This document shows, one piece after another, positions 1 through 64,000 of a stretch of DNA of 64,000 bases. The number at the start of each line of letters is the position of its first letter. Position 1 is the first letter of the stretch. The position numbers and the translations under genes were made by a program. The DNA comes from an uncultured cyanobacterium. GTDB taxonomy: Bacteria > Cyanobacteriota > Cyanobacteriia > PCC-6307 > Cyanobiaceae. The notes beneath the pieces were generated by a model. That model was not told the origin of the DNA. It did not search any database and was given only the letters and a program-made list of their open reading frames with translations. Location of the stretch: positions 1 through 64,000 of the forward strand of contig CAIXBB010000030.1 in the NCBI GenBank assembly GCA_903917565.1, read 5' to 3'.

Positions 1-1
1 G

Positions 2-190
2 AACGGCTTCAACTTCAACCAGTCGATCCTCGACGGTCAGGGCCGGGTGATCAACACCTGGGCCGACGTGCTCAACCGTGCCGGCCTGGGCATGGAAGTG
101 ATGCACGAGCGCAACGCCCATAACTTCCCGCTCGACCTGGCCGCGACAGAGTCGCTTCCCGTCGCCCTGCGCGCCCCGGCCATCGGCTGA
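2..190 (+). CDS. psbA: Photosystem II D1 protein, C-terminal part (5' end outside window)
   Basis: The last 62 codons of the photosystem II reaction-centre D1 protein are visible; the gene begins before the window. The segment [14 protein letters not shown] carries the C-terminal residues known to ligate the Mn4CaO5 cluster (His and Glu of the MHER motif, the His of NAH, the Asp of DLA, and the alpha-carboxylate of the final Ala). About 15 residues follow DLA; in the family this extension is removed by the CtpA protease to expose the carboxylate. A strong intrinsic terminator follows, so the gene is probably transcribed separately from the manganese importer downstream. Confidence 0.97.
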
Positions 191-235
191 TGCGGTGGTC
201 GGCCAGGCTCCCGTGGCCGGGCGATCCACCCCTAG

Positions 236-259
236 GCCCCCTCTGCGGAGGGGGCTTTT
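236..259 (+). terminator. Rho-independent terminator after psbA
   Basis: A perfect 8-bp stem (GCCCCCTC / GAGGGGGC) with a TGCG loop is followed directly by TTTT. It lies 46 bases after the psbA stop and upstream of the chosen mntC start. This supports placing that start at 342 rather than at in-frame codons that overlap the hairpin. Confidence 0.85.
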
Positions 260-341
260 CTGTGGGCTGGCCTGGCCACTGACCAGGGAGAACGGCCGCC
301 AAAATGTTCATGCCAAACTTTCTCGTTCCCCGACGGCCGGC

Positions 342-1325
342 ATGGTCCAGTTCCGCAGCCATGGCCAGGGCCGCAGCGGCCTCAGGAAACGTCTGACGTG
401 GGCTCTGGTGGGCGCCGCCCTGCTCACACCGATGCTGGCCGGCGGCTGTACCGCCAGGCCATCTGGCAACGGATCGACCCCCGGGGCAAGCGGGGCGCCG
501 GATGGGCGGCCACTGGTGCTCACCACCTTCACGATCCTGGCGGACATGGCCCGTCAGGTGGCCGGAGAGCGGGTGCGGGTGGAATCGATCACCCGACTGG
601 GGGCCGAGATCCATGGCTACGAACCCGCCCCCAGCGATCTCAAACGGGCTTCGGGGGCCCAGATGGTGCTGGAGAACGGCCTCGGGCTGGAGCGCTGGGC
701 CCAGCGCTTCTACGCCAACCTCCCGGATGTGCCCCATGTGACCCTCACCGAGGGGATCACCCCCCTGCCGATCGCCAGCGACGCCCACCAGGGCCAGCCC
801 AACCCCCATGCCTGGATGTCCCCCCGGCTGGCGAAGGTCTATGTGGAGAACATCCGCCTGGCCCTCACCCGGCTCGACCCCGCCGGGGCGGTGACCTTCC
901 GCCGCAACGCGGAGCGCTACAGCGCCCAGCTGGACGCGCTCGATAAGGAGCTGCAGGGGTCCCTGGCCAGGATCCCCCCCAGCCAGCGGGTGCTCGCCAC
1001 CTGTGAGGGGGCCTTTTCCTACCTCGCCCGCGACTACGGCCTCACCGAGGCCTACCTGTGGCCGGTGAACGCCGAATCCCAGGTCACACCCCAGCGCATG
1101 GCCCGCCTGATCGCCCTGGTGAAGGAGCGCAAGGTGCCGGCGGTATTCTGCGAGAGCACGGTCAGCGCCGAGCCCCAGAAGCAGGTGGCCAGGCAGTCGG
1201 GGGCCCGCTTCGGGGGGGTCTTCCATGTGGATTCACTCTCTCTGCCGGACGGTCCGGCCCCCAACCTGCTGCAACTCCAGCGTCATAACCTGGAGACCCT
1301 GCGAGCGGGTCTGGCGGGGAGCTGA
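342..1325 (+). CDS. mntC: Manganese ABC transporter substrate-binding lipoprotein MntC
   Basis: Periplasmic metal-binding component of a Mn2+ (possibly Zn2+) importer of the cluster 9 (ZnuA/MntC/PsaA) family. A hydrophobic signal ends in a lipobox (LAGG before Cys36), so it is predicted to be a lipoprotein. The four expected metal ligands are present: His91 (EIHGYEP), His156 (NPHAWMSP), Glu222 (CEGAFSYLA) and Asp297 (HVDSLS). The CEGAFSYLA and NPHAWMSP motifs resemble MntC more than ZnuA, and there is no His-rich loop as is usual in ZnuA. The ATG at 342 is chosen because longer in-frame starts run through the psbA terminator. Length is 327 aa, normal for the family. First gene of mntCAB. Confidence 0.9.
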   Translation: MVQFRSHGQGRSGLRKRLTWALVGAALLTPMLAGGCTARPSGNGSTPGASGAPDGRPLVLTTFTILADMARQVAGERVRVESITRLGAEIHGYEPAPSDLKRASGAQMVLENGLGLERWAQRFYANLPDVPHVTLTEGITPLPIASDAHQGQPNPHAWMSPRLAKVYVENIRLALTRLDPAGAVTFRRNAERYSAQLDALDKELQGSLARIPPSQRVLATCEGAFSYLARDYGLTEAYLWPVNAESQVTPQRMARLIALVKERKVPAVFCESTVSAEPQKQVARQSGARFGGVFHVDSLSLPDGPAPNLLQLQRHNLETLRAGLAGS

Positions 1326-1329
1326 ACCG

Positions 1330-2127
1330 ATGCCCTCGCGCCAACCTCACCTCTGCGGAAACGAGCGCATCTCGGTCCGCCATCTCTGCGTCGAGTACCA
1401 CGGGGTGGTGGCCGTCCATGACGCCTCCCTGCATCTCAATGCAGGCACCATCTGCGCCCTGGTGGGAATGAACGGGGCCGGCAAATCCACCCTGTTCAAG
1501 GCCCTGATGGGCTTCGTGCGCCCCTCCGCCGGCACCATCGCCGTCAACGGCCTTCCCCTGGACCAGGCCCGGCGGGCCCGGGCGGTGGCCTATGTCCCCC
1601 AGACCGAAAGCGTCGACTGGAACTTTCCGGTCAACGTCCATGAGGTGGTGATGATGGGCCGTTACGGCGCCATGAATCTGCTGCGGATCCCCCGTCCGGT
1701 CGATCGGGAGGCAGTGAAGGAGGCTCTGGATCGGGTGGAGCTCTGGCACTTGCGCGACCGCCAGATCGGGGCCCTCTCAGGGGGGCAGCGCAAGCGGGCC
1801 TTCCTGGCGCGGGCCCTGGCCCAGGGCGCCTCGGTGATGCTGCTCGATGAGCCCTTCAACGGCGTCGACATCCGCACCGAGAAGTTGATGATCGAGCTGT
1901 TCGAGCAGTTTCGGCGCGAAGGGCGGACCCTGATGATTTCCACCCACGACCTCTCCCACGTCACCAGCTTCTGCGACCAGGTGGTGCTGATCAACAAGAC
2001 CGTGCTTGCCTACGGAGAGACCTCCTCGGTGTTCACCAGCGAGAACCTCGCCCTGACCTTCGGTGGCCTGCGGCTGGAGGCGTCACCGACGGCGACCATC
2101 GACCCCGATCCCCGGCAGGCGCCATGA
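1330..2127 (+). CDS. mntA: Manganese ABC transporter ATP-binding protein MntA
   Basis: Cytoplasmic ATPase of the metal importer, 265 aa. Walker A GMNGAGKS is at residues 46-53, the signature LSGGQ at about 149, Walker B VMLLDEP at about 169 and the switch histidine in STHD. The Q-loop region (YVPQTESVDWNFP) has the form usual in Mn/Zn/Fe-chelate importers. The ATG at 1330 lies 4 bases after the mntC stop; in-frame codons upstream would run back into mntC. The stop overlaps the mntB start. Confidence 0.93.
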   Translation: MPSRQPHLCGNERISVRHLCVEYHGVVAVHDASLHLNAGTICALVGMNGAGKSTLFKALMGFVRPSAGTIAVNGLPLDQARRARAVAYVPQTESVDWNFPVNVHEVVMMGRYGAMNLLRIPRPVDREAVKEALDRVELWHLRDRQIGALSGGQRKRAFLARALAQGASVMLLDEPFNGVDIRTEKLMIELFEQFRREGRTLMISTHDLSHVTSFCDQVVLINKTVLAYGETSSVFTSENLALTFGGLRLEASPTATIDPDPRQAP

Positions 2128-2996
2128 CGGCGGTACTCACCTGGCTGGTTGAACCGCTCCAGCAGGAGTTCATGGTGAGGGCCCTGCTGGTCAGCACCCT
2201 GGTCTCCTGTGTCTGCGGCCTGCTCTCCTGCTACATGACGCTCAAGGGCTGGGCCCTGATGGGGGATGCGGTCTCCCACGCGGTGATGCCCGGCGTGGTG
2301 ATCGCCTATGCCCTGAATCTGCCCTTCGCGGTGGGGGCCTTCGTTTTCGGCGTCGGCTCGGTGGCCCTGATCGGCTACATCAAGCAGATGACCCGGATCA
2401 AGGAGGACACCGTGATCGGGCTGGTGTTCACCGGCTTCTTCGCCCTCGGCCTGACGCTGATTTCCAAGGTGCGCAGCAACATTGACCTTTCGCACATCCT
2501 GTTCGGCAACGTGCTGGGCATCAGCTCCTCCGACATCCTGCAGACTGTGGTGATCAGCCTGCTGGTGCTGACCGTGCTGGTGGTGCTCCGCAAGGACCTG
2601 CTCCTGTTCTGCTTCGATCCCACCCACGCCCGTTCGATAGGCCTCCACACAGGTGTGCTGCACTACCTGCTGCTGTCGATGCTCTCCCTGGCGGCAGTGG
2701 CCGGCCTCCAGACCGTGGGGATCATCCTGGTGGTGGCGATGCTGGTCACCCCGGGAGCCACCGCCTACCTGCTCACTGATCGCTTCGACCGCATGGTGTG
2801 GCTCTCGATCCTGTCGGCGGTGATCTCCAGCGTGGCCGGCATCTACTGGAGCTACTGGATGGATGCCTCCACCGCCGGCTGCATCGTGCTGGTGCAGACG
2901 CTGCTGTTCCTGCTCTGCTTCCTGCTGGCCCCCCGCCACGGCCTCCTGGCCCAGAGGCGTCGTTCTCCGCGGGCCTCCCGTTTCCCCTCCGCGTGA
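2124..2996 (+). CDS. mntB: Manganese ABC transporter permease MntB
   Basis: Integral membrane subunit of the ABC-3 family (ZnuB/MntB), 290 aa, with about eight hydrophobic segments. The family motif near the N terminus (GWALMGDAVSHAVMPGVV) and the C-terminal GLQTVGIILVVAMLVTPGATAY region are intact. It starts with an ATGA overlap on mntA, so the two are translationally coupled. The order SBP-ATPase-permease matches mntCAB of other cyanobacteria. Confidence 0.93.
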   Translation: MTAVLTWLVEPLQQEFMVRALLVSTLVSCVCGLLSCYMTLKGWALMGDAVSHAVMPGVVIAYALNLPFAVGAFVFGVGSVALIGYIKQMTRIKEDTVIGLVFTGFFALGLTLISKVRSNIDLSHILFGNVLGISSSDILQTVVISLLVLTVLVVLRKDLLLFCFDPTHARSIGLHTGVLHYLLLSMLSLAAVAGLQTVGIILVVAMLVTPGATAYLLTDRFDRMVWLSILSAVISSVAGIYWSYWMDASTAGCIVLVQTLLFLLCFLLAPRHGLLAQRRRSPRASRFPSA

Positions 2997-4201
2997 GGGA
3001 TTCAGGCACCGTCGCAGCCACGGCCTCGCCCGGTGAGCAACGCTGGCCCTGGTGGCCCCTGCTCCCGCTCTACCCCTATGGTCGCCGCCGCACCCTGGTG
3101 CGGGAGCTGATCGCCGAGCGGCTCTGGAGCTTCGAGCAGGTGCAGGGGGTCTGGTACGTGGCGGTGCCGATCCGCATGATCGTGCTGCGGGTGCGCGAAG
3201 GACTGCTCCTCTATGCCCCGGTGGCGCCCACAGCCGAAGTCCTGGCCCAGCTGCACCAGCTGGAGGAGCGCCACGGCCGGGTGTGCACCATCGTGCTGCC
3301 CACCGCTTCGGGGTTGGAGCACAAGCTGCCGGTGCCCGCGATGGCCCGGGCCTTCCCCGAGGCCCAGGTGTGGGTGTCGCCGAAGCAGTGGAGTTTTCCG
3401 CTGCCGCTTCCGCCCGCCTGGCTGGGGTTCCCCGCGTCCCGCACCCGGGTGTTGCTGAGCGAGGGGCTGCCCCACGGGGATCAGCTGGACTGGTTGCCGT
3501 TGGGCCCGTTGGACCTGGGGCTGGGCACCTTCATGGAGATCGCCTGCTTCGATCGGGCCAGCGGCAGCCTGTTGCTCACCGATGCCTTGGTGGCGATTCC
3601 GCCGGAACCGCCGGCGGTGTTCGATCTCGATCCCACACCGCTGTTGTTCCATGCCCGCGAGCGAGGCGACGAACCCCTGCTGGACGATCCCCAGCGGCGC
3701 CGCAAGGGCTGGTGGCGGATGGTGCTGTTCGCCACCTACCTGCGCCCCAGGCCCCTGGAGGTGCCGCCCCTGGGGGAGGTGCTGGGCCGTTGCCTGGCAC
3801 CGGGATGCCGTGGCGCCAGGGTCCACTTCGGCTTCTACCCGTTCCGCTGGCAGCCCGGCTGGCAGAAAGATTTTGAGGCTCTGGTGCCGGGAGACCGCAG
3901 CAGCCTGCAGGTGGCAGCGGTGCTGGAAAGGCTGGTGTTCCCCCGCCAGCGCGCCTCCCTGGTGGCATGGATCCGCTTGCTGGCGGGCCTGCAGGGTCTG
4001 CGCTGGGTGATGCCCGCCCACCACGATGCCCCCGTGGCCAGCTCAGCGGTGGATCTCGCTGAGCTGGCGGATCGGATCGAAAGGGGCCCATGGGCTCCCG
4101 ACCAGGGGCCTTGGCAAACCCTGGCCGGGATCGACCACACCCTGGTGCGCCTGGGGTTGGTGCCAGGTGACGTTCCCCAGCCCCACAAGCCCCAGACCTA
4201 G
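2993..4201 (+). CDS. DUF4336 domain-containing protein
   Basis: About 402 aa, soluble, without obvious membrane segments. It matches the DUF4336 family, which is common in cyanobacteria and chloroplasts and has no established function; motifs include WYVAVPIRMIVLR near the N terminus and WRMVLFATYLRPRPLEVPP in the middle. Start choice is uncertain: the GTG at 2993 overlaps the mntB stop (GTGA) and gives a protein starting just before the conserved region. In-frame codons further upstream lie inside mntB. It ends tail-to-tail with the DUF760 gene, overlapping it by 4 bases. Its position after mntCAB could mean a link to metal homeostasis, but this is not shown. Confidence 0.75.
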   Translation: MRDSGTVAATASPGEQRWPWWPLLPLYPYGRRRTLVRELIAERLWSFEQVQGVWYVAVPIRMIVLRVREGLLLYAPVAPTAEVLAQLHQLEERHGRVCTIVLPTASGLEHKLPVPAMARAFPEAQVWVSPKQWSFPLPLPPAWLGFPASRTRVLLSEGLPHGDQLDWLPLGPLDLGLGTFMEIACFDRASGSLLLTDALVAIPPEPPAVFDLDPTPLLFHARERGDEPLLDDPQRRRKGWWRMVLFATYLRPRPLEVPPLGEVLGRCLAPGCRGARVHFGFYPFRWQPGWQKDFEALVPGDRSSLQVAAVLERLVFPRQRASLVAWIRLLAGLQGLRWVMPAHHDAPVASSAVDLAELADRIERGPWAPDQGPWQTLAGIDHTLVRLGLVPGDVPQPHKPQT

Positions 4202-4557
4202 AGCTCCAGCTCGCCGGGGTCGTCGTCGAGGCCGCCTTCGAAACCGCCGCTGCCGAGCATGGCCGATTCCAGTTCCATGCGCTGCTCCATCTGGCGCAGG
4301 AAATAACCGGTCATCATCGCCGAAGCCAGCAGACCGGCGAGGTTGTCACGGCTGGCCTGGATCTTCACCTCGAACTGCTCGCCGGGGAGCATGCCCAGCA
4401 GGCCCTGAACGTTGTGGCGGATGATGTCCTGAATGTCGCCGGTGGCCGAGCGGGCCACCCTCTGGAGCACGTCCGGGGACTGTTCCTGCAGGTACTGAAT
4501 CAGCGAATTGTCGCTGATCGCCTCGTTGTCGGCGGTCAGGAACTCCGGGTTGAACAT
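4198..4557 (-). CDS. DUF760 domain-containing protein
   Basis: A small acidic protein of 119 aa that fits the DUF760 family found in cyanobacteria and plastids. The conserved stretch around VARSATGDIQDIIRHNVQGL is present and is followed by helical segments with TGYFLRQMEQRMEL. The last 20 residues are rich in Gly, Asp and Glu and probably disordered. Function is unknown; it is predicted to be soluble. Located between lepB and the DUF4336 gene. Confidence 0.85.
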   Translation of the reverse strand: MFNPEFLTADNEAISDNSLIQYLQEQSPDVLQRVARSATGDIQDIIRHNVQGLLGMLPGEQFEVKIQASRDNLAGLLASAMMTGYFLRQMEQRMELESAMLGSGGFEGGLDDDPGELEL

Positions 4558-4606
4558 TTGCCCTCCGGTGTGCGCTGCAACACGACGTGCACCCTAACGC
4601 AGTCTT

Positions 4607-5215
4607 TCAAGCGACTCCCCCAGCGTGGGGAGAGGAGAACCCAACCGGACCGAACCGGGCCAGCGGCCAGTACCGCCAGATGGCGGTGCCGATCAGATCA
4701 GCCTCCGGCAGGGGACCCCAGAGGTGGGAATCGAGGCTGGCATTGCGGTTGTCCCCCAGCACCAGCACCTCGCCGGCGGGCACCACGAAGGGTTCCAGGG
4801 CGTAGGCCATCGGTTCGCTGGCCCAGTCCGGCTCGGCGGGGGTGCCATTGCGCCAGAGCTGGCCGTCCCTCACCTCCACCCGATCGCCGGCCACCGCCAC
4901 CACCCGCTTGATCAGGGCTGAGCGCGGGTCGTAGCCCGCCTCCTGCAGCCGGGCCGGCGGATGGAACACCACGATGCTGCCCGTGCGCACACCCGAGCCG
5001 AAACGGGGGGTGACTTTCTCCACCAGGATCCGGTCCTGGAGCTGCAGGGTGGGCAACATCGACCCCGACGGGATCCAGCGGGGCTCCACCACCGCCCAGC
5101 GCAGCAGCAGGGCCAGCAGCACCCACAGCAGCAGGCGGGCGAGCTGCTGCTGCAGTCCGCTGGCCCCACCCGGGGGGCCCGAGGGAGGATTGGCGAAAGC
5201 GGGGTCGCTGCCCAT
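4607..5215 (-). CDS. lepB: Signal peptidase I
   Basis: Membrane-bound serine/lysine endopeptidase that removes signal peptides from exported proteins, 202 aa. One N-terminal transmembrane helix (about residues 28-45) precedes the catalytic Ser52 in PSGSMLPTL; the general base is Lys103 in LIKRVVAVAGD, and the box-E motif GDNRNASLDSHLWG is present. The ATG at 5215 gives a usual N terminus; the frame stays open upstream but that stretch is the antisense of menD. It diverges from menD with only about 40 bases between starts. Confidence 0.92.
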   Translation of the reverse strand: MGSDPAFANPPSGPPGGASGLQQQLARLLLWVLLALLLRWAVVEPRWIPSGSMLPTLQLQDRILVEKVTPRFGSGVRTGSIVVFHPPARLQEAGYDPRSALIKRVVAVAGDRVEVRDGQLWRNGTPAEPDWASEPMAYALEPFVVPAGEVLVLGDNRNASLDSHLWGPLPEADLIGTAIWRYWPLARFGPVGFSSPHAGGVA

Positions 5216-5255
5216 GGCGAAGCCGTCGATGAGGATGGTTCCCCCATCCTGAACA

Positions 5256-7097
5256 GTGGAGCGTCCTCCCTTGGCCGGGTCACCGTCATCGCTGGCCAAC
5301 CTGCGTGCGGCCGTGACGCTGCTGGAGGCTCTGCGACGCGGCGGGCTGGCCCATGTGGTGCTCTGCCCGGGAAGTCGCTCGGCGCCCCTGGCGGTGGCCG
5401 CCGGCCTGCTGGAGCCGGGCGGCCTGCGGTTGCACACAGCCATCGACGAGCGCAGCGCCGCCTTCTTTGCCCTGGGACTGGGCCGGGGCAGCGGCCAGCC
5501 GGCGGCGGTGATCACCACCTCGGGCACGGCGGTGGCCAACCTGCTCCCCGCCGCCGTGGAGGCTGATTACGGCGGCCTGCCCCTGCTGCTGCTCACGGCC
5601 GACCGGCCGGCGCAGCTCAAGGGCTGCGGCGCCAACCAGAGCGTCAACCAGGAGGCGTTTCTGGCCTGCAGCTGCCGCTGGCTGGGCACGGGTGCCCCCG
5701 AGGGGCTGTCGGCGATGGCGCCCGGGGAGTTGGAGAGCCTCGCCAGCGAAGCCCTGGCCGCCGCCCGGGGGGATGGGGGCGGGCACTGCGCCGGCCCGGT
5801 CCACCTCAACCTGCCCTTCGATGAGCCCCTGCATGCGGGCGGCGGGGAGCTGACGCAGCTGGCCGCCACGCTCCTCGGCCAGCCAGCGGCAGGCGGCGTC
5901 CCGACCGCGGTGGGCAGTCCGGCGTTGTCTCCCCGCTTCTGCAAGGGAGACGCCGCGAGCCTGGACCCGGACCAGCCCGGCGTGGTGGTGGCAGGCCCCT
6001 GGCGCGGCAGCCCCGCCGCCTGGCCCGCCCACGTGGAGGCCCTGCGGCGCTGGCAGCGGCGCAGCGGCTGGCCGCTGCTGGCCGATGCCCTCTCGGGCCT
6101 GCGGGGCCTGCCTGGGCTGGACACCGTGAACGCCTACGACCTGATCCTGGCGGAGGGCTCCACCAGCGCGACGGCGGAGTCAGGGGCGCTTCAGGTGCTG
6201 CGGCTGGGTCCCCTGCCGGCCAGCCGTCGACTGCAGCACTGGCTGGCGGCTCAGAGCGGCCCCCAGGTGCTGGTGAGCGAAGGGGACGGGCGCCCCCTCG
6301 ATCCCCTCAGGCTGGTGCGGGCCCAGTGCGGCGACGGCCTCGCGGTGTGGCTGGCGGGTCAACCGCAGGACAGCGGAGCGGGCGAGGCCACGGCGGAGTC
6401 GTTGGCGCTGGCGAGCCACTGGCGGCAGGCGGAGGTGCGTGTGCAGGCGCTGCTGGAGCAGGAGCTGGCCGAAGAGGAAGGAGAGCCGGCCCTGGCCCGC
6501 CAACTCAGCCGGCTGCTGCCAGCGGGGCTGCCGGTGCTGCTGGCCAACAGCAGTCCAGTGCGAGACTGGGAAAGCTTTGCCGACCCGGGCGCCCCACCCC
6601 GGCCGATGCACGGCTTTCGGGGAGCCTCGGGGATCGATGGCACCCTCTCGAGCGCCTGCGGCCTGGCCGATGCCCTGGGCGAACTGGTGCTGGTGAGCGG
6701 CGATCTGGCCCTGCTCCACGATGCCAACGGCTGGCTGTGGCGGAGCCAGCTGACCGGACGCCTCACCGTGGTGCTGATCGACAACGGGGGGGGTGGCATC
6801 TTCGAGCAGCTACCCATCCGCACCGAGCCGGCGGCGGCCCTGGATTTCGAGCGCCTGTTCGCCATGGCCCAGCCGGTGGATCCGCTGGCGCTGGCGGCGG
6901 TGCACGGGGTGCCAGGCAGGCGGGTCCCGACCCTGGCCGCCCTCGAGAGCTCCCTGGCCTGGGCACGGCAACAGCCGCTGGCTCTGCTGGTGATCACCAC
7001 TGACCGGCGCCGCGATGCCGCCCTGCGGCAGCGGCTGCGCACAATGGCCGGAGCATTGGCCGCCTCCCTGGCCACCGGGCCGATCACCACCCCATGA
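5256..7097 (+). CDS. menD: 2-succinyl-5-enolpyruvyl-6-hydroxy-3-cyclohexene-1-carboxylate synthase (MenD)
   Basis: Thiamine-diphosphate enzyme that condenses isochorismate with 2-oxoglutarate in phylloquinone biosynthesis (the photosystem I quinone). The 613-aa protein shows the N-terminal [17 protein letters not shown] and the [14 protein letters not shown] motif, the substrate-side [14 protein letters not shown] motif, and the diphosphate/Mg site [11 protein letters not shown] ... [13 protein letters not shown]. The start is a GTG at 5256; the conserved region begins about 15 residues later ([13 protein letters not shown]). It overlaps menB by 4 bases (ATGA). Confidence 0.94.
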
Positions 7098-7948
7098 CTC
7101 CCGTTCTCCCGCCCCTGCCGCGCTGGACCAGCGCCGGCGACTACAGCGACATCCGCTTCGAGACCAGCGGCGATGGGATCGCCCGGATCAGCCTCAACCG
7201 GCCCGAGAAGCGCAACGCCTTCAGGCCGCTCACGGTCCAGGAACTCTGTGATGCCTTCAACCGGGTCCGGGACGATCCCTCCATCGGCGTGGTGCTGTTC
7301 ACCGGCGAGGGCCCGGCCGCCGACGGCGTCTGGGCCTTCTGCGCCGGGGGGGACCAGAGCGTCCGCGGCGACGGCGGCTACCTCGACGTCTCGGGTCTGC
7401 CGCGGCTGAACGTTCTCGACCTGCAACGGATCATCCGCAGCCTGCCGAAGGTGGTGATCGCCCTGGTGGCCGGTTACGCCATCGGTGGCGGGCAGGTGCT
7501 GCACCTGCTCTGCGATCTGAGCCTGGCGGCCGACAATGCCGTCTTCGGCCAGACCGGGCCCCGGGTGGGGAGCTTCGACGGCGGCTTCGGCGCCGGCTAC
7601 CTGGCCCGGGTGGTGGGGCAGCGCAAGGCACGGGAGATCTGGTTCCTGTGCCGGCGCTACGACGCGACCCAGGCCCTGGCCATGGGGTTGGTGAATGCCG
7701 TGGTACCCCTGGAGGATCTGGAGCGCCAGGGGGTGGCCTGGGCCCGGGAGGTGCTGCAGCACAGCCCCACGGCGATCCGTTGCCTCAAGGCCGCCTTCAA
7801 TGCCGAGACCGACGGCCTGGCCGGGATCCAGGAACTGGCAGGCCAGGCCACCCATCTCTTCTACCGGACCAGCGAAGGCCAGGAGGGACGCAATGCCTTC
7901 CTGGAGAAGCGGGATCCGGATTTTTCCGAAGCGCCCTGGCTGCCATGA
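7094..7948 (+). CDS. menB: 1,4-dihydroxy-2-naphthoyl-CoA synthase (MenB)
   Basis: Crotonase-fold enzyme that closes the naphthoquinone ring of o-succinylbenzoyl-CoA in phylloquinone synthesis, 284 aa. Diagnostic segments are [11 protein letters not shown] (oxyanion hole), [36 protein letters not shown] and the C-terminal [18 protein letters not shown]. It is translationally coupled to menD. The accessory island begins after it. In other picocyanobacteria, as I recall, glgA follows menB closely, whereas here it lies 15 kb away. Confidence 0.95.
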
Positions 7949-8059
7949 GGCGGCGGCGTCTGGCCCCGGGTCCTCTGCAAGGCAAGACATACTGAAACAT
8001 CCGGGAGGAACGGTCGACTCGCAGTGACCTGGTCCCATCCACCGAGCCTGCGCCACGCG

Positions 8060-9031
8060 ATGTCCGCCTATCCGATACCGGACAACGAAGCTGAGCGCCA
8101 GGCGGCCCTTGACGAGCAGCACATTCTCGATAAGGAGTCCGATGAGGATTTCAACCGCATCACCCGTCTGGCCAGCCAGATGCTGGGGGTTCCTACTGCC
8201 CTGATCTCCCTGGTTGATCGCCAGCGGCAGTGGTTTCTCTCCCGGGTGGGCCTGGAGGCCAGTGAAACGCCGCGGGAGCTGGCCTTCTGTGCCCACGCCA
8301 TCTGCTCCGACGACGTCATGGTCGTCAATGACGCCACCGAGGATGCGCGCTTCAAGGACAATCCCCTGGTCACGGGCAACCCCCGCATCCGGTTCTATGC
8401 GGGCGCGCCGCTACGGACCCGCTCAGGCTTCAACCTGGGGACGCTGTGCGTGATCAGCCCCCAGCCGAGGCAACTTGCTGGTAATGAGCACCAGTTGCTG
8501 CAGGACCTCGCCGGCATGGTGATCCAGCACATGGAATCCAGGCGGAACGGCTATCTCTGCCCACTGACGGGCCTCAAGAACCGACGCCCCTTCTTTGATG
8601 CCGGTCGGCGAGAATTCCAGCGAGCACGGCAGAACGGTGAAGCGCTGACCCTGATGCTTTTCGGTCTCGACAATTTCCATGGCTTCTGTACGCCATTCGG
8701 CCAGCCGCAAGGCGATCGGGTGCTTCAGGAGGTGGCCAGGCAACTTCAAACGGACTTTGGGGAGAGTGCCTGCTACGGGCGCGTGACCGAAGACAAGTTC
8801 GCCGTGTTGCGCACGGGCTTGGTGGACCAACAGGCAACGGGCCTGGCGGAGAGCTTCCGTTCCGGGTTGGTTCTCCATGGCTCTGTGGTGAACGGCGTCC
8901 GCCATCCTCTGCCCCTCAGCAGTGGTGTCGCGACCCTGGACACCAATGACATCGAATTCATGGATCTGTTCCGGCGGGCCGAGGCAGCTCTGAGCCAAGC
9001 CAGGCTGTCCGGAACAGGTGCGCCAGGCTGA
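8060..9031 (+). CDS. GAF domain protein with degenerate GGDEF domain
   Basis: About 323 aa. Residues about 1-160 form a GAF domain of the type often seen at the N terminus of cyclases and kinases (LISLVDRQRQWFLSRVGLEASETPRELAFCAHAI, split here only by motif). The rest is a GGDEF fold in which the signature is TEDKF (bases 8786-8800) and the usual FK..ND segment is FHGFCTPFGQ. Synthesis of c-di-GMP is therefore unlikely; it may act as a nucleotide-binding or scaffold domain. The ATG at 8060 fits the family N terminus (YPIPDNEAER); a GTG at 8024 is nearer the GGGAGG at 8003. First gene of the island. Confidence 0.8.
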   Translation: MSAYPIPDNEAERQAALDEQHILDKESDEDFNRITRLASQMLGVPTALISLVDRQRQWFLSRVGLEASETPRELAFCAHAICSDDVMVVNDATEDARFKDNPLVTGNPRIRFYAGAPLRTRSGFNLGTLCVISPQPRQLAGNEHQLLQDLAGMVIQHMESRRNGYLCPLTGLKNRRPFFDAGRREFQRARQNGEALTLMLFGLDNFHGFCTPFGQPQGDRVLQEVARQLQTDFGESACYGRVTEDKFAVLRTGLVDQQATGLAESFRSGLVLHGSVVNGVRHPLPLSSGVATLDTNDIEFMDLFRRAEAALSQARLSGTGAPG

Positions 9032-9043
9032 GCCGGAGAGCTT

Positions 9044-9142
9044 TCACTGGTCCGATGCAGCCGCATGGGCCCGGGACAGGGCGCCTTGCAACGACTCGAC
9101 CCTGATCGGCTTGCCAATGAAATCAGTCGTTCCTCTGAACAA
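9044..9142 (-). pseudogene. Remnant of a response-regulator receiver domain (C-terminal tail)
   Basis: The minus strand reads TTDFIGKPIRVESLQGAL and ends at a TGA at 9044. This is the typical last helix region of a receiver domain (compare DFLSKPLR in the neighbouring kinase), with the invariant Lys-Pro kept. Nothing recognisable as the rest of a receiver lies upstream before the end of the hybrid kinase at 9205. It is best explained as the tail of a lost receiver gene or of a lost second receiver module of that kinase. Confidence 0.6.
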
Positions 9143-9204
9143 AGGCTCACAGCTGCGCACTCCCTGTAAGCGACAGTCCCAGACTGACGTGGAGGGGGAA
9201 CCGG

Positions 9205-10833
9205 CTAGCAATGGATGGCGGCCAGCCTGGCTTTGCGCCAATCGCGGTACCTGTCCAAGGCTGCAGAGAGATCCGCTATCCGAAGGGGCTTGGAGAGAAA
9301 GTCGTTCATCCCGGCCGCTTCACATTCCTGACGGTGGGAGCCGAACGAATAGGCCGTCAAAGCGATGATGTAGGTATCTGTAAAGCCTTCGCCACGCAAT
9401 TGACGGGAGGCTGCAATGCCGTCAAGACCTGGCATGGCCACATCCATAAAGATAAGATCCACGCCTCCATCTTTCACCGATTGAACGGCCGCATGGCCGT
9501 CCCCCACCGAATGCGCTGTCAGATTCAATCGACCCAGCATCAACTCGAGGACGCGTTGGTTGACGCGATTATCATCGGCAACGAGGATCCCGGTTGCAGG
9601 ATCCAAGGCGCCATAGGGATTCGTTTTTGCAATCTCAGGTTGCTCCTGTGCTGCCATTGCGAACGGCAGTTTCACCGTAAAACAACTGCCAGATCCGAAG
9701 CTCGAATCAACAGAGATCTGCCCCCCCATCAACTGGCACAATCGGGAGCAGATGGCGAGACCCAATCCGGCACTTTGCTTGGTCTGGGCTGGGTTGGAAT
9801 GGCCGAAGAACTCCTCAAAGATGAGTGGCAGGACCTCTGTCGAGATGCCAATGCCCGTGTCGGAAACATGGAACAACATCATTCTCTCGCCACCCGAAGC
9901 TGGCACTTCTTCGACATTCAGACGAATCTCCCCCTGGTTGGTGTATTTGCAGGCGTTTCCCAATAGGTTGAACAGAATCTGACGCAGCTTAAGATCATCC
10001 CCCACGAGCCATCGCGTTGTTCCTGGTGCAATGCAAAGGTGCAAGCCGAGGCGCCTGACAGAGGCTTGATGCTGAAACAGATTGATGATGTCATTGAGCA
10101 AGCAATGTAAGTCAAATCCTCTGAGTTTCAGCGCAAGGCGGCCGGTTTCAATCTGCGAGATATCCAGAATGTCATTGATCAGACTCAACAGATATTCACC
10201 ACTCTCATGAATCGTTTCGAGCATCTCCCGTTGCTGCCCCGCGATCGAGCTGCTGAGCAGTAAATCCGTCATCCCGATCACGGCATTCAACGGGGTTCGG
10301 ATCTCATGGCTCATGTTCGCCAGAAACCGGGTTTTGGATTGGCTGGCAGCCAACGCCTCATCACGGGCCTGACGCAACTCAAGGGTTCTCTGGGCAACCT
10401 GCTCCTCCAGCTGGTCACGGGCATCAATCAACTTGTCCTGGACCTGGACAATCGCGCTCTGATCCCTGAAGGTGAAAACCAGAGACGGCGTGATCGGCAG
10501 ATTGACGGTGGCCCAGGAGACCTCAAAGACCCTTCGGGGAGGCTCGCTCGACAGTTCCCAGGTGGTGGTTCCTTCTGAATCTGATCCCCAGAAAGGCAGG
10601 TCAGAGTTGGGTTCGGACAGCTCACAGAGGTGTCGTTTGGGAATGATCTGGCTCAGGCAATGGCCAAGGCACTGCAAGCGGGAAAGACCCACAAAACGAT
10701 CAAAAGACGCATTCGTCCATTCCACGATTCCGTTGAGATCGGTGAAGGCGAGAGCCTCATCAACAGCTCCCAAGGCCGCCTCAAGCCTCCCCAGGGTGGT
10801 GCGAAGCTGAGTGAGAAGGTTCAGATCCGGCAT
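9205..10833 (-). CDS. PAS-containing hybrid histidine kinase
   Basis: Cytoplasmic sensor kinase of 542 aa with no membrane segment. A PAS domain (about 15-130, ALAFTDLNGIVEWTNASFDRF) and a coiled-coil linker lead to a HisKA domain with the phosphoacceptor His176 in MSHEIRTP. A HATPase domain follows (N box LLGNACKYTNQG, G1 DTGIGI, G2 AGLGLAI), and a C-terminal receiver carries Asp464 in FMDVAMPG and the Lys of LSKPLR. It is the second gene of a minus-strand pair with the PAS gene 7 bases upstream. No output domain is present, so phosphate must pass to another protein; the receiver-PP2C protein nearby is a candidate. Confidence 0.92.
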   Translation of the reverse strand: MPDLNLLTQLRTTLGRLEAALGAVDEALAFTDLNGIVEWTNASFDRFVGLSRLQCLGHCLSQIIPKRHLCELSEPNSDLPFWGSDSEGTTTWELSSEPPRRVFEVSWATVNLPITPSLVFTFRDQSAIVQVQDKLIDARDQLEEQVAQRTLELRQARDEALAASQSKTRFLANMSHEIRTPLNAVIGMTDLLLSSSIAGQQREMLETIHESGEYLLSLINDILDISQIETGRLALKLRGFDLHCLLNDIINLFQHQASVRRLGLHLCIAPGTTRWLVGDDLKLRQILFNLLGNACKYTNQGEIRLNVEEVPASGGERMMLFHVSDTGIGISTEVLPLIFEEFFGHSNPAQTKQSAGLGLAICSRLCQLMGGQISVDSSFGSGSCFTVKLPFAMAAQEQPEIAKTNPYGALDPATGILVADDNRVNQRVLELMLGRLNLTAHSVGDGHAAVQSVKDGGVDLIFMDVAMPGLDGIAASRQLRGEGFTDTYIIALTAYSFGSHRQECEAAGMNDFLSKPLRIADLSAALDRYRDWRKARLAAIHC

Positions 10834-10840
10834 TCCAGCC

Positions 10841-11197
10841 TCACGTCAGCGGGCGCAGGGTGGCCGCGAACACCCAGCTCTCCCCACTGCGTTCGGCCAC
10901 AATGAAGTGCTCAGAGTTGATGGCTCGGTTGTCTTTGCAGATGGTCATCAGCTCCAGGGGATGGTTGAGGATCTGTGATTCACCAACGATCTGAAAGCGG
11001 GAGAATCCAAGGTGATGAGCGTCTTGAAAGGCGGCTGGCAGAATCATGGAAAGGGACTGACCCTTGAGATCCTCCAATGTCCACCCGTAGGTCTCCACAA
11101 ACAGATCGTTGATCTCCACAATCATCCCTTCCTGATCTGCAGCCACGAAGGGTAGTGGCTTGGAACGGAGCTCGTCGATCGTGACCATGGTCCCCAT
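10841..11197 (-). CDS. Single PAS domain protein
   Basis: 118 aa, consisting of a PAS-like domain only (MIVEINDLFVETYGWTLEDLKGQSLSMILP). No cofactor can be assigned from sequence alone. It precedes the hybrid kinase by 7 bases, so the two are likely co-transcribed and the protein may be a separate sensory subunit for that kinase. An alternative start lies 3 codons in (MVTIDEL). It is divergent from the STAS gene, with a short palindrome in between. Confidence 0.75.
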   Translation of the reverse strand: MGTMVTIDELRSKPLPFVAADQEGMIVEINDLFVETYGWTLEDLKGQSLSMILPAAFQDAHHLGFSRFQIVGESQILNHPLELMTICKDNRAINSEHFIVAERSGESWVFAATLRPLT

Positions 11198-11230
11198 TGC
11201 TGCAGCCGCCTGTTGTTCACAAATCTTAGC

Positions 11231-11247
11231 GCCATGGGGCCCATGGC
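11231..11247. promoter_or_regulatory. 17-bp perfect inverted repeat in a divergent intergenic region
   Basis: GCCATGGG-G-CCCATGGC, two perfect 8-bp arms around one base, lies in the roughly 100-bp gap between the divergent PAS and STAS genes. The shape and place suit an operator for a dimeric regulator. No second copy was noticed, and no promoter hexamers could be assigned with confidence. Confidence 0.35.
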
Positions 11248-11297
11248 ACTCGTCAGAAGAATGGCGCCTTCCGTTGGCAGGGGCTGAAGCTCTAAAA

Positions 11298-11663
11298 ATG
11301 GTAAGATCATCAAAATTTGAGATTCACTTTGTGGGTGATCTTTGCATCCTCAATCCCAAGGGCTTGCTTGACGCTCAGAGCGGCGCTGATCTGCGTCACT
11401 CTATCGGCACGATTCTGGCTGAAAAACCCAGGGACATCCTGATTGATTGCCAGGGCATTGATTTCATGGACAGCAGCGGCTTCGGGGCCCTGGTCTCCGT
11501 GCTGAAGCGGGTCAGGGAGCAAGGGAAGCAGTTGTTTCTTTGTGGTCTCAACAGCCAGGTGCGGATTGTTCTGGAGCTCACCGGCACGGAACGGGTGTTC
11601 AGCATCTTCCCCGACAGCGAAGCCTGCGTCGCCTTCCTGACGCCAGATCCATCAGACGCCTGA
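11298..11663 (+). CDS. STAS-domain anti-sigma factor antagonist
   Basis: 121 aa, a single STAS domain of the SpoIIAA/RsbV class. The motif IDFMDSSGFGAL holds the Ser that RsbW-type kinases phosphorylate in this family, followed by the LFLCGLNSQVRIVLELTG segment. Unphosphorylated forms bind the kinase/anti-sigma partner; PP2C phosphatases reactivate them. The ATG at 11298 is taken because upstream in-frame codons run into the divergent promoter region and the palindrome. It is convergent with the receiver-PP2C gene 23 bases away, its obvious candidate phosphatase. A second STAS gene lies at 20285. Confidence 0.88.
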   Translation: MVRSSKFEIHFVGDLCILNPKGLLDAQSGADLRHSIGTILAEKPRDILIDCQGIDFMDSSGFGALVSVLKRVREQGKQLFLCGLNSQVRIVLELTGTERVFSIFPDSEACVAFLTPDPSDA

Positions 11664-11686
11664 ATCCCATCAACGGCAGAAGCATT

Positions 11687-12847
11687 TCAAGGAAGCAGGG
11701 CACGGATGACCGAATAATCATCCGTGAATGGTGCATTGGCCGTGAAGTCATGGATCTGTGACAGCAACCGGTCCAAGCCATTGTCGTCGGCAAGCAGACC
11801 TCGGCAATGCTCCACCAGATCCATGAACTCGCTCAGCGACCCCATCACACCTCCGGGCCTGGGCACTTCGTAGAGGCCGTCGCTGTAGACGAGCAGGCAG
11901 CCCCCCTCGCCAACCTCAAGGCTCTCTACGTCATAGGTCGACTCTTCAAACAGACCCACAGCCATGCCCTGGCCCCTGAGCCAGCGGCAGGGAAACGCCC
12001 CTGTACGGCTCTAGAGCAAGGCAGGGGGATGGCCCGCACTGGCATAGCGCAGTGTCCTGCTGGAGCGCTCGTACACTCCGTACCACATCGTCAGGTAGCG
12101 ACCCTGGTGGCGCTCCATCTGAAAACCGGCGTTCAGGGCCTTCAACACCGCTGCCGGATCAAGGAGGTCGACGGGCAACGAACGGGAACGCAACTGGTTG
12201 TGGACTGATATCGAGGGGAAAGCCGCCGCCAGTCCATGGCCTGATGCATCGGTGAGATAAATGACGAAATGATCGTCATCAAACCAGAAGAAATCGAAGG
12301 AATCGCCTCCCAGTTCATGGGAGGGTTCGAAGCGGGAATCCACCTGGACGGCACCGCTGATGGCCTGTGGCAGCAGCGATCGCACGTAACTGGCCGCTTC
12401 CTCGAGCTCCTGATCCAGTCGGGCCTTCTGATGACGCAGCTCTTCGGCCAGAGCCTTCAGCCGTTCGTTGGCCTGGTGCAGACGAATGCCAGAGCGGACG
12501 CGCGCCAGCAGCTCCTCGGGGTCGACCGGCTTGCTGAGGAAATCATCGGCGCCACAATCGAGCCCTTCCACCCGGTCCTCCACCCGTGAACGGGAGGTCA
12601 GCAGGATGAAATAGGCAGCCTTGAGAGCAGGATCCGCTTTGAACGCCCGGCAGACCTCCAGCCCATCCATGCCATCCATCAACCAGTCGCAGAGGATCAC
12701 CGTTGGTGGGCATCGGCGGGCTTCCAGAAGGGCCCGTTCACCGGATTCAACGACCTGAAGCTGATAACCCTGCGACTGGAGACGCACCTGAAGGATGCGG
12801 TCATCATCGACGAGAAGGATCTTCATCGGGGCGGAACAGTCGTCCAT
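11687..12847 (-). pseudogene. Receiver-PP2C (RsbU-like) phosphatase interrupted by one in-frame amber codon
   Basis: Would encode about 386 aa: a receiver domain (about 8-125; LLVDDDRIL, phospho-acceptor Asp in VILCDWLMDGMDG, Lys in LSKPVD), a short coiled coil, then a SpoIIE/PP2C phosphatase (GGDSFDFFWF, DASGHGLAAAF, C-terminal FTDDYSVIRA). A TAG at 12011-12013 falls just after SAGHPPALL, and the same frame continues at once with SRTGAFPCRWLRGQGMAVGLF, which is normal PP2C sequence. The lesion is a single nonsense codon; a Leu (TTG) or Gln (CAG) codon is likely ancestral. Last gene of the H-NOX/kinase operon. Possible explanations are a recent mutation, a sequencing error or readthrough. Confidence 0.85.
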
Positions 12848-12854
12848 GGCGAGA

Positions 12855-15404
12855 TCAGGATGCCGCGGGGTGACGGAGCCGCAGGGCCTCGCTCACCCGT
12901 CCGGCTTCAACCAGCAACTGCTCAACTCCGACGTGGGGCCACGCCTCCGAATCGGTGCGCAGAGCGTCCTCAACCTGACCGCACAACATGGCCAACCGCA
13001 GCGCCCCAAGGCTGGCACTGGGGGAACGCAGGGAATGGGCGGCGGAGATCATCGCGGCGGCATCGTGGTGCTGCTGGGCCAGCACCAGTGCGGACACCAG
13101 GCGCATCGCGTCATCGAGATAGAGGTCGATCAACTCCTGGAGCATGGCCTGGGACTCATCACCAAGAGCGTGTGCCAATTCCTGCCAGGCGGCGTCATCG
13201 ATCGGGTCGGGCCCATCTCCCCCCACTGGAGCAACGGGCTGGGGGCGAGGTTGGTAGTGCTCCAAGGCGTAGGACAGCTGCGCGGGGAGGATCGGCTTAC
13301 TCAGAAAATCGTCCATGCCAGCGCGAAGGCAGGCCTGTCGATCCTCAGGACGACCATGGGCCGTCATGGCGATGATCCAGGGTTGCACAAATGGAGCCGG
13401 TAGCCCGCGGATGGCCCGCGTGGTGCCGTAGCCATCAAGCTCGGGCATCTGAACGTCCATGAACAGAACGTCGTAGGGGTGCTCCTGCACGGCGCCGAGC
13501 GCTTCGGGACCGGAAGCCGCCGTATCGGGCAGATAGCCGAAGCGTTGCAGCATCTGTACAGCAAGCCTTCGGTTCAAAGGGATGTCATCCACCACAAGAA
13601 GGCGCAGGGGCAGCCGGTCGGCGAGGCGATAGGAGCCAGCATCTGCGGCCGGATGAGCCGGTAGACCTGCCGCCCGTGGGAGCCCGGAGTCCATCGACGG
13701 GTGACTCTCCGCTGGGCTCTGCAACTGCTTCAGGAGGGCTCGACGCAGCTGCTCCAATCGAACAGGCTTGCGCAGCACCACTGGCGGTGTGGCGGACAGG
13801 GAAACCAGCTCTGGCAACTTGCCATGGTCCGCCAGAACGATCCATGGACAGGCGAGAAGCCAGGGGTCCTGCAGAAGGGTCGTTGGCGCCTGATCCCCCT
13901 GCCGGCAGAGCATGCGGCCATCAATCACCAAGACGCCAGGGTTGAACTCAGGCCTCTGGGGACGATCGGAGCGCAGGGAGTCCCCGTCAGGATCGGGGGC
14001 GAACACGCGGAGCCCCATCCGACCGACTTGCTGCTGCAGCAGCCGGCGAAGGGTGGGATTGTTAACCAGCAGGAGAACCGCGGCTAGGGGCTGGGAAGGC
14101 ACCAGCGCGGTGGGGATGGGGGGCGGTGCAGGACAGGCAGGGTCAAGCTGAAGCTGCAGCGAGAAAGTGAAGAGGCTGCCCTGGCCCTCCACACTTTCCA
14201 GCCTGATCGTGCCGCCCATCAGTTCACACAGGCGACGGGTGATTGCCAGACCAAGCCCGGTCCCCCCATAACGCCGAGCCATGGAGGGATCAGCCTGCCG
14301 AAATGGCTCGAAGAGGTGGGGAATCAACTCGCTGGAGACGCCGATGCCGGTGTCCTGAACCTGGAACCTGAAGCGGCAGGATGGGGGCAGGCCAGGGTCG
14401 ACGTTGATGGGCTCCGCCGACACCGCGACAAGGATCTCACCCTGGGAGGTGAACTTGACGGCGTTGCTAAGAAGGTTCCAGAGGATCTGACGTAGGCGGG
14501 TGAGATCGCCAATCACGGCCGAGGGGGTGCCTGGCTCGATGTCCAGGATCAATTCCACCTCCTGACCCAGAAGGCGGGAAGCGCTCAGAAAAAGGGCATC
14601 CTCAATACAGATACGGAGGTCAAAACACTGCTCATCCAGTTGCATGGCACCGGATTCAATCTTAGAGAAGTCAAGAATGTCATTGATGATCGTCAACAGG
14701 GAGTCGGTACTGCTGTTGATGATCTCGACATACTCCCGATCCACCGGGTCGAGATGGGAGTCCTGGAGCAGCCCTGCCATGCCGAGGATGGCATTCATGG
14801 GCGTTCGGATCTCATGGCTCATTGTGGCCAGGAATGTATCCTTGGCGATATTGGCGTCTTCGGCGGCCTGCCTTGCCGCCTCAAGCTCAGCGTTGAGCGT
14901 GGAGAGGCGCTCGGTGGACGCGCGCAGTTCTTCCTGCTGCGTCTTCAGAATACCATTGAGCTTCTGACTTTTCGCAAGTGCGACATTGCGCGATTGCAAT
15001 AGAAATAGAAAGTCAACAAGGGAATCATGCAAAGGAAAATCATCGATCTTCAATCCAAGTAAGCTCAGGTCTGCGAGATGCAGCAAACAGGGAGTGCCAA
15101 CAAAAAGCAGCCGCTTAGCTTCATCAAAGCGACAGATCTGTCCCTCCAACTGCAAGGGAATGGAATGCGCCTTCAGGATCACACGCTGTTCAACGGAATC
15201 CCAAAGACCATGATAGTCAAAGGGGACATCAGGGCGCAGCAGTTCAAACTGATCGCAGAGCGACTGTCCGACCAGATCCGGACCGGGAAGAATGCGGCGG
15301 AGCACAGAGCCGGCAGACTGAATCCTCAGCTGCCCATCGAGAACGAGATGGAAAGGAAAGAGAGGATCGAGAAGTTGGCCAGGCAGCTGGGGGAAGAAAT
15401 CCAT
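12855..15404 (-). CDS. H-NOX-associated (HNOBA) hybrid histidine kinase with two receivers and HPt
   Basis: About 849 aa from the ATG at 15404, 16 bases after the H-NOX stop. Residues about 10-150 match the HNOBA domain of soluble guanylate cyclase and H-NOX kinases ([48 protein letters not shown]). Then come a coiled coil, HisKA with His197 ([12 protein letters not shown]), HATPase ([29 protein letters not shown]), a degenerate receiver (about 440-560; LLLVNNP replaces the acidic pair), an intact receiver (Asp650 in [14 protein letters not shown]) and a C-terminal HPt domain with His790 ([14 protein letters not shown]). A complete phosphorelay to HPt is thus encoded. The receiver-PP2C gene starts 7 bases downstream and is the likely target. 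Confidence 0.92.
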
Positions 15405-15420
15405 GATCAACAGCAAGTCC

Positions 15421-16020
15421 TCATTCGCGAGCGTCACGTGAATCGGGATGGGCAGCGGAGACGTCGGCCGGCGGAGAGAGGCAAACATGGAGGAGCTCCC
15501 TCGCATCGCCCCGCTCCCGAGAGGCGATCTGGTCAACCGTCAAAGGGGTATGAAATGGTTGACCCAGGCCGTGAAAAAGGACCGTCACCATCGGAGCCAG
15601 ACCTTTTCGCTTGGAGCGATACTCCAACGTAATTGATCGATCAGCCCTGTGCTCACAGCGGAAGAAGGGCGGTTGCAGCTCCGGAAAAGCGACCGCAGCC
15701 CGGGCGTCGAGATTGTCGAGCTGATCCAGAAGATCCGGCAACGTTTCGCCCGTGCTCTCAAGCAGCTGTTCGTAGCCTTCCAATGCCGTGTAGGTGATCC
15801 AGTACTCACCAAAGGCCTGCATGATCTGATCAGCCGACAGGCCAAGTTCCACTGTGGCTGCGGCCACAAGGCGATGGCCCACGTCGTCGGTATAAGCCTG
15901 GTACGTCAAGAAGAAATCTAGATCCTTCAGTTCGGCCCTGTCCTTGACCCGTTGCCAGACATCCTCACCATGCTGTGTGCAGACCATCTGTTGGATGGCC
16001 CGGTTGACAAGCCCGTACAT
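15421..16020 (-). CDS. H-NOX domain protein lacking the proximal heme histidine
   Basis: 199 aa; residues 1-180 form an H-NOX (heme nitric oxide/oxygen binding) domain, starting [13 protein letters not shown]. By eye it aligns without gaps to soluble guanylate cyclase beta1 for the first 120 residues. The YxSxR heme-propionate motif is kept (Tyr134, Ser136, Arg138 in EYRSKR) and so is Pro113. However, the proximal heme ligand position (His105 in sGC beta1) is Asp105, codon GAC at 15706-15708. Canonical heme ligation is therefore not expected. The gene lies directly before the HNOBA hybrid kinase, the usual operon partner. The last ~20 residues are polar and probably disordered. Confidence 0.93.
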
Positions 16021-16072
16021 GTCTAAACAGACAATAAATCAAATCTAGCCCAGACTGGCAGGGAGACTTCTT

Positions 16073-17134
16073 TCAGGCAGCGCCGGGCAGTTGATCGAGG
16101 CACCACTGGAAGTCGCGACGAACCTGCGCGCGGACAGGCTGGTGATCGAACAGGCGGCCTCGGGTGGCCAGAATGGCCGGCATCGCCGTCGCAGGCTCCA
16201 GGCTGGCAAGATCACAGCCGGGGAGGTCGAGACGATGGCAAAGATCCCGTCCCTTATTGGAATAGTGGAGGTGGTAAGGAACCCGCCCGGCCGCCAGCGA
16301 CAGAACAGCCGTGTGAAAACGCACAGCAATGACGAGATCCACCAAGGCGAACAGAGCCATGGCAAGCTGCCAACTGGGAACCTTCGGATCATCCACGAAA
16401 GGATTCAGAATGGCGGTCCCGGGGGAGCGTTCCTGGATGGCGGCGGCCACCTCCAGATCATTGTCAGAACCGTAGGCACCCGACTGAATCAGGATCAAAG
16501 GCCTGAGCCCCTCCTCGGTGAGATTGGCGCAGAGTTGGGCCATCCTGACCACAAAGTCCTGGTTGTCGTGGCCATACATGCTGTCGAAACCACGGACCGA
16601 CAGCACAGCCGCCTTGCTGGGATCAATGGCCAACCTCTCAAGGCATTGACGCGCCAAGGCCTCTGCCAGGAGCGAGCCCTCAAGGACGAACGCAACGTCG
16701 TAAGACAGCCGTGCCTTCACGCCAGCGGCGCAGAGTCGCTTGTGACTTTCAGCATCCCGCACACAGACAGCAGCCAGTCGCTTCAAATAGCGCTGCAGCA
16801 TCAGAAAGCTGAGGCCGTGGCAGGATCGTGGAATTGACTGTCCGAAAAGAATGGTGCGCTTGGGACTGTGCCGCAGTTCGGCCAGGTTCTTGAGAAACGC
16901 TTTGGTGACGAACCATTCGCGCGAGTTATTGAAGATGTCCCCACCCACACTGACGTAAGCGTCGCAGTTCCGAGGCCTGTAGGGTAGGAAGTTGACCCCA
17001 AGAGTGGGATCCGGCCGTTCATCCTGAACGCAGCCCACCAGCTCCACGTCTGGTAGCAGTTTGCGAAAAGCACTATAGATGGCTGCATCACCCAGATTCA
17101 GGGTGCTGTAGGCGTTGATCAGGCCAATGCGCAC
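16073..17134 (-). CDS. Polysaccharide pyruvyltransferase family protein
   Basis: About 353 aa from the GTG at 17134, which begins directly at the conserved RIGLINAYSTLNLGDAAI segment. The family adds pyruvate ketals to exopolysaccharide sugars; the C-terminal hallmark VIAVRFHTAVLSLAAG followed by the NKGRDLC region is present, and the glycosyltransferase-B-like two-lobed layout is plausible. A longer form from an ATG at 17197 is possible but adds an unlikely polar tail. It sits 52 bases upstream of the H-NOX gene on the same strand, so it may head that operon. No signal peptide is seen; it probably acts in the cytoplasm on lipid-linked sugars. Confidence 0.85.
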   Translation of the reverse strand: MRIGLINAYSTLNLGDAAIYSAFRKLLPDVELVGCVQDERPDPTLGVNFLPYRPRNCDAYVSVGGDIFNNSREWFVTKAFLKNLAELRHSPKRTILFGQSIPRSCHGLSFLMLQRYLKRLAAVCVRDAESHKRLCAAGVKARLSYDVAFVLEGSLLAEALARQCLERLAIDPSKAAVLSVRGFDSMYGHDNQDFVVRMAQLCANLTEEGLRPLILIQSGAYGSDNDLEVAAAIQERSPGTAILNPFVDDPKVPSWQLAMALFALVDLVIAVRFHTAVLSLAAGRVPYHLHYSNKGRDLCHRLDLPGCDLASLEPATAMPAILATRGRLFDHQPVRAQVRRDFQWCLDQLPGAA

Positions 17135-17254
17135 GGAAGATAGAAAAAGAAAAAACTGTTCTGGAGACGACGCGTGAGGTTTCGACGCGTTGCGCATGGT
17201 TCCAGAGTAAAGCAGGAGCATGACACTCGTTGTCATCGTATCAGCCCGATGACG

Positions 17255-17277
17255 TGACCCCATGACTGGTCCAGTTC
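17255..17277. repeat. Probable terminal inverted repeat of an IS3-family element (one end)
   Basis: TGACCCCATGACTGGTCCAG lies 21 bases beyond the transposase stop and resembles IS3-family ends (TGA at the tip, GGTCCAG core). A poor partial match to its complement (AACTGGAGCCAG) occurs at 18177, too weak to call the other end. The target duplication cannot be recognised. Confidence 0.35.
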
Positions 17278-17297
17278 CTCTGAGAGCTGGTGGGTTG

Positions 17298-17950
17298 TCA
17301 AGCCGCTCTGCACTGCTGGAGGATATCCAGGGGCATACGCCCCTGGAGCGCCGAATGCGGTCTGTCGCTGATGTACTCGATTCGGTGCTGCTCTGCCAAC
17401 AGCCTGGCTTCCGGCACCGAGACAAACAGCTCAATAGTCAGAAATTCAACTCTGAACCGGGTGTTGTAGATGACGTCGATTGGAGCTCACAGGATTCCAC
17501 GAATGGATTCTCCCAGGGTGAACCTGGCGCGATGTACGCCATGCCTGTTCCACTACCTGTGCACCACTCCTGCAGTGCATGGGCAATGAACTAAGGGCCA
17601 TTGTCCATGCGCAGGTGAGTCGCTGGTGGTGAGAGCTTGAGCAGCTCCAGGATCGTGCCGATCACGTCAACAGCTCCGCATCTCCGACCGACACGAATCA
17701 CCAGGCAGAGGCGGCTGAATTCATTCACCACGTTGAGAACCTTCAGCATGCGGCCATCCTTCGTCAGATCGAGCTGGAAATCGATCGCCCAGACGTGTTG
17801 CGGGTACTCGGCTCTCAGCAGCTCCGTGGAGCAGTCGACCGGGCCTGAACGCTTCCGTCGGCACGGCAGGAGCCTCTCAAGCCCCTCCTTCCGCCAGATC
17901 CAATGCGCCCACTTGTCATTGACACCCCAGCCCTCAAGCCAATGACGCCG
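17298..17950 (-). pseudogene. IS3-family transposase (OrfB) remnant
   Basis: Read on the minus strand, the DDE integrase core is recognisable: REGW-like GWGVNDKW, VWAIDFQLDLTKDG (first Asp), THLRMDNGP (second Asp), GSPWENPFVES (Glu) and the C-terminal IEYISDRPHSALQG. It is broken by a TAG at 17591-17593 directly after DNGP, by a frameshift after PFVES, and by loss of the N-terminal third. No intact OrfA lies near it. It is not expected to be functional. Confidence 0.85.
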
Positions 17951-18338
17951 TTACACCAGACAGTTTCTGGATGATCAGCGTCAAAGAGACGCTGTCGAAA
18001 GCAAAAGCGTACAGGGGAAGCGGTGGATTAATTCAGGCATGACTCACGAGAAGCTGACTGCCACCCAATGATCAGCTATTGTAACTTCTTTCTGGCCATT
18101 GAAGCTTCGTATTACATCCACTCGTCGGCAATGAAGACATCCGAGAATCCGAGAAGTGACTCTTGAGCAATCAACCAACTGGAGCCAGAGGATCACGCAA
18201 AGATGAGCCAGGACTTCTCCACTCTGTTGGCTTGGGACTGAATTCTCAACTATTGCATCAGTCTCCAATGAAGAAGGAGTTTGCTCCCCAAGACTGAAGA
18301 CCAGAGAATAGACGAAAGACAGCACCTGTGAAATAAGG
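17951..18338. other. AT-richer stretch with no supported gene
   Basis: Between the transposase remnant and the glycosyltransferase fragment the base composition drops visibly below the surrounding DNA. A 7-bp stem hairpin (CAGCGTC-AAAGA-GACGCTG) lies at 17976-17994. A minus-strand frame of 93 codons (18044-18325) is open, but its product resembles nothing I recognise and it lacks a clear ribosome-binding site. It is best read as decayed, imported DNA. Confidence 0.5.
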
Positions 18339-18659
18339 TCAGGCAGAGCGCATCAGACGCCGCAGCTTTCCCTCCACCATCTCCAAGGTAGGGATAGAGC
18401 GGACAAACTTTTTATAGACGGCTGCTATTCCAAATAGCTTGACAGGACGCTGACCAGCAAATGCGGTTCGATCCAATAGTGCAAACCATCGATCTTGAAA
18501 ATTCGCGGCATAATCTGCGTGCCATGGTTTGACTTTTCCTAAAAAATGGATAATACCGTCTGAAAAGTCAGCATCAGCCTTGCCTTTAGAAGTATTCCAT
18601 TTCGGATCGAGGATCAACCAATCGCCTGCCAAGACCATGTTCAAAGCGTCCTGATCCAT
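18339..18659 (-). pseudogene. Glycosyltransferase family 8 fragment (C-terminal third)
   Basis: The minus strand encodes 106 residues that match the C-terminal part of GT8 enzymes (LgtC/WaaJ type): DQDALNMVLAGDWLILDPKWN followed by IIHFLGKVKPWHADY, the usual metal-binding H..G..KPW motif. The N-terminal nucleotide-binding region with its DxD motif is absent; sequence beyond about 18660 belongs to another gene on the opposite strand. Base composition is distinctly AT-richer than the core genes, consistent with transfer. Non-functional as it stands. Confidence 0.75.
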
Positions 18660-18664
18660 TTGGT

Positions 18665-19360
18665 GTGGGCATCAGCTTTTCCCGCTCCGGATTCATCGAT
18701 GAAAACTCCAGGCCGATCGGGATCTATCAGATGCCGAGGCTGCAGGGAATCACCCCGGAGATTGTTTTCTGCCGGAATCCGATCGGGAATGGCTCGGCTG
18801 TGGTGATTCGTCGGGAAGTTTTTGCCGCCATTCGCTTCGAGGCGAATCTCTATGGCGAGGCGGAAGACTTCTTCTTTGACGACACCTTTCGTCAGTCCGA
18901 AGACATCGAGTGCTGGCTGCGGATTGCGCTCCAGACCCACTGGCGGATCGAGGGGATCCCCGAGGCGCTGACGCTTTACCGCATCAGTGACGGTGGACTC
19001 TCGGCCAACCTGATGAAGCAGTACGCCTCCTGGGAGCGCGTTCTGGTCAAAACCGAGGCCAGCCATCCGGAGTTCGTGGCGCAATGGGGCTCCAGGGCAC
19101 GGGCCTATCAGTTGCGCTACCTGGCCCGCCGGGCCACCCGTCAGCGTGATGGGGCCCTGGCCGTGCGTCTGCTGCACCAATCTCTGGCCACCGACTGGAG
19201 GGTGCTGCTGGAGGAACCGCGACGCACACTGATCACCCTCCTGGCGGCCTACCTGCTGCGGGTCCTGCCGGAGCGTCCCTATCGCTGGCTGGAGGGTCTG
19301 ATGCTGCGTTCCACCGGAGCCAGCCAGCAGCGGCGCATGCGTGGGGAAGTCAGCCCATGA
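18665..19360 (+). pseudogene. Glycosyltransferase family 2 fragment (5' end missing)
   Basis: 231 codons equivalent to the C-terminal two thirds of a GT2 enzyme: VGISFSRSGFIDEN, IVFCRNPIGNGSAVVIRREVF, SEDIECWLRIALQ (the ED catalytic-base region) and a long helical tail. The N-terminal GT-A nucleotide-binding part (about 95 residues with the DxD) is gone; the open frame begins at a GTG at 18665 directly at the junction with the GT8 fragment. The 3' end is intact and overlaps pssD by 4 bases, so it was originally part of the same operon. Residual translation may still feed pssD. Confidence 0.7.
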
Positions 19361-19812
19361 AGATCCTGCTGGTCTGTTCTTCGGGGGGACATTTCAAGGC
19401 GCTGCAGCAACTGGTCGATTTCTGGCAGTGCCATCCCCATCTCTGGGTCACCTTCCGAACGGCCACCACAGAAGCGGCCCTGGCCCAGGAGCAGGTGCTG
19501 TGGGCCCACAGCCCCACCAACCGCAACCTGCCGAATCTGATGCGAAACCTGTGGCTGGCCTTTCAGGTGATCCGCACCGAGAGGCCTGACCTGATCCTAT
19601 CCACCGGCGCTGGCGTAGCTGTTCCCTTTCTTCTGCTCGGTAAACTGTTTCGATGCAAGACAGTGTTCATCGAGTCCGTGACCCGTATTCAAACGCTCAG
19701 CCTTTCGGCGCGGCTCGTGCGTCCATTCCTTGATATTCTGTATGTGCACTGGCCCCAGCTGCAGCTTCGCTATCCCCGCGCCGAACTTGTCCAGGGCAAG
19801 CTCGGATCATGA
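19357..19812 (+). CDS. pssD: PssD/Alg14-like glycosyltransferase subunit
   Basis: 151 aa, homologous to PssD/Cps14F and eukaryotic Alg14, the membrane-anchor half of a two-part GT28-type transferase used in exopolysaccharide repeat-unit assembly. Motifs are LLVCSSGGHFKAL at the N terminus and DLILSTGAGVAVPFLLLGK with CKTVFIESVTRI. It acts on a polyprenyl-linked sugar at the inner face of the membrane. ATGA overlaps link it to the GT2 fragment and to pssE. Confidence 0.88.
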   Translation: MKILLVCSSGGHFKALQQLVDFWQCHPHLWVTFRTATTEAALAQEQVLWAHSPTNRNLPNLMRNLWLAFQVIRTERPDLILSTGAGVAVPFLLLGKLFRCKTVFIESVTRIQTLSLSARLVRPFLDILYVHWPQLQLRYPRAELVQGKLGS

Positions 19813-20288
19813 TTCTGGTCAGCGTCGGAACGGAGCAGTTCCCCTTCAATCGGTTGATGCAGTGGCTGGAGCTGCTGATCCAACGGGCGCTCATTGATGA
19901 AGATATCGTCGTTCAGTACGGCACCTGTACCTTTCTCCCCAGTGGCACCACCGTGTATCGGCTGTTGAAGGAAGATTCCTTTCGGGCACTGGTTCAGAAG
20001 GCACGGGTCGTGATCGCCCATTGCGGGGAGGGTACGGTCCTGTTGCTCGATGAATTGCAACAGCCCTTCATTCTTGTCCCACGCAGCGTCCGCTATCAGG
20101 AGCATGTTGACGATCACCAGGTGGAACTCGCCCTGGCGCTGACGGAGATGGGTGTTCCGATTGCCTGGAGTCCGGGCGATCTGGTTCGCTTTCTTGAAGC
20201 CCCCTTCAAGACCTCAATCAGTGATGTGACCGAAAGCTCCGCCCAGTCCTTGTGCCGCAGTCTTCAGAGCCATTTTTCTCCGGCATGA
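19809..20288 (+). CDS. pssE: PssE/Alg13-like glycosyltransferase subunit
   Basis: 159 aa, the catalytic C-terminal half of the GT28-type pair (Alg13/PssE). The N-terminal ILVSVGTEQFPFNRL, the nucleotide-sugar motif VIAHCGEGTVLLLDE and the RYQEHVDDHQVELA segment are typical. It pairs with the Alg14-like protein upstream. The stop overlaps the start of the STAS gene (ATGA), so capsule enzyme and regulator are translationally linked. Confidence 0.88.
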   Translation: MILVSVGTEQFPFNRLMQWLELLIQRALIDEDIVVQYGTCTFLPSGTTVYRLLKEDSFRALVQKARVVIAHCGEGTVLLLDELQQPFILVPRSVRYQEHVDDHQVELALALTEMGVPIAWSPGDLVRFLEAPFKTSISDVTESSAQSLCRSLQSHFSPA

Positions 20289-20875
20289 TGGGTCGCCAGT
20301 CCCCCCACTCCGCTGTCGTCAGGACAGCCCGGAACGGCATCCTGATCCTCCAGCTGCCGCCACGGCTGACCGTCAACGAAGCCGTGGCGTTCCGTGCCGG
20401 ATTCGCCGGCTGGCTGGATGAAGTGCAAGGCCTGCGGGAAGTGATCCTGGATTTCGGGCGGACGGCCGTCATCGACAGCAGCGGCATCGGCGCCCTGGTC
20501 GGCGCCATCAAAACCGCCCAGGAGCGCCCTGTTCCCCTCTGCGCCTGGAGCCTGCACCGGCAGGTGTTCCTGGCCCTGCAGATGACCGGGCTGGAGAAGG
20601 TGTTACCGGTGGCAGACCACTCGGAGGGGCTGCTCCCCCAGTTGTCAGGCGCGGAGGATCAACGCCCCCCCCTGACACCCCCTCGGTGCGCTCCGGAGTC
20701 AAGCGGTTCATGGACATCTGTGGTGCGTTGGTCGGACTCGGCGTCACGGCGCTGCTGTTTCTCCCCATGGCGCTGGCCATTCGCCTGGACAGCCCGGGGC
20801 CGATTCTGTTCAGCCAGGTTCGCTGTGGCTGGATGGGCCGGCATTTCCGTATCTGGAAGTTCCGCTCGATGGTGA
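20285..20875 (+). CDS. STAS-domain protein (anti-sigma factor antagonist), 3' end ambiguous
   Basis: The STAS fold occupies about residues 10-125, with the phosphorylatable Ser motif VIDSSGIGALVGAI and ALQMTGLEKVLPV. It starts at an ATG overlapping the pssE stop. As sequenced, the frame passes the domain end and runs on to 20875, overlapping the sugar transferase by about 190 bases with a low-quality Arg/Trp/Ser-rich tail. A C8 run at 20665-20672 explains this: with seven C the frame would stop at the following TGA, directly after ...EDQRPP; with nine C it would fuse in frame to the sugar transferase. It most likely partners the RsbW-like kinase two genes downstream. Confidence 0.8.
   Translation: MMGRQSPHSAVVRTARNGILILQLPPRLTVNEAVAFRAGFAGWLDEVQGLREVILDFGRTAVIDSSGIGALVGAIKTAQERPVPLCAWSLHRQVFLALQMTGLEKVLPVADHSEGLLPQLSGAEDQRPPLTPPRCAPESSGSWTSVVRWSDSASRRCCFSPWRWPFAWTARGRFCSARFAVAGWAGISVSGSSARW
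20665..20672 (+). repeat. C8 homopolymer at the STAS/sugar-transferase boundary
   Basis: Eight consecutive C bases, followed by TGAC, lie at the end of the STAS domain and 13 bases before the GTG of the sugar transferase. Loss of one C brings TGA into the STAS frame. Gain of one C joins the STAS frame to the sugar-transferase frame with no stop between. It could be a slippage site or a base-calling error. Confidence 0.6.
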
Positions 20876-21285
20876 GCAATGCCGAGAAACTGAAAGGCAA
20901 TGTGGTGAACCAGGCCCAGGGCGCCTTCTTCAAGAATGACAATGACCCCAGGATCACCAGGGTGGGCAGAATCCTGCGCAAGACCAGCCTCGATGAGCTG
21001 CCCCAGTTCTGGAATGTGCTGATCGGCGACATGAGTCTGATCGGAACACGACCTGCCACCCCAGATGAAGTGCGTCGCTACGCCATTCCCAGTTGGCAGC
21101 GCTTCGATGTGCGTCCTGGGTTGAGTGGCGAATGGCAGGTAAGTGGCCGCTCTTCGATCCGAGATTTTGAAGATGTGATCAGGCTTGACCTCAGATATCA
21201 ACAGAACTGGAGTCTTGGCTACGATCTTCAGCTGATTGCCAAGACATTCCTTGTCCTCTTCAGCAAGGATTCGGGGGCTGCATGA
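20686..21285 (+). CDS. Sugar transferase (polyprenyl-phosphate phosphoglycosyltransferase, small form)
   Basis: 199 aa, bacterial sugar transferase (PF02397) family, the initiating enzyme that loads the first sugar-phosphate on undecaprenyl phosphate. One hydrophobic N-terminal hairpin (ALVGLGVTALLFLPMALAI) is followed by the family motifs DSPGPILFSQVR, FRIWKFRSM, KTSLDELPQFWNVLIGDMSLIGTRP and RPGLSGEWQVSGR. Length matches the PglC-like monotopic form without extra helices. The GTG at 20686 is the first good start; a GGAGG lies about 30 bases upstream. It is enclosed by a STAS gene and an RsbW-like gene, overlapping the latter by 4 bases. Confidence 0.88.
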   Translation: MRSGVKRFMDICGALVGLGVTALLFLPMALAIRLDSPGPILFSQVRCGWMGRHFRIWKFRSMVSNAEKLKGNVVNQAQGAFFKNDNDPRITRVGRILRKTSLDELPQFWNVLIGDMSLIGTRPATPDEVRRYAIPSWQRFDVRPGLSGEWQVSGRSSIRDFEDVIRLDLRYQQNWSLGYDLQLIAKTFLVLFSKDSGAA

Positions 21286-21782
21286 CTCCGCTCTTGGCAG
21301 GAGATTCAGGTTTGCCCAACAGGCAACTGGCCGTGGACAGTGATCTCGATCAACTCGAGGCTGTCGTCAGCTGGTTTGACCGGCTCAGCGACCCTGGGGT
21401 GCCAACGGATCTATGGATGCAAGCCCAACTGGCTCTTGTGGAAGGCTTCACCAATGCCGTCCGCCATGCCCAAGCCCATCTGATGGCGCCGCCCCAGGTG
21501 CTGCTTTCGTTGCAGGTGACCAGAAGCTTGTTCTGCATTCAGATCATCGACCATGGTGAACCCTTCGACTTCGCGGAGGCCCTGGCCAGGGTGGAAGCAG
21601 ACAGCGCCGCCAGTGGTGAAGATCCTCTCGCCCGAGAGGCCCATTGGGGGCTGGTGATGTTTCTGAAACTTCAGAAAGACTATGGATGGAGCATCAGCTA
21701 TTGCAGGCGCGATGATGGAACCAACTGCCTGTTTTTTAGCCATCCTCTCACGGCCGACGGAGTCGCTGGTAGGTCATGCTGA
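21282..21782 (+). CDS. RsbW-like anti-sigma factor serine kinase
   Basis: 166 aa with a GHKL ATP-binding fold of the SpoIIAB/RsbW class (HATPase_c_2). The N box is ALVEGFTNAVRHA, the G1-like box IIDHGEPFDF, and the C-terminal part (WGLVMFLKLQKDYGW) corresponds to the G2/lid region with the Gly kept. Family members phosphorylate STAS antagonists and bind a sigma factor or another target. It starts with ATGA on the sugar transferase stop and is the last gene of the operon. No sigma factor lies in the window, so the target could be a distant sigma factor or a protein of the polysaccharide pathway itself. Confidence 0.85.
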   Translation: MTPLLAGDSGLPNRQLAVDSDLDQLEAVVSWFDRLSDPGVPTDLWMQAQLALVEGFTNAVRHAQAHLMAPPQVLLSLQVTRSLFCIQIIDHGEPFDFAEALARVEADSAASGEDPLAREAHWGLVMFLKLQKDYGWSISYCRRDDGTNCLFFSHPLTADGVAGRSC

Positions 21783-22212
21783 AATAGTCTGGATGGCAGC
21801 GGGCGGGCTGAAAGATCGACCACCGCGTCCAGAGGTGAAGGTAGTAGTTGGTTCCCTCCGGTCCCCGTCCCCATCCATTGGCCAGGTGCTGGCCCCAGAT
21901 GATGCTGCTGCTCTCCAGCGAGGTTCGCCTTTGCTTGGGAAGCCTCGTCAGATCGCCGCTGTAGAGAATCCTTCGGCCCCTGTAGTAAAAGGCGGGCTCC
22001 ACGGGCAGCCCCCGATCCTTCTCGTCCAGTCTGAACCAGACTTTCTTGCTCTTGTGCAGCAACCAGAAGCTCCGCGAGCAGGTGGCTGGCACGGTGTCGT
22101 CCTTATAGCTGTAGATAACGCCGGGATGGTGCTGCAGGGACCCGAGCGATGGGGCCGTGATCTCCAGACCCATGAGCAGAGCGGCAGACGTCATGGCAGC
22201 GAATCGATGCAA
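21748..22212 (-). CDS. Hypothetical secreted protein
   Basis: 154 aa, not recognised. The N terminus (MHRFAAMTSAALLMGLEITAPSLG) looks like a cleavable signal peptide. The rest is rich in Trp, Tyr and Phe (SFWLLHKSKKVWFRLDE, FYYRGRRILYSGDL), as in real small extracytoplasmic proteins. Its 3' end overlaps the 3' end of the RsbW-like gene by 35 bases on the opposite strand. Start could also be 6 codons in. Composition supports a coding sequence, but there is no functional clue. Confidence 0.5.
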   Translation of the reverse strand: MHRFAAMTSAALLMGLEITAPSLGSLQHHPGVIYSYKDDTVPATCSRSFWLLHKSKKVWFRLDEKDRGLPVEPAFYYRGRRILYSGDLTRLPKQRRTSLESSSIIWGQHLANGWGRGPEGTNYYLHLWTRWSIFQPARCHPDYFSMTYQRLRRP

Positions 22213-22340
22213 CCGTCTTCACCGTCAGGTCGCCTCCTTCAAGGTAGCTGGACGGTTGGCGAGGCCAGCGTTCCCCGAGGGCTCATGACGGCTTGGCGCT
22301 GGCTACCCTCCAGACAACGCTGGCCGCCTGCCATCCGCTT

Positions 22341-22895
22341 GTGATCCGCCGATCCATCCTGCCCCTGACTGTTCCCCTGATCGGCTCGGTGGCTGGGTTG
22401 CTGCTGGTGCCCGCTTTCGCGGCTTCTGCACCACCACCTGACACGGCGACCGACTCCCCTTCTCTCCAGCTGGTCCTGAACCGTCACCAGCGGCTGCTGA
22501 GGGTGATGGAAGGGGATCGGGAACTGCGCCGCTTTCGCGTGGGCGTCGGGATGCCTGGCTGGGAGACGCCGGTGGGGTCGTTCAGCGTGATCGAGAAGAC
22601 CGCCAATCCGATCTGGGAGCATCCGGCCAAGGGGGTGCGCATCCCCCCAGGCCCCACCAATCCCCTCGGCTCCCGTTGGATCGGCTTTTACCGCGACTGC
22701 AAGGGCCGGAGTGGTTTCAACGGCCAGGAGCATCTGGAGGTGAAGGGGTGCGTGACCTCCGGCTTCCATGGCACGCCGAACCGCGGCAGTGTCGGCGGCG
22801 CCGTCTCCCATGGTTGCGTGCGGTTGTTCGACGAGGACGTGCAGGAGCTGTTCGACCTCGTTCATCTGGGCACCCCGGTGACGGTGCTGCCCTGA
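22341..22895 (+). CDS. L,D-transpeptidase (YkuD domain)
   Basis: About 184 aa. A signal peptide (IRRSILPLTVPLIGSVAG...FAASA) is followed by a YkuD catalytic domain (about 40-184) with the active-site motif SHGCVRL near the C terminus and the upstream GMPGWETPVGSF segment. Such enzymes make 3-3 peptidoglycan cross-links or anchor proteins in the periplasm. The GTG at 22341 places the signal peptide at the N terminus; an upstream TTG at 22293 would add 16 residues. It stands alone between the island and glgA. Confidence 0.85.
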   Translation: MIRRSILPLTVPLIGSVAGLLLVPAFAASAPPPDTATDSPSLQLVLNRHQRLLRVMEGDRELRRFRVGVGMPGWETPVGSFSVIEKTANPIWEHPAKGVRIPPGPTNPLGSRWIGFYRDCKGRSGFNGQEHLEVKGCVTSGFHGTPNRGSVGGAVSHGCVRLFDEDVQELFDLVHLGTPVTVLP

Positions 22896-22955
22896 GGCGT
22901 CTCGGCGCTCCGGGGCAGCCCGTAGAGTTCGTGGCGCATCAGGGATCAAGCGCGG

Positions 22956-24500
22956 ATGAGGGTTCTGTTTGCCGCTGCGGAGTGCGCTCCGATGATCAAG
23001 GTGGGGGGCATGGGAGATGTGGTGGGCTCCCTGCCACCGGCCCTGGCGGCACTGGGCCACGATGTGCGCATCATCCTGCCGGGCTACGGCAAGTTGTGGG
23101 GTCGGTTGGAGATTCCCGCAAATCCGATGTGGCGTGGCCACGCCATGGGCACCGATTTCGCCATCTACGAAACGCGCCACCCGACCAGCGGCCTGCCCAT
23201 CTATCTGGTAGGCCATCCGGTGTTCGATTCGGAGCGCATCTACGGCGGTGAAGACGAAGACTGGCGCTTCACCTTCTTCGCCAACGCCACGGCTGAATTC
23301 GCCTGGAATAGTGGCTGGAAGCCCCAGGTTCTCCATTGCCACGACTGGCACACGGGCATGATTCCGGTGTGGATGCACCAGGACCCCGAAATCAGCACGG
23401 TGTTCACGATCCACAACCTGCGGTACCAGGGCCCCTGGCGCTGGAAACTGGATCGCATCACCTGGTGTCCCTGGTACATGCAGGGCGACCACACCATGGC
23501 CGCGGCCCTGCTCTACGCCGATCGGGTGAACGCCGTCTCCCCCACCTATGCGAAGGAGATCCGCACGCCGGAGTATGGCGAGCGCATCGACGGACTGCTC
23601 AATTTCATCAGCGGCAAGCTGCGCGGCATCCTCAACGGCATCGATACCACCGACTGGAATCCAGCCACCGACAGCACCCTGCCGAAAACATTCTCGGCCG
23701 ACGATCTGTCCGGCCGCGCCGAGAACAAGAAACTGCTGCAGCAGCGGATGGGGCTGAACGTCAGTCCCCGCACCTACCTGATGGGGATGGTGAGCCGCCT
23801 GGTGGATCAGAAGGGGGTCGACCTGCTGCTGCAGGTGGCCGACCGGGTGCTGGCCTACAGCGACAGCCAGTTCGTGGTGCTGGGCACCGGCGATCGCGGC
23901 CTGGAATCGGGGCTGTGGCAGATGGCCGCCCGCCACCCCGGCCGCTTCGCCGTGTTCCTCACCTATGACGACGCCCTCTCGCGGCTGATCTATGCCGGCA
24001 GCGACGCCTTTCTGATGCCTAGCCGCTTCGAGCCCTGTGGCATCAGTCAGATGCTGGCCATGCGCTACGGCTCGATCCCCGTGGTGCGTCGCGTCGGCGG
24101 ACTGGTGGACACCGTGCCCCCCAACGATGCCACCGCCGGCACCGGCACGGGCTACGGCTTCGATCGCTACGAAGCGATCGACTTCTACACCACGATCGTG
24201 CGCTCCTGGGAGGCCTACCGCAACCAGCCCAGCTGGCAGGAGCTGCAGCGCCGGGCCATGACCACCGACTTCAGCTGGAACCGCTCGGCCCTGGAGTACG
24301 ACGCCATGTACCGGGAGGTCTGCGGCGTCAAGGAGCCCACCCCCGACGCCGCCCAGGTGGAGCGCTTCTCCCAGGGCCAGGGGGCCGATCCCAGCCTGTT
24401 GCACGACGAGCCCAGGCCGGAGGTGGGCAGCAAGGAACCCCCACCGGCCCCGCGTCCCCGCAATCCCCTGGCCCTGCTGCGTCGCCGCAACGACTCCTGA
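22956..24500 (+). CDS. glgA: Glycogen synthase (ADP-glucose type)
   Basis: 514 aa GT5 enzyme that extends alpha-1,4-glucan from ADP-glucose. The N-terminal ADP-binding motif [13 protein letters not shown] starts at residue 15. [26 protein letters not shown] and the C-terminal [31 protein letters not shown] region are all intact. About 45 residues after the catalytic domain are Pro- and Arg-rich and probably flexible. The GH57 branching enzyme at 52411 is a second glycogen-related gene in the window. Confidence 0.95.
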
Positions 24501-24524
24501 GCTCGCTTCCCGTGTCCGGCGCCC

Positions 24525-25217
24525 ATGGCTGATCCGGTTCCACCACCCTCCGATCTGCCGGCGCCCTATGCGAGTCCCTGGGGCCAGTTGGGCGGCGCCC
24601 TGCGGGCCGTGCAGGCGTCCCTGCGCCTGAAGCTGCGTGAACTCTGGCGCCGCAACGGTGAAGGGGACCTGTCGGTCCCGGGCTTCTGGCCCCAGGCGTT
24701 GGCGCCCCTGTTCTGGCCCTTGCTGCTGGCGGCCCTGGTGGCGCTGACCCTGGCCCTGGCGGGGCTGGCCTGGCGCGGGCTCTCCCAGGGGACAGTGCGA
24801 GCACCGGGGGGAGAACCCGCTTCGCCGGAGCTGGCCCCGGCGCCCCTGGAGGCCCCGGCCGTGGCGATGGGTGAGCCCCTGCCGGAGCCTCAGCCCCCAC
24901 CAAAACCACAACCGCCGCCGCCACCACCGCTTGAGCTCGATCCCCTCCTGGTGCTGCTGGCGGAGGACGATCCGGAGCATCTGATCGCCTCGGCCCATCC
25001 GGAGCCCGCCGAAGGCCGCCTGGTGCTGACCATGGCGCCGACCTACAGCAGCCTCACCCCAGCGAACCGGCGGGGCTGGGCGGAGCGCTGGCAGCATCGG
25101 TCCCTGGCCCTGGGCTACGAACGGCTGGAGCTGGTGGACGGCCAGCGGCGGCTGCTGGCCCGCGGGGCCCTGGTGGGCTCCGGCATGATCCTGCTCGATC
25201 CCGGTGCCTCAGGCTGA
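24525..25217 (+). CDS. Hypothetical single-pass membrane protein
   Basis: 230 aa, function unknown. A cytoplasmic N-terminal part of about 60 residues, one strong transmembrane segment (PLFWPLLLAALVALTLALAG), a Pro-rich linker with a run of prolines at about 125-140, and a compact C-terminal domain of about 90 residues (DPEHLIASAHPEPAEGRLVLT...) form its layout. It lies between glgA and murF and its stop overlaps the murF start (TGATG). I recall a similar gene at this place in other picocyanobacteria, but I could not check this. Confidence 0.75.
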   Translation: MADPVPPPSDLPAPYASPWGQLGGALRAVQASLRLKLRELWRRNGEGDLSVPGFWPQALAPLFWPLLLAALVALTLALAGLAWRGLSQGTVRAPGGEPASPELAPAPLEAPAVAMGEPLPEPQPPPKPQPPPPPPLELDPLLVLLAEDDPEHLIASAHPEPAEGRLVLTMAPTYSSLTPANRRGWAERWQHRSLALGYERLELVDGQRRLLARGALVGSGMILLDPGASG

Positions 25218-26638
25218 TGTTGCTGCCGTTCGAGACCTTGTGTCAGCTCTGGGGGGAGCCCCTGATGGCCCCCGGCACCATCGCGCCTGAATCCTTTGGC
25301 AGTGTGAGCACCGACAGCCGCGGCGATCTGGCCGGCGCCCTGTTCGTACCCCTGGTGGGGGAGACCTTTGATGGGCACCGCTTCGTGGCTGGCGCCTTCT
25401 CCGCTGGGGCGGCGGCGGCCCTGCTGCAGAAGGGCCGCCTGGAGGGTGCCGACCTGGCGGAGCTCGTGGCCAGCGGCGGCCGGCCGATCTGGCTGGTGGA
25501 GGACACCCTGGTGGCCTACCAGCAGCTGGCCCTGCTGTGGCGGCGGCGGCTGGGTTTGGCGGTGGTGGCGGTGACGGGGTCGGCGGGCAAGACCACGACG
25601 CGGGAACTGATCAAGGCGGCCCTGGCCTCCCTGGGGCCGGTGGTGGCCAGCAGCGGCAACGAGAACAACGACGTTGGGGTACCCCTCACCCTGCTGAAGG
25701 CGGACGACACCACCGCGGCCCTGGTGGTGGAGATGGGGATGCGGGGCCTGGGGGAAATCGATCGCCTCACCCGCTGCGCCGATCCGGATGTGGCCGTGAT
25801 CACCAACATCGGCACCGCCCACATCGGCCGGCTGGGCAGCCGCGAGGCGATCGGGCAGGCCAAGTGCGAGATCACAACCGGGCTTGGCCCGGACGGGGTG
25901 CTGGTGATTCCGGCCGGGGATCCGCTGCTGGAACAGTCCCTGGGGACGGTCTGGGGGGGCCGGGTGGTGCGGATCGCCTTGGAGGACGAGCTGGCGGGTT
26001 TCCCTGCCGGTATGCCGGCGGCGGACCTGGTGGGACGGCTGGAAGACCCTCGCCTGACCCTGGCGGGCGGAGAGAGCCTGCGGCTGCCGCTGGAGGGGCG
26101 CCACAACGCCCGCAACCTGCTGCTGGCGGTGGCGGTGGCCCAGGAACTGGGTGTGCCGGCAGCGGCCCTCGGCGACCTGGCGGTGGAATTGCCCGGCGGG
26201 CGGGCCCGCCGCTGGCGGCTGGGCGGGGTGGAGCTGCTCGATGAGACCTACAACGCCTCGCCGGAGGCGGTGCTGGCGGCCCTGGATCTGCTGGCGGCCA
26301 CCGGCGCAGCGGGGGGGGGGCGGCGCTTCGCGGTGCTGGGCACGATGCTCGAGCTGGGGGAGCGCAGCCTGGAATTGCACGCTCAGGTGGCCGCCCGGGC
26401 CGGGGCGCTGGACCTCGATGGGCTGCTGATCGTGGCCGCCGAGGCCGAAGCGCAGGCGATGGAAACCGCCGCCGCCGGGATGCCGCGGCTGCAGCGGGCG
26501 GCGTCGCCCGAAGCGGCCGCCGCCGTGCTGCTGAAATGGCTGGAGCCGGGGGATCGGGTGCTGCTCAAGGCCAGCCGCGGGGTGGCGCTGGAGCGGGTGA
26601 TTCCCCTGCTGGAGGCCAGCCTCGGACCAGCCACCTGA
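25217..26638 (+). CDS. murF: UDP-N-acetylmuramoyl-tripeptide--D-alanyl-D-alanine ligase
   Basis: 473 aa Mur ligase that adds D-Ala-D-Ala in the cytoplasmic stage of peptidoglycan synthesis. The P-loop TGSAGKTTTRE starts at residue 120. The N-terminal STDSRGDLAGALFVPLVGE motif, GNENNDVGVP, TNIGTAHIGRLGS and LDETYNASPEAVLAAL follow in the normal order. The ATG overlaps the stop of the upstream gene by one base. A run of ten G (26311-26320) encodes a Gly-rich turn and is prone to slippage, but the frame is intact here. Confidence 0.95.
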   Translation: MLLPFETLCQLWGEPLMAPGTIAPESFGSVSTDSRGDLAGALFVPLVGETFDGHRFVAGAFSAGAAAALLQKGRLEGADLAELVASGGRPIWLVEDTLVAYQQLALLWRRRLGLAVVAVTGSAGKTTTRELIKAALASLGPVVASSGNENNDVGVPLTLLKADDTTAALVVEMGMRGLGEIDRLTRCADPDVAVITNIGTAHIGRLGSREAIGQAKCEITTGLGPDGVLVIPAGDPLLEQSLGTVWGGRVVRIALEDELAGFPAGMPAADLVGRLEDPRLTLAGGESLRLPLEGRHNARNLLLAVAVAQELGVPAAALGDLAVELPGGRARRWRLGGVELLDETYNASPEAVLAALDLLAATGAAGGGRRFAVLGTMLELGERSLELHAQVAARAGALDLDGLLIVAAEAEAQAMETAAAGMPRLQRAASPEAAAAVLLKWLEPGDRVLLKASRGVALERVIPLLEASLGPAT

Positions 26639-26651
26639 ACGAGTTCCAACC

Positions 26652-27005
26652 ATGTTCGTGACCACCACCTTCACGATCGAGGGCTACCAGATCACCGCCT
26701 ACCGGGGCCTGGTGCGCGGCATTGTCGTGCGCTCCCCCACCCTGGTGCAGGGCTTCTTGGGAGGGCTCAAGCAGATCGTGGGCGGCAGGATCGGCGCCTA
26801 CACCGAGATGTGCGAGCAGGCCCGGGAGCAGGCCTATGACCAGATGATCCAGCACGCCAGGGCCCTGGGGGCCAACGCCATCGTGGGGACCCGTTACGAC
26901 GGATCGGAGGTGCAGGGCGGAACGGCGGCTGCCACCGAAGTGCTCTGCTACGGCACCGCCGTGGTGGTGGAACCCCTGGGCGGCGGCAGCGGCAGCAGCG
27001 GGTAG
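26652..27005 (+). CDS. YbjQ family protein
   Basis: 117 aa, YbjQ/UPF0145 family of small conserved proteins, sometimes called heavy-metal-binding by structure but of unknown role. The conserved core AREQAYDQMIQHARALGANAIVG and YDGSEVQGGTAATEV-like C-terminal segment are present, plus GLVRGIVVRSP near the N terminus. It is predicted to be cytoplasmic and follows murF by 13 bases on the same strand. Confidence 0.85.
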   Translation: MFVTTTFTIEGYQITAYRGLVRGIVVRSPTLVQGFLGGLKQIVGGRIGAYTEMCEQAREQAYDQMIQHARALGANAIVGTRYDGSEVQGGTAAATEVLCYGTAVVVEPLGGGSGSSG

Positions 27006-27048
27006 GGCATCGGCAGGGGCATAGCGTCGAACCAGCAGGAGAAGACCG

Positions 27049-27543
27049 ATGGCATGCACATCCAGCACGGCGCGACTCCGGAATGGCTGGCGTCTTTGCG
27101 GGGTGGGGCTGGCCTGCCTGCTGGCGGGGGCGTGGTTACCCCTTCACGGAGCCCCCCAGACGCTGCCGCTGCAAGGCACCACCTGGCAGCTGGTCGGCCT
27201 GCAGTCGATGGATGACGCCCAGGGCCTGAGGCGCCCCGCGCAGCCCTCCCGCTACACCCTGACGCTCCAGGCGGATGGCCGGGCCGTGCTGCAGCTCGAC
27301 TGCAACCGCGCCATGGGCACCTGGCGGGTGGAGCCGAGTGCCGAGGTCAGCAACGGCGGCTTCCGCTTCGGACCCCTGGCCTCCACCAGGGCCTTCTGCC
27401 CGTCGCCCAGCCTCGGGGAGCCGCTGGCCCGCCAGCTTCCCTACGTGCGGGGCTACCTGCTGCGGGACGGCCGCCTCCACCTCAGTCTGCTGGCGGATGG
27501 GGGGACTCTCATCTGGGAACCCCGTGCTGAGCGGCGGCCCTGA
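27049..27543 (+). CDS. META domain (HslJ-like) secreted protein
   Basis: 164 aa. A hydrophobic signal segment (CGVGLACLLAGAWL) is followed by a META domain: the opening LQGTTWQLVGLQS, the central LDCNRAMGTW and LASTRAFCPSPS segments are typical. Such proteins are linked to stress resistance (E. coli HslJ, novobiocin) but have no defined reaction. The two Cys residues in the domain could pair in the periplasm. Same strand as the YbjQ gene; convergent with pyrC. Confidence 0.75.
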   Translation: MACTSSTARLRNGWRLCGVGLACLLAGAWLPLHGAPQTLPLQGTTWQLVGLQSMDDAQGLRRPAQPSRYTLTLQADGRAVLQLDCNRAMGTWRVEPSAEVSNGGFRFGPLASTRAFCPSPSLGEPLARQLPYVRGYLLRDGRLHLSLLADGGTLIWEPRAERRP

Positions 27544-27553
27544 TCGTCCCATC

Positions 27554-28642
27554 TCAGCCGTCGTCCGCCAGCCTCCACTGCAGCACCTGGCCCGCGTGAA
27601 AGGGCACCAGTTCGGTGCTGGCACCTCCCGCCGCGTTGCCCTGCAACCGGGGCGGCACGGTGTGGGCCTCCCGCACCAGGGTGATCGTCCCCTCATTCAC
27701 AGGGAATCCGTAGAAGGCGGGCCCGTGCAGGCTGGCGAAGGCCTCGAGGCGATCCAGGGCCCCCTCCTGCTCGAAGACTTCGGCATAGCTCTCCAGGGCG
27801 TAGGCGGCGTTGTAGATGCCCGCGCAGCCACAGGCACTCTCCTTGGCCGAGCGGGGATGGGGGGCGGAATCGGTGCCCAGGAAGAAACTGGTCTCCCCGG
27901 ACGTGGCTGCCTGCCGCAGGGCCAGCCGATGCCGTTCGCGCTTGGCCACCGGCAGGCAGTAGAAGTCCGGCCGCAACCCGCCACGGAACATGGCATTGCG
28001 GTTGATGTGCAGGTGGTGGGGGGTGATCGTGGCGGCCAGGTTGGGCCCCGCCTGGCGCACGAACGCCACGGCCTCGGCGGTGGTGATGTGCTCCAGCACC
28101 ACCTTCAACGCCGGGTGCCGCAGCAGCAGCGGCGCCAGGTGGCGCTCGATGAACACCGCCTCCCGATCGAAGATGTCGATCTCCGCGTCGGTCACCTCCC
28201 CGTGGATCAGCAGGGGCATGCCGATTCGCTCCATCGCGGCCAGCACCGCCTCGATCCGCGCCAGGTCGCTGACGCCGGCGGCGGCGTTGGTGGTGGCATG
28301 GGCCGGGTAGAGCTTGCAGGCGGTGAAGACCCCCTCGGCATGGCCGCGTTCGATCTCCTCCGCCTCGATGGTGTCGGTGAGGTAGGCCGTGAGCAGGGGG
28401 CTGAAACAGCTGCCCTCCGGCAGGGCCGCCCGGATCCTGGCGCCGTAGGCCACCGCGGCTGCCACCGAGGTGATCGGCGGGTTGAGATTGGGCATCACGA
28501 TCGCCCGGGCGAACGAGCGGGCCGTGGCCGGCGCCACCGCCTGCAGCAGGGCGCCGTCCCGCAGGTGCACGTGCCAGTCATCGGGGCGCCGCAGGCTCAG
28601 CCGGGAGCTCACCTTGGGGAGGCCTTTGAGGAACCTGTTCAT
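27554..28642 (-). CDS. pyrC: Dihydroorotase
   Basis: Zinc amidohydrolase that cyclises N-carbamoyl-aspartate to dihydroorotate in pyrimidine synthesis, 362 aa. It is of the short E. coli PyrC type rather than the bacterial PyrC/CAD-like long type. The metal-binding DDWHVHLRDG (His24, His26) stands at the N terminus. KLYPAHATTN (carbamylated Lys), LIHGEV, KVVLEHITT, TPHHLHINRN and FFLGTDSAPHPRSAKE (catalytic Asp) are all present. It starts at an ATG at 28642. Confidence 0.95.
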   Translation of the reverse strand: MNRFLKGLPKVSSRLSLRRPDDWHVHLRDGALLQAVAPATARSFARAIVMPNLNPPITSVAAAVAYGARIRAALPEGSCFSPLLTAYLTDTIEAEEIERGHAEGVFTACKLYPAHATTNAAAGVSDLARIEAVLAAMERIGMPLLIHGEVTDAEIDIFDREAVFIERHLAPLLLRHPALKVVLEHITTAEAVAFVRQAGPNLAATITPHHLHINRNAMFRGGLRPDFYCLPVAKRERHRLALRQAATSGETSFFLGTDSAPHPRSAKESACGCAGIYNAAYALESYAEVFEQEGALDRLEAFASLHGPAFYGFPVNEGTITLVREAHTVPPRLQGNAAGGASTELVPFHAGQVLQWRLADDG

Positions 28643-28654
28643 GTCACCCAGTCT

Positions 28655-29200
28655 CTAGAACAGCCGCTTACCGCCACTGCCCGTGACCAGATAACCGCTC
28701 AGGGACAGCAGCAGGACACTCAGGCAGAAGAAGGCCAGGGAAGGGCCGTCATGGATCGGCAGGGTCAGCATCGCCTTGAAGGCCGACACGATCAGCGCCA
28801 CCACCAGCACCTTGACCAGTTTCTCCTTGAGCTGGTCGAGGTCGCGGATGTCGAGCAGGCCGCCGCCCCCCTGGTCGTGTTCCCGGGCCGCCTCGATCGG
28901 TGAGATCAGCAGCTCGTAGACCCCGTAACCGAAAATCAGCAGGGCGATGCCGATCAGATAGAGATCGATCCCGGTAACGATCGCCCCCAGCAGTTCGGCC
29001 ACGAAGGTCTTCTTGGTGTGGGCCACATCCCCCAGGCTGGCCAGGGCCTTGCCGATCTCGAGCGTGCCGAGCACGAAGGCGACCACCGTGCTGACGAGGC
29101 TCATGATCACCGGCAGGATGGCGATCAGCCGCAGACGCCACAGAATCCGCTCGAAGCGATGCTCGAACCGCTTGAATCGGCCCTTCATACTCGAGGCCAT
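28655..29200 (-). CDS. YqhA family (UPF0114) membrane protein
   Basis: About 181 aa with four predicted transmembrane helices. It matches the YqhA/UPF0114 family: the N-terminal ERILWRLRLIAILPVIMSLVSTVVAF, ELLGAIVTGIDLYLIGIALLIFGYGVYELLIS and the LKEKLVKVLVVALIVSAFK segments are characteristic. The function is not established. Start could be ATG 29200 or ATG 29188; an upstream TTG at 29224 is less likely. It is followed by pyrC on the same strand. Confidence 0.85.
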   Translation of the reverse strand: MASSMKGRFKRFEHRFERILWRLRLIAILPVIMSLVSTVVAFVLGTLEIGKALASLGDVAHTKKTFVAELLGAIVTGIDLYLIGIALLIFGYGVYELLISPIEAAREHDQGGGGLLDIRDLDQLKEKLVKVLVVALIVSAFKAMLTLPIHDGPSLAFFCLSVLLLSLSGYLVTGSGGKRLF

Positions 29201-29289
29201 GGAGCCGGAGATGCGTTCGGCCAACCATAGGGAGCGTTCCAGATACGGTCAGGTGTCCGGATCCGATGCTCCCGGCGATGGCGAAACGC

Positions 29290-30063
29290 TCATGGATTGG
29301 CAACGCCGAACAGACGGCCGACCCCCGCCGTGAGCGCCATGGCCAGGCCCCCCCAGAACAGCATCCGCAGAGCTCCCTTCCGGAGCGAGGCCCCTCCCGC
29401 ACGGGCCGCCAGGGCGCCGAGGGCCGCCAGGGCCACCAGGGCGCTGGTGGTGGTGACCAGGGTGATCTGCCGCTGGGGGCTGAGCAGGATCGCGGTGATC
29501 GGGACGACCGATCCCACCGCGAAGCTGGCGGCCGAAGAGAGGGCCGCCTGAATCGGCCGCGCCCGCAGGGTCTCGCTGAGGCCCAGTTCCTCCCGGGCGT
29601 GGGCACCGACGGCGTCGAGCAGGGTGAGCTGTTCGGCCACCTGCCGGGCCAGGGCCGGATCGAGGCCCCGCTGCCGGTAGATCTCGGTGAGCTCGGCCAG
29701 CTCGCCGGCCGGATCCATCAGCAGCTCACGCCGCTCCTTGGCCAGATCGGCCCGCTCGGTGTCGACCTGGGATTGCACGGAAACGAATTCCCCGGCAGCC
29801 ATCGACATGGCCCCGGCCACGGTGGCGGCAAGGCCCGAGAGCAGGATGAAGTCTCGGGTGGCACCGGAAGCGGCGATGCCGACCACCAGGGAGGCCACCG
29901 AAATGGTGCCGTCGTTCGCTCCGAGCACCACGGCCCGCAACCAGCCCGCCCGCTGACTGCGGTGTTGTTCATTGTGGCGACGTCCACCATGGGACTGGTG
30001 AGCGCTGGCAGTAACGGCCTTGTTCTCCCTTGCCATGACCGGAAGCGTGGGCTCAGCCAGCAT
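29290..30063 (-). CDS. VIT1/CCC1 family transporter
   Basis: 257 aa membrane protein of the VIT (vacuolar iron transporter/CCC1) family, which exports Fe2+ or Mn2+ from the cytosol. LRAVVLGANDGTISVASLVVG and AAGEFVSVQSQVDTERAD (the metal-binding loop with acidic residues) are hallmarks, followed by a cytoplasmic helical insert and three C-terminal helices. The first 35 residues are His/Gln/Arg-rich and cytoplasmic. Manganese or iron efflux would balance the MntCAB uptake system of the window, which is an inference only. Confidence 0.88.
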   Translation of the reverse strand: MLAEPTLPVMARENKAVTASAHQSHGGRRHNEQHRSQRAGWLRAVVLGANDGTISVASLVVGIAASGATRDFILLSGLAATVAGAMSMAAGEFVSVQSQVDTERADLAKERRELLMDPAGELAELTEIYRQRGLDPALARQVAEQLTLLDAVGAHAREELGLSETLRARPIQAALSSAASFAVGSVVPITAILLSPQRQITLVTTTSALVALAALGALAARAGGASLRKGALRMLFWGGLAMALTAGVGRLFGVANP

Positions 30064-30083
30064 GGTGCCCGTTGGCGTCGGCT

Positions 30084-31658
30084 TCAGCGGGGCCTTCGCC
30101 CCAGCAGGAACACCACCGCCATCGCCAGATAGCCCAGGGCCCAGGGGGTGCCGTTGCCCCAGCCCGGATTAAGCACCGTGTCGGCCAGGGTGAAGCTCCA
30201 GGCATGGATCAGGCCCAGCCAGGAGGCCACGGCCGCCACCAGGGCGCAGGCGGCGGCGGCACGATACCGCTGCTCGATCACATACACCAGCATCCCGGCC
30301 AGAAGCATGGCCGCCAGAATCTGGCCCTGCTCGAGGGCGAAGGCACCGGCGGCCCACACGTCCGCCTGCTGCAGCGGCAGCAGCAGCTGGGGACCGAAGG
30401 GATGGGCTGGGGTGCCGCTGCCCCCGGCCCGCAGCCCCGCCTTCAGCATCAAGGAGCCCCAGCCGGCCAGACCGGGCAGGAGCCCCAGGGCCACGGCGGG
30501 AGCATGGGCCGGTGGGGTGGCCTGGAAGGCCTGGGCCGCCATCACCAGGGCGATGTAGAGCACGATCGCCATGCCGGCTTCGATCGGCACCAGCTGGCCC
30601 ACCACACCGAACAGCCCCAGCAGGCAGCCCAGGCCCATCACCAGGCCGTTGAGCCAGGAGTAGCCGATGCGGGCCCCCATGCCCTTCCAGCCCGGGTGGC
30701 CGATGTAGATGGTGGTGGGGAAGCAGGACCCCAGCAGGGCCGCCGCGATCGTGCCGATGCCGTTGATCAGCAGGGAGCTCTTCACGGGGTAGGCATCCCC
30801 GGCCGCCTCGGCACTCTCCAGGTTCTGAAGGGAACCCAGCAGATTGAACAGGCCCATCGGCACTGTCACCCCCAGCCAGGGCAGCAGTTCGTGGCGGCCG
30901 GCCCAGAGGGCGCCGAGGCGGGGAACGGGCAGGTGCAGGCCCACCTGGGCCAGGTTGGTCTGCCAGGCGGGGCCATCCAGGGGCAGCAGGCCGGTGGCGG
31001 CGGCCAGGACGATGCCCACCAGCACCGCCAGCACCCCGCCGGGGAGGGGCAGCCTGGCCTGGCCGAAGTAGGCCAGCAGGATCACCGCCAGCACCGCCAG
31101 CCCCACCACCGGGACGGCGTAGGTGCGCAGCAGGAAACCCAGGCCGATGTAGCCGAGGGCGATGCCGGCCAGGGTGGAGAGCAGGGCGGCCCGGGGCAAC
31201 CAGTGGCGCAGGGGGGCCACCAGAAAGGCGCCGCCCGCCTCGATCAGCCCCGATCCCAGGCAGGCCAGCAGTCCGGCGCGCCACGACAGCAGGGCCGCAG
31301 CCTCAGTGTCCAGGCCCTGGCCGAGGGCCGCCAGCTTCACCGGCAGCATCACCAGGAACACATAGGCGAACAGGCTGACCGTGTTGATGCCATAGGGCAG
31401 GGCGGTGCGGTCGCCTCTGCCCTCACGCCGCCCCAGCCGGTGAGCCTGGACGGCGTAGGCCACGTTGCCCACCACCAGGCTGACGCCGGTGGCCGGCAGG
31501 ATCGTGGCGAAGATGAGCTGATCCGAGTAGCCCAGTACGCCACGGCAGAGCGCCAGGATCAGCAGGATCTGGATCAGGTTGTCGAGGCCGAGACCCAGAA
31601 ACCCGTCCAGGTCACCGCGCACCCACCAGCGGGGGGACGGCTTGGCGAGCTCAGCCAC
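30084..31658 (-). CDS. NCS2-like (xanthine/uracil permease family) transporter
   Basis: About 524 aa with 12 or more hydrophobic segments. It resembles the AzgA-like branch of NCS2/SulP-fold permeases: [60 protein letters not shown] and [22 protein letters not shown]. The substrate is unclear; the last motif is shared with uncharacterised permeases annotated as regulators or xanthine permeases. The GTG at 31658 overlaps the end of def by 8 bases; upstream in-frame sequence is antisense-like and Cys/Trp-rich and was excluded. Confidence 0.75.
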
Positions 31659-32145
31659 GGGGCAGCCCCCCCAGCATCCGATCCGGAAACAGCACCCCAT
31701 CGAGGTGGTCGCATTCGTGCTGCACCACCCGGGCATGGAACCCCTCCACCTCACGCTCGAAGGGCTGCCCCGCAGGATCGAAGGCCCGGTAACGGAGGCG
31801 GCGCCAGCGGGGCACCAGGGCACGCCACCCCGGCACGCTCAGGCACCCCTCCCAGGCGCTGTCGTCAATCTCCTCGCCGAGGGGCGTGAGCACCGGATTG
31901 ATCAGCACCGTCTCTGGGATGGGCGGGGCCTCCGGGTAGCGGGGGTTGTGGGTGAGGCCGAAGATCACCACCCGCCGGGGCACGCCGATCTGGGGGGCGG
32001 CCAGGCCGGCGCCGTCGGTGGCGGTCATGGTGTCGCGCAGGTCCTGCAGCAGGGCCGGCAGCGCCGGGTCGTCGAACCGCTCCACCGGCGCACTCACCAG
32101 CCGCAGGCGGGGATCTCCGATCGTCAACACCTCGCGGACGGCCAT
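31651..32145 (-). CDS. def: Peptide deformylase
   Basis: 164 aa metalloenzyme that removes the formyl group from new N termini. All three motifs are present: [18 protein letters not shown] (metal ligand Cys101) and QHECDHLDG (ligands His143 and His147, catalytic Glu144). The ATG at 32145 gives the normal start [14 protein letters not shown]; a longer form from 32202 is possible. It overlaps the permease gene and diverges from the formyltransferase gene about 85 bases away. Confidence 0.95.
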
Positions 32146-32231
32146 GGGCACAGGGGCGCTCAGGACGCTCACTGTGCCGCCTCCATCAGCCCTCCGTACC
32201 ATCCGCTGGTGTCGCTGCCGCTGGCCGATCC

Positions 32232-33104
32232 ATGACCCTGAGCTCCCTGCGCGTGGTTGTGATCTGCTGTGATGGCCTCTACCAGCGACATCTGATCCTT
32301 CGGGTGGCCGAGGAGTTCACCCTGGCCGGCGTGGTGCTGCAGGTGTCGGCGCCGAAACGCGGGGGCCGGCTGGCGCGGCTGGCGCCATACCGGGATCCGC
32401 GCCGGTTGCTGCGCCAGCTCAAGGCGCGCCTGCTGCTGCCGCCCCATGAGCGGCGGGGCGCCCGGCTGCAGCAGCAGCTCTTTTTCCGGCAGGGCGAGCC
32501 TCCCCAGCTGCCGGAGGAGGTGCCGCTTCTGGTCACGGAATCGATCAACGACGTGCGCACCGCCAGCTTCCTGGCGGACCTGGCGCCGGACATCGTGCTG
32601 GTGAACGGCACCCAGTTGCTGCGGCAGCCGATCCTGGCGCTGATTCCAGGAATCCGTCACGGCCTCATCAACTTGCACACCGGCTTGTCGCCCTATTCCC
32701 GGGGGGCCAACTGCAATCTCTACATGGTGATGGAGGGCTGCCCAGAGCTGGTGGGTGTCACGGTCCACCACATCGATCCGGGCATCGACAGCGGTGACAT
32801 CATTCTTTCGGCGCAGGTTCCGATGCAGAGCGACGACAACTTCGAAACGATCGATGTGCGCAGTTTCCATGTCGGCATCGAACTGCTGCTGGAAGCGACG
32901 CGCCAGCTGGAGGCCGGCACCGCCCAGCGGGTGCCCCAGTGGGAGCAGGGCAAGCTGTTCCTGCGTCGCACCGGCTACACCTACGAGCCCTGGCAGCGGT
33001 TGCTGGCCAATCGCCGCACCGAGCAGGGGCTCATCCGGGCCTACCTGGCCGATCGGCCGAACCGCGACAGGAACGTCCGCCTGGTGCAGGGAATGACGCC
33101 ATGA
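32232..33104 (+). CDS. Formyltransferase-fold protein (possible sugar N-formyltransferase)
   Basis: 290 aa of the formyltransferase family that uses 10-formyl-tetrahydrofolate. The catalytic triad is intact: Asn147 and His149 in [13 protein letters not shown], and Asp186 in DPGIDSGDI. It lacks the C-terminal tRNA-binding domain of methionyl-tRNA formyltransferase, and the segment between (CNLYMVMEG) fits sugar- or small-molecule-type members. It overlaps a NodB-like deacetylase gene by 4 bases, so both probably modify one substrate, such as an amino sugar of an envelope glycan. This is a functional inference from context. FolD, which makes the cofactor precursor, is also in the window. Confidence 0.8.
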
Positions 33105-34117
33105 GCGACCTGGCGCGGCTCGCCAATCGGGCGGCGGATCTGCTGTTCGTGCCACCGCTGGATGGCCTCTGGCGCCGCCGACTGCGGGGCAAGGTGTTGT
33201 GTCTGCTCTATCACCGGGTGGATGAACCCGGCCGGATTCCGTTTCTGGATCGCTTCGGGGTGCCGCCGATCCCGGCGGCGGAGCTGGCCGGGGAGTTGGG
33301 CTTTCTGCAGCGCCAGGGGGCCCGCTTCCTCACCTTCGCCGATCTGCGCCAGGGGCATTTCCCCGGCCCCGATGACTTCGGCGTGATCGTCAGCTTCGAT
33401 GACGGATTGCGCTGCAACTACCGCGAGGGCCTCGAGGTGCTGGCGGCCCTCGGCCTTCCCGCTGTGTTCTTCCAGTCCTCCGGCATGCTCGCGGGCCAGG
33501 CGCTGATCTGGGAGCACAGTCTCTACTGGTATGGGGATCACCCGGAGTTCGCGCCCCACCTGGCTGACCTCGCCCGCCGGGAGCTGGACTTGCCGGCGAA
33601 CCTCCAGGGCGCGGAGCTGATCGCCAGGTTGCGGGACCACACCCCCATCGATCGGGTCCGGAGCCTGCTGGCGGCGATGGCGGAACGCTGGGGGACGCTG
33701 GCCGAGCTGGCGGCGTTGGCGGAGCGGATCTACCCCACCCCAGCCGATCTGCGCCGGGCCCGCCAGGCCGGCCATGAGGTGGCCAGCCACGGCCACCATC
33801 ACGTTCCGAGGCGAAGCATCAGCGCCAACGACTTCGAAGCCGAGCTGATCGATTCCGCCGCGGTCCTGGAGAGGATCCTGGGCGAAGTGCCCCGCAGCTT
33901 CTCCTACCCCTTCAACAGCCACCAGGCCGGCGATGAGCGGATCTGCGGCCGCCATTTCAGCCAGGTGGCCACCGTGGACGGGGGCCTGATCACGCCATCG
34001 ACGCCACCCCTGGCCCTGCCCCGCTTCACCTGGCCGGGCCCCCATCGCAACCGGCTGCGGCGGCGCCGCTGGCTCTGGACCGGCAGCATGGGCTGGCCCT
34101 TGCCAGGAGCGAGATAG
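33101..34117 (+). CDS. Polysaccharide deacetylase (NodB-like) family protein
   Basis: 338 aa. The NodB homology domain shows YHRV (37-40), the catalytic/metal VIVSFDDG (Asp100, Asp101), and the metal-binding SHGHHHVPRR motif, then a C-terminal part with FSYPFNSHQAGDE. No signal peptide is evident, so it may act on a cytoplasmic or lipid-linked intermediate. Start at the ATG at 33101 that overlaps the formyltransferase stop. The pairing recalls ArnA/ArnD, in which a formyl group is put on and later removed by a NodB-fold enzyme. Confidence 0.82.
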   Translation: MSDLARLANRAADLLFVPPLDGLWRRRLRGKVLCLLYHRVDEPGRIPFLDRFGVPPIPAAELAGELGFLQRQGARFLTFADLRQGHFPGPDDFGVIVSFDDGLRCNYREGLEVLAALGLPAVFFQSSGMLAGQALIWEHSLYWYGDHPEFAPHLADLARRELDLPANLQGAELIARLRDHTPIDRVRSLLAAMAERWGTLAELAALAERIYPTPADLRRARQAGHEVASHGHHHVPRRSISANDFEAELIDSAAVLERILGEVPRSFSYPFNSHQAGDERICGRHFSQVATVDGGLITPSTPPLALPRFTWPGPHRNRLRRRRWLWTGSMGWPLPGAR

Positions 34118-34141
34118 GGTCTGGCTTCCCTTCACGACCCG

Positions 34142-34807
34142 ATGGTGTGGCCCCTGGCCTTTTTCGATGGCACCGTCAGCACGGACACTTTGCAGTCGTT
34201 GCTTCGGGACTGGGGCTACTGGGTGGTGTTCGGCGCCATGCTCCTGGAGAACGCCGGCCTGCCCCTGCCCGGGGAGACCGTCACCCTGCTCGCTGGCTAT
34301 GCGGCCGGCAGCGGCCATCTCAACGTCTTCGGCGTGATGGCGGCGGCAGCCGGCGGCGCGATCCTTGGGGACAACCTCGGCTACTGGGTCGGCCGTCGGG
34401 CCGGCTGGGGGTTGGTGCTGCGGGTGGGACGTCTGCTGCGCCGCTCCCCCGAGCAGATGGAGTCCCTGCGGACAGGCTTCCTGCGCCACGCCGGCAGGTC
34501 GGTGCTGATCGGGCGTTTCGTAGCGGTGCTGCGGGTGCTGGCCGGGCCCATGGCCGGAGCTGTCCAGATGCCCTACGGCCGCTTCGTGCTGTTCAACTGT
34601 CTGGGGGCGGTGCTCTGGGCCGGCACGATGGTGAGCCTGGCCTGGGTCGGTGGCCGCTGGATTCCCTTCGAGCGGATGGTGCGGGGGGTGGTGGAGTTCG
34701 GCATCGGGGCCCTGGTGCTCGTCGTTCTGCTGCTGGCGGTCCCCCGGCTGATCGCCCGTTTCGAGGAGCGCCAGCTCGAAGCTGAGAGCGAGGAGACCTC
34801 CCCGTGA
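34142..34807 (+). CDS. DedA family membrane protein
   Basis: 221 aa DedA-superfamily protein, linked to undecaprenyl-phosphate or phospholipid translocation. Hallmarks are the re-entrant ENAGLPLPGETVTLLAGYAAG and the GRFVAVLRVLAGPMAGAVQMPYGRFVLFN segment, plus GDNLGYWVGRRAG. Several hydrophobic helices and an acidic C-terminal tail complete it. It overlaps the following DUF475 gene by 4 bases. Confidence 0.88.
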   Translation: MVWPLAFFDGTVSTDTLQSLLRDWGYWVVFGAMLLENAGLPLPGETVTLLAGYAAGSGHLNVFGVMAAAAGGAILGDNLGYWVGRRAGWGLVLRVGRLLRRSPEQMESLRTGFLRHAGRSVLIGRFVAVLRVLAGPMAGAVQMPYGRFVLFNCLGAVLWAGTMVSLAWVGGRWIPFERMVRGVVEFGIGALVLVVLLLAVPRLIARFEERQLEAESEETSP

Positions 34808-35838
34808 TGCGTTACCTGCGCTATCTCCTGGTCCCCCTGGCCTGCTGCACTGCGGGACTGGCGATCGTGCTCGGACTGCATGGTCTGGAGGCGGCCTGGA
34901 TCACCCTGGTGCTGTTGCTGCTGGAGATCTCGCTTTCCTTCGACAACGCGGTGGTGAACGCCCGGGTGCTCGATCGACTCACCCCCGGGCAACAGCGGTT
35001 CTTTCTCACCTGGGGCCTGGTGATTCCCGTGTTCGGTGTGCGCTTTGCGGGCCCTCTGGTGATGGTGTCCCTGGCCGGAGGCGTCGGCATGGGCACCGCC
35101 CTCGAGGCGGCCCTGCACCACCCGGAGCGCTACCGGGAGCTGCTGGAGCTGGCAGAACCCAGGATCCTCGCCTTCGGTGGCCTGTTCCTGCTGATGGTGT
35201 TCCTGCGTTACTTCTTCGACGAGGCCAAGACCCTGCACTGGTTCCGGCCCCTGGAGCGCCGGCTCAGCGCCGCCGGACGGGTGGAGTCGCTGGAGGTGGC
35301 CCTGGCCCTGGTGCTGCTGTTGGTGCTCGTCGCCGTTCTGCCGGATGACCTGCGGGCCGAAGTGATGATCAGCGGCGTGATCGGCCTGGTGCTCCAGTTG
35401 CTGAGCACCTCGCTGGCGACGGCCTTCGGTGATGAGGAGCAAGCGGGGCTCAGGCTGGCGGCCGGCGGTGGGCTGGCCAGCCTGCTCTACCTGGAGCTGC
35501 TCGATGCCTCCTTCAGCCTCGATGGCACCATCGGAGCCTTCGCCATCACCCAGAACCTGGGCCTGATCCTCACCGGTCTGGGGCTCGGTGCCCTGTTCAT
35601 CCGCTCCCTCACCCTGATGCTCAGCCGTGAGAAGGCGCTCGATCAGCTGATCTACCTGGAGCATGGCGCCCACTACGCCATCGGAGCCCTGGGGCTGCTG
35701 ATGCTGACCAGCGTCGTGCTGGCCCAGCACGATCTCCATCTGCCGGAATGGATCACCGGCCTGATCGGGATCGTACTGCTGGCCCTCTCACTCGGCGATT
35801 CGCTCCGGCAGCGGGGTGCCGGAGCGGCTCAGAGGTAG
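34804..35838 (+). CDS. DUF475 (TerC-like) integral membrane protein
   Basis: 344 aa with about nine transmembrane helices. The acidic membrane motifs LEISLSFDNAVVNARVL and LLDASFSLDGTIGAFAIT are the two conserved repeats of the DUF475/TerC (LysE-like) fold, thought to move or protect against metal ions, including manganese in TerC proteins. Its ATG overlaps the dedA-like stop. It ends convergent with kimA, overlapping it by 10 bases. Confidence 0.85.
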   Translation: MMRYLRYLLVPLACCTAGLAIVLGLHGLEAAWITLVLLLLEISLSFDNAVVNARVLDRLTPGQQRFFLTWGLVIPVFGVRFAGPLVMVSLAGGVGMGTALEAALHHPERYRELLELAEPRILAFGGLFLLMVFLRYFFDEAKTLHWFRPLERRLSAAGRVESLEVALALVLLLVLVAVLPDDLRAEVMISGVIGLVLQLLSTSLATAFGDEEQAGLRLAAGGGLASLLYLELLDASFSLDGTIGAFAITQNLGLILTGLGLGALFIRSLTLMLSREKALDQLIYLEHGAHYAIGALGLLMLTSVVLAQHDLHLPEWITGLIGIVLLALSLGDSLRQRGAGAAQR

Positions 35839-37709
35839 AACCCGACTGTCGTGACCACGCGGGTGCCGCGCTTCCGCAGCGCCTGCCGGAGCAGGATCGT
35901 CGACTGGTTGTGCAGCAGGTTCTCCCAGCGGTGCCTTGTGACGAACACCGGCAGCACGATCATGCAGAAACGGTTCTTGTCCTTGCGGTGCTCCTTCTCG
36001 AAGCGCTGCACGAACTCCACCACCGGATCCACCAGGGAGCGATAGGGCGACTCCAGCACCTGCAGCGGCACCTCCGGCACCTGACGCATCCATTGGTCGC
36101 GGAAGGCCTCGGCCCGACCGCCCCCTAGATCCACGTGCACGGCCACCAGGTCGCTGCCGATGCTGCGGGCGAAGCAGATGGCCTCGAAGGTGCCACGGTG
36201 CAGCTGCCCCACCAGCACCACCGTGGGGGTGCCGGCCCCTGGGGGCGGCGCTGGCGGCAGTTTGAGGCGCGCATCGGTGGCCATCCGCAGCCGGCGCGCC
36301 ACATGGTTGTAGTGGGTGCGGATGCGCAGATACATCGACACCAGCAGCGGGATCGCCACCACCACCACCCAGGCCCCCTGGGTGAACTTGCTGAACAGCA
36401 GCACGCCTCCCACCAGGGCGGTGATCAGGGCGCCGAAGCCGTTCAGCAGGGCCTTGGAGGCCCAGCCCCGCTCCCGAAGTTTCCACCAGTGCATCACCAT
36501 GCCCGCCTGGGAGAGGGTGAAACTGATGAACACCCCCACGGCATAGAGCGGGATCAGCCGGCTGACGCTGCCGTTGAAGATCACCAGCAACAGACCGGCC
36601 AGGCCGCTGAGGGCATAGATGCCGTTGCTGAACACCAGACGGTCCCCCAGGGAGGAGAGCTGACGGGGCAGGAAGCCGTCCTGGGCCAGGAAGGCCGCCA
36701 GACGCGGAAAATCCGCGTAGGCCGTGTTGGCCGCCAGCAGCAGGATCAGCAGGGTGGCCATCTGCAGCACGAACAGGAGGATGCCGTTGCCGAAGATCCG
36801 CTCGCCCAACTGGTAAAGGAGAGTCGGGCCGTTCTCCAGGTACACCACACCGCTCTGGTGGGCCAGCGCGCTGATGCCGCTGAACATCACGGCCAGCATC
36901 AGCACCATCACCACCAGCACCCGGCGGGCGTTGCGCCATTCCACGGGCCGGAACGCGGCGACGCTGTCGCTGATCGCCTCGATCCCTGTCAGGGCGGCAC
37001 AGCCGGAGCTGAAGGCCCGCATCAGCAGCAGGGGGCCCAACACATGCATGCCGTTCGCGCCGTGATGGGCGGCCTCCAACAAGTCTTGTTGTTCCGGCAG
37101 CGGCAGGGGGGGAAGTTGGCCCAGCCCGGTCTTGATCGCCCCCGCCACCAGCATGGTCACCACCGCCCCCATGAAGAGGTAGGTGGGCACACTCAGGAAC
37201 TTGGCGCTGGAACTCACCCCCCGCAGATTGGCAATCATCACCAGCACCACCGCCAGCAGGCAGAGCGGAATCCGATCCGCCTCCAGAGCAGGGAAATAGG
37301 ACGTGAGAGCGGCGATGCCGGCGGCCACACTCACGGCCACGGTGAGGACGTAATCGATCGAGAGCGAGGCCCCGGCCACCAGCCCCGTGATCGGCCCGAG
37401 GTTCTGCTGCGACACCCGGTAGGAACCACCGCCCATGGGATACGCCTTGATGGTCTGCCGGTAGCTGGTGGCCACGATCAGCATCAGCCCCACGATCAGG
37501 GCTGTAATCGGCAGGGTGTAGGAGAGGGCGGCGGCCCCCGCCATCCCCAGCACCAGGACGATCTCCTGGGTGGCATAGGCCACCGAGGAGAGGGCATCGG
37601 AGCTGAGGATCGCCAGCGCCTCGGCATTGTTGTAGCGCTCCTCATGGTGGGCGCTGGTCGGCAGGGGGGTGCCGATGAGCCTGCGCCGCAGATTGTCGAG
37701 GATGAGCAT
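35829..37709 (-). CDS. KimA-like potassium importer (APC superfamily)
   Basis: 626 aa. Residues about 30-470 form a 12-helix APC-fold transporter and the rest a soluble C-terminal domain. By eye it matches B. subtilis KimA (YdaO) along its whole length: ALAILSSDALSSVAYATQE, YPMGGGSYRVSQQNLG, AFSSGCAALTGIEAIS, LIPLYAVGVFISFTLSQ, and in the tail LVAVHVDL, YRSLVDPV and WENLLHNQSTILLR. KimA is a high-affinity K+/H+ symporter controlled by c-di-AMP. A PgpH-like c-di-AMP phosphodiesterase candidate is at 59771. It is divergent from a cation antiporter gene. Confidence 0.85.
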   Translation of the reverse strand: MLILDNLRRRLIGTPLPTSAHHEERYNNAEALAILSSDALSSVAYATQEIVLVLGMAGAAALSYTLPITALIVGLMLIVATSYRQTIKAYPMGGGSYRVSQQNLGPITGLVAGASLSIDYVLTVAVSVAAGIAALTSYFPALEADRIPLCLLAVVLVMIANLRGVSSSAKFLSVPTYLFMGAVVTMLVAGAIKTGLGQLPPLPLPEQQDLLEAAHHGANGMHVLGPLLLMRAFSSGCAALTGIEAISDSVAAFRPVEWRNARRVLVVMVLMLAVMFSGISALAHQSGVVYLENGPTLLYQLGERIFGNGILLFVLQMATLLILLLAANTAYADFPRLAAFLAQDGFLPRQLSSLGDRLVFSNGIYALSGLAGLLLVIFNGSVSRLIPLYAVGVFISFTLSQAGMVMHWWKLRERGWASKALLNGFGALITALVGGVLLFSKFTQGAWVVVVAIPLLVSMYLRIRTHYNHVARRLRMATDARLKLPPAPPPGAGTPTVVLVGQLHRGTFEAICFARSIGSDLVAVHVDLGGGRAEAFRDQWMRQVPEVPLQVLESPYRSLVDPVVEFVQRFEKEHRKDKNRFCMIVLPVFVTRHRWENLLHNQSTILLRQALRKRGTRVVTTVGFYL

Positions 37710-37736
37710 GCGCTTTCGGCACTTCCGCTGAATGGA

Positions 37737-37748
37737 TTAGGACCCTAA
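37737..37748. promoter_or_regulatory. Short inverted repeat in the kimA/antiporter divergent promoter region
   Basis: TTAGG-AC-CCTAA, a perfect 5-bp dyad with a 2-bp centre, lies 28 bases upstream of the kimA start and 67 bases upstream of the antiporter start. It may be an operator, but at this length chance is a real possibility. There is no match to the c-di-AMP (ydaO) riboswitch in the 105-bp gap. Confidence 0.22.
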
Positions 37749-37814
37749 GGCTGCATCCCCCTTCATTCTCATTCCCCGGTTGCCTTAAGCGTCCCGCTGG
37801 GGCTGATCCGAGCC

Positions 37815-38984
37815 ATGACACAACCTTCGCTGCTCAGCATCCTCCTGATCCTGCTGATGGGCGTCCTGATCGCACGCTTCACGGAAGGCTGGATGGCACG
37901 CCTGGCCGTGCCGGCGATCGTTCTGGAGCTCCTCATGGGCTTCATCCTCGGCAACACCGTGGTGCCGTTCAAGGCGATGGCGCCCCTGAGCGGCCTCACG
38001 GAGCTTGGGGTGCTCACCCTGTTTTTCCAGGTCGGGCTGGAGGTACGGGGCGACCTGCTCAGCTCCCGCCGTGCCGCCATCCTGCGCACGGTGGCGCTGA
38101 GCTTCTGCACCCCCCTGCTGGCCTTCTGGCCCCTCAGGAGTCTGTTCGACCTCTCCATCCCCACCACCCTTCTCTGCCTGGCGGTGCTGAGCGCCACAGG
38201 CACCGGTGTGACCCTGCGGGTCCTCGCCCAGCGGGGTGCCATTCAGACCCCCTCGGGCCGGATGCTGGTAGGGGTGTCGGTTCTCGACGATCTGCCGGCC
38301 ATCGGCCTGCTGGCGGCGGCCACGGCCACTGCCGGGCTGCGCCTTGGAACCCAGGGGATCGGCTGGGCCGGTCCCCTGGTGGGGATCCTTCTGGCGATCC
38401 TGAGCTGGCTGGCGGTGGAGCGCTGGACTCGCCTTAACAGCAGACGACCCACCAGTGCGCTGGCGATCCTGATGCTGCTGATCGGTTCGGCGTGGGTAGG
38501 GGAGGCCTGTGGCCTGACCAGCCTGCTGGGAGCCCTGTGGGGGGGGGTGCTGATGGCCCGACTGGGGCCGGTGGAAGGGGAGGTTCAGCGGGTGTTGACG
38601 GTGCTCTCGGAAGTGTTTCTTCCTCTGTATTTCATCGGTGTGGGCATGCGGATCACCGCGGGCACCCTGCTGCAGCCGGCGGCCTGGAGCCTGGCGACGG
38701 CTCTGATCGTGATGGCCGTGCTCAGCAAGCTGGCCTGCGGTCTGGGCATCGATCGCAACGACAGGCGGGCGGGGGTCGACCGCTGGCTGGTGGTGTTCGG
38801 CCTGATCCCGCGGGGCCTGCCGGGTCTGGTGTTCGCCACCACGGCACTGAGCCAGGGGCTCATCGATGCGGTGCAGTTCTCCTCCCTCGTGCTGATGGTG
38901 ACCTTCACCACGGTGGTGGGATTGCTGCTGTTGGAGCGGCGGCTGAAACGCCTCGAGGCAGTCCCTCAAGGTGTGCACAGCTGA
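37815..38984 (+). CDS. Cation:proton antiporter (CPA2 family)
   Basis: 389 aa with about 12 transmembrane helices, matching the membrane domain of CPA2 Na+(K+)/H+ antiporters (KefB/NapA type). The family motif around the ion-binding aspartates is SVLDDLPAIGLLA; FFQVGLEVRGDLL and LPLYFIGVGMRIT are also typical. No C-terminal TrkA-N domain is present. Divergent from the K+ importer gene; the pair could set K+/Na+ balance together. Confidence 0.85.
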   Translation: MTQPSLLSILLILLMGVLIARFTEGWMARLAVPAIVLELLMGFILGNTVVPFKAMAPLSGLTELGVLTLFFQVGLEVRGDLLSSRRAAILRTVALSFCTPLLAFWPLRSLFDLSIPTTLLCLAVLSATGTGVTLRVLAQRGAIQTPSGRMLVGVSVLDDLPAIGLLAAATATAGLRLGTQGIGWAGPLVGILLAILSWLAVERWTRLNSRRPTSALAILMLLIGSAWVGEACGLTSLLGALWGGVLMARLGPVEGEVQRVLTVLSEVFLPLYFIGVGMRITAGTLLQPAAWSLATALIVMAVLSKLACGLGIDRNDRRAGVDRWLVVFGLIPRGLPGLVFATTALSQGLIDAVQFSSLVLMVTFTTVVGLLLLERRLKRLEAVPQGVHS

Positions 38985-39037
38985 CCGGAACCGCCGGAGC
39001 CTGTGACTAATGTTTGAGCGCTTCGTGAATCGCAGCG

Positions 39038-41808
39038 TTGAATCCGTCCCCTGCAGGGTGCCCCTGGCACGCCCTGGATCCTGAAGCGTGCCTCAAGACG
39101 CTGGAGGCCAGCTCCGACGGTCTGAGCACGGCCCAGTGCGCCGAACGCCTGGCAAGAGTGGGGCTGAACCGGTTGGAGCTCAAGGCCGGACGCAGCAATC
39201 TGCGCATCCTCTGGGACCAGTTCAGCAATGTGATGCTGATCATGCTGCTGGCCGTGGCGGCCGTCTCGGCCGCTGTGGCCTATGCCGCCCAGCGATTCCC
39301 CAAGGATGCGATCGCCATCGTGCTGATCGTCGGCCTCAACGCCCTGCTCGGCTACCTGCAGGAAAGCCGGCACTTCAGGCCCTGCGCGACATGGCCCAAC
39401 CCCTGGTGACCGTGCGTCGTGACGGCATCTGGGAACGGCTGTCCAGTGAGCAGCTGGTGCCGGGGGATCTGGTCCGGGTGGAGGCGGGAGACCGGGTGCC
39501 GGCCGATGCCCGCCTGCTGGAGGTGGCCGAGCTGGGCCTGCGGGAAGCGGCCCTCACCGGCGAGGCCGAAGCGGTGAACAAGCTGGCCGTGCTGGTGCTC
39601 GAACCCTCCACCCCCGTTCTGGAGCGTCAGAACTGTCTGTTCCAGGGCACCGAGGTGGTGCGCGGCCGCGGACTGGCGGTGGTCACGTCCACCGGCATGG
39701 AGACCGAACTGGGCAAGATCGCCCAGATGATCAACACGGCAGGCGGTGAGACCACACCCCTGCAGGAACGGCTCGACGGGCTCGCCAACGTGCTGGTCGG
39801 ATCCGCCCTGGCCCTGGTGGCCGCGGTGGTGCTGCTGGGCTGGCTGCTGGGCCAGCGCTTGCTCGATCTGCTGGAAGTGGCCCTGTCGATGGCGGTGGCG
39901 ATCGTGCCGGAAGGACTTCCGGCGGTGATCACGGTGACCCTGGCGATCGGCACCCAGCGGATGGTGCAGCGCGCCGCCCTGATCCGCCGCCTCCCGGCGG
40001 TGGAGGCCCTGGGTTCGGTCACGGTGATCTGCACCGACAAGACCGGCACCCTCACCCTCAACCGCCAGGTGGTGCAGGAGCTGCGCAGCGGCACCACGGC
40101 GCTCCAGGTCAGCGGCAACGGCTACGACCCCCACGGTGACTTCCACGCCACCGCGCTCACCCCCCCCGCCAATGGCACGGCCGGTCTGGCCCCAGGCGGC
40201 CGGAATCTGCTGCTCCAGGCCGGTGTCCTCTGCAGCGACGCCGAACTCAAACAGGAACCCGACGGTCGCTGGGAAATCCTCGGCGATCCCACCGAAGGTG
40301 CCCTGGTGGTGGCGGCCGCGAAGGCCGATCTGGATGGTTTCGCCCTGCGCAGCCACTACAAGCGGGACGCCGAGATCCCCTTCAGCTCCGAACGCCAGCT
40401 GATGGCCGTCTGGGTGCAGGACCCCGACGGCAGCCTCCAGGCCCCCCTGGGGGACACGGCCGCCGGCTCCGCCACCTTGATGATCAGCAAAGGGGCCCCC
40501 GAGGTGATCCTCGGCACCTGTGATCGCTGGCTGAACGCGTCCGGCGTTGTTCCCCTCAGCGACGCCCAGAGCCAGTGGTGGCTGGAGCAGGCCCGGGATC
40601 TGGCCGCTTCCGGCCTGCGGGTGCTCGCCTTCGCCTGCGCCCCCCACCACCCCAGCCCCGAGCACGAACTGGAGCATCAGGTGCTGCTGGGGCTGATGGC
40701 CCAGCTGGATCCCGCCCGTCCCGAGGTGGCCCTGGCGGTGGCCCGCTGCCGGGAGGCCGGGATCCGCCCGGTGATGATCACCGGCGACCACCCCCTCACC
40801 GCCAGGGCCATCGGCGTCAACATCGGTCTGGTGGATCCCGGTGCCGAGGTGGTGCTCGGCCGGCAGCTGGAGGAGGCCGATGCCGAGGCCCTGGCCGCGA
40901 TCGTCGCCCGCTGCAACGTCTTTGCCCGGGTGCCGCCCGAGCAGAAGCTGCGCATCGTCAAGGCCCTCCAGGGCCTGGGTCAGGTGGTGGCCATGACCGG
41001 CGACGGCGTCAACGATGCCCCGGCCCTCAAGCAGGCCCACATCGGCGTGGCCATGGGAATCACCGGCACCGAGGTGAGCAAGGAGGCCTCCGACATGGTC
41101 CTCCTCGACGACAATTTCGCCACGATCGTCAACGCCGTGGAGCAGGGCCGGCTGGTGTACGCCAACATCCGCCGCTTCATCAAGTACATCCTCGGCAGCA
41201 ACGTGGGCGAGCTGATCACGATCGCTTCGGCCCCCCTGCTGGGGCTGGTGGGCGTGCCCATGACCCCGATCCAGATCCTCTGGATGAACCTGGTCACCGA
41301 CGGGGTGCCCGCCCTGGCCCTGGCCCTGGAGCCCGGGGAGGCCGGCCTGATGCAGCGCCCCCCCGCCGAACCCGGTGAATCGATCTTCGCCCGGGGCATC
41401 GGCAGCTACATCCTGCGCATCGGCGTGGTGTTCGCCGTCATCACGATCACGATCACGATGATGGTGGTGGCCTACAGGTCCGGTGGGTCCGATGGCCCCT
41501 GGAAGACGATGGTGTTCACCATGCTGTGCCTGGCCCAGATGGGTCATGCCCTGGCGGCCCGCAGCGACCGTCCGCTGGTGCAGGTCAATCCCTTCTCCAA
41601 CCCCTGGCTGCTGGGAGCGGTGGTGTTCACCTCCCTGCTGCAGTTGTCGCTGCTCTACGTCCCGGCGCTGGCGCAGTTCTTCGGCACCGTGCCTCTCTCG
41701 GCCAGGGATCTGGGCATCTGCGTGGGCTTCAGTCTGGTGTTCTTCCTGTACCTGGAACTCGAGAAGGTATGGCGGCTCTGGCGCCGTCGGCGCAGCGCCA
41801 ACGCCTGA
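39038..41808 (+). pseudogene. Ca2+-type P-type ATPase (PacL/PMA1-like) with a frameshift
   Basis: The N-terminal actuator part is read from a TTG at 39038 to about 39370 (DGLSTAQCAERLARVGLNRLELK, VMLIMLLAVAAVSA, NALLGYLQESR). The rest continues in another frame from about 39370 (ALQALRDMAQPLVTV) to 41808. In homologues a few residues (RAEQAL-like) stand at the join, so 10 bases, or 1, are missing. Everything else is intact: TGEA actuator loop, PEGLPAVITVTLAIG, the phosphorylation site ICTDKTGTLT, TGDGVNDAPALKQAHIGVAMG and six C-terminal helices. It is close to type IIA Ca2+ pumps. The single lesion suggests a recent mutation or a sequencing error. Confidence 0.85.
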
Positions 41809-41994
41809 AGCGTGTCCAGCCGTTCCTGCTCCGGGGACGGCGGAAGGTGGGGGACGGGGTCACCGGGGCTGACTGATAACGACAGCTTGCAGATCCCATA
41901 GGACTTTCCTTCCCGGAAAGGCCACCGCCAAGCGCTCGGGATCTTAGTGTTCGCCACCACGTGGGCCAACTCAGGTCCCGACCGTTCTCCCGCC

Positions 41995-43869
41995 ATGACC
42001 CTGTTCTTCGCCCAGACGGCCTGGCTGGTTCCCCTCTATCCCCTTCTGGCAGCCCTGGTGTCCCTGGCCTGGTCGCCTGGGTTCATCTGGAAGACGGGAC
42101 CACGCCCCTGCGGCTACTTCAACCTGACCATGGTCAGCGTGGCCTTCGCCCACAGCCTCCTGGCCCTGCTGGCGGCCAATGCCCATCCGCAAGCCCTGCC
42201 GCTGCACTTCGGCTGGACCTGGCTGGACACCGCTGGCCTGTCGATCGGTTTCGACGGCTCGATCACCCAGCCGGCCCTGATCGCCACCCTGTTCGTCACA
42301 GGGGTGCATGTGCTCGCCCAGATCTTCGCCATCGGCTATCTGGAGATGGACTGGGGCTGGCCACGGTTCTTCGGCTCCCTCAGCTTCTTCGAGGCTGGTC
42401 TCTGTGCCCTTCTACTCACCGATTCGCTGTTCTTCAGCTACGTGATCCTTGAGCTTCTCACACTCGGCACCTATCTGATCGTGGGCACCTGGTACAACCA
42501 GTCGCTGGTGGTGAAAGGGGCTCGGGATGCCTTCCTCACCAAGCGCATCGGTGACCTCATCCTGCTCGCCAGCCTGGTGGCGATCCTGCCGGTCACCGGC
42601 ACCTGGAACTTCGGAGCCCTCGCCACCTGGGCTGCGGCCCAGGCCCCGGGGAGCCTGCCCCTGAGCCAGCAGCTGATCCTGGTGGCCCTTGTTGCCGGCC
42701 CGATGGGCAAATGCGCTCAGATCCCCCTGCACCTGTGGCTGGATGAGGCCATGGAAGGCCCCTTGCCCTCCACGGTTCTGCGCAATTCTGTCGTGGTGGC
42801 CGGCGGCGGCTGGGTGCTGCTGAAGCTGGAGCCGCTCCTGGCCCTCAGCCCGCTGGCCACCACGGTGCTGGTGGTGGTGGGCGGCACCACGGCCCTGGTG
42901 GGTGCCCTGATCGCCCTGGCCCAGATCGACATCAAACGGGCCCTCTCCTTCCTGGCCAGCAGCTGGATGGGCCTGTTGTTCCTTGCCGTGGGGCTCGGCG
43001 ATCCCACCGTGGCGGGCCACCTGCTGCTCGTCTACCCCCTGCCGATGGCTCTGGTGCTGATGGCCGTGGGCACGGTGATCGTCAGCAATGTCACCCAGGA
43101 CCTCACCCAGCTGGGCGGCCTCTGGAGCCGTCGCCCCCTGGTGGGCCTCGCGTTCCTGACCGGCGCGGCCGGGCTGATGGCCCTGCCTCCTTTTGGTGGC
43201 TTCGCCGCCATCCGCGAACTGCTCGAACTGTGCGCCAACACCACCCAGCCGGCCCTGCTGGGGGGCTTCGTGCTCATCACCAACGCCCTGATCGCAGCCG
43301 GGCTGGTACGGGTGTTCGGTCTGATCTGGGGCGGCCGGCCCAGCATCTTCACCATCCGCTCCGCCGAGGTGCTCTGGCTGATGGTGCTGCCCACCCTCCT
43401 GCTGATGGGCGTGGTGCTGCACCTGCCGATCGTCCTGGCACGGTTCGAGGTGTTCGCATCTGCACCCATCTTCGGCTGGGGCCCCCAGGCCGTGCCCCTG
43501 CTGCTCTCCACCCTGGTGGGCGGTGGTCTCTCGGCCGTCTTCTACCTGCGGCCCCACCCGATGGCCCAGCTGCCTTCCGCCCTCGGCGGCCTGCAGCACT
43601 GGCTGGCCCAGGACATGAACACCGAGAGCTTCTATCACCGCACCGTCGTGTCGCTGGTGGTGGGGCTGTCGCGGCTGAGCTCCTGGTCGGACCGTCAGCT
43701 GGTGGACGGCTTCACCGGCGCCACCGGCGAGGCGACCCTCCAGAGCGCCCGCCGTCTCAGCTTCACCACCTCCGGCCGCACCCAGACCTACGCCCTCACC
43801 CTGCTGATCGGGGTGGTGCTGATGGCCGCCTGGCTGCTGACGATCGTTCCCTCCACCCTGCTGCGCTGA
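41995..43869 (+). CDS. ndhF3: NDH-1 subunit NdhF3 (CO2-uptake complex)
   Basis: 624 aa NuoL/NdhF-type proton-channel subunit with about 16 helices. The antiporter motifs include the Lys-bearing TKRIGDLILLAS, GKCAQIPLHLWLDEAMEGPLPSTVL and ALAQIDIKRALSFLA. It is followed by ndhD3, cupA and cupS, the gene order of the inducible high-affinity NDH-1MS complex on thylakoids, which hydrates CO2 using electrons from photosystem I. The ATG at 41995 was chosen; a GTG at 41947 would add 16 polar residues. About 185 bases upstream hold no gene and probably the promoter. Confidence 0.85.
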   Translation: MTLFFAQTAWLVPLYPLLAALVSLAWSPGFIWKTGPRPCGYFNLTMVSVAFAHSLLALLAANAHPQALPLHFGWTWLDTAGLSIGFDGSITQPALIATLFVTGVHVLAQIFAIGYLEMDWGWPRFFGSLSFFEAGLCALLLTDSLFFSYVILELLTLGTYLIVGTWYNQSLVVKGARDAFLTKRIGDLILLASLVAILPVTGTWNFGALATWAAAQAPGSLPLSQQLILVALVAGPMGKCAQIPLHLWLDEAMEGPLPSTVLRNSVVVAGGGWVLLKLEPLLALSPLATTVLVVVGGTTALVGALIALAQIDIKRALSFLASSWMGLLFLAVGLGDPTVAGHLLLVYPLPMALVLMAVGTVIVSNVTQDLTQLGGLWSRRPLVGLAFLTGAAGLMALPPFGGFAAIRELLELCANTTQPALLGGFVLITNALIAAGLVRVFGLIWGGRPSIFTIRSAEVLWLMVLPTLLLMGVVLHLPIVLARFEVFASAPIFGWGPQAVPLLLSTLVGGGLSAVFYLRPHPMAQLPSALGGLQHWLAQDMNTESFYHRTVVSLVVGLSRLSSWSDRQLVDGFTGATGEATLQSARRLSFTTSGRTQTYALTLLIGVVLMAAWLLTIVPSTLLR

Positions 43870-45368
43870 TGGCCCTCCTCCTGCTTCTGCTTCTGCCAGC
43901 GCTGGCTGCGGTGCTGGTGCCCCTGCTGCCCGAGCGTCAGACCCTGCTGCGCCGGGTGTGCCTCGCCGCTCTTGTGCCGCAGCTTCTGGTGATCCTGCTC
44001 CAGCTGGGCCGGGATCCCCAGGAACTGCACCAGGTCTGGCTGCCGCGCATCGGCCTCTCTCTCGATCTGGGCCTTGACGGCCTCTCCACCCCCCTGACCA
44101 CGCTGATCATCCTGATCACCCTGGTCACGGTGCTGGCCACCCCCAGCGACCAGCCCCGGTCCAGGCTGTTCTTCAGCCTGCTTCTGGCCACTGATTTCGG
44201 CCTGGTCGGAGCGGTGCTGGCGCGCAATGCCCTGCTGTTCCTGCTGGCGTTCGAGCTGGTGCTGATCCCCACCACCCTGCTGCTGGCGGTCTGGGGAGGC
44301 CCGAGCCGGGCCCGGGCCGCCATCCAGTACCTGATGTACGGCGCGGTTTCGGGTTTCTCGCTGCTTGGGGCCGTTCTGGCCCTCGGCTGGCTCCATGGAA
44401 ACGGCAGTGTCAGCTTCGCCTACGCCGATCTCGCCTCCCTGCAGCTCTCGCCGGTCACCGGTCGCTGGGTCCTGGCCCTGCTGCTGCTCTCCTTCGGCCT
44501 CAAGCTGCCGGTGGTGCCCCTGCACGGCTGGCAGCCCCTGGCCTACAGCCAGGCCTCCAGCCCGGTGGCGATGATGCTCAGCGGTAGCGTCTCGATCCTC
44601 GGCGCCTACGGCCTGATGCGCTTCGCCATCGGCTTCCTGCCTCAGGAATGGATCCTCTGGTCCCCCTGGATCGCGGTCGTCGGTGCCGTCACCGCCGTCT
44701 ACGGCGCCCTGAACGCCCTCGCCCAGAGCGACATGCGCCGGCTGGTGGCCTACGGCTCCCTCGGTCACATGGGTCTGCTGCTGTTGGCGCTGGCGTCGGC
44801 CACCCCCCTGAGCCTGCAGGGGGTGGTGGCCCAGCTGCTGGCCCACGGCATGATCGCCGCCCTGCTGTTCCATCTGGTGGGCCTGATCGATCGCAAGACC
44901 GGCTCCACCCAGATTCCGGATCTCGCCGGCCTGCTCAATCCCTACCGGGGCCTGCCCTTCACCCTGGGGCTGTTCCTGCTGGCCCTGATGGCCAGCGCGG
45001 GCATCCCCGGCCTGTCGGGTTTCGTTCCGGAATTCCTGATGTTTGAGGCCAGCTGGACCCCCTTTCCGATCCCGACCCTGGTCTGCCTGATCGCCTCTGG
45101 TCTCACGGCCGTCTACGCGGTGCGGCTGTTCAACCGGGTGGGCTTCGGGCGGCTCGACAACGATCGCGTCGATTACCCCACCACGGTCTGGAGGGAACGC
45201 TTCCCGGCCGTGATTCTCGCAGCCCTGGTGGTGGTGGGCGGCCTCTGGCCCGGCCTGCTGCTGGGCTGGAGCGAGTCCGCCACCGCCGATCTGGCCCTGC
45301 GCCACGAACCCTTCACCAGCCTCGTCGCCAACGCCCCCAGCGAGTCCCCAGCTCCGATCCCCTCATGA
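43869..45368 (+). CDS. ndhD3: NDH-1 subunit NdhD3 (CO2-uptake complex)
   Basis: 499 aa NuoM/NdhD-type subunit with about 14 helices. FGLKLPVVPLHGWQPLAYSQASSPVAMMLSG-type antiporter signature, ALAQSDMRRLVAYGSLGHMG and GIPGLSGFVPEFLMF are intact. The start overlaps the ndhF3 stop by one base (TGATG) and the end overlaps cupA by 4 bases. Which of the two CO2-uptake variants (3 or 4) it belongs to is decided from cupS and the cupA length; this is likely but not certain. Confidence 0.85.
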   Translation: MALLLLLLLPALAAVLVPLLPERQTLLRRVCLAALVPQLLVILLQLGRDPQELHQVWLPRIGLSLDLGLDGLSTPLTTLIILITLVTVLATPSDQPRSRLFFSLLLATDFGLVGAVLARNALLFLLAFELVLIPTTLLLAVWGGPSRARAAIQYLMYGAVSGFSLLGAVLALGWLHGNGSVSFAYADLASLQLSPVTGRWVLALLLLSFGLKLPVVPLHGWQPLAYSQASSPVAMMLSGSVSILGAYGLMRFAIGFLPQEWILWSPWIAVVGAVTAVYGALNALAQSDMRRLVAYGSLGHMGLLLLALASATPLSLQGVVAQLLAHGMIAALLFHLVGLIDRKTGSTQIPDLAGLLNPYRGLPFTLGLFLLALMASAGIPGLSGFVPEFLMFEASWTPFPIPTLVCLIASGLTAVYAVRLFNRVGFGRLDNDRVDYPTTVWRERFPAVILAALVVVGGLWPGLLLGWSESATADLALRHEPFTSLVANAPSESPAPIPS

Positions 45369-46675
45369 CTCCTCCCACCGCGAGCCTCACCGACACGGCG
45401 CCCCAGCCCCTGATCCCCCCGTCGACCCATCGCTACGCGGAGGTGATCCATCGGCTCGAGGCAGGCGGCTCGATGCTGCCGGACACGCCGGAAAACCTGA
45501 TGCAGATCATCGGCATCTACAAGGCCTACGCCGTGCCGATGGATTTCTACTGGCGCGACCTGCTCTATATCGCCGAGCAGGTGTTCCTCGATCCCCTTCC
45601 CGCCTTCAAGTACTTCCCATCCCAGGAGTATCTCGATCTGCCCAACTCTTACCAAGGCGACGAGTCGAAGCTGCGCATCTGGCGCGGCGGTGAGAAGGCC
45701 CACCCCGAACTGCTGGAGTTCATGGCCAAGGGCGAAACAACAGCCATGCCAAAGCTGCTGCATCACCTCTGGCACGACCGGATCAACATGGAGTTCGCCG
45801 AGGCCTGCATGGATGCCATGTTCTGGCATCAGGGCATGGGCGGCCGCTTCTACGACTACCTCGAGACCGACGTCTACAAGGCCAACGCCGACAAGGCGAT
45901 CAAGGCTTACTTCAAGGGCAACCCCCTGATGCTCGGGCTCTACAAGCTGTTCCCGGAGATGTTCCTGGAGCAGGTGCGCAAGATGAGCTACTACGCCAAT
46001 CTCGGTCTGTTCTGGGAAGTGATGGCGCCGGTGTTCTTCGAGATGAGCGACATCTACGACGAAGGGGGCTTTGCAGGCGTTCCCGCGGCGATGGATTTCC
46101 TGGTGAATGGCATCTTCGCTGTGGCGGGTCGGCCGATCTACCACCATGTGTTCATCGGCGGTGAATGCTTCGAGATCATCCCCAAATCGGAAGGATTCAC
46201 CTGGCTCTATGAGGCCGCTCTTCCCTATGTGGAGGCCGTGTTCTACCGCACGGCTCCGTTCCGGGGCACCAAGAGCTACAACGCCCAGGCGGGCCAGGTG
46301 CCTGACAAGCAGGAGGACTTCCACTACGGCATCCTCTACGCCGACGTCTTCCCGGTGGGCTCGGCGGGAATTCCCCCCACCCTCCTGATGCAGGACATGC
46401 TCCACTTCCTGCCCCCCTATCTCACCGAGATGTACGACAAGCACAAGCGCGGTGAGGGCGACATCCTCATCCAGCTGGGCATCACCTTCCAGCGCTCGAT
46501 GTACAACGTGACTTCGGCCGTGATCCAGGCCCTTCGCTGCGCCCTGCTCTACCCGCTCGATGACACCGATCCGGTGCATCTGATGGCCAACCGCAAGTTC
46601 TTCGAGGCCCAGATGGACCGGTTCCTCAGGCCCGAGTCGCGCCTGCCCCAGATCCAGACACCGGACTACCGCTAG
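45365..46675 (+). CDS. cupA: CO2 hydration protein CupA/ChpY
   Basis: 436 aa cyanobacterial CO2-hydration subunit, which converts CO2 to bicarbonate at the NDH-1 complex in a carbonic-anhydrase-like reaction. The conserved run LEAGGSMLPDTPENLMQIIG, MPKLLHHLWHDRINMEF (with possible metal-binding His/Asp), KAYFKGNPLMLGLYKLFPEMF and PVFFEMSDIYDEGGF are diagnostic. The length and the downstream fasciclin gene fit CupA (ChpY, NDH-1MS) better than the shorter CupB. It is translationally coupled to ndhD3. Confidence 0.88.
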   Translation: MTPPTASLTDTAPQPLIPPSTHRYAEVIHRLEAGGSMLPDTPENLMQIIGIYKAYAVPMDFYWRDLLYIAEQVFLDPLPAFKYFPSQEYLDLPNSYQGDESKLRIWRGGEKAHPELLEFMAKGETTAMPKLLHHLWHDRINMEFAEACMDAMFWHQGMGGRFYDYLETDVYKANADKAIKAYFKGNPLMLGLYKLFPEMFLEQVRKMSYYANLGLFWEVMAPVFFEMSDIYDEGGFAGVPAAMDFLVNGIFAVAGRPIYHHVFIGGECFEIIPKSEGFTWLYEAALPYVEAVFYRTAPFRGTKSYNAQAGQVPDKQEDFHYGILYADVFPVGSAGIPPTLLMQDMLHFLPPYLTEMYDKHKRGEGDILIQLGITFQRSMYNVTSAVIQALRCALLYPLDDTDPVHLMANRKFFEAQMDRFLRPESRLPQIQTPDYR

Positions 46676-46684
46676 GAGATCCCC

Positions 46685-47086
46685 ATGGCCAACATCATCG
46701 AAACCGCCAAGGGCGCCGGTTGCTTCGGAACCCTGCTCACCGCCGTCGAGGTGGCCGGGCTCACGGGTGCCCTGGAAAGCCCCGGCCCCTTCACCGTCTT
46801 CGCCCCCGTCGACGATGCCTTCGCGGCCCTGCCCCCCGGCACGGTCCAGACCCTGGTGGACAACGTCCCCCAGCTGGCACGGATCCTCAAATTCCATGTG
46901 CTCTCCGGGGCCTACCGGCGGGAGCAACTGGTGGAGCAGCCGGAATGGGAGAGCCTGGAGGGGGCACCCGTGGCGATCCGCAGGGCTGAGCCCTTCGAGG
47001 TCAAGAACGCCACCGTCGTCAGCGCCGACATCGTCTGTGACAACGGCATCGTGCATGTGATCGACCGGGTGATCTTGCCGGGCTGA
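46685..47086 (+). CDS. cupS: Fasciclin-domain protein, probable CupS
   Basis: 133 aa, one fasciclin (FAS1) domain: GCFGTLLTAVEVAGLTGAL, PGPFTVFAPVDDAFAALP, ILKFHVLSGAY and NGIVHVIDRVILP. No signal peptide is present, which fits CupS, a fasciclin-fold subunit of NDH-1MS bound to CupA on the cytoplasmic side, rather than secreted adhesins. It follows cupA by 9 bases, with AGGAG at the cupA stop as ribosome-binding site. Confidence 0.85.
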   Translation: MANIIETAKGAGCFGTLLTAVEVAGLTGALESPGPFTVFAPVDDAFAALPPGTVQTLVDNVPQLARILKFHVLSGAYRREQLVEQPEWESLEGAPVAIRRAEPFEVKNATVVSADIVCDNGIVHVIDRVILPG

Positions 47087-47184
47087 ACCCAGCCCGCCGG
47101 CCGCCGCCGCTCTCCGGTCGCCGCCGCTTGAGCCCTGCCGGCAGCTCTGGCAAGCTGCGCGGCGAACCTCGACCCCGATGGCTC

Positions 47185-48252
47185 GTGGGGATCAACACCA
47201 TCTCCCGGGCCGCCCGTCTGCTGCTGCTGGCGCTGCTCACCGGTCTGGTTGGCTGCAGCAGCGCCAATGAGGCTCCCGGCAGCCCCACGATGGCCAAGAT
47301 CCGCGAGCGGGGCCGGCTCGTCTGCGCCGTCGACGGGGCCGTGCCCGGCTTCAGCACCGTGGCTCCCGGCGGTGCCTTCGTGGGCATCGATGCGGATTTC
47401 TGCCGGGCGGTGGCGGCCGCGGTGCTCGGGGATCCCGGCAAGGTGGAGTTCCGGCCGGTGACGGCCGGGGAGCGCTTCGTGGCCCTCAACAGCGGTGAGG
47501 TGGATCTGCTCTCGATCAGCTCCACCCATACCCTCAGCCGCGACGCCCCGGGCGGCAATGCCCTCAGCTTCGGCCCTGTCTTCTTCTATGACGGCCAGGG
47601 GGTGATGGTGCCGCTGGCCAGCGGCATCAACAGCCTGCGGCAGCTGGCCGGCCAGCCGATCTGCGTGGAAAGCGGCACCAACACCGAGCTCAACCTGGCC
47701 GATCGCATGCGGGAGCTGGGCCTGGCCTATCAGCCGCTGCGTTTCCAGTCCGGTGAGCAGGCCTACCCGGCCTATGAGCAGGGTCGCTGCGCCGCCATCA
47801 CCAGCGACAGCTCCCTGCTGGCGGCCAAACGCAGCGGCTTCAAGGATCCTGCCGCCCACGTGCTGCTCCCCGACCTGCTCAGCAAGGAACCCAGTGCCAA
47901 GGTGACGGTGCAGGCGGACCCGGCCTGGGCCGATGCGGTGCGCTGGATCACCTACACCCTGTTCCAGGCCGAGGAGAGTGGCCTCACGCAGGCCAACGTG
48001 GAGGCCAGCCGCGAGGCGGCCCGCGCCGACGCCAGCCAGGCCGAACGGCGCCGTTTCCTTGGGATCGAGGGGGATTTCGGCCGGCAGCTGGGGTTGCCTG
48101 CCGACTTCACGGTGCGGGTGGTGAAGGCGGTGGGCAACTACGGCGAGTTGTTCGAGCGGCACCTGGGGAAAGCCACCCCCCTGGGCCTCGAGCGGGGTCT
48201 GAACCGGCTGTGGACCGCCGGTGGTCTTCACATCGCGCCCCCCTTCCGCTGA
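47185..48252 (+). CDS. Amino-acid ABC transporter substrate-binding lipoprotein (divergent copy)
   Basis: About 355 aa, AapJ/NatF-like binding protein with a lipobox (TGLVGC). It is a tandem paralogue of the next gene, with the same motif order (LVCAVDGAVPGFS, IDADFCRAVAAAVLGDP, FYDGQGVMVPLASGI, ICVESGTNTELNLADRMRE). It differs at the ligand region: DLLSISSTHTLSRD replaces the usual DLLSRNTTMTLSRD, losing an Arg and two neighbours. That suggests another ligand or reduced binding. Start at the GTG at 47185 (signal peptide at the N terminus); a TTG at 47128 is less likely. Confidence 0.82.
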   Translation: MGINTISRAARLLLLALLTGLVGCSSANEAPGSPTMAKIRERGRLVCAVDGAVPGFSTVAPGGAFVGIDADFCRAVAAAVLGDPGKVEFRPVTAGERFVALNSGEVDLLSISSTHTLSRDAPGGNALSFGPVFFYDGQGVMVPLASGINSLRQLAGQPICVESGTNTELNLADRMRELGLAYQPLRFQSGEQAYPAYEQGRCAAITSDSSLLAAKRSGFKDPAAHVLLPDLLSKEPSAKVTVQADPAWADAVRWITYTLFQAEESGLTQANVEASREAARADASQAERRRFLGIEGDFGRQLGLPADFTVRVVKAVGNYGELFERHLGKATPLGLERGLNRLWTAGGLHIAPPFR

Positions 48253-48321
48253 GGAGGTTCCGGGAGGCATACCCCCACCGGCCCGCACCTGCAACAATGC
48301 GGCCACCTTTAAGACGCAGGC

Positions 48322-49383
48322 ATGTTCTGGAACCGGACCCGCACCCTTGGGGCCTCCCTTTTGGCCGCCGGTCTGCTCGCCGGTTGTGCCGGGGACGGTG
48401 GCGGTGTGCAGAGCCAGAAGCTGTCCACCATCACGGGGCGGGGCAAGCTGATCTGCGGCGTGGAAGGCAAGCTGCCCGGCTTCAGCTTCGTGGGGCCCGA
48501 CGGCAAGTATCTGGGCCTGGATGTGGACGTCTGCAAGGCGGTGGCCGCTGCGGTGCTGGGGGATCCCGAGAAGGTGGAGTACCGGGATCTGAACTCCAGC
48601 GAGCGCTTCGCCGCCCTGGCCAGCGGAGAGGTGGACCTGCTCTCGCGCAACACCACCATGACCCTGAGCCGCGATGCGGCCGGCGGCAATGGCCTCAGCT
48701 TCGCCCCCACCACCTTCTATGACGGACAGGGCGTGCTGGTTCCCGTGGCCAGCGGCATCAAGGACCTCAAGGGCCTCGCCGGCAAGCCGATCTGCGTGGA
48801 GAGCGGCACCACCACCGAGCTCAACCTGGCCGACCGGATGCGGGAGCAGAACATCCCTTACACGCCTCTGAAGTTCCAGACAAGCGACCAGACCTTCGCC
48901 GCCTATCTCGGTGGCCGCTGCGTGGCCGTCACCAGCGACCGCTCCCAGCTGGCCGGCAAGCGCACCAGCTTCCCCAAACCGGACGCCCACACCCTGCTGC
49001 CGGTGGTGATGAGCAAGGAGCCCCTCACCCCCGCCACCACCAACGGCGATCCCGCCTGGGCTGATGCCGTGCGCTGGATCGTCTACGGCCTGATGCAGGC
49101 CGAGGAGAGCGGCATCACCCAGGCGAATGTGGACGCCAAGCTGGACGAGGCGAAGGCCAACACGAACCAGGCCGACCTGCGGCGCTTCCTGGGTGTGGAG
49201 GGAGATTTCGGCAAGCTGCTGGGCCTGCCGCCCGACTTCGTTGTCAAGGCGGTGAAGGCCGTGGGCAACTACGGCGAGATCTTCGATCGCAACGTGGGCC
49301 CCGCCTCAGCCCTCAAGCTGGACCGGGGCCTCAACCGGCAGTGGAAGGATGGCGGGCTGATCTACTCCCCACCCTTCCGTTGA
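48322..49383 (+). CDS. aapJ: General L-amino-acid ABC transporter substrate-binding lipoprotein
   Basis: 353 aa, AapJ/NatF family. A signal with lipobox (LLAGC) is followed by the domain with LICGVEGKLPGFSFVG, LDVDVCKAVAAAVLGDP, DLLSRNTTMTLSRD and the C-terminal VEGDFGKLLGLPPDFVVKAVKAVGNYGE. It keeps the Arg of SRNTT that is lost in the copy upstream. The permease gene starts at its stop (TGATG), so it is most likely the main binding protein of the operon. Confidence 0.88.
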   Translation: MFWNRTRTLGASLLAAGLLAGCAGDGGGVQSQKLSTITGRGKLICGVEGKLPGFSFVGPDGKYLGLDVDVCKAVAAAVLGDPEKVEYRDLNSSERFAALASGEVDLLSRNTTMTLSRDAAGGNGLSFAPTTFYDGQGVLVPVASGIKDLKGLAGKPICVESGTTTELNLADRMREQNIPYTPLKFQTSDQTFAAYLGGRCVAVTSDRSQLAGKRTSFPKPDAHTLLPVVMSKEPLTPATTNGDPAWADAVRWIVYGLMQAEESGITQANVDAKLDEAKANTNQADLRRFLGVEGDFGKLLGLPPDFVVKAVKAVGNYGEIFDRNVGPASALKLDRGLNRQWKDGGLIYSPPFR

Positions 49384-50405
49384 TGGTGCCGGTCCCCCCC
49401 GCCGACCCGGCCCTTCCCCCACTCCCTCCGCCCACGCCCCCCTGGTGGCGCGACCGCCGCGTCGTTCCCTGGGTGGTGCAGGCCGTGGTGGGTCTGCTGG
49501 TGCTGCTGCTGATCGCCTTCCTGCTGGGCAACCTGGTCCGCAACCTCACCGCCGCCGGTCTGCTGCTGAGCTGGCGCTGGCTGCAGCAGCCGGCCGGCTT
49601 CGACATCTCGGAGTCGGTCATTCCCTTCAATGCCCAGCTGCCCTACTGGCGCGCCCTGGCCGCCGGGTTGGTGAACACGATCCGGGCGGTGCTGGTGGGT
49701 CTGGTGGGGGCCACCTTGATGGGCACCCTGGTGGGGATGGCCTCCTTCAGCCACAACGGCCTGCTGCGGCGGCTGGCGCGGGTCTACGTGGAGGTGGTGC
49801 GCAACATTCCCCTGCTGCTGCAGCTGGTGTTCTGGTACTTCGTGGTGTTCCTCACCCTCCCGAACGGCGTGGCGGCGATCCAGCTTCCCGGGGTGGTGCT
49901 GGCCAAGTCGGGGCTGTACATCGCCGGGCTGGGCGAGGGGTTGCGCTGGATGGGTCCCACCCTGGTGAACGGGGTGTGGCAGGCGCCGGTGCGCCTGAGT
50001 GTCGAGTTCGGTGCCCTGATCACCGGTCTGATCGTGTACTCCGGTGCCTTCATCGCCGAAGTGGTGCGGGGCGGCATCGCGGCGGTGCCCAAGGGACAGT
50101 GGGAGGCGGCCTCCTCCCTGGGACTGAGCTGGTTCGCCACCTTGCGCCGCATCGTCCTGCCCCAGTCCCTGCGGGTGATCGTGCCGGGGCTGAACACCCA
50201 GTACATCTCCCTGGCCAAGAACTCCTCCCTGGCGGTGGCGGTGGGCTACACCGACCTCTATTCGGTGGCCGAAACCACCCTCAACCAGACCGGCCGTGCG
50301 GTGGAGGTGATCCTGGTGCTGCTGGCGGCCTACCTCACCCTCGACCTGCTGATCTCGGCGCTGATGAACGGTCTGAACCACCTGGTCCAGATCCGGGAGC
50401 GCTGA
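49383..50405 (+). CDS. aapQ: Amino-acid ABC transporter permease, AapQ-like
   Basis: 340 aa inner-membrane permease of the His/Glu/Gln/Arg family. A Pro-rich N-terminal tail is followed by one long helix, a periplasmic loop with the QQPAGFDISES motif typical of AapQ/BztB, then the core with EVVRNIPLLLQLVFWYF and the EAA loop (KGQWEAASSLGLSWFATLRRIVLPQSLRV). The ATG overlaps the aapJ stop. It forms a heterodimer with the next gene product. Confidence 0.88.
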   Translation: MVPVPPADPALPPLPPPTPPWWRDRRVVPWVVQAVVGLLVLLLIAFLLGNLVRNLTAAGLLLSWRWLQQPAGFDISESVIPFNAQLPYWRALAAGLVNTIRAVLVGLVGATLMGTLVGMASFSHNGLLRRLARVYVEVVRNIPLLLQLVFWYFVVFLTLPNGVAAIQLPGVVLAKSGLYIAGLGEGLRWMGPTLVNGVWQAPVRLSVEFGALITGLIVYSGAFIAEVVRGGIAAVPKGQWEAASSLGLSWFATLRRIVLPQSLRVIVPGLNTQYISLAKNSSLAVAVGYTDLYSVAETTLNQTGRAVEVILVLLAAYLTLDLLISALMNGLNHLVQIRER

Positions 50406-50406
50406 G

Positions 50407-51618
50407 ATGAAACCCCTCCTGCGGCGGCTGCGCGCCGAACTCTTCGCCACCCGCACCGACACGGTGCTGAGCCTGGCCCTGATCTCCCTGATCACCCTGG
50501 CGGCTTTCGGGGTCCTGCGCTGGGCCTTCACCCAGGCCCAGTGGGCCGTGATCAGGGTCAACAGCACCCTGTTCGCGGTGGGGCGCTACCCGGTGGAACA
50601 GCAGTGGCGCCTCTGGCTGCTCACCGCCCTGCTGGTCGCCGCCAGCGGCGCCACCTGGGGCCTGCTGCGGGCCCACCCCCGCCCCGATCGGTCGGGCGTG
50701 CTGTGGCCGCGCAACGACCGGCTGGCCCTGGTGCTGCTCGTCCTGATCGCCCTGGCCGTGCCTGCGGCCCTCGGTCTGAGCCTCGCCATCGCGAGCCGCT
50801 GGTGGGGGCTGACTGTGCTGCTCATTCTCTGCCGCTGGCTGGCCGGCCGCTTCGGGGCTGGCCTGCCGGCCAGCGGCCAGCGGCTGGCGGCCCTGGTGTG
50901 GCCGGCGCTCTACCTCGTCGGCATGGTGCTGATCAGCGGCGGCCTGGGCCTGGTGACCGTCTCCCCTTCGGAATGGGGCGGACTGATGCTCACCCTGCTG
51001 GCTTCAAGCTTCGCCATCCTGCTGTGCTTCCCGATCGGCGTGCTGCTGGCGCTCGGCCGCCGCAGCGACCTCCCCCTGCTGCGCTGGGGTTCGGTGCTCT
51101 ACATCGAGTTCATCAGGGGGGCCCCCCTGATCACCCTGCTGTTCCTCGGCCAGAACATCCTTGGGTTCCTGCTGCCCGGCGGCCTGGCGCCGGAGCGGGT
51201 CTGGCGGGCCGCCTGGGTGCTCACCTTCTTCGCCGCCGCCTATCTGGCGGAGGCGGTGCGGTCCGGCCTGGCGGCCGTGCCCCGGGGCCAGTTGGAAGCC
51301 GCCCGCTCCCTGGGGCTGTCCTATCCAAAGGCGCTCCAGCACGTGGTCCTGCCCCAGGCCCTGAGGGTGGCCCTGCCGGCGATGGTGGGCCAGTTCATTT
51401 CCCTCCTGCAGGACACCACCCTGCTGTCGCTGATCGGATTGCTGGAACTGCTCGGCACGGCCCGCACCGTCATGGCCAACCCGGCTTTCCTGGGGCGGAA
51501 CGGTGAGGTGTACCTCACCCTGGCCGTGCTGTTCTGGGGCTGCTGTGCCGCCCTCGGACTGGGCAGTCGGGCCCTGGAGCGTCGCCTCGATCCCCACGCG
51601 GTGCCCTCCGCCACCTGA
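50407..51618 (+). CDS. aapM: Amino-acid ABC transporter permease, AapM-like
   Basis: 403 aa second permease of the AapM/BztC type, longer than AapQ because of extra N-terminal helices (four hydrophobic segments before residue 190). The core is FIRGAPLITLLFLGQNILGF and the EAA loop RGQLEAARSLGLSYPKALQHVVLPQALRV. It starts 1 base after aapQ. Confidence 0.88.
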   Translation: MKPLLRRLRAELFATRTDTVLSLALISLITLAAFGVLRWAFTQAQWAVIRVNSTLFAVGRYPVEQQWRLWLLTALLVAASGATWGLLRAHPRPDRSGVLWPRNDRLALVLLVLIALAVPAALGLSLAIASRWWGLTVLLILCRWLAGRFGAGLPASGQRLAALVWPALYLVGMVLISGGLGLVTVSPSEWGGLMLTLLASSFAILLCFPIGVLLALGRRSDLPLLRWGSVLYIEFIRGAPLITLLFLGQNILGFLLPGGLAPERVWRAAWVLTFFAAAYLAEAVRSGLAAVPRGQLEAARSLGLSYPKALQHVVLPQALRVALPAMVGQFISLLQDTTLLSLIGLLELLGTARTVMANPAFLGRNGEVYLTLAVLFWGCCAALGLGSRALERRLDPHAVPSAT

Positions 51619-51654
51619 ACTCCCATTCCCCGCTCTGATTCCGCTTCCCGCCCC

Positions 51655-52404
51655 ATGAGCCAACCCAGCAGCGAACTGATGATCGAGGCGCGGGCCGTCG
51701 AGAAGTGGTACCCGAATGGATTCCAGGCGCTGCGCGGGGCCAGCCTGACGGTGCGGCGGGGCGAGGTGGTGGTGATCATGGGCCCCTCGGGCTCGGGCAA
51801 GAGCACCTTCATCCGCACCTTCAATGCCCTGGAGGACTTCCAGAAAGGCAGCATCACCGTGGACGGCATCGTGCTCTCCAACGACCTGCGCAACATCGAC
51901 GCCGTCCGACGGGAGGTGGGGATGGTGTTCCAGCAGTTCAACCTCTTTCCCCACCTCTCGGTGCTCGACAACCTCACCCTGGCTCCGGTGCTCGTGCGCA
52001 GGCGCCCGAAGGCCGAGGTGGAGAAACAGGCCTGGGCATTGCTGGAGCGGGTGGGCATCGCCGAACAGGCCGGCAAGTATCCCGGCCAGCTCTCGGGGGG
52101 CCAGCAGCAGCGGGTGGCGATCGCCCGTGCCCTCTGCATGGAACCCCGCATCCTGCTGTTCGATGAACCCACCAGCGCCCTCGACCCGGAGATGGTGCGG
52201 GAGGTACTGGAGGTGATGCAGAACCTCGCCGCTGACGACATCACCATGGTGGTGGTGACCCACGAGGTGAAATTCGCCCGCCATGTCGCCCACCGGGTGG
52301 TGCTGATGGCCGATGGGGAGGTGGTGGAGGAGGCCGAACCAGAGGTGTTCTTCACCAATCCCAGCCACCAGCGCACCAGGCGCTTCCTGGATCAGATCCT
52401 TTGA
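51655..52404 (+). CDS. aapP: Amino-acid ABC transporter ATP-binding protein, AapP-like
   Basis: 249 aa ATPase of the polar amino-acid family. Walker A GPSGSGKS at residues 43-50, QQFNLFPHLSVLDNL, signature LSGGQQQRVAIARAL, Walker B ILLFDEPTSALDPEMV and the switch His in VVTHEVKFARHVA are all standard. It completes a binding protein-permease-permease-ATPase operon for acidic and neutral amino acids. Confidence 0.92.
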   Translation: MSQPSSELMIEARAVEKWYPNGFQALRGASLTVRRGEVVVIMGPSGSGKSTFIRTFNALEDFQKGSITVDGIVLSNDLRNIDAVRREVGMVFQQFNLFPHLSVLDNLTLAPVLVRRRPKAEVEKQAWALLERVGIAEQAGKYPGQLSGGQQQRVAIARALCMEPRILLFDEPTSALDPEMVREVLEVMQNLAADDITMVVVTHEVKFARHVAHRVVLMADGEVVEEAEPEVFFTNPSHQRTRRFLDQIL

Positions 52405-52410
52405 AGGCTC

Positions 52411-53976
52411 CTAGGAGCGGGTCGCCCAGTCGGCGGCGTTCAGCTCCGGGAACAGCCCGTCCTCCCGCTGCATCCCCACCAGCCATTCCCGGGGCAGGTC
52501 GGTGCCGTGCTCAAGGGCATCGATCAGGCGCCAGAAACGGTCGAGGTGGCGACGGATTCTCTCGCGGGCCAGGCCGGTGGTGGTGCCGGCCCGCAGGATG
52601 AAGCTCCAGTCCGAGCTCTGGGCCAGCAGCAGTTCCCGCCCCGCCTGGGTGAGCAGGTCGCGCTGCTCGGTGCTGCCCACACCCCGATTCACCCGTTGCA
52701 CCATGGCGCGGGAGGCCCGCTGCCACTCCGCCACGACCCAGGCGTTGGTGTCGTTCAGCCAGTAATCGTGGTATCCCCCCTGGCCCCAGCTGGAGGGCGC
52801 CGGCCGGCAGACCTGAAGAGACCGGCCCTGGCTGAGCACGTCGCGCAGATGGGTGAAGCCCACGTCCATCGCCGGGCCCTGGCGGAACAGTTCGGCCAGA
52901 AACTGGGGGCCCTCGAACCACCAGTGGCCGAACAGTTCGGCATCGAAGGGTGCCACCAGCAGCGGTGGTGGCTCGATCGTCGCGGCCAGGTGGGCCATCT
53001 GCTCGCTGCGGCCCCGCAGAAAGGCCTCGGCATGGTCTTTCACCTTCTCCGCCGCCCGCTCCGGGTGGTAGGGCTGCTTCAGCTCAAGGGGGCAGCCCTG
53101 GGCACTGACCCGGTGCAGCTTGAGCCCCAGGGGTCGCCGATCGAGGATGCCCTGGGCGCTCAGGAAGGCTTCCGGCAGATCCCAGCCCAGGTCACGGTGG
53201 AATTCCCGGTAGGCACCGTCGCCGGGATAGCCCTGGCTGGCACTCCACACCGGCAGGGTGGACTCGCTGTCGCGGGCGAAGAAGGCCACCCCTGCCGTGG
53301 AACAGATCGGTGCGTAGACCCCGTAGCGCGGACGGGGCAGGCCATGGAGAAGACCGTGGCCATCGAGCAGGGAGTAGCGCAGGCCGCACTCGGCCAGGAG
53401 CCGGTCGAGATCCTCGTAGTAAGCGCACTCCGGCAGCCAGATCCCCAGGGGGCGCACACCGAGCAACCGCTGATGCTCCCGCACGGCGGTGAGCAGCTGG
53501 GCCCTCACCGCCTCCGGAGAATCCCGCAGCAGGGGCAGGTAGCCATGGGTGGCACCGCAGGTGATCAGATCCAAAACCCCTTGCTCCTGCAGGCGCCGGA
53601 ACCGGGGTAGCAGGCTCCCCCCCATCTCCCGCCACTGGGCCTCGATGGCCGTGAGGGTGAGCTGCAGCTGGCGGGCCGGCAGCTGCAGCTCCGGATCCGC
53701 CTGCTCGAGCAGGGTCCGGCGCAGGGCCAGCCAGGCTGGGAAACGGCCGTTCAGACCCCTGTCGCTCAACAGCGACAGCAGGGTGGGGGAGAGACCGAGG
53801 GTGAGTTTCGGCTGTTGCCGTGGATCGGCGACCGCCTGCTCCAGTACGGCCAGCAGGGGCAGATAAGATTCCTGGAGTGCCTGGAAGTACCAGTCCTCCT
53901 CCAACGAACCGGCCTCCCCCGATCGCACGTAGGGGAGGTGGGCATGCAACACCAGGGCCAGATCGCCTGCGGCCAT
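52411..53976 (-). CDS. GH57 glycoside hydrolase, probable 1,4-alpha-glucan branching enzyme
   Basis: 521 aa, GH57 family with the DUF1957 C-terminal region, as in Thermococcus/Thermus-type branching enzymes. The N terminus LALVLHAHLPYVR holds the HxH of motif 1. The nucleophile is Glu183 in GIWLPECAYYE and the acid/base Asp345 in APFDAELFGHWWFEG; NDTNAWVV and the helical C-terminal domain follow. It is probably an alternative or additional glycogen-branching enzyme working with GlgA. Start ATG 53976. It is convergent with the ABC operon and divergent from leuA. Confidence 0.88.
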   Translation of the reverse strand: MAAGDLALVLHAHLPYVRSGEAGSLEEDWYFQALQESYLPLLAVLEQAVADPRQQPKLTLGLSPTLLSLLSDRGLNGRFPAWLALRRTLLEQADPELQLPARQLQLTLTAIEAQWREMGGSLLPRFRRLQEQGVLDLITCGATHGYLPLLRDSPEAVRAQLLTAVREHQRLLGVRPLGIWLPECAYYEDLDRLLAECGLRYSLLDGHGLLHGLPRPRYGVYAPICSTAGVAFFARDSESTLPVWSASQGYPGDGAYREFHRDLGWDLPEAFLSAQGILDRRPLGLKLHRVSAQGCPLELKQPYHPERAAEKVKDHAEAFLRGRSEQMAHLAATIEPPPLLVAPFDAELFGHWWFEGPQFLAELFRQGPAMDVGFTHLRDVLSQGRSLQVCRPAPSSWGQGGYHDYWLNDTNAWVVAEWQRASRAMVQRVNRGVGSTEQRDLLTQAGRELLLAQSSDWSFILRAGTTTGLARERIRRHLDRFWRLIDALEHGTDLPREWLVGMQREDGLFPELNAADWATRS

Positions 53977-54072
53977 GGACAAACCTCTGTGGCGTCACTG
54001 TACGTTCCGCTCCAGGGGCGGGTCGGGAGGCCCCTAGAGTGTCGTAACTCATAGCTGTTCCGCTTAACCCCC

Positions 54073-55698
54073 ATGGCCCGCGATCCTGGCCGGGTATTGA
54101 TCTTCGATACCACCCTCCGCGACGGGGAGCAGTCCCCCGGCGCCAGCCTCAACCTTGAGGAGAAGCTCGCGATCGCCCAGCAACTGGCTCGCCTGGGGGT
54201 GGACATCATCGAGGCCGGCTTCCCCTTCGCCAGCAGCGGCGATTTTCACGCCGTTCAGCGGATCGCCGCCACCGTGGGCACCCCGGATGGCCCCGTGATC
54301 TGCGGCCTGGCCCGGGCCGCCAGAGGCGACATCAAGGCCTGCGCCGAAGCCGTGGCCCCCGCCGCCCGCCGGCGCATCCACACCTTCATCGCCACCAGTG
54401 ACATCCATCTGGAGCACAAGCTGCGCAAGACCCGCGCCGAGGTGCTCGCCATCACCGCGGAGATGGTGACCTATGCCCGCTCCCTGGTGGAGGACGTGGA
54501 GTTCTCCTGCGAGGATGCCGGTCGCAGCGACCCCGCGTTCATGCATCAGGTGATCGAAGCAGCGATCACGGCGGGGGCCACCACCATCAACATCCCCGAC
54601 ACGGTGGGGTACACCACTCCGGCCGAGTTCGGAGACATCATCGCCGGCATCAACCGCTCCGTACCCAACATCGACCAGGCGGTGATTTCGGTGCATGGGC
54701 ACAACGATCTCGGCCTCGCCGTTGCCAACTTTCTCGAGGCCGTCAAGAACGGCGCCCGCCAACTGGAGTGCACGATCAACGGCATCGGCGAACGGGCCGG
54801 CAACGCCTCCCTCGAGGAGCTGGTGATGGCGCTGCACGTGCGCCGCAGCTACTTCAATCCCTTCCTGGGCCGGCCGGCGGAGCAGCGGGATCCCCTCACC
54901 AACGTGCGCACCGAGGAGATCACCAAGACCTCCCGGCTGGTCTCCAACCTCACCGGCATGGCTGTGCAGCCCAACAAGGCGATCGTGGGCGCCAATGCCT
55001 TCGCCCATGAGTCCGGCATCCACCAGGACGGCGTGCTCAAGAACCGGCTCACCTACGAGATCATCGATGCTCGCACCGTCGGCCTGGCCGACACCCGGCT
55101 CTCCCTGGGCAAGCTCTCGGGCCGCAGCGCCTTCCGTGCCCGGCTCGAGGAGCTCGGCTACACCCTGGAGCGCCAGGATCTCGATGACGCCTTCGCCCGC
55201 TTCAAGGAGCTGGCCGACCGCAAGCGGGAGATCACCGACCGGGATCTGGAAGCGATCGTCAGCGAGCAGGTGCAGCAGCAGGACGGACCCCGCTATTCCC
55301 TGCAATCGGTTCAGGTGAGCTGCGGCACCAACCTGCAGCCCACCGCCACCGTCACCTTGCGGGATGGGGATGGCATCGACCTGACCGAGGCGGCGATCGG
55401 CACCGGACCGGTGGACGCGGTCTGCCAGGCCCTCAACCACCTGGCCCAGGTGCCGAACGAACTGGTGGAGTTCAGCATCAAGTCCGTCACCGAAGGCATC
55501 GACGCCATGGGCGAGGTGACCATCCGCCTGCGCCACCTGGGGGTGCTCTATTCGGGCCATGCGGCCGACACCGACATCGTCGTGGCGGCGGCCCAGGCCT
55601 TCGTCAACGCCCTCAACCGGCTGGTGTCCGGCAGCCAGCGCGCCCCGCTCCATCCCCAGAAGACCCCCCTTCCGGTGGCGGAACTGCCGCGTCTGTGA
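54073..55698 (+). CDS. leuA: 2-isopropylmalate synthase
   Basis: 541 aa, first committed enzyme of leucine biosynthesis (2-oxoisovalerate + acetyl-CoA). The catalytic TIM barrel begins [19 protein letters not shown]; the metal-binding [14 protein letters not shown] and [17 protein letters not shown] motifs are intact. The LeuA dimer C-terminal regulatory domain (about 400-520, [24 protein letters not shown]) is present, so leucine feedback is likely. The stop overlaps the GTG of the next gene. Confidence 0.96.
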
Positions 55699-56531
55699 AC
55701 GCCCCCAACCGCTCCTCGATGGCCAGGGGCCTGCAGCTCGCCCTGCTGCTGCTGCTGGCCGTGCTGCTGCTGCTGCCCCTGCTCTGGCTGGTGAGCACCT
55801 CCCTGAAGGGACCGGGGGAAGACATCTTCACCAGCCCTCCAGCCCTGCTGCCGAGCCAGCCGAGTCTGGAGGCCTACGGGCGCCTGTTCGCCGCCAATCC
55901 CATGGGCACCTACCTGCTGAACAGCACCATCGTCAGCGCCCTGGCGGTGCTGGCCAATCTGCTGTTCTGCTCCCTGGCGGCCTACCCCCTGGCGCGGATG
56001 CGCTTCCGTGGCCGCGGGCTGGTGCTGGCCCTGGTGGTGGCCACGATCCTGATCCCCTTCCAGGTGGTGATGATTCCCCTCTACCTGCTGATGGTGCAGA
56101 TCGGCCTGCGCAACACCCTCTGGGCGCTGATCGTGCCCCAGGCCGCCACGGCCTTCGGCATCTTCCTGCTGCGCCAGAGCTTCCTGGCGGTGCCGGTGGA
56201 ACTGGAGGAGGCGGCCCGGATCGACGGCTGCACGCCGGTCGGCGAGTGGTGGAACGTGATGCTGCCGGCGGCGCGGGCCGATCTGATCACCCTTGCGATG
56301 TTCGTGTTCATCGGCACCTGGAGTGATTTCCTCTGGCCACTGATCATTCTCGACGATCCCAATCTATACACCCTGCCTTTGGGTCTGCAGCAGCTGGCCA
56401 GCAGTTTTTCCCTCGACTGGCGCCTCGTCGCCGCGGGGTCGGTGGTCTCGATCCTGCCGGTGCTGCTGCTGTTCGTGCTCCTGCAGCGCTACATCCTGCC
56501 CAGCGCCAGCGGCGATGCCGTGAAGGGCTGA
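55695..56531 (+). CDS. Carbohydrate ABC transporter permease (MalG-like)
   Basis: 278 aa with six helices, MalG/UgpE type. It has [31 protein letters not shown] and the EAA loop [24 protein letters not shown]. The GTG start overlaps the leuA stop (GTGA). The partner MalF-like permease and binding protein are not in this window, so the subunit must pair with products encoded elsewhere; the substrate (for example glucosylglycerol or a disaccharide) cannot be inferred. Confidence 0.85.
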
Positions 56532-56543
56532 AGCCGCCTCCCC

Positions 56544-57062
56544 TCAGGGGCTGCCGGTCGGTGGGGGGCGGAGAACGCCGCCATTGCCCCGGTCGCTCGG
56601 GGGTGGGCTGGGGCGGCCGCCTGGGCCTGAGGACGGCATCGGCGAGACGGGGGAGGGATCCTGATCCAGCTGGGGGCGCCGCACCGCGCGGCTCTGCATG
56701 TCGGCCAGGGCCGCACGCCATTGCTCCTGTTGCCGCTCGAGGGCTTCGAGCCGCTGGGCACCGGCTTCCAGGGTCTGCAGGCGTCCCACCATCGCCCGCT
56801 GCTGCTCCTCCAGTACCGAGGTGCGATCGAGGGCCCGGCTGTTCTCCAGTCTCTGCAGGCGCTGCTCCAGTCGCATCAGCCGCTGGCTCTGCTCCAGCGT
56901 CTTGCTCAGGATCACCAGGAACAGCACCGCCAGCATGGTGCTCAGGCCGATCTGCAGCCAGCCGGTCCAGAGGGGCGGTCCGGGGGGTGCCGGCAGGGGG
57001 CGCCGGGACCCGTCGTCGTCGCGGTCGGTGATCGAGACCATGCGCCCCCTGTGTTGCCCCAT
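56544..57062 (-). CDS. Hypothetical membrane-anchored coiled-coil protein
   Basis: 172 aa of unknown function. A Pro-rich N-terminal part, one transmembrane helix (LQIGLSTMLAVLFLVILS), a coiled coil of about 70 residues (heptads in SQRLMRLEQRLQRLENSRAL to LERQQEQWRAAL) and a disordered Pro/Gly/Ser-rich tail. It follows the ATP-grasp ligase gene by 23 bases on the same strand and could be its partner. An alternative start is the ATG at 57041. Confidence 0.6.
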   Translation of the reverse strand: MGQHRGRMVSITDRDDDGSRRPLPAPPGPPLWTGWLQIGLSTMLAVLFLVILSKTLEQSQRLMRLEQRLQRLENSRALDRTSVLEEQQRAMVGRLQTLEAGAQRLEALERQQEQWRAALADMQSRAVRRPQLDQDPSPVSPMPSSGPGGRPSPPPSDRGNGGVLRPPPTGSP

Positions 57063-57085
57063 CCTGCCCTGCGTGGGCCGGGCCG

Positions 57086-58597
57086 TCAGGCCCCGCTGCG
57101 GGCGCTGGCGCCGGCCAGCAGCTCCGCCACCGTGGATCGGTAGACGGCCGAGGCCTGCTCGGGATCGCGGCCGATGCAGGTCATGCCCAGCTTGCCGAAC
57201 TCCGAAAGGCAGCCCAGCAGGTGAAAGACGCTGCCCTGCAGTCGGGCGGGGTCGTAGTGGAGGCCGGCCTCGGCCACGATGTCAATCAGGTCAAGCGGCA
57301 TCAGGCCCCGCAGGCGGGGGTCGCTGAAGTTGTCGGTGGCGCGGTAGTGCAACGGTTGCCCGGTGGGGGAGAGGAAGCGACCCGTGGCGGGCTCAAGGCT
57401 GCCGGCGGTGATCGCCCGCAGGGCCATGAAGGGATGGGTGGTGCCGCCCTGGCGCAGGTTGACCTCGATGGCCTGAAGATCCCATCGCTCACCGAAGCGG
57501 CGGGCGATGAAATCGACCCCGTAGCGCTCAAGGGCCCCTTCCGCGGCGAGGGCCTGGCCGACGGCCTGGCCGTGCTCCATCAACGCCACCCGATAGGGCT
57601 CGGCGGCGGGGAAGCAGCAGCCCAGGTAGGTCTGGCCTCCGACGCCACCGAGGATCTGCTCATGGGTGGAGAGCACCTGCACCACCCCTCCCGGATGGAT
57701 CGTGCCCTGCACGCTCGGGGAACGGAGGGAGTCGCCACCCTCCAGCCAGGCCTCAGCCAGCGCCCCCTGCTGGTCCAGCAGCTCCTTCCAGGCGGCCGCC
57801 GGCATCGGCAGGGCGTCCAGGGCCCCCATCAGCCGGGCGACCCGCTCCCGCCGGGAGAGACCGGCCAGGGCCAGGGGGGCGAAGTCGAGCCGGGCATTGC
57901 CTTCGCCGCTGAATCCCTCGTTCAGCTTGACCACACAACTGCCCAGCTCGGGGTTGGCGTCCCAGAGATCGGCCACCGCCTCCGCCAGTTCCTCTGGGCT
58001 GTGGGCCAGCGCGCTGCCGGGGGGATGGGGTACGCCGCAGCGGGCAAAGAGCTCCCGGCTGCCCGCCTTTGTGCCCCAGTAGCCCAGGGCCGGATCGGTA
58101 CCCAGCAGGGGCACCTGCAGGCACTCGGAGAGCTTCTTCTCCAGCTCCGTCACCACGTAGCAGTTGATGAAGCTGCGGCCGGGCCGCAGCCGTTCCCGGA
58201 TCCTCCCCAGCAGGGCCGGACGCTCCAGCAGCTTCTGGGTGAGCGGTCGGGCGGAGCCGTCGTCCGTGTCAAACAGGTGCAGCCGCCGGCGGGCATGGGA
58301 GGTGGGGACCCCGGGCATCAGCTCCAGCACCGCGTCCACCACCAGCTCGGGCAACAACTTGCTGGTCACGTAAACCACCTGCACCCCGGGATTGCGAAGC
58401 CGCATCAGGGAGAACAGCTGCCGTTCCTCGTAGTGGTGGGCCCCCGTCACCAGGGCCAGCTGGGAAGAATCCATGGTGAGCGACGGCACCATCAGCAGAT
58501 CGAAATCCACACCGGCACCCCCGCCACCGGCCTCCCCATGCTCCCGGCCCCAAGGGGCCTGCAGCTGCCCCTGCAGTTCGCGGAAGCTCAGGACCAC
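57086..58597 (-). CDS. PGM1-like ATP-grasp peptide ligase
   Basis: 503 aa. It fits the preATP-grasp plus ATP-grasp plus PGM1 C-terminal architecture of PGM1-related ligases (family of the pheganomycin peptide ligase). An N-terminal nucleotide-fold part (QLALVTGAHHYEERQLFSLMRLRNP) is followed by the ATP-grasp core with CVVKLNEGFSGEGNARLD (ATP-binding Lys and Gly-rich loop) and VDFIARRFGERWDLQAIEVNLRQGGTTHPFM (metal-binding Glu/Asn). It would join a carboxylate to an amine through an acyl phosphate; the substrate is unknown. Start is a GTG at 58597. Confidence 0.78.
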   Translation of the reverse strand: MVLSFRELQGQLQAPWGREHGEAGGGGAGVDFDLLMVPSLTMDSSQLALVTGAHHYEERQLFSLMRLRNPGVQVVYVTSKLLPELVVDAVLELMPGVPTSHARRRLHLFDTDDGSARPLTQKLLERPALLGRIRERLRPGRSFINCYVVTELEKKLSECLQVPLLGTDPALGYWGTKAGSRELFARCGVPHPPGSALAHSPEELAEAVADLWDANPELGSCVVKLNEGFSGEGNARLDFAPLALAGLSRRERVARLMGALDALPMPAAAWKELLDQQGALAEAWLEGGDSLRSPSVQGTIHPGGVVQVLSTHEQILGGVGGQTYLGCCFPAAEPYRVALMEHGQAVGQALAAEGALERYGVDFIARRFGERWDLQAIEVNLRQGGTTHPFMALRAITAGSLEPATGRFLSPTGQPLHYRATDNFSDPRLRGLMPLDLIDIVAEAGLHYDPARLQGSVFHLLGCLSEFGKLGMTCIGRDPEQASAVYRSTVAELLAGASARSGA

Positions 58598-58648
58598 GGC
58601 GGAATGGGCGGGATGTCGTCATGCTGACCCCAACAGCGGCCATCGCCA

Positions 58649-58954
58649 ATGGAGCCCTTCGCGGTGAGTGCCCTCGGTTATGGGGCCGCCTCGTTGACCA
58701 CCCTGAGCCTGTTCCCCCAGGCCGTGAAGACCGTCCGCAGCGGCGACACCAGCGCCATCTCCCTGCGGATGTATGGCCTGTTCACGCTGGGTGTGCTGGC
58801 CTGGGCCGCCTACGGCGTGTTCAAGGCCGATGGGCCGGTGATCGTCGCCAACCTGATCACCCTGGTGCCGGCGACGGTGGTGCTGGAACGCAAGCTACGG
58901 GCACTGCTGGACGGGCAGGAGCGCTGGGGCCGTGGTCCCCGGGGGGAGGGCTGA
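58649..58954 (+). CDS. SemiSWEET/PQ-loop sugar transporter
   Basis: 101 aa with three transmembrane helices and a PQ-loop: GYGAASLTTLSLFPQAVKTVRSGDTSAISLRMY matches the SemiSWEET family, which works as dimers that equilibrate sugars across the membrane. The family Trp/Asn pair region (LGVLAWAAYGVFKADGPVIVANLITLV) includes the conserved Asn in the third helix. One base separates it from the first crcB gene. Confidence 0.88.
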   Translation: MEPFAVSALGYGAASLTTLSLFPQAVKTVRSGDTSAISLRMYGLFTLGVLAWAAYGVFKADGPVIVANLITLVPATVVLERKLRALLDGQERWGRGPRGEG

Positions 58955-58955
58955 G

Positions 58956-59339
58956 ATGGCGGCACCCTTCAGCAATGAGGCCCTGTTCGTCGCCCTCGGA
59001 GCGGTACCGGGAGCCTGGTTGCGCTTCCGGGTCGTCAACCATTTCGAGCCGATGCTGCCCCGCAAGCACTGGGGCACCTTCGGTGTGAATCTGATCGCCT
59101 GTTTCGCCCTCGGACTGCTGGTGAGCCTGCAGACCAGCTGCGGGTTGGCGGCGGGCCGCACCCTGTTGCTCCTGGGCACGGGATTCCTGGGCAGCTTCAG
59201 CACCTTCTCCACCTGGATCGCCGAACTGCACGAGACCCTGCGCCGGCACCAGCGCCGGGAGGCCCTCCTCCTCTGTGGCGGTTCGGTGCTGGGTGGACTG
59301 CTGGCCGTGGGCGCCGGCCTGGCCCTGGGCAGCTCCTAG
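58956..59339 (+). CDS. crcB1: CrcB/Fluc fluoride exporter subunit 1
   Basis: 127 aa, four helices. GAVPGAWLRFRVVNHF, GTFGVNLIACFALGLL and GTGFLGSFSTFSTWIAEL are the Fluc signature regions, including the conserved Asn and Phe of the fluoride pathway. Two crcB genes in a row usually encode a heterodimeric channel with the subunits in opposite orientation. The ATG at 58956 avoids overlap with SemiSWEET. Confidence 0.88.
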   Translation: MAAPFSNEALFVALGAVPGAWLRFRVVNHFEPMLPRKHWGTFGVNLIACFALGLLVSLQTSCGLAAGRTLLLLGTGFLGSFSTFSTWIAELHETLRRHQRREALLLCGGSVLGGLLAVGAGLALGSS

Positions 59340-59346
59340 GCACGCC

Positions 59347-59781
59347 ATGGCAACGTCCCCGACCGGAGGCCCACCCACCCTGCGCCGCGAAGCACGGGAC
59401 CTGTTGCTGGTGGCCGCCGGCGCGGTGCCCGGTGCCCTGCTGCGCTGGCGCCTGGAGGACCTGGGCAAGGGCCTGGAGGGCGTGCATGTCGGGCTGATCG
59501 AGTCCGATCTGGTGGCCAACCTCCTGGGGACGTTTCTGATCGGCGTGGTCGCGGGGCTGCCGGCCCCCCGGCCCCGGCTGATGCTGCTGGCGGGCATCGG
59601 CTTCTGCGGGTCGCTCACCACCTTCAGCAGCTGGATGCTGGAGATCAGCCTGGCGCTGCGGCGCGGGCGCCCCGACGAAGCCGTGGCCGTGGTGCTGATC
59701 AGCCTGGTGGGGGGGCTGGTGGCAGTGAGCGTGGGCCTGGCGGTGGGCCGCTGGCTTGGCCAGGGGCGCGTCAGGCGCTGA
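59347..59781 (+). CDS. crcB2: CrcB/Fluc fluoride exporter subunit 2
   Basis: 144 aa, four helices, the second Fluc protein of the pair: GAVPGALLRWRLEDLG, SDLVANLLGTFLIGVVAG and GIGFCGSLTTFSSWMLEI. It begins 7 bases after the first copy. The last 11 bases overlap the end of the HD phosphohydrolase gene on the opposite strand. No fluoride riboswitch is visible in front of the operon. Confidence 0.88.
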   Translation: MATSPTGGPPTLRREARDLLLVAAGAVPGALLRWRLEDLGKGLEGVHVGLIESDLVANLLGTFLIGVVAGLPAPRPRLMLLAGIGFCGSLTTFSSWMLEISLALRRGRPDEAVAVVLISLVGGLVAVSVGLAVGRWLGQGRVRR

Positions 59782-61861
59782 AGGCCTTGCGGGGGGAGAT
59801 GGGATAGGGAATGCGCCGGTGGCGCATGCGCCGCCAGACCCGCACGAAGGCGCGGATCACCAGTTCGAGTTCCGCGCGCGAAATGCCGCTGCCATCGAGC
59901 TGGCCATCGTTCTGCCGGGCCTCCACGAGACGTCGCACCATCGCCCGGGCCTCGACCTCCGTGGTGCCTGGCGGCAGGGAACGCAGGGCGGCCTCGCAAC
60001 CATCTGCCAACATCAATATCGCCGTCTCCCGGCTGCGGGGGGCGGGTCCCCGGTAGCGGAACTGCTCTTCCCTCACCGCAGGATCCCGCTCCTTGGCCTG
60101 GTGGAGGAAGTAGCCCATCTTGAGCCTGCCCTGGTGCTCGGGAATGAAATCCGCCAGGGGGCGGGGAAGCCGGTAGCGGCGGGCCAGCTTCAGACCCTCG
60201 TCGACATGGGCCTGGAGGATGGCGGCGCTGGCGAAGGGATCATCGAGTTCGTCGTGGGGATTGGCGCCGGTCTCCTGGTTCTCGATGAACCATTGGGGGC
60301 CGTGCAGCTTGCCGACGTCGTGGTAGAGGGCGCCGGTGCGGATCAGATCCACATCGGCCTGGATGGCACGGGCCCCCTCCTCCGCCAGACCGCAGATCAT
60401 GAGCGTGTGCTCGAAGGTGCCCGGCGCCTCCATCGACAAGCGCCTCAGCAACGGGCGTTCCAGATCGGCCAGTTCCATCAGCCGGGCCCGGGTGAGCAGG
60501 CCGAAGAAGCTTTCCACCAAGGGCGCCAGCAGCAGACCCGCCATCAGCAGACCCGTCACCAGCAGGGCCTCCTGGAGCAGGTCGTTGCCGCTGAAGGGTC
60601 CTTGAGAGGCCTCCAGGTCGCGGCTGTTTAACACCTGGATCAACAGCCCCTGCAGCAGGACGGCGCCGACGGGGAGCAACAGGGCCAGCTGCAGCAGCTG
60701 GGCACGGTTGCGCTGACGCCCGGCCAGCACGGCCGCGATTGCCGCCACCATGGCCGCCACCCCCAGTTGGGGCACCAGCAGGCCCTGCACCGGCACCGGC
60801 CAGAGCATGGCGGCCACACCCAGCCAGGCCAGGCCTGCCGCCGTACCCAGGCCCTGGGAGAGGAGCAGGGTGGGGGGTACCAGCAGGGCCAGGGGGCTCA
60901 CCTGGTTGCCGAGCCAGAGCTTGCATCCCTGCACCAGCACCAGCATCGCCAGCGCCAGCAGGGCCTGACGCGGTTCGAGGCTGGCCCGCCAGCGCCGCAT
61001 CACCAAAAGCATCACAGCGCAGGCGGCGAGGGCCTCACTGAAGCGGACCAGCCAGGCCAGGGGGCGGGGGCGATGGTTGACCAGGTCGAAGTGCTCCAGC
61101 ACATCAAACGACTGGGGGCTGATCGCCTCCCCCTGACGGGTGATCAGGTCGTTCTTGCTGACCCGGATCGTCGGCAGCCCCTGGCGGGTGAGCAGGTCCT
61201 CGATCCGGCGCTGGCTGAGGAAGCTGTCGCTGCGCAGATTGGTACGACCCTGCAGGCTGCTGGCCAGCAGACGGCTGCCCAGGCTGCGGGCGGGCCGTGG
61301 CAGGTTGTTGAGCTGAAGCACCGCGGCCTGCAGCAGCTGGCCCTCGGAAAGGCTCGCCACGACCCCCTGGCTGAGCATGCGCTGTTGGGCCTGGCGCAGG
61401 GAAACCTTCCAGGCCACCAGCTGGGGGGGCGTCAGGCCGGTGAGCCAGAGGCGCTCCTCTTTGGTGAGGTTGAGGGTATCGGGCCGGGGCTGGTCTTCGG
61501 CCAGCTTCTCTCGGACGCTCTGCAACCGTTGCTCCAGCCGCTGCACCAGGGCCTCGCTGGCCTGGGGGTCAACCACCTGGATCTGGCTGCGGGGCAGCAT
61601 CTGGCTGCGGCGCTGCTCCAGGTCAGTGCTGTCGATCACCGTCGCATCGGCAGGTGCGCGGACGGTGAAGGGGGCCGCCATGCCGGGACGCAGGCTCGGC
61701 TCCACCAGCCAGGGCCAGCTGGAGAGCAGGGCCACCAGAAGGCAGAGCAGCAGGACGAGCAGCGAACCGCCACTCCGCCAGGCCACCAGGGCTTGGCGGG
61801 GACGCTCGAGCCGCAGCAGTTGGCGCCAGAGTCCCCTGATCCGCCGCAGCCCCAATTTCAT
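59771..61861 (-). CDS. 7TMR-HD membrane phosphodiesterase (PgpH-like)
   Basis: 696 aa. One N-terminal helix, a periplasmic-type 7TMR-HDED region (about 60-260), a block of about seven helices (265-470) and a C-terminal cytosolic HD domain. The HD part reads [46 protein letters not shown] and [15 protein letters not shown], which is the order seen in PgpH, a c-di-AMP phosphodiesterase. A role in controlling c-di-AMP, and thereby the KimA-like K+ importer at 35829, is reasonable from family knowledge but not shown. Confidence 0.88.
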
Positions 61862-61942
61862 GAACCCACGCTAGCCAATGCACGAGGGCGCTCCATCCGG
61901 GAGTTGTCGGTGCAAGCTGGGGGAAGGCACCGCTTGCATCCG

Positions 61943-62821
61943 ATGGCCACCCTTCTCGACGGCCGAAGACTGGCGGCGGAGATCGAACGTCGTTTGAGCG
62001 CCGTGATCTGCGAAGGGCTGGAGGTGGCGGGCCGATCTCCCGGCCTGGCGGTGCTCCGGGTGGGGGACGATCCGGCCAGCGGTATCTATGTCGCCAACAA
62101 GGAGAAGGCCTGCAGCCGGGTGGGCATCAGCAGCCGTGGCGGCCATCTGGCGGCGGACACCCCGGCAGAGGAGGTGCTGGCCCTGATCCGGCGCCTCAAT
62201 GCCGACCCGACGGTCGACGGCATCCTGCTGCAGCTGCCGCTGCCGGAGGGCCTCGCCGAAGAACCGCTGCTGGGGGCGATCGACCCGGACAAGGATGCCG
62301 ATGGTCTGCACACCCTCAACCTGGGTCGCCTGCTGAAGGGGGAACCTGGCCCACGCAGCTGCACGCCGGCCGGGGTGATGGCCCTGCTGCACCGTGCAGA
62401 CGTGCCGATCGCCGGTGCCCAGGCGTTGGTGGTCGGGCGCAGCATCCTGGTGGGCAAGCCCATGGCCCTGATGCTCCTGGCCGCCGATGCCACCGTCACC
62501 GTGGCCCATTCCCGCACCCATCACCTGGCCGAGGTGGCCCGGCAGGCCGATCTGCTGGTGGTGGCGGCCGGCCGCCCCCGTCTGATCGGCGCCGTCCATG
62601 TCAAGCCGGGCGCGGTGGTGGTGGATGTGGGCATCCACCGGCTGGACGGGAAACTCTGCGGCGATGTGGATTACAAGACGGTTGAGCCCCTGGCGGCGGC
62701 GATCACGCCAGTGCCGGGTGGGGTGGGGCCCATGACGGTGGCCATGCTGCTGGTGAACACCGTGGTGGCCTGGTGCCATCGCCATGGACTGGAGCATGGC
62801 CTAGGTGATCTGCTCCCCTGA
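61943..62821 (+). CDS. folD: Bifunctional methylenetetrahydrofolate dehydrogenase/cyclohydrolase
   Basis: 292 aa enzyme that interconverts 5,10-methylene- and 10-formyl-tetrahydrofolate using [20 protein letters not shown] (catalytic Lys within the YxxxK motif), [38 protein letters not shown] and [16 protein letters not shown] are intact. It supplies 10-formyl-THF for initiator tRNA formylation and possibly for the formyltransferase at 32232. Start ATG 61943. It ends overlapping the GGDEF-EAL gene by 21 bases, tail to tail. Confidence 0.95.
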
Positions 62822-64000
62822 GCACGGCAACGGCATGCTGAACGGGATCTGGTCCTTCATGAACTGCACGAAGGCTGCCTGGGGCAGGGGCTTGCTGAGC
62901 ACATAGCCCTGGATTTCATCACAACCGAGTCTGCGCAGCAGGGCCAGCTGCTCCGGCGTTTCCACCCCTTCGGCGATCGTGCGCAGCCCCATGGAACGGG
63001 CCAGGCTGACGATCGTCGCCACGATCGCCTGATCGTCTTCGTTGGTCACCAGATCGCGGATGAACGATTGGTCGATCTTGAGCCGGTGGGCACGGATCCG
63101 CTTCAGGTAGCTCAGGGAGGAATAGCCGGTCCCGAAGTCATCAATGGCCAGTCGGATGCCCTCGGCGTGGAGGCGAGCCATCTGGGCCAGAGCCCTCTCC
63201 GGATTCTCGAGGGTCACGGACTCGGTGAGCTCCAACTCCAACCGATCGGGCGGGAACCCCTCGGCGTTGACCTGGTCGATCACCATGGCAACGAGATCCT
63301 CCTTGTCGAACTGGGCCGCCGAGATGTTGACCGAGACGGTCAACGGCGGCAGTCCGAACGCCGTCCAGGCGTTGGCCTCCTTGAGGGCACGACCCAATGC
63401 CCACGCGCCGATCGGGACGATCAGGCCACTGGCTTCGGCCAGGGGAATGAACTCTGTCGGTGCGATCGGCCCCAGATCCCGATGGGTCCAGCGGATCAGG
63501 GCCTCGGCCCCGAAGACCCGCTGGCTGCTGAGCTCGAGCTGTGGCTGGTAGAGCAGGCTGAACTCCTGGCGCTCGATGGCCTGGTGCAGGGCATTGGTGA
63601 GCCGCAGGTCGCGGGAACTTCGCTCCTGAACGCTGGGAGTGAAGTAATCGATGGCATTGCGGCCGGCGAGCTTGGCCTGATGGAGTGCCGTGTTGGCATT
63701 GCGCATCAACGCCTCCATGGTGGTGCCATCGCCGGGGAAGAGGGCGATGCCCACCGAAGCGGTGAGGAAGAGGGGCTCGGCGTCGAGCCTGCAGGGCTGG
63801 GCGACCGACTGCCGCAGCCGTTCCGCCATGGCCAGGGTGCTGGTGGTGTCTGAGTCGGGCAGCACCACTGCGAATTCATCACCACTGGTATGGGCCAGGG
63901 TGTCAGCGTCCCCCAGGTTGGCCTTCAGGCGGCGGGACACTTCCAGCAACACCCGGTCGCCCATGGCATGGCCGAGGTTGTCGTTGACGAGCTTGAAGTT
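62801..64000 (-). CDS. GGDEF-EAL domain protein, N-terminal part outside window
   Basis: 399 codons are visible; the 5' end lies beyond base 64000. The GGDEF domain ([19 protein letters not shown]) has SGDEF at the active site, a variant that can be active. The EAL domain is complete with [34 protein letters not shown] and [23 protein letters not shown], so c-di-GMP phosphodiesterase activity is expected. Sensory domains, if any, are outside the window. It contrasts with the degenerate GGDEF protein at 8060. Confidence 0.92.

Follow-up and report, generated by a model that had tools for sequence, protein, structure and literature searches.

The gene at positions 15421 to 16020 on the minus strand of the analysed window (the whole stretch of 64,000 nucleotides, from an uncultured cyanobacterium) encodes an H-NOX protein without the proximal heme histidine, and raises the question whether such a protein still senses a gas, senses something else or no longer senses at all. 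The source genome (3.02 Mb, 99.94% complete, 46 contigs), whose named relatives are Cyanobium/Synechococcus-type picocyanobacteria, carries this H-NOX gene only. Its frame starts with ATG and stays open through 199 amino acids to the stop codon, so that it is not a pseudogene by interruption. The Pfam profile HNOB (PF07700) matched the translation nearly end to end (profile positions 1-162 of 163; 147.7 bits, E 3.6e-43, cut-off 25.5), and residues 1-178 were aligned by phmmer without gaps (207.7 bits) to Alr2278, the H-NOX protein of Nostoc (PDB 4iae/2o09). An AlphaFold2 model of moderate confidence (pLDDT 71) showed the H-NOX fold, with 2o09 as the top PDB match (TM 0.83/0.90). The heme-propionate motif YxSxR (Y134, S136, R138; 15607 to 15621, minus strand) as well as Trp74, Asp45, Pro113, Pro118, M144 and G71 are retained in the alignment. 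The product is thus a full-length H-NOX protein; its H-NOX identity and the retention of YxSxR and Pro113 had been stated in the original prediction. A viral relative was looked for and none was found.

The proximal position is occupied by Asp105, whose codon GAC lies at 15706 to 15708 on the minus strand (the plus strand reads GTC). This assignment, made by eye in the original prediction, was borne out by the codon reading and by the phmmer alignment, in which the Alr2278 stretch LDNLHARVGLSFP faces the region and His105 stands opposite Asp105. Because the alignment is ungapped, recruitment of another histidine as proximal ligand by realignment is ruled out, and no other histidine is left that a structure-based alignment could place facing the heme. 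The proximal histidine of heme-based NO/O2-sensing H-NOX proteins is therefore absent here, as read in one genome of the species. The natural substitutions at site 105, which the original prediction had proposed to count, were scored in 145 distinct H-NOX sequences covering the site, nearly all cyanobacterial and drawn from the genus and the family, from a sample of the phylum and from an additional cyanobacterial family; 11 distant plasmid matches from outside the cyanobacteria were left out of the residue counts. Judged from these sequences, Asp105 is very unusual within the surveyed, nearly all cyanobacterial group, since His was present in 143 of the 145, Tyr in one (Cyanobium sp. N.Huapi 1H5) and Asp solely in the window.

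The loss of the histidine is one of several changes. Among 69 columns conserved in at least 90% of sequences, the window protein deviates at eight (I25V, T48G, F97L, H105D, S119F, G147V, D175E and F177L), compared with 0-2 deviations over the same columns in close clade members with an intact H-NOX. Val147 (codon at 15580 to 15582, minus strand) occupies the second "glycine hinge" position, corresponding to G144 in S. oneidensis and G154 in V. cholerae, and is the only residue other than Gly among 142 sequences; of the two hinge glycines, G71 alone is kept. When H-NOX proteins signal, the Fe-His bond breaks and the subdomains rotate about the glycine hinge, by which the interaction with the partner kinase is altered. 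The hinge glycines are reported to be conserved across all H-NOX groups, including the one without the histidine (PMC8738867), and G147V therefore sets the window protein apart from the functional His-less type. With both the proximal His and the second hinge Gly missing, the protein could hardly switch.

The rate of evolution of the gene was assessed by maximum likelihood with branch codon models (own script, 13 sequences). For residues 1-178, omega was 0.053 in the background, 0.50 on the window branch and 0.37 on the branch of a frameshifted sister gene; the corresponding full-length values were 0.086, 0.46 and 0.43. Equality of the window omega with the background was rejected (residues 1-178; 2dlnL 24.2, 1 df) whereas omega = 1 was not (2dlnL 1.1). 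The window gene is thus under relaxed constraint, with a branch dN/dS of 0.46-0.50 against 0.05-0.09 that is not distinguishable from 1, although a high omega by itself does not separate relaxation from adaptive change. It evolves like the demonstrably broken sister gene. As the estimates lie at 0.46-0.50 and not at 1, some constraint may remain or may have been lost recently. A genome-wide relaxation of selection is ruled out because other genes of the operon evolve normally in the same genome pair: pairwise dN/dS between the window and the sister genome (G020) was 0.13 for the REC-PP2C gene, 0.12 for the STAS gene, 0.15 for the PAS gene and 0.17 for the second kinase gene.

The adjoining gene (12855 to 15404, minus strand) encodes a hybrid histidine kinase of 849 amino acids in which Pfam recognised the HNOBA (about 14901-15389), HisKA, HATPase_c, REC and Hpt domains. 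The H, N, G1, G2 and receiver motifs are present, and its catalytic motifs are intact. The dN/dS of this kinase is intermediate (0.29 pairwise between the window and G020, 0.34 on the window branch), so that purifying selection persists, weaker than elsewhere. The pairing of H-NOX with an intact HNOBA kinase, on which the original prediction relied in considering the protein as probably still used, is therefore real; the conclusion drawn from it is not supported. In the sister genome (G020, L092) the kinase is intact and 88% identical, while the H-NOX gene, about 72% identical, is frameshifted near codon 66. In two further genomes the kinase frame is open and the H-NOX is degraded with its N-terminal part missing (G003, L093) or cut after approximately residue 78 (G088, L095), and on both of these branches the kinase omega (0.14-0.15) is similar to the background. 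In a fourth genome (G007, L160), where a REC-PP2C gene lies beside the HNOBA kinase gene, an H-NOX was searched for and not found. The distribution of H-NOX is patchy, with the gene present in 12 of 42 genus genomes and broken in two of the 12. In this group, the HNOBA kinase outlives the H-NOX protein, and adjacency to an intact kinase is consequently no proof that the sensor is used. Since the broken gene of G020 still encodes His105, the H105D substitution took place on the branch of the window itself.

The genes downstream of the kinase were identified by Pfam and by comparison with relatives. In most relatives the gene order is H-NOX, HNOBA-HisKA-HATPase-REC-Hpt kinase, REC-SpoIIE phosphatase, STAS protein, PAS protein and second hybrid kinase. 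In the window, the REC-SpoIIE/PP2C response regulator phosphatase gene (11687 to 12847, minus strand) is interrupted by a premature in-frame TAG at 12011 to 12013 (minus strand), a position at which Trp is encoded in each of the 12 relatives read. The gene also lacks four residues near the start of its receiver domain. The stop, seen in one assembly, is either recent or an error, because the REC-PP2C gene otherwise has a low omega. Next come the conserved neighbours: a STAS-domain protein (11160 to 11663, plus strand; true start probably near 11304), the PAS protein (10841 to 11197, minus strand) and a second hybrid histidine kinase, HisKA-HATPase-REC (9205 to 10833, minus strand). In the conserved operon at 9205-16020, H-NOX and a phosphorelay kinase are found together with a REC-PP2C phosphatase and a STAS protein, suggesting that NO sensing in picocyanobacteria leads to an output by partner switching. 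At 20252-21782, inside a polysaccharide gene cluster, Pfam detected another STAS protein together with a sugar transferase and an RsbW-like HATPase_c_2 protein, a set on which the same partner switching might act.

These observations are best explained if the window H-NOX is a cyanobacterial gas sensor that has begun to decay and is now either inert or locked in one state, which we consider probable. The ancestor shared with G020 would have carried an ordinary His105 and served as input to the HNOBA hybrid kinase, which would pass phosphate to the REC-PP2C phosphatase, itself probably acting on the STAS protein. Purifying selection on the sensor would then have relaxed in this lineage, and the window copy would afterwards have gained H105D and G147V. 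The resulting protein would probably lack a His-ligated heme, so that Fe-His rupture and hinge rotation would no longer be possible and the kinase would run without gas input. As the effector phosphatase is cut short, signalling is probably interrupted at the output end as well. The full-length frame, the retained W74, P118 and YxSxR and the continued constraint on the kinase are points against decay.

The same intact frame and the intact, constrained kinase beside it would be accounted for if the H-NOX still regulated its kinase without heme or independently of the histidine. H-NOX and sGC are activated when the Fe-His bond breaks, and permanent loss of this bond could mimic the NO-bound state and yield a constitutive regulator; a large group of bacterial H-NOX proteins without the histidine, mostly with Pro at the site, has been reported (PMC8738867), and a structure of an H103G H-NOX exists (PDB 2kil). 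We nevertheless regard this explanation as unlikely: omega is not distinguishable from neutral, a hinge glycine kept in every H-NOX group, the His-less one included, has been lost, the sister gene is broken and the effector gene is truncated. There is likewise only a slim chance that the Asp105/Val147 protein still works as a heme-free or Asp-ligated regulator held in one fixed conformation, representing a natural step from a gas-responsive to a constitutive partner before being discarded.

A base error, by which CAC in a normal H-NOX gene was read as GAC, is favoured by the fact that a single base in a single genome is concerned. It is nevertheless quite improbable, as the genome is 99.94% complete in 46 contigs, the gene carries many other derived changes and the dN/dS result is independent of this base.

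Least probable, with hardly a chance in our judgement, is altered sensing, in which the carboxylate of Asp105 (or a water) ligates heme or another tetrapyrrole and confers a new gas or redox specificity: the pocket residues W74, P118, YxSxR and M144 are retained and a relative with another potential ligand, Tyr105, has kept its constraint, but Asp is rare as a heme ligand, conserved sites other than the ligand changed concurrently (T48G, F97L, S119F, G147V), evolution is relaxed, no second lineage has Asp, and the residue aligned with C149 of the V. cholerae Zn/Cys site (C139 in S. oneidensis) is, as read from the alignment, not Cys, which leaves the heme-free redox mode of the V. cholerae type without its zinc/Cys site and without support. 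The original prediction had suggested such a change, to another heme ligation, no heme or redox state, in a protein probably still in use; given an omega not distinguishable from neutral, the lost hinge glycine and the premature stop in the downstream effector gene, the sensing function has far more probably been lost than changed. This corrects the appealing idea that one heme ligand has been exchanged for another, as an intact neighbouring kinase does not imply a used sensor.

The H-NOX of Cyanobium sp. N.Huapi 1H5 (G010; L037:5001-5555), which shares clade and operon with the window protein and has likewise had its proximal His replaced, is a better candidate than the latter for unusual heme ligation. 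In contrast to the window protein, it carries Tyr105 and is otherwise conserved (2 deviations in the 69 conserved columns, Tyr counted as one), and it is under purifying selection, with a lineage omega of 0.125 for residues 1-178 and neutrality rejected (2dlnL 20). By its sequence it is a candidate natural Tyr-ligated H-NOX, and it offers a natural change of heme ligation that is open to testing. The clade as a whole offers a short natural series in which the sensor is lost and the kinase retained (one Asp, one frameshift, two degraded or deleted, one without H-NOX and one constrained Tyr), in which it can be asked what an HNOBA kinase does without its gas sensor.

H-NOX proteins without the proximal histidine are already known elsewhere, and four systems were compared with the window protein. 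Alr2278 of Nostoc sp. PCC 7120 (PDB 2o09/4iae) aligns with it over 178 ungapped residues at approximately 49% identity and shares the fold, YxSxR, W74 and P118, whereas it has His105 and Gly147 in place of Asp105 and Val147. The "group 5" bacterial H-NOX proteins of the Paracoccus type are also naturally without the proximal His (PMC8738867). However, they form a large conserved group with mostly Pro at the site and the hinge glycines kept, whereas in the window protein the change arose singly and recently within a clade that bears His, and one hinge glycine is gone as well. The H-NOX domain of the sGC alpha subunit has the fold and binds no heme (PMC6839917), but it is an old paralogue retained in a heterodimer, whereas the window H-NOX is a stand-alone protein under relaxed constraint. 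Finally, the proximal His has been removed in the S. oneidensis H103G protein (PDB 2kil) as in the window protein; the former is a laboratory mutant with an intact hinge glycine, whereas the latter is natural and its hinge glycine is lost.
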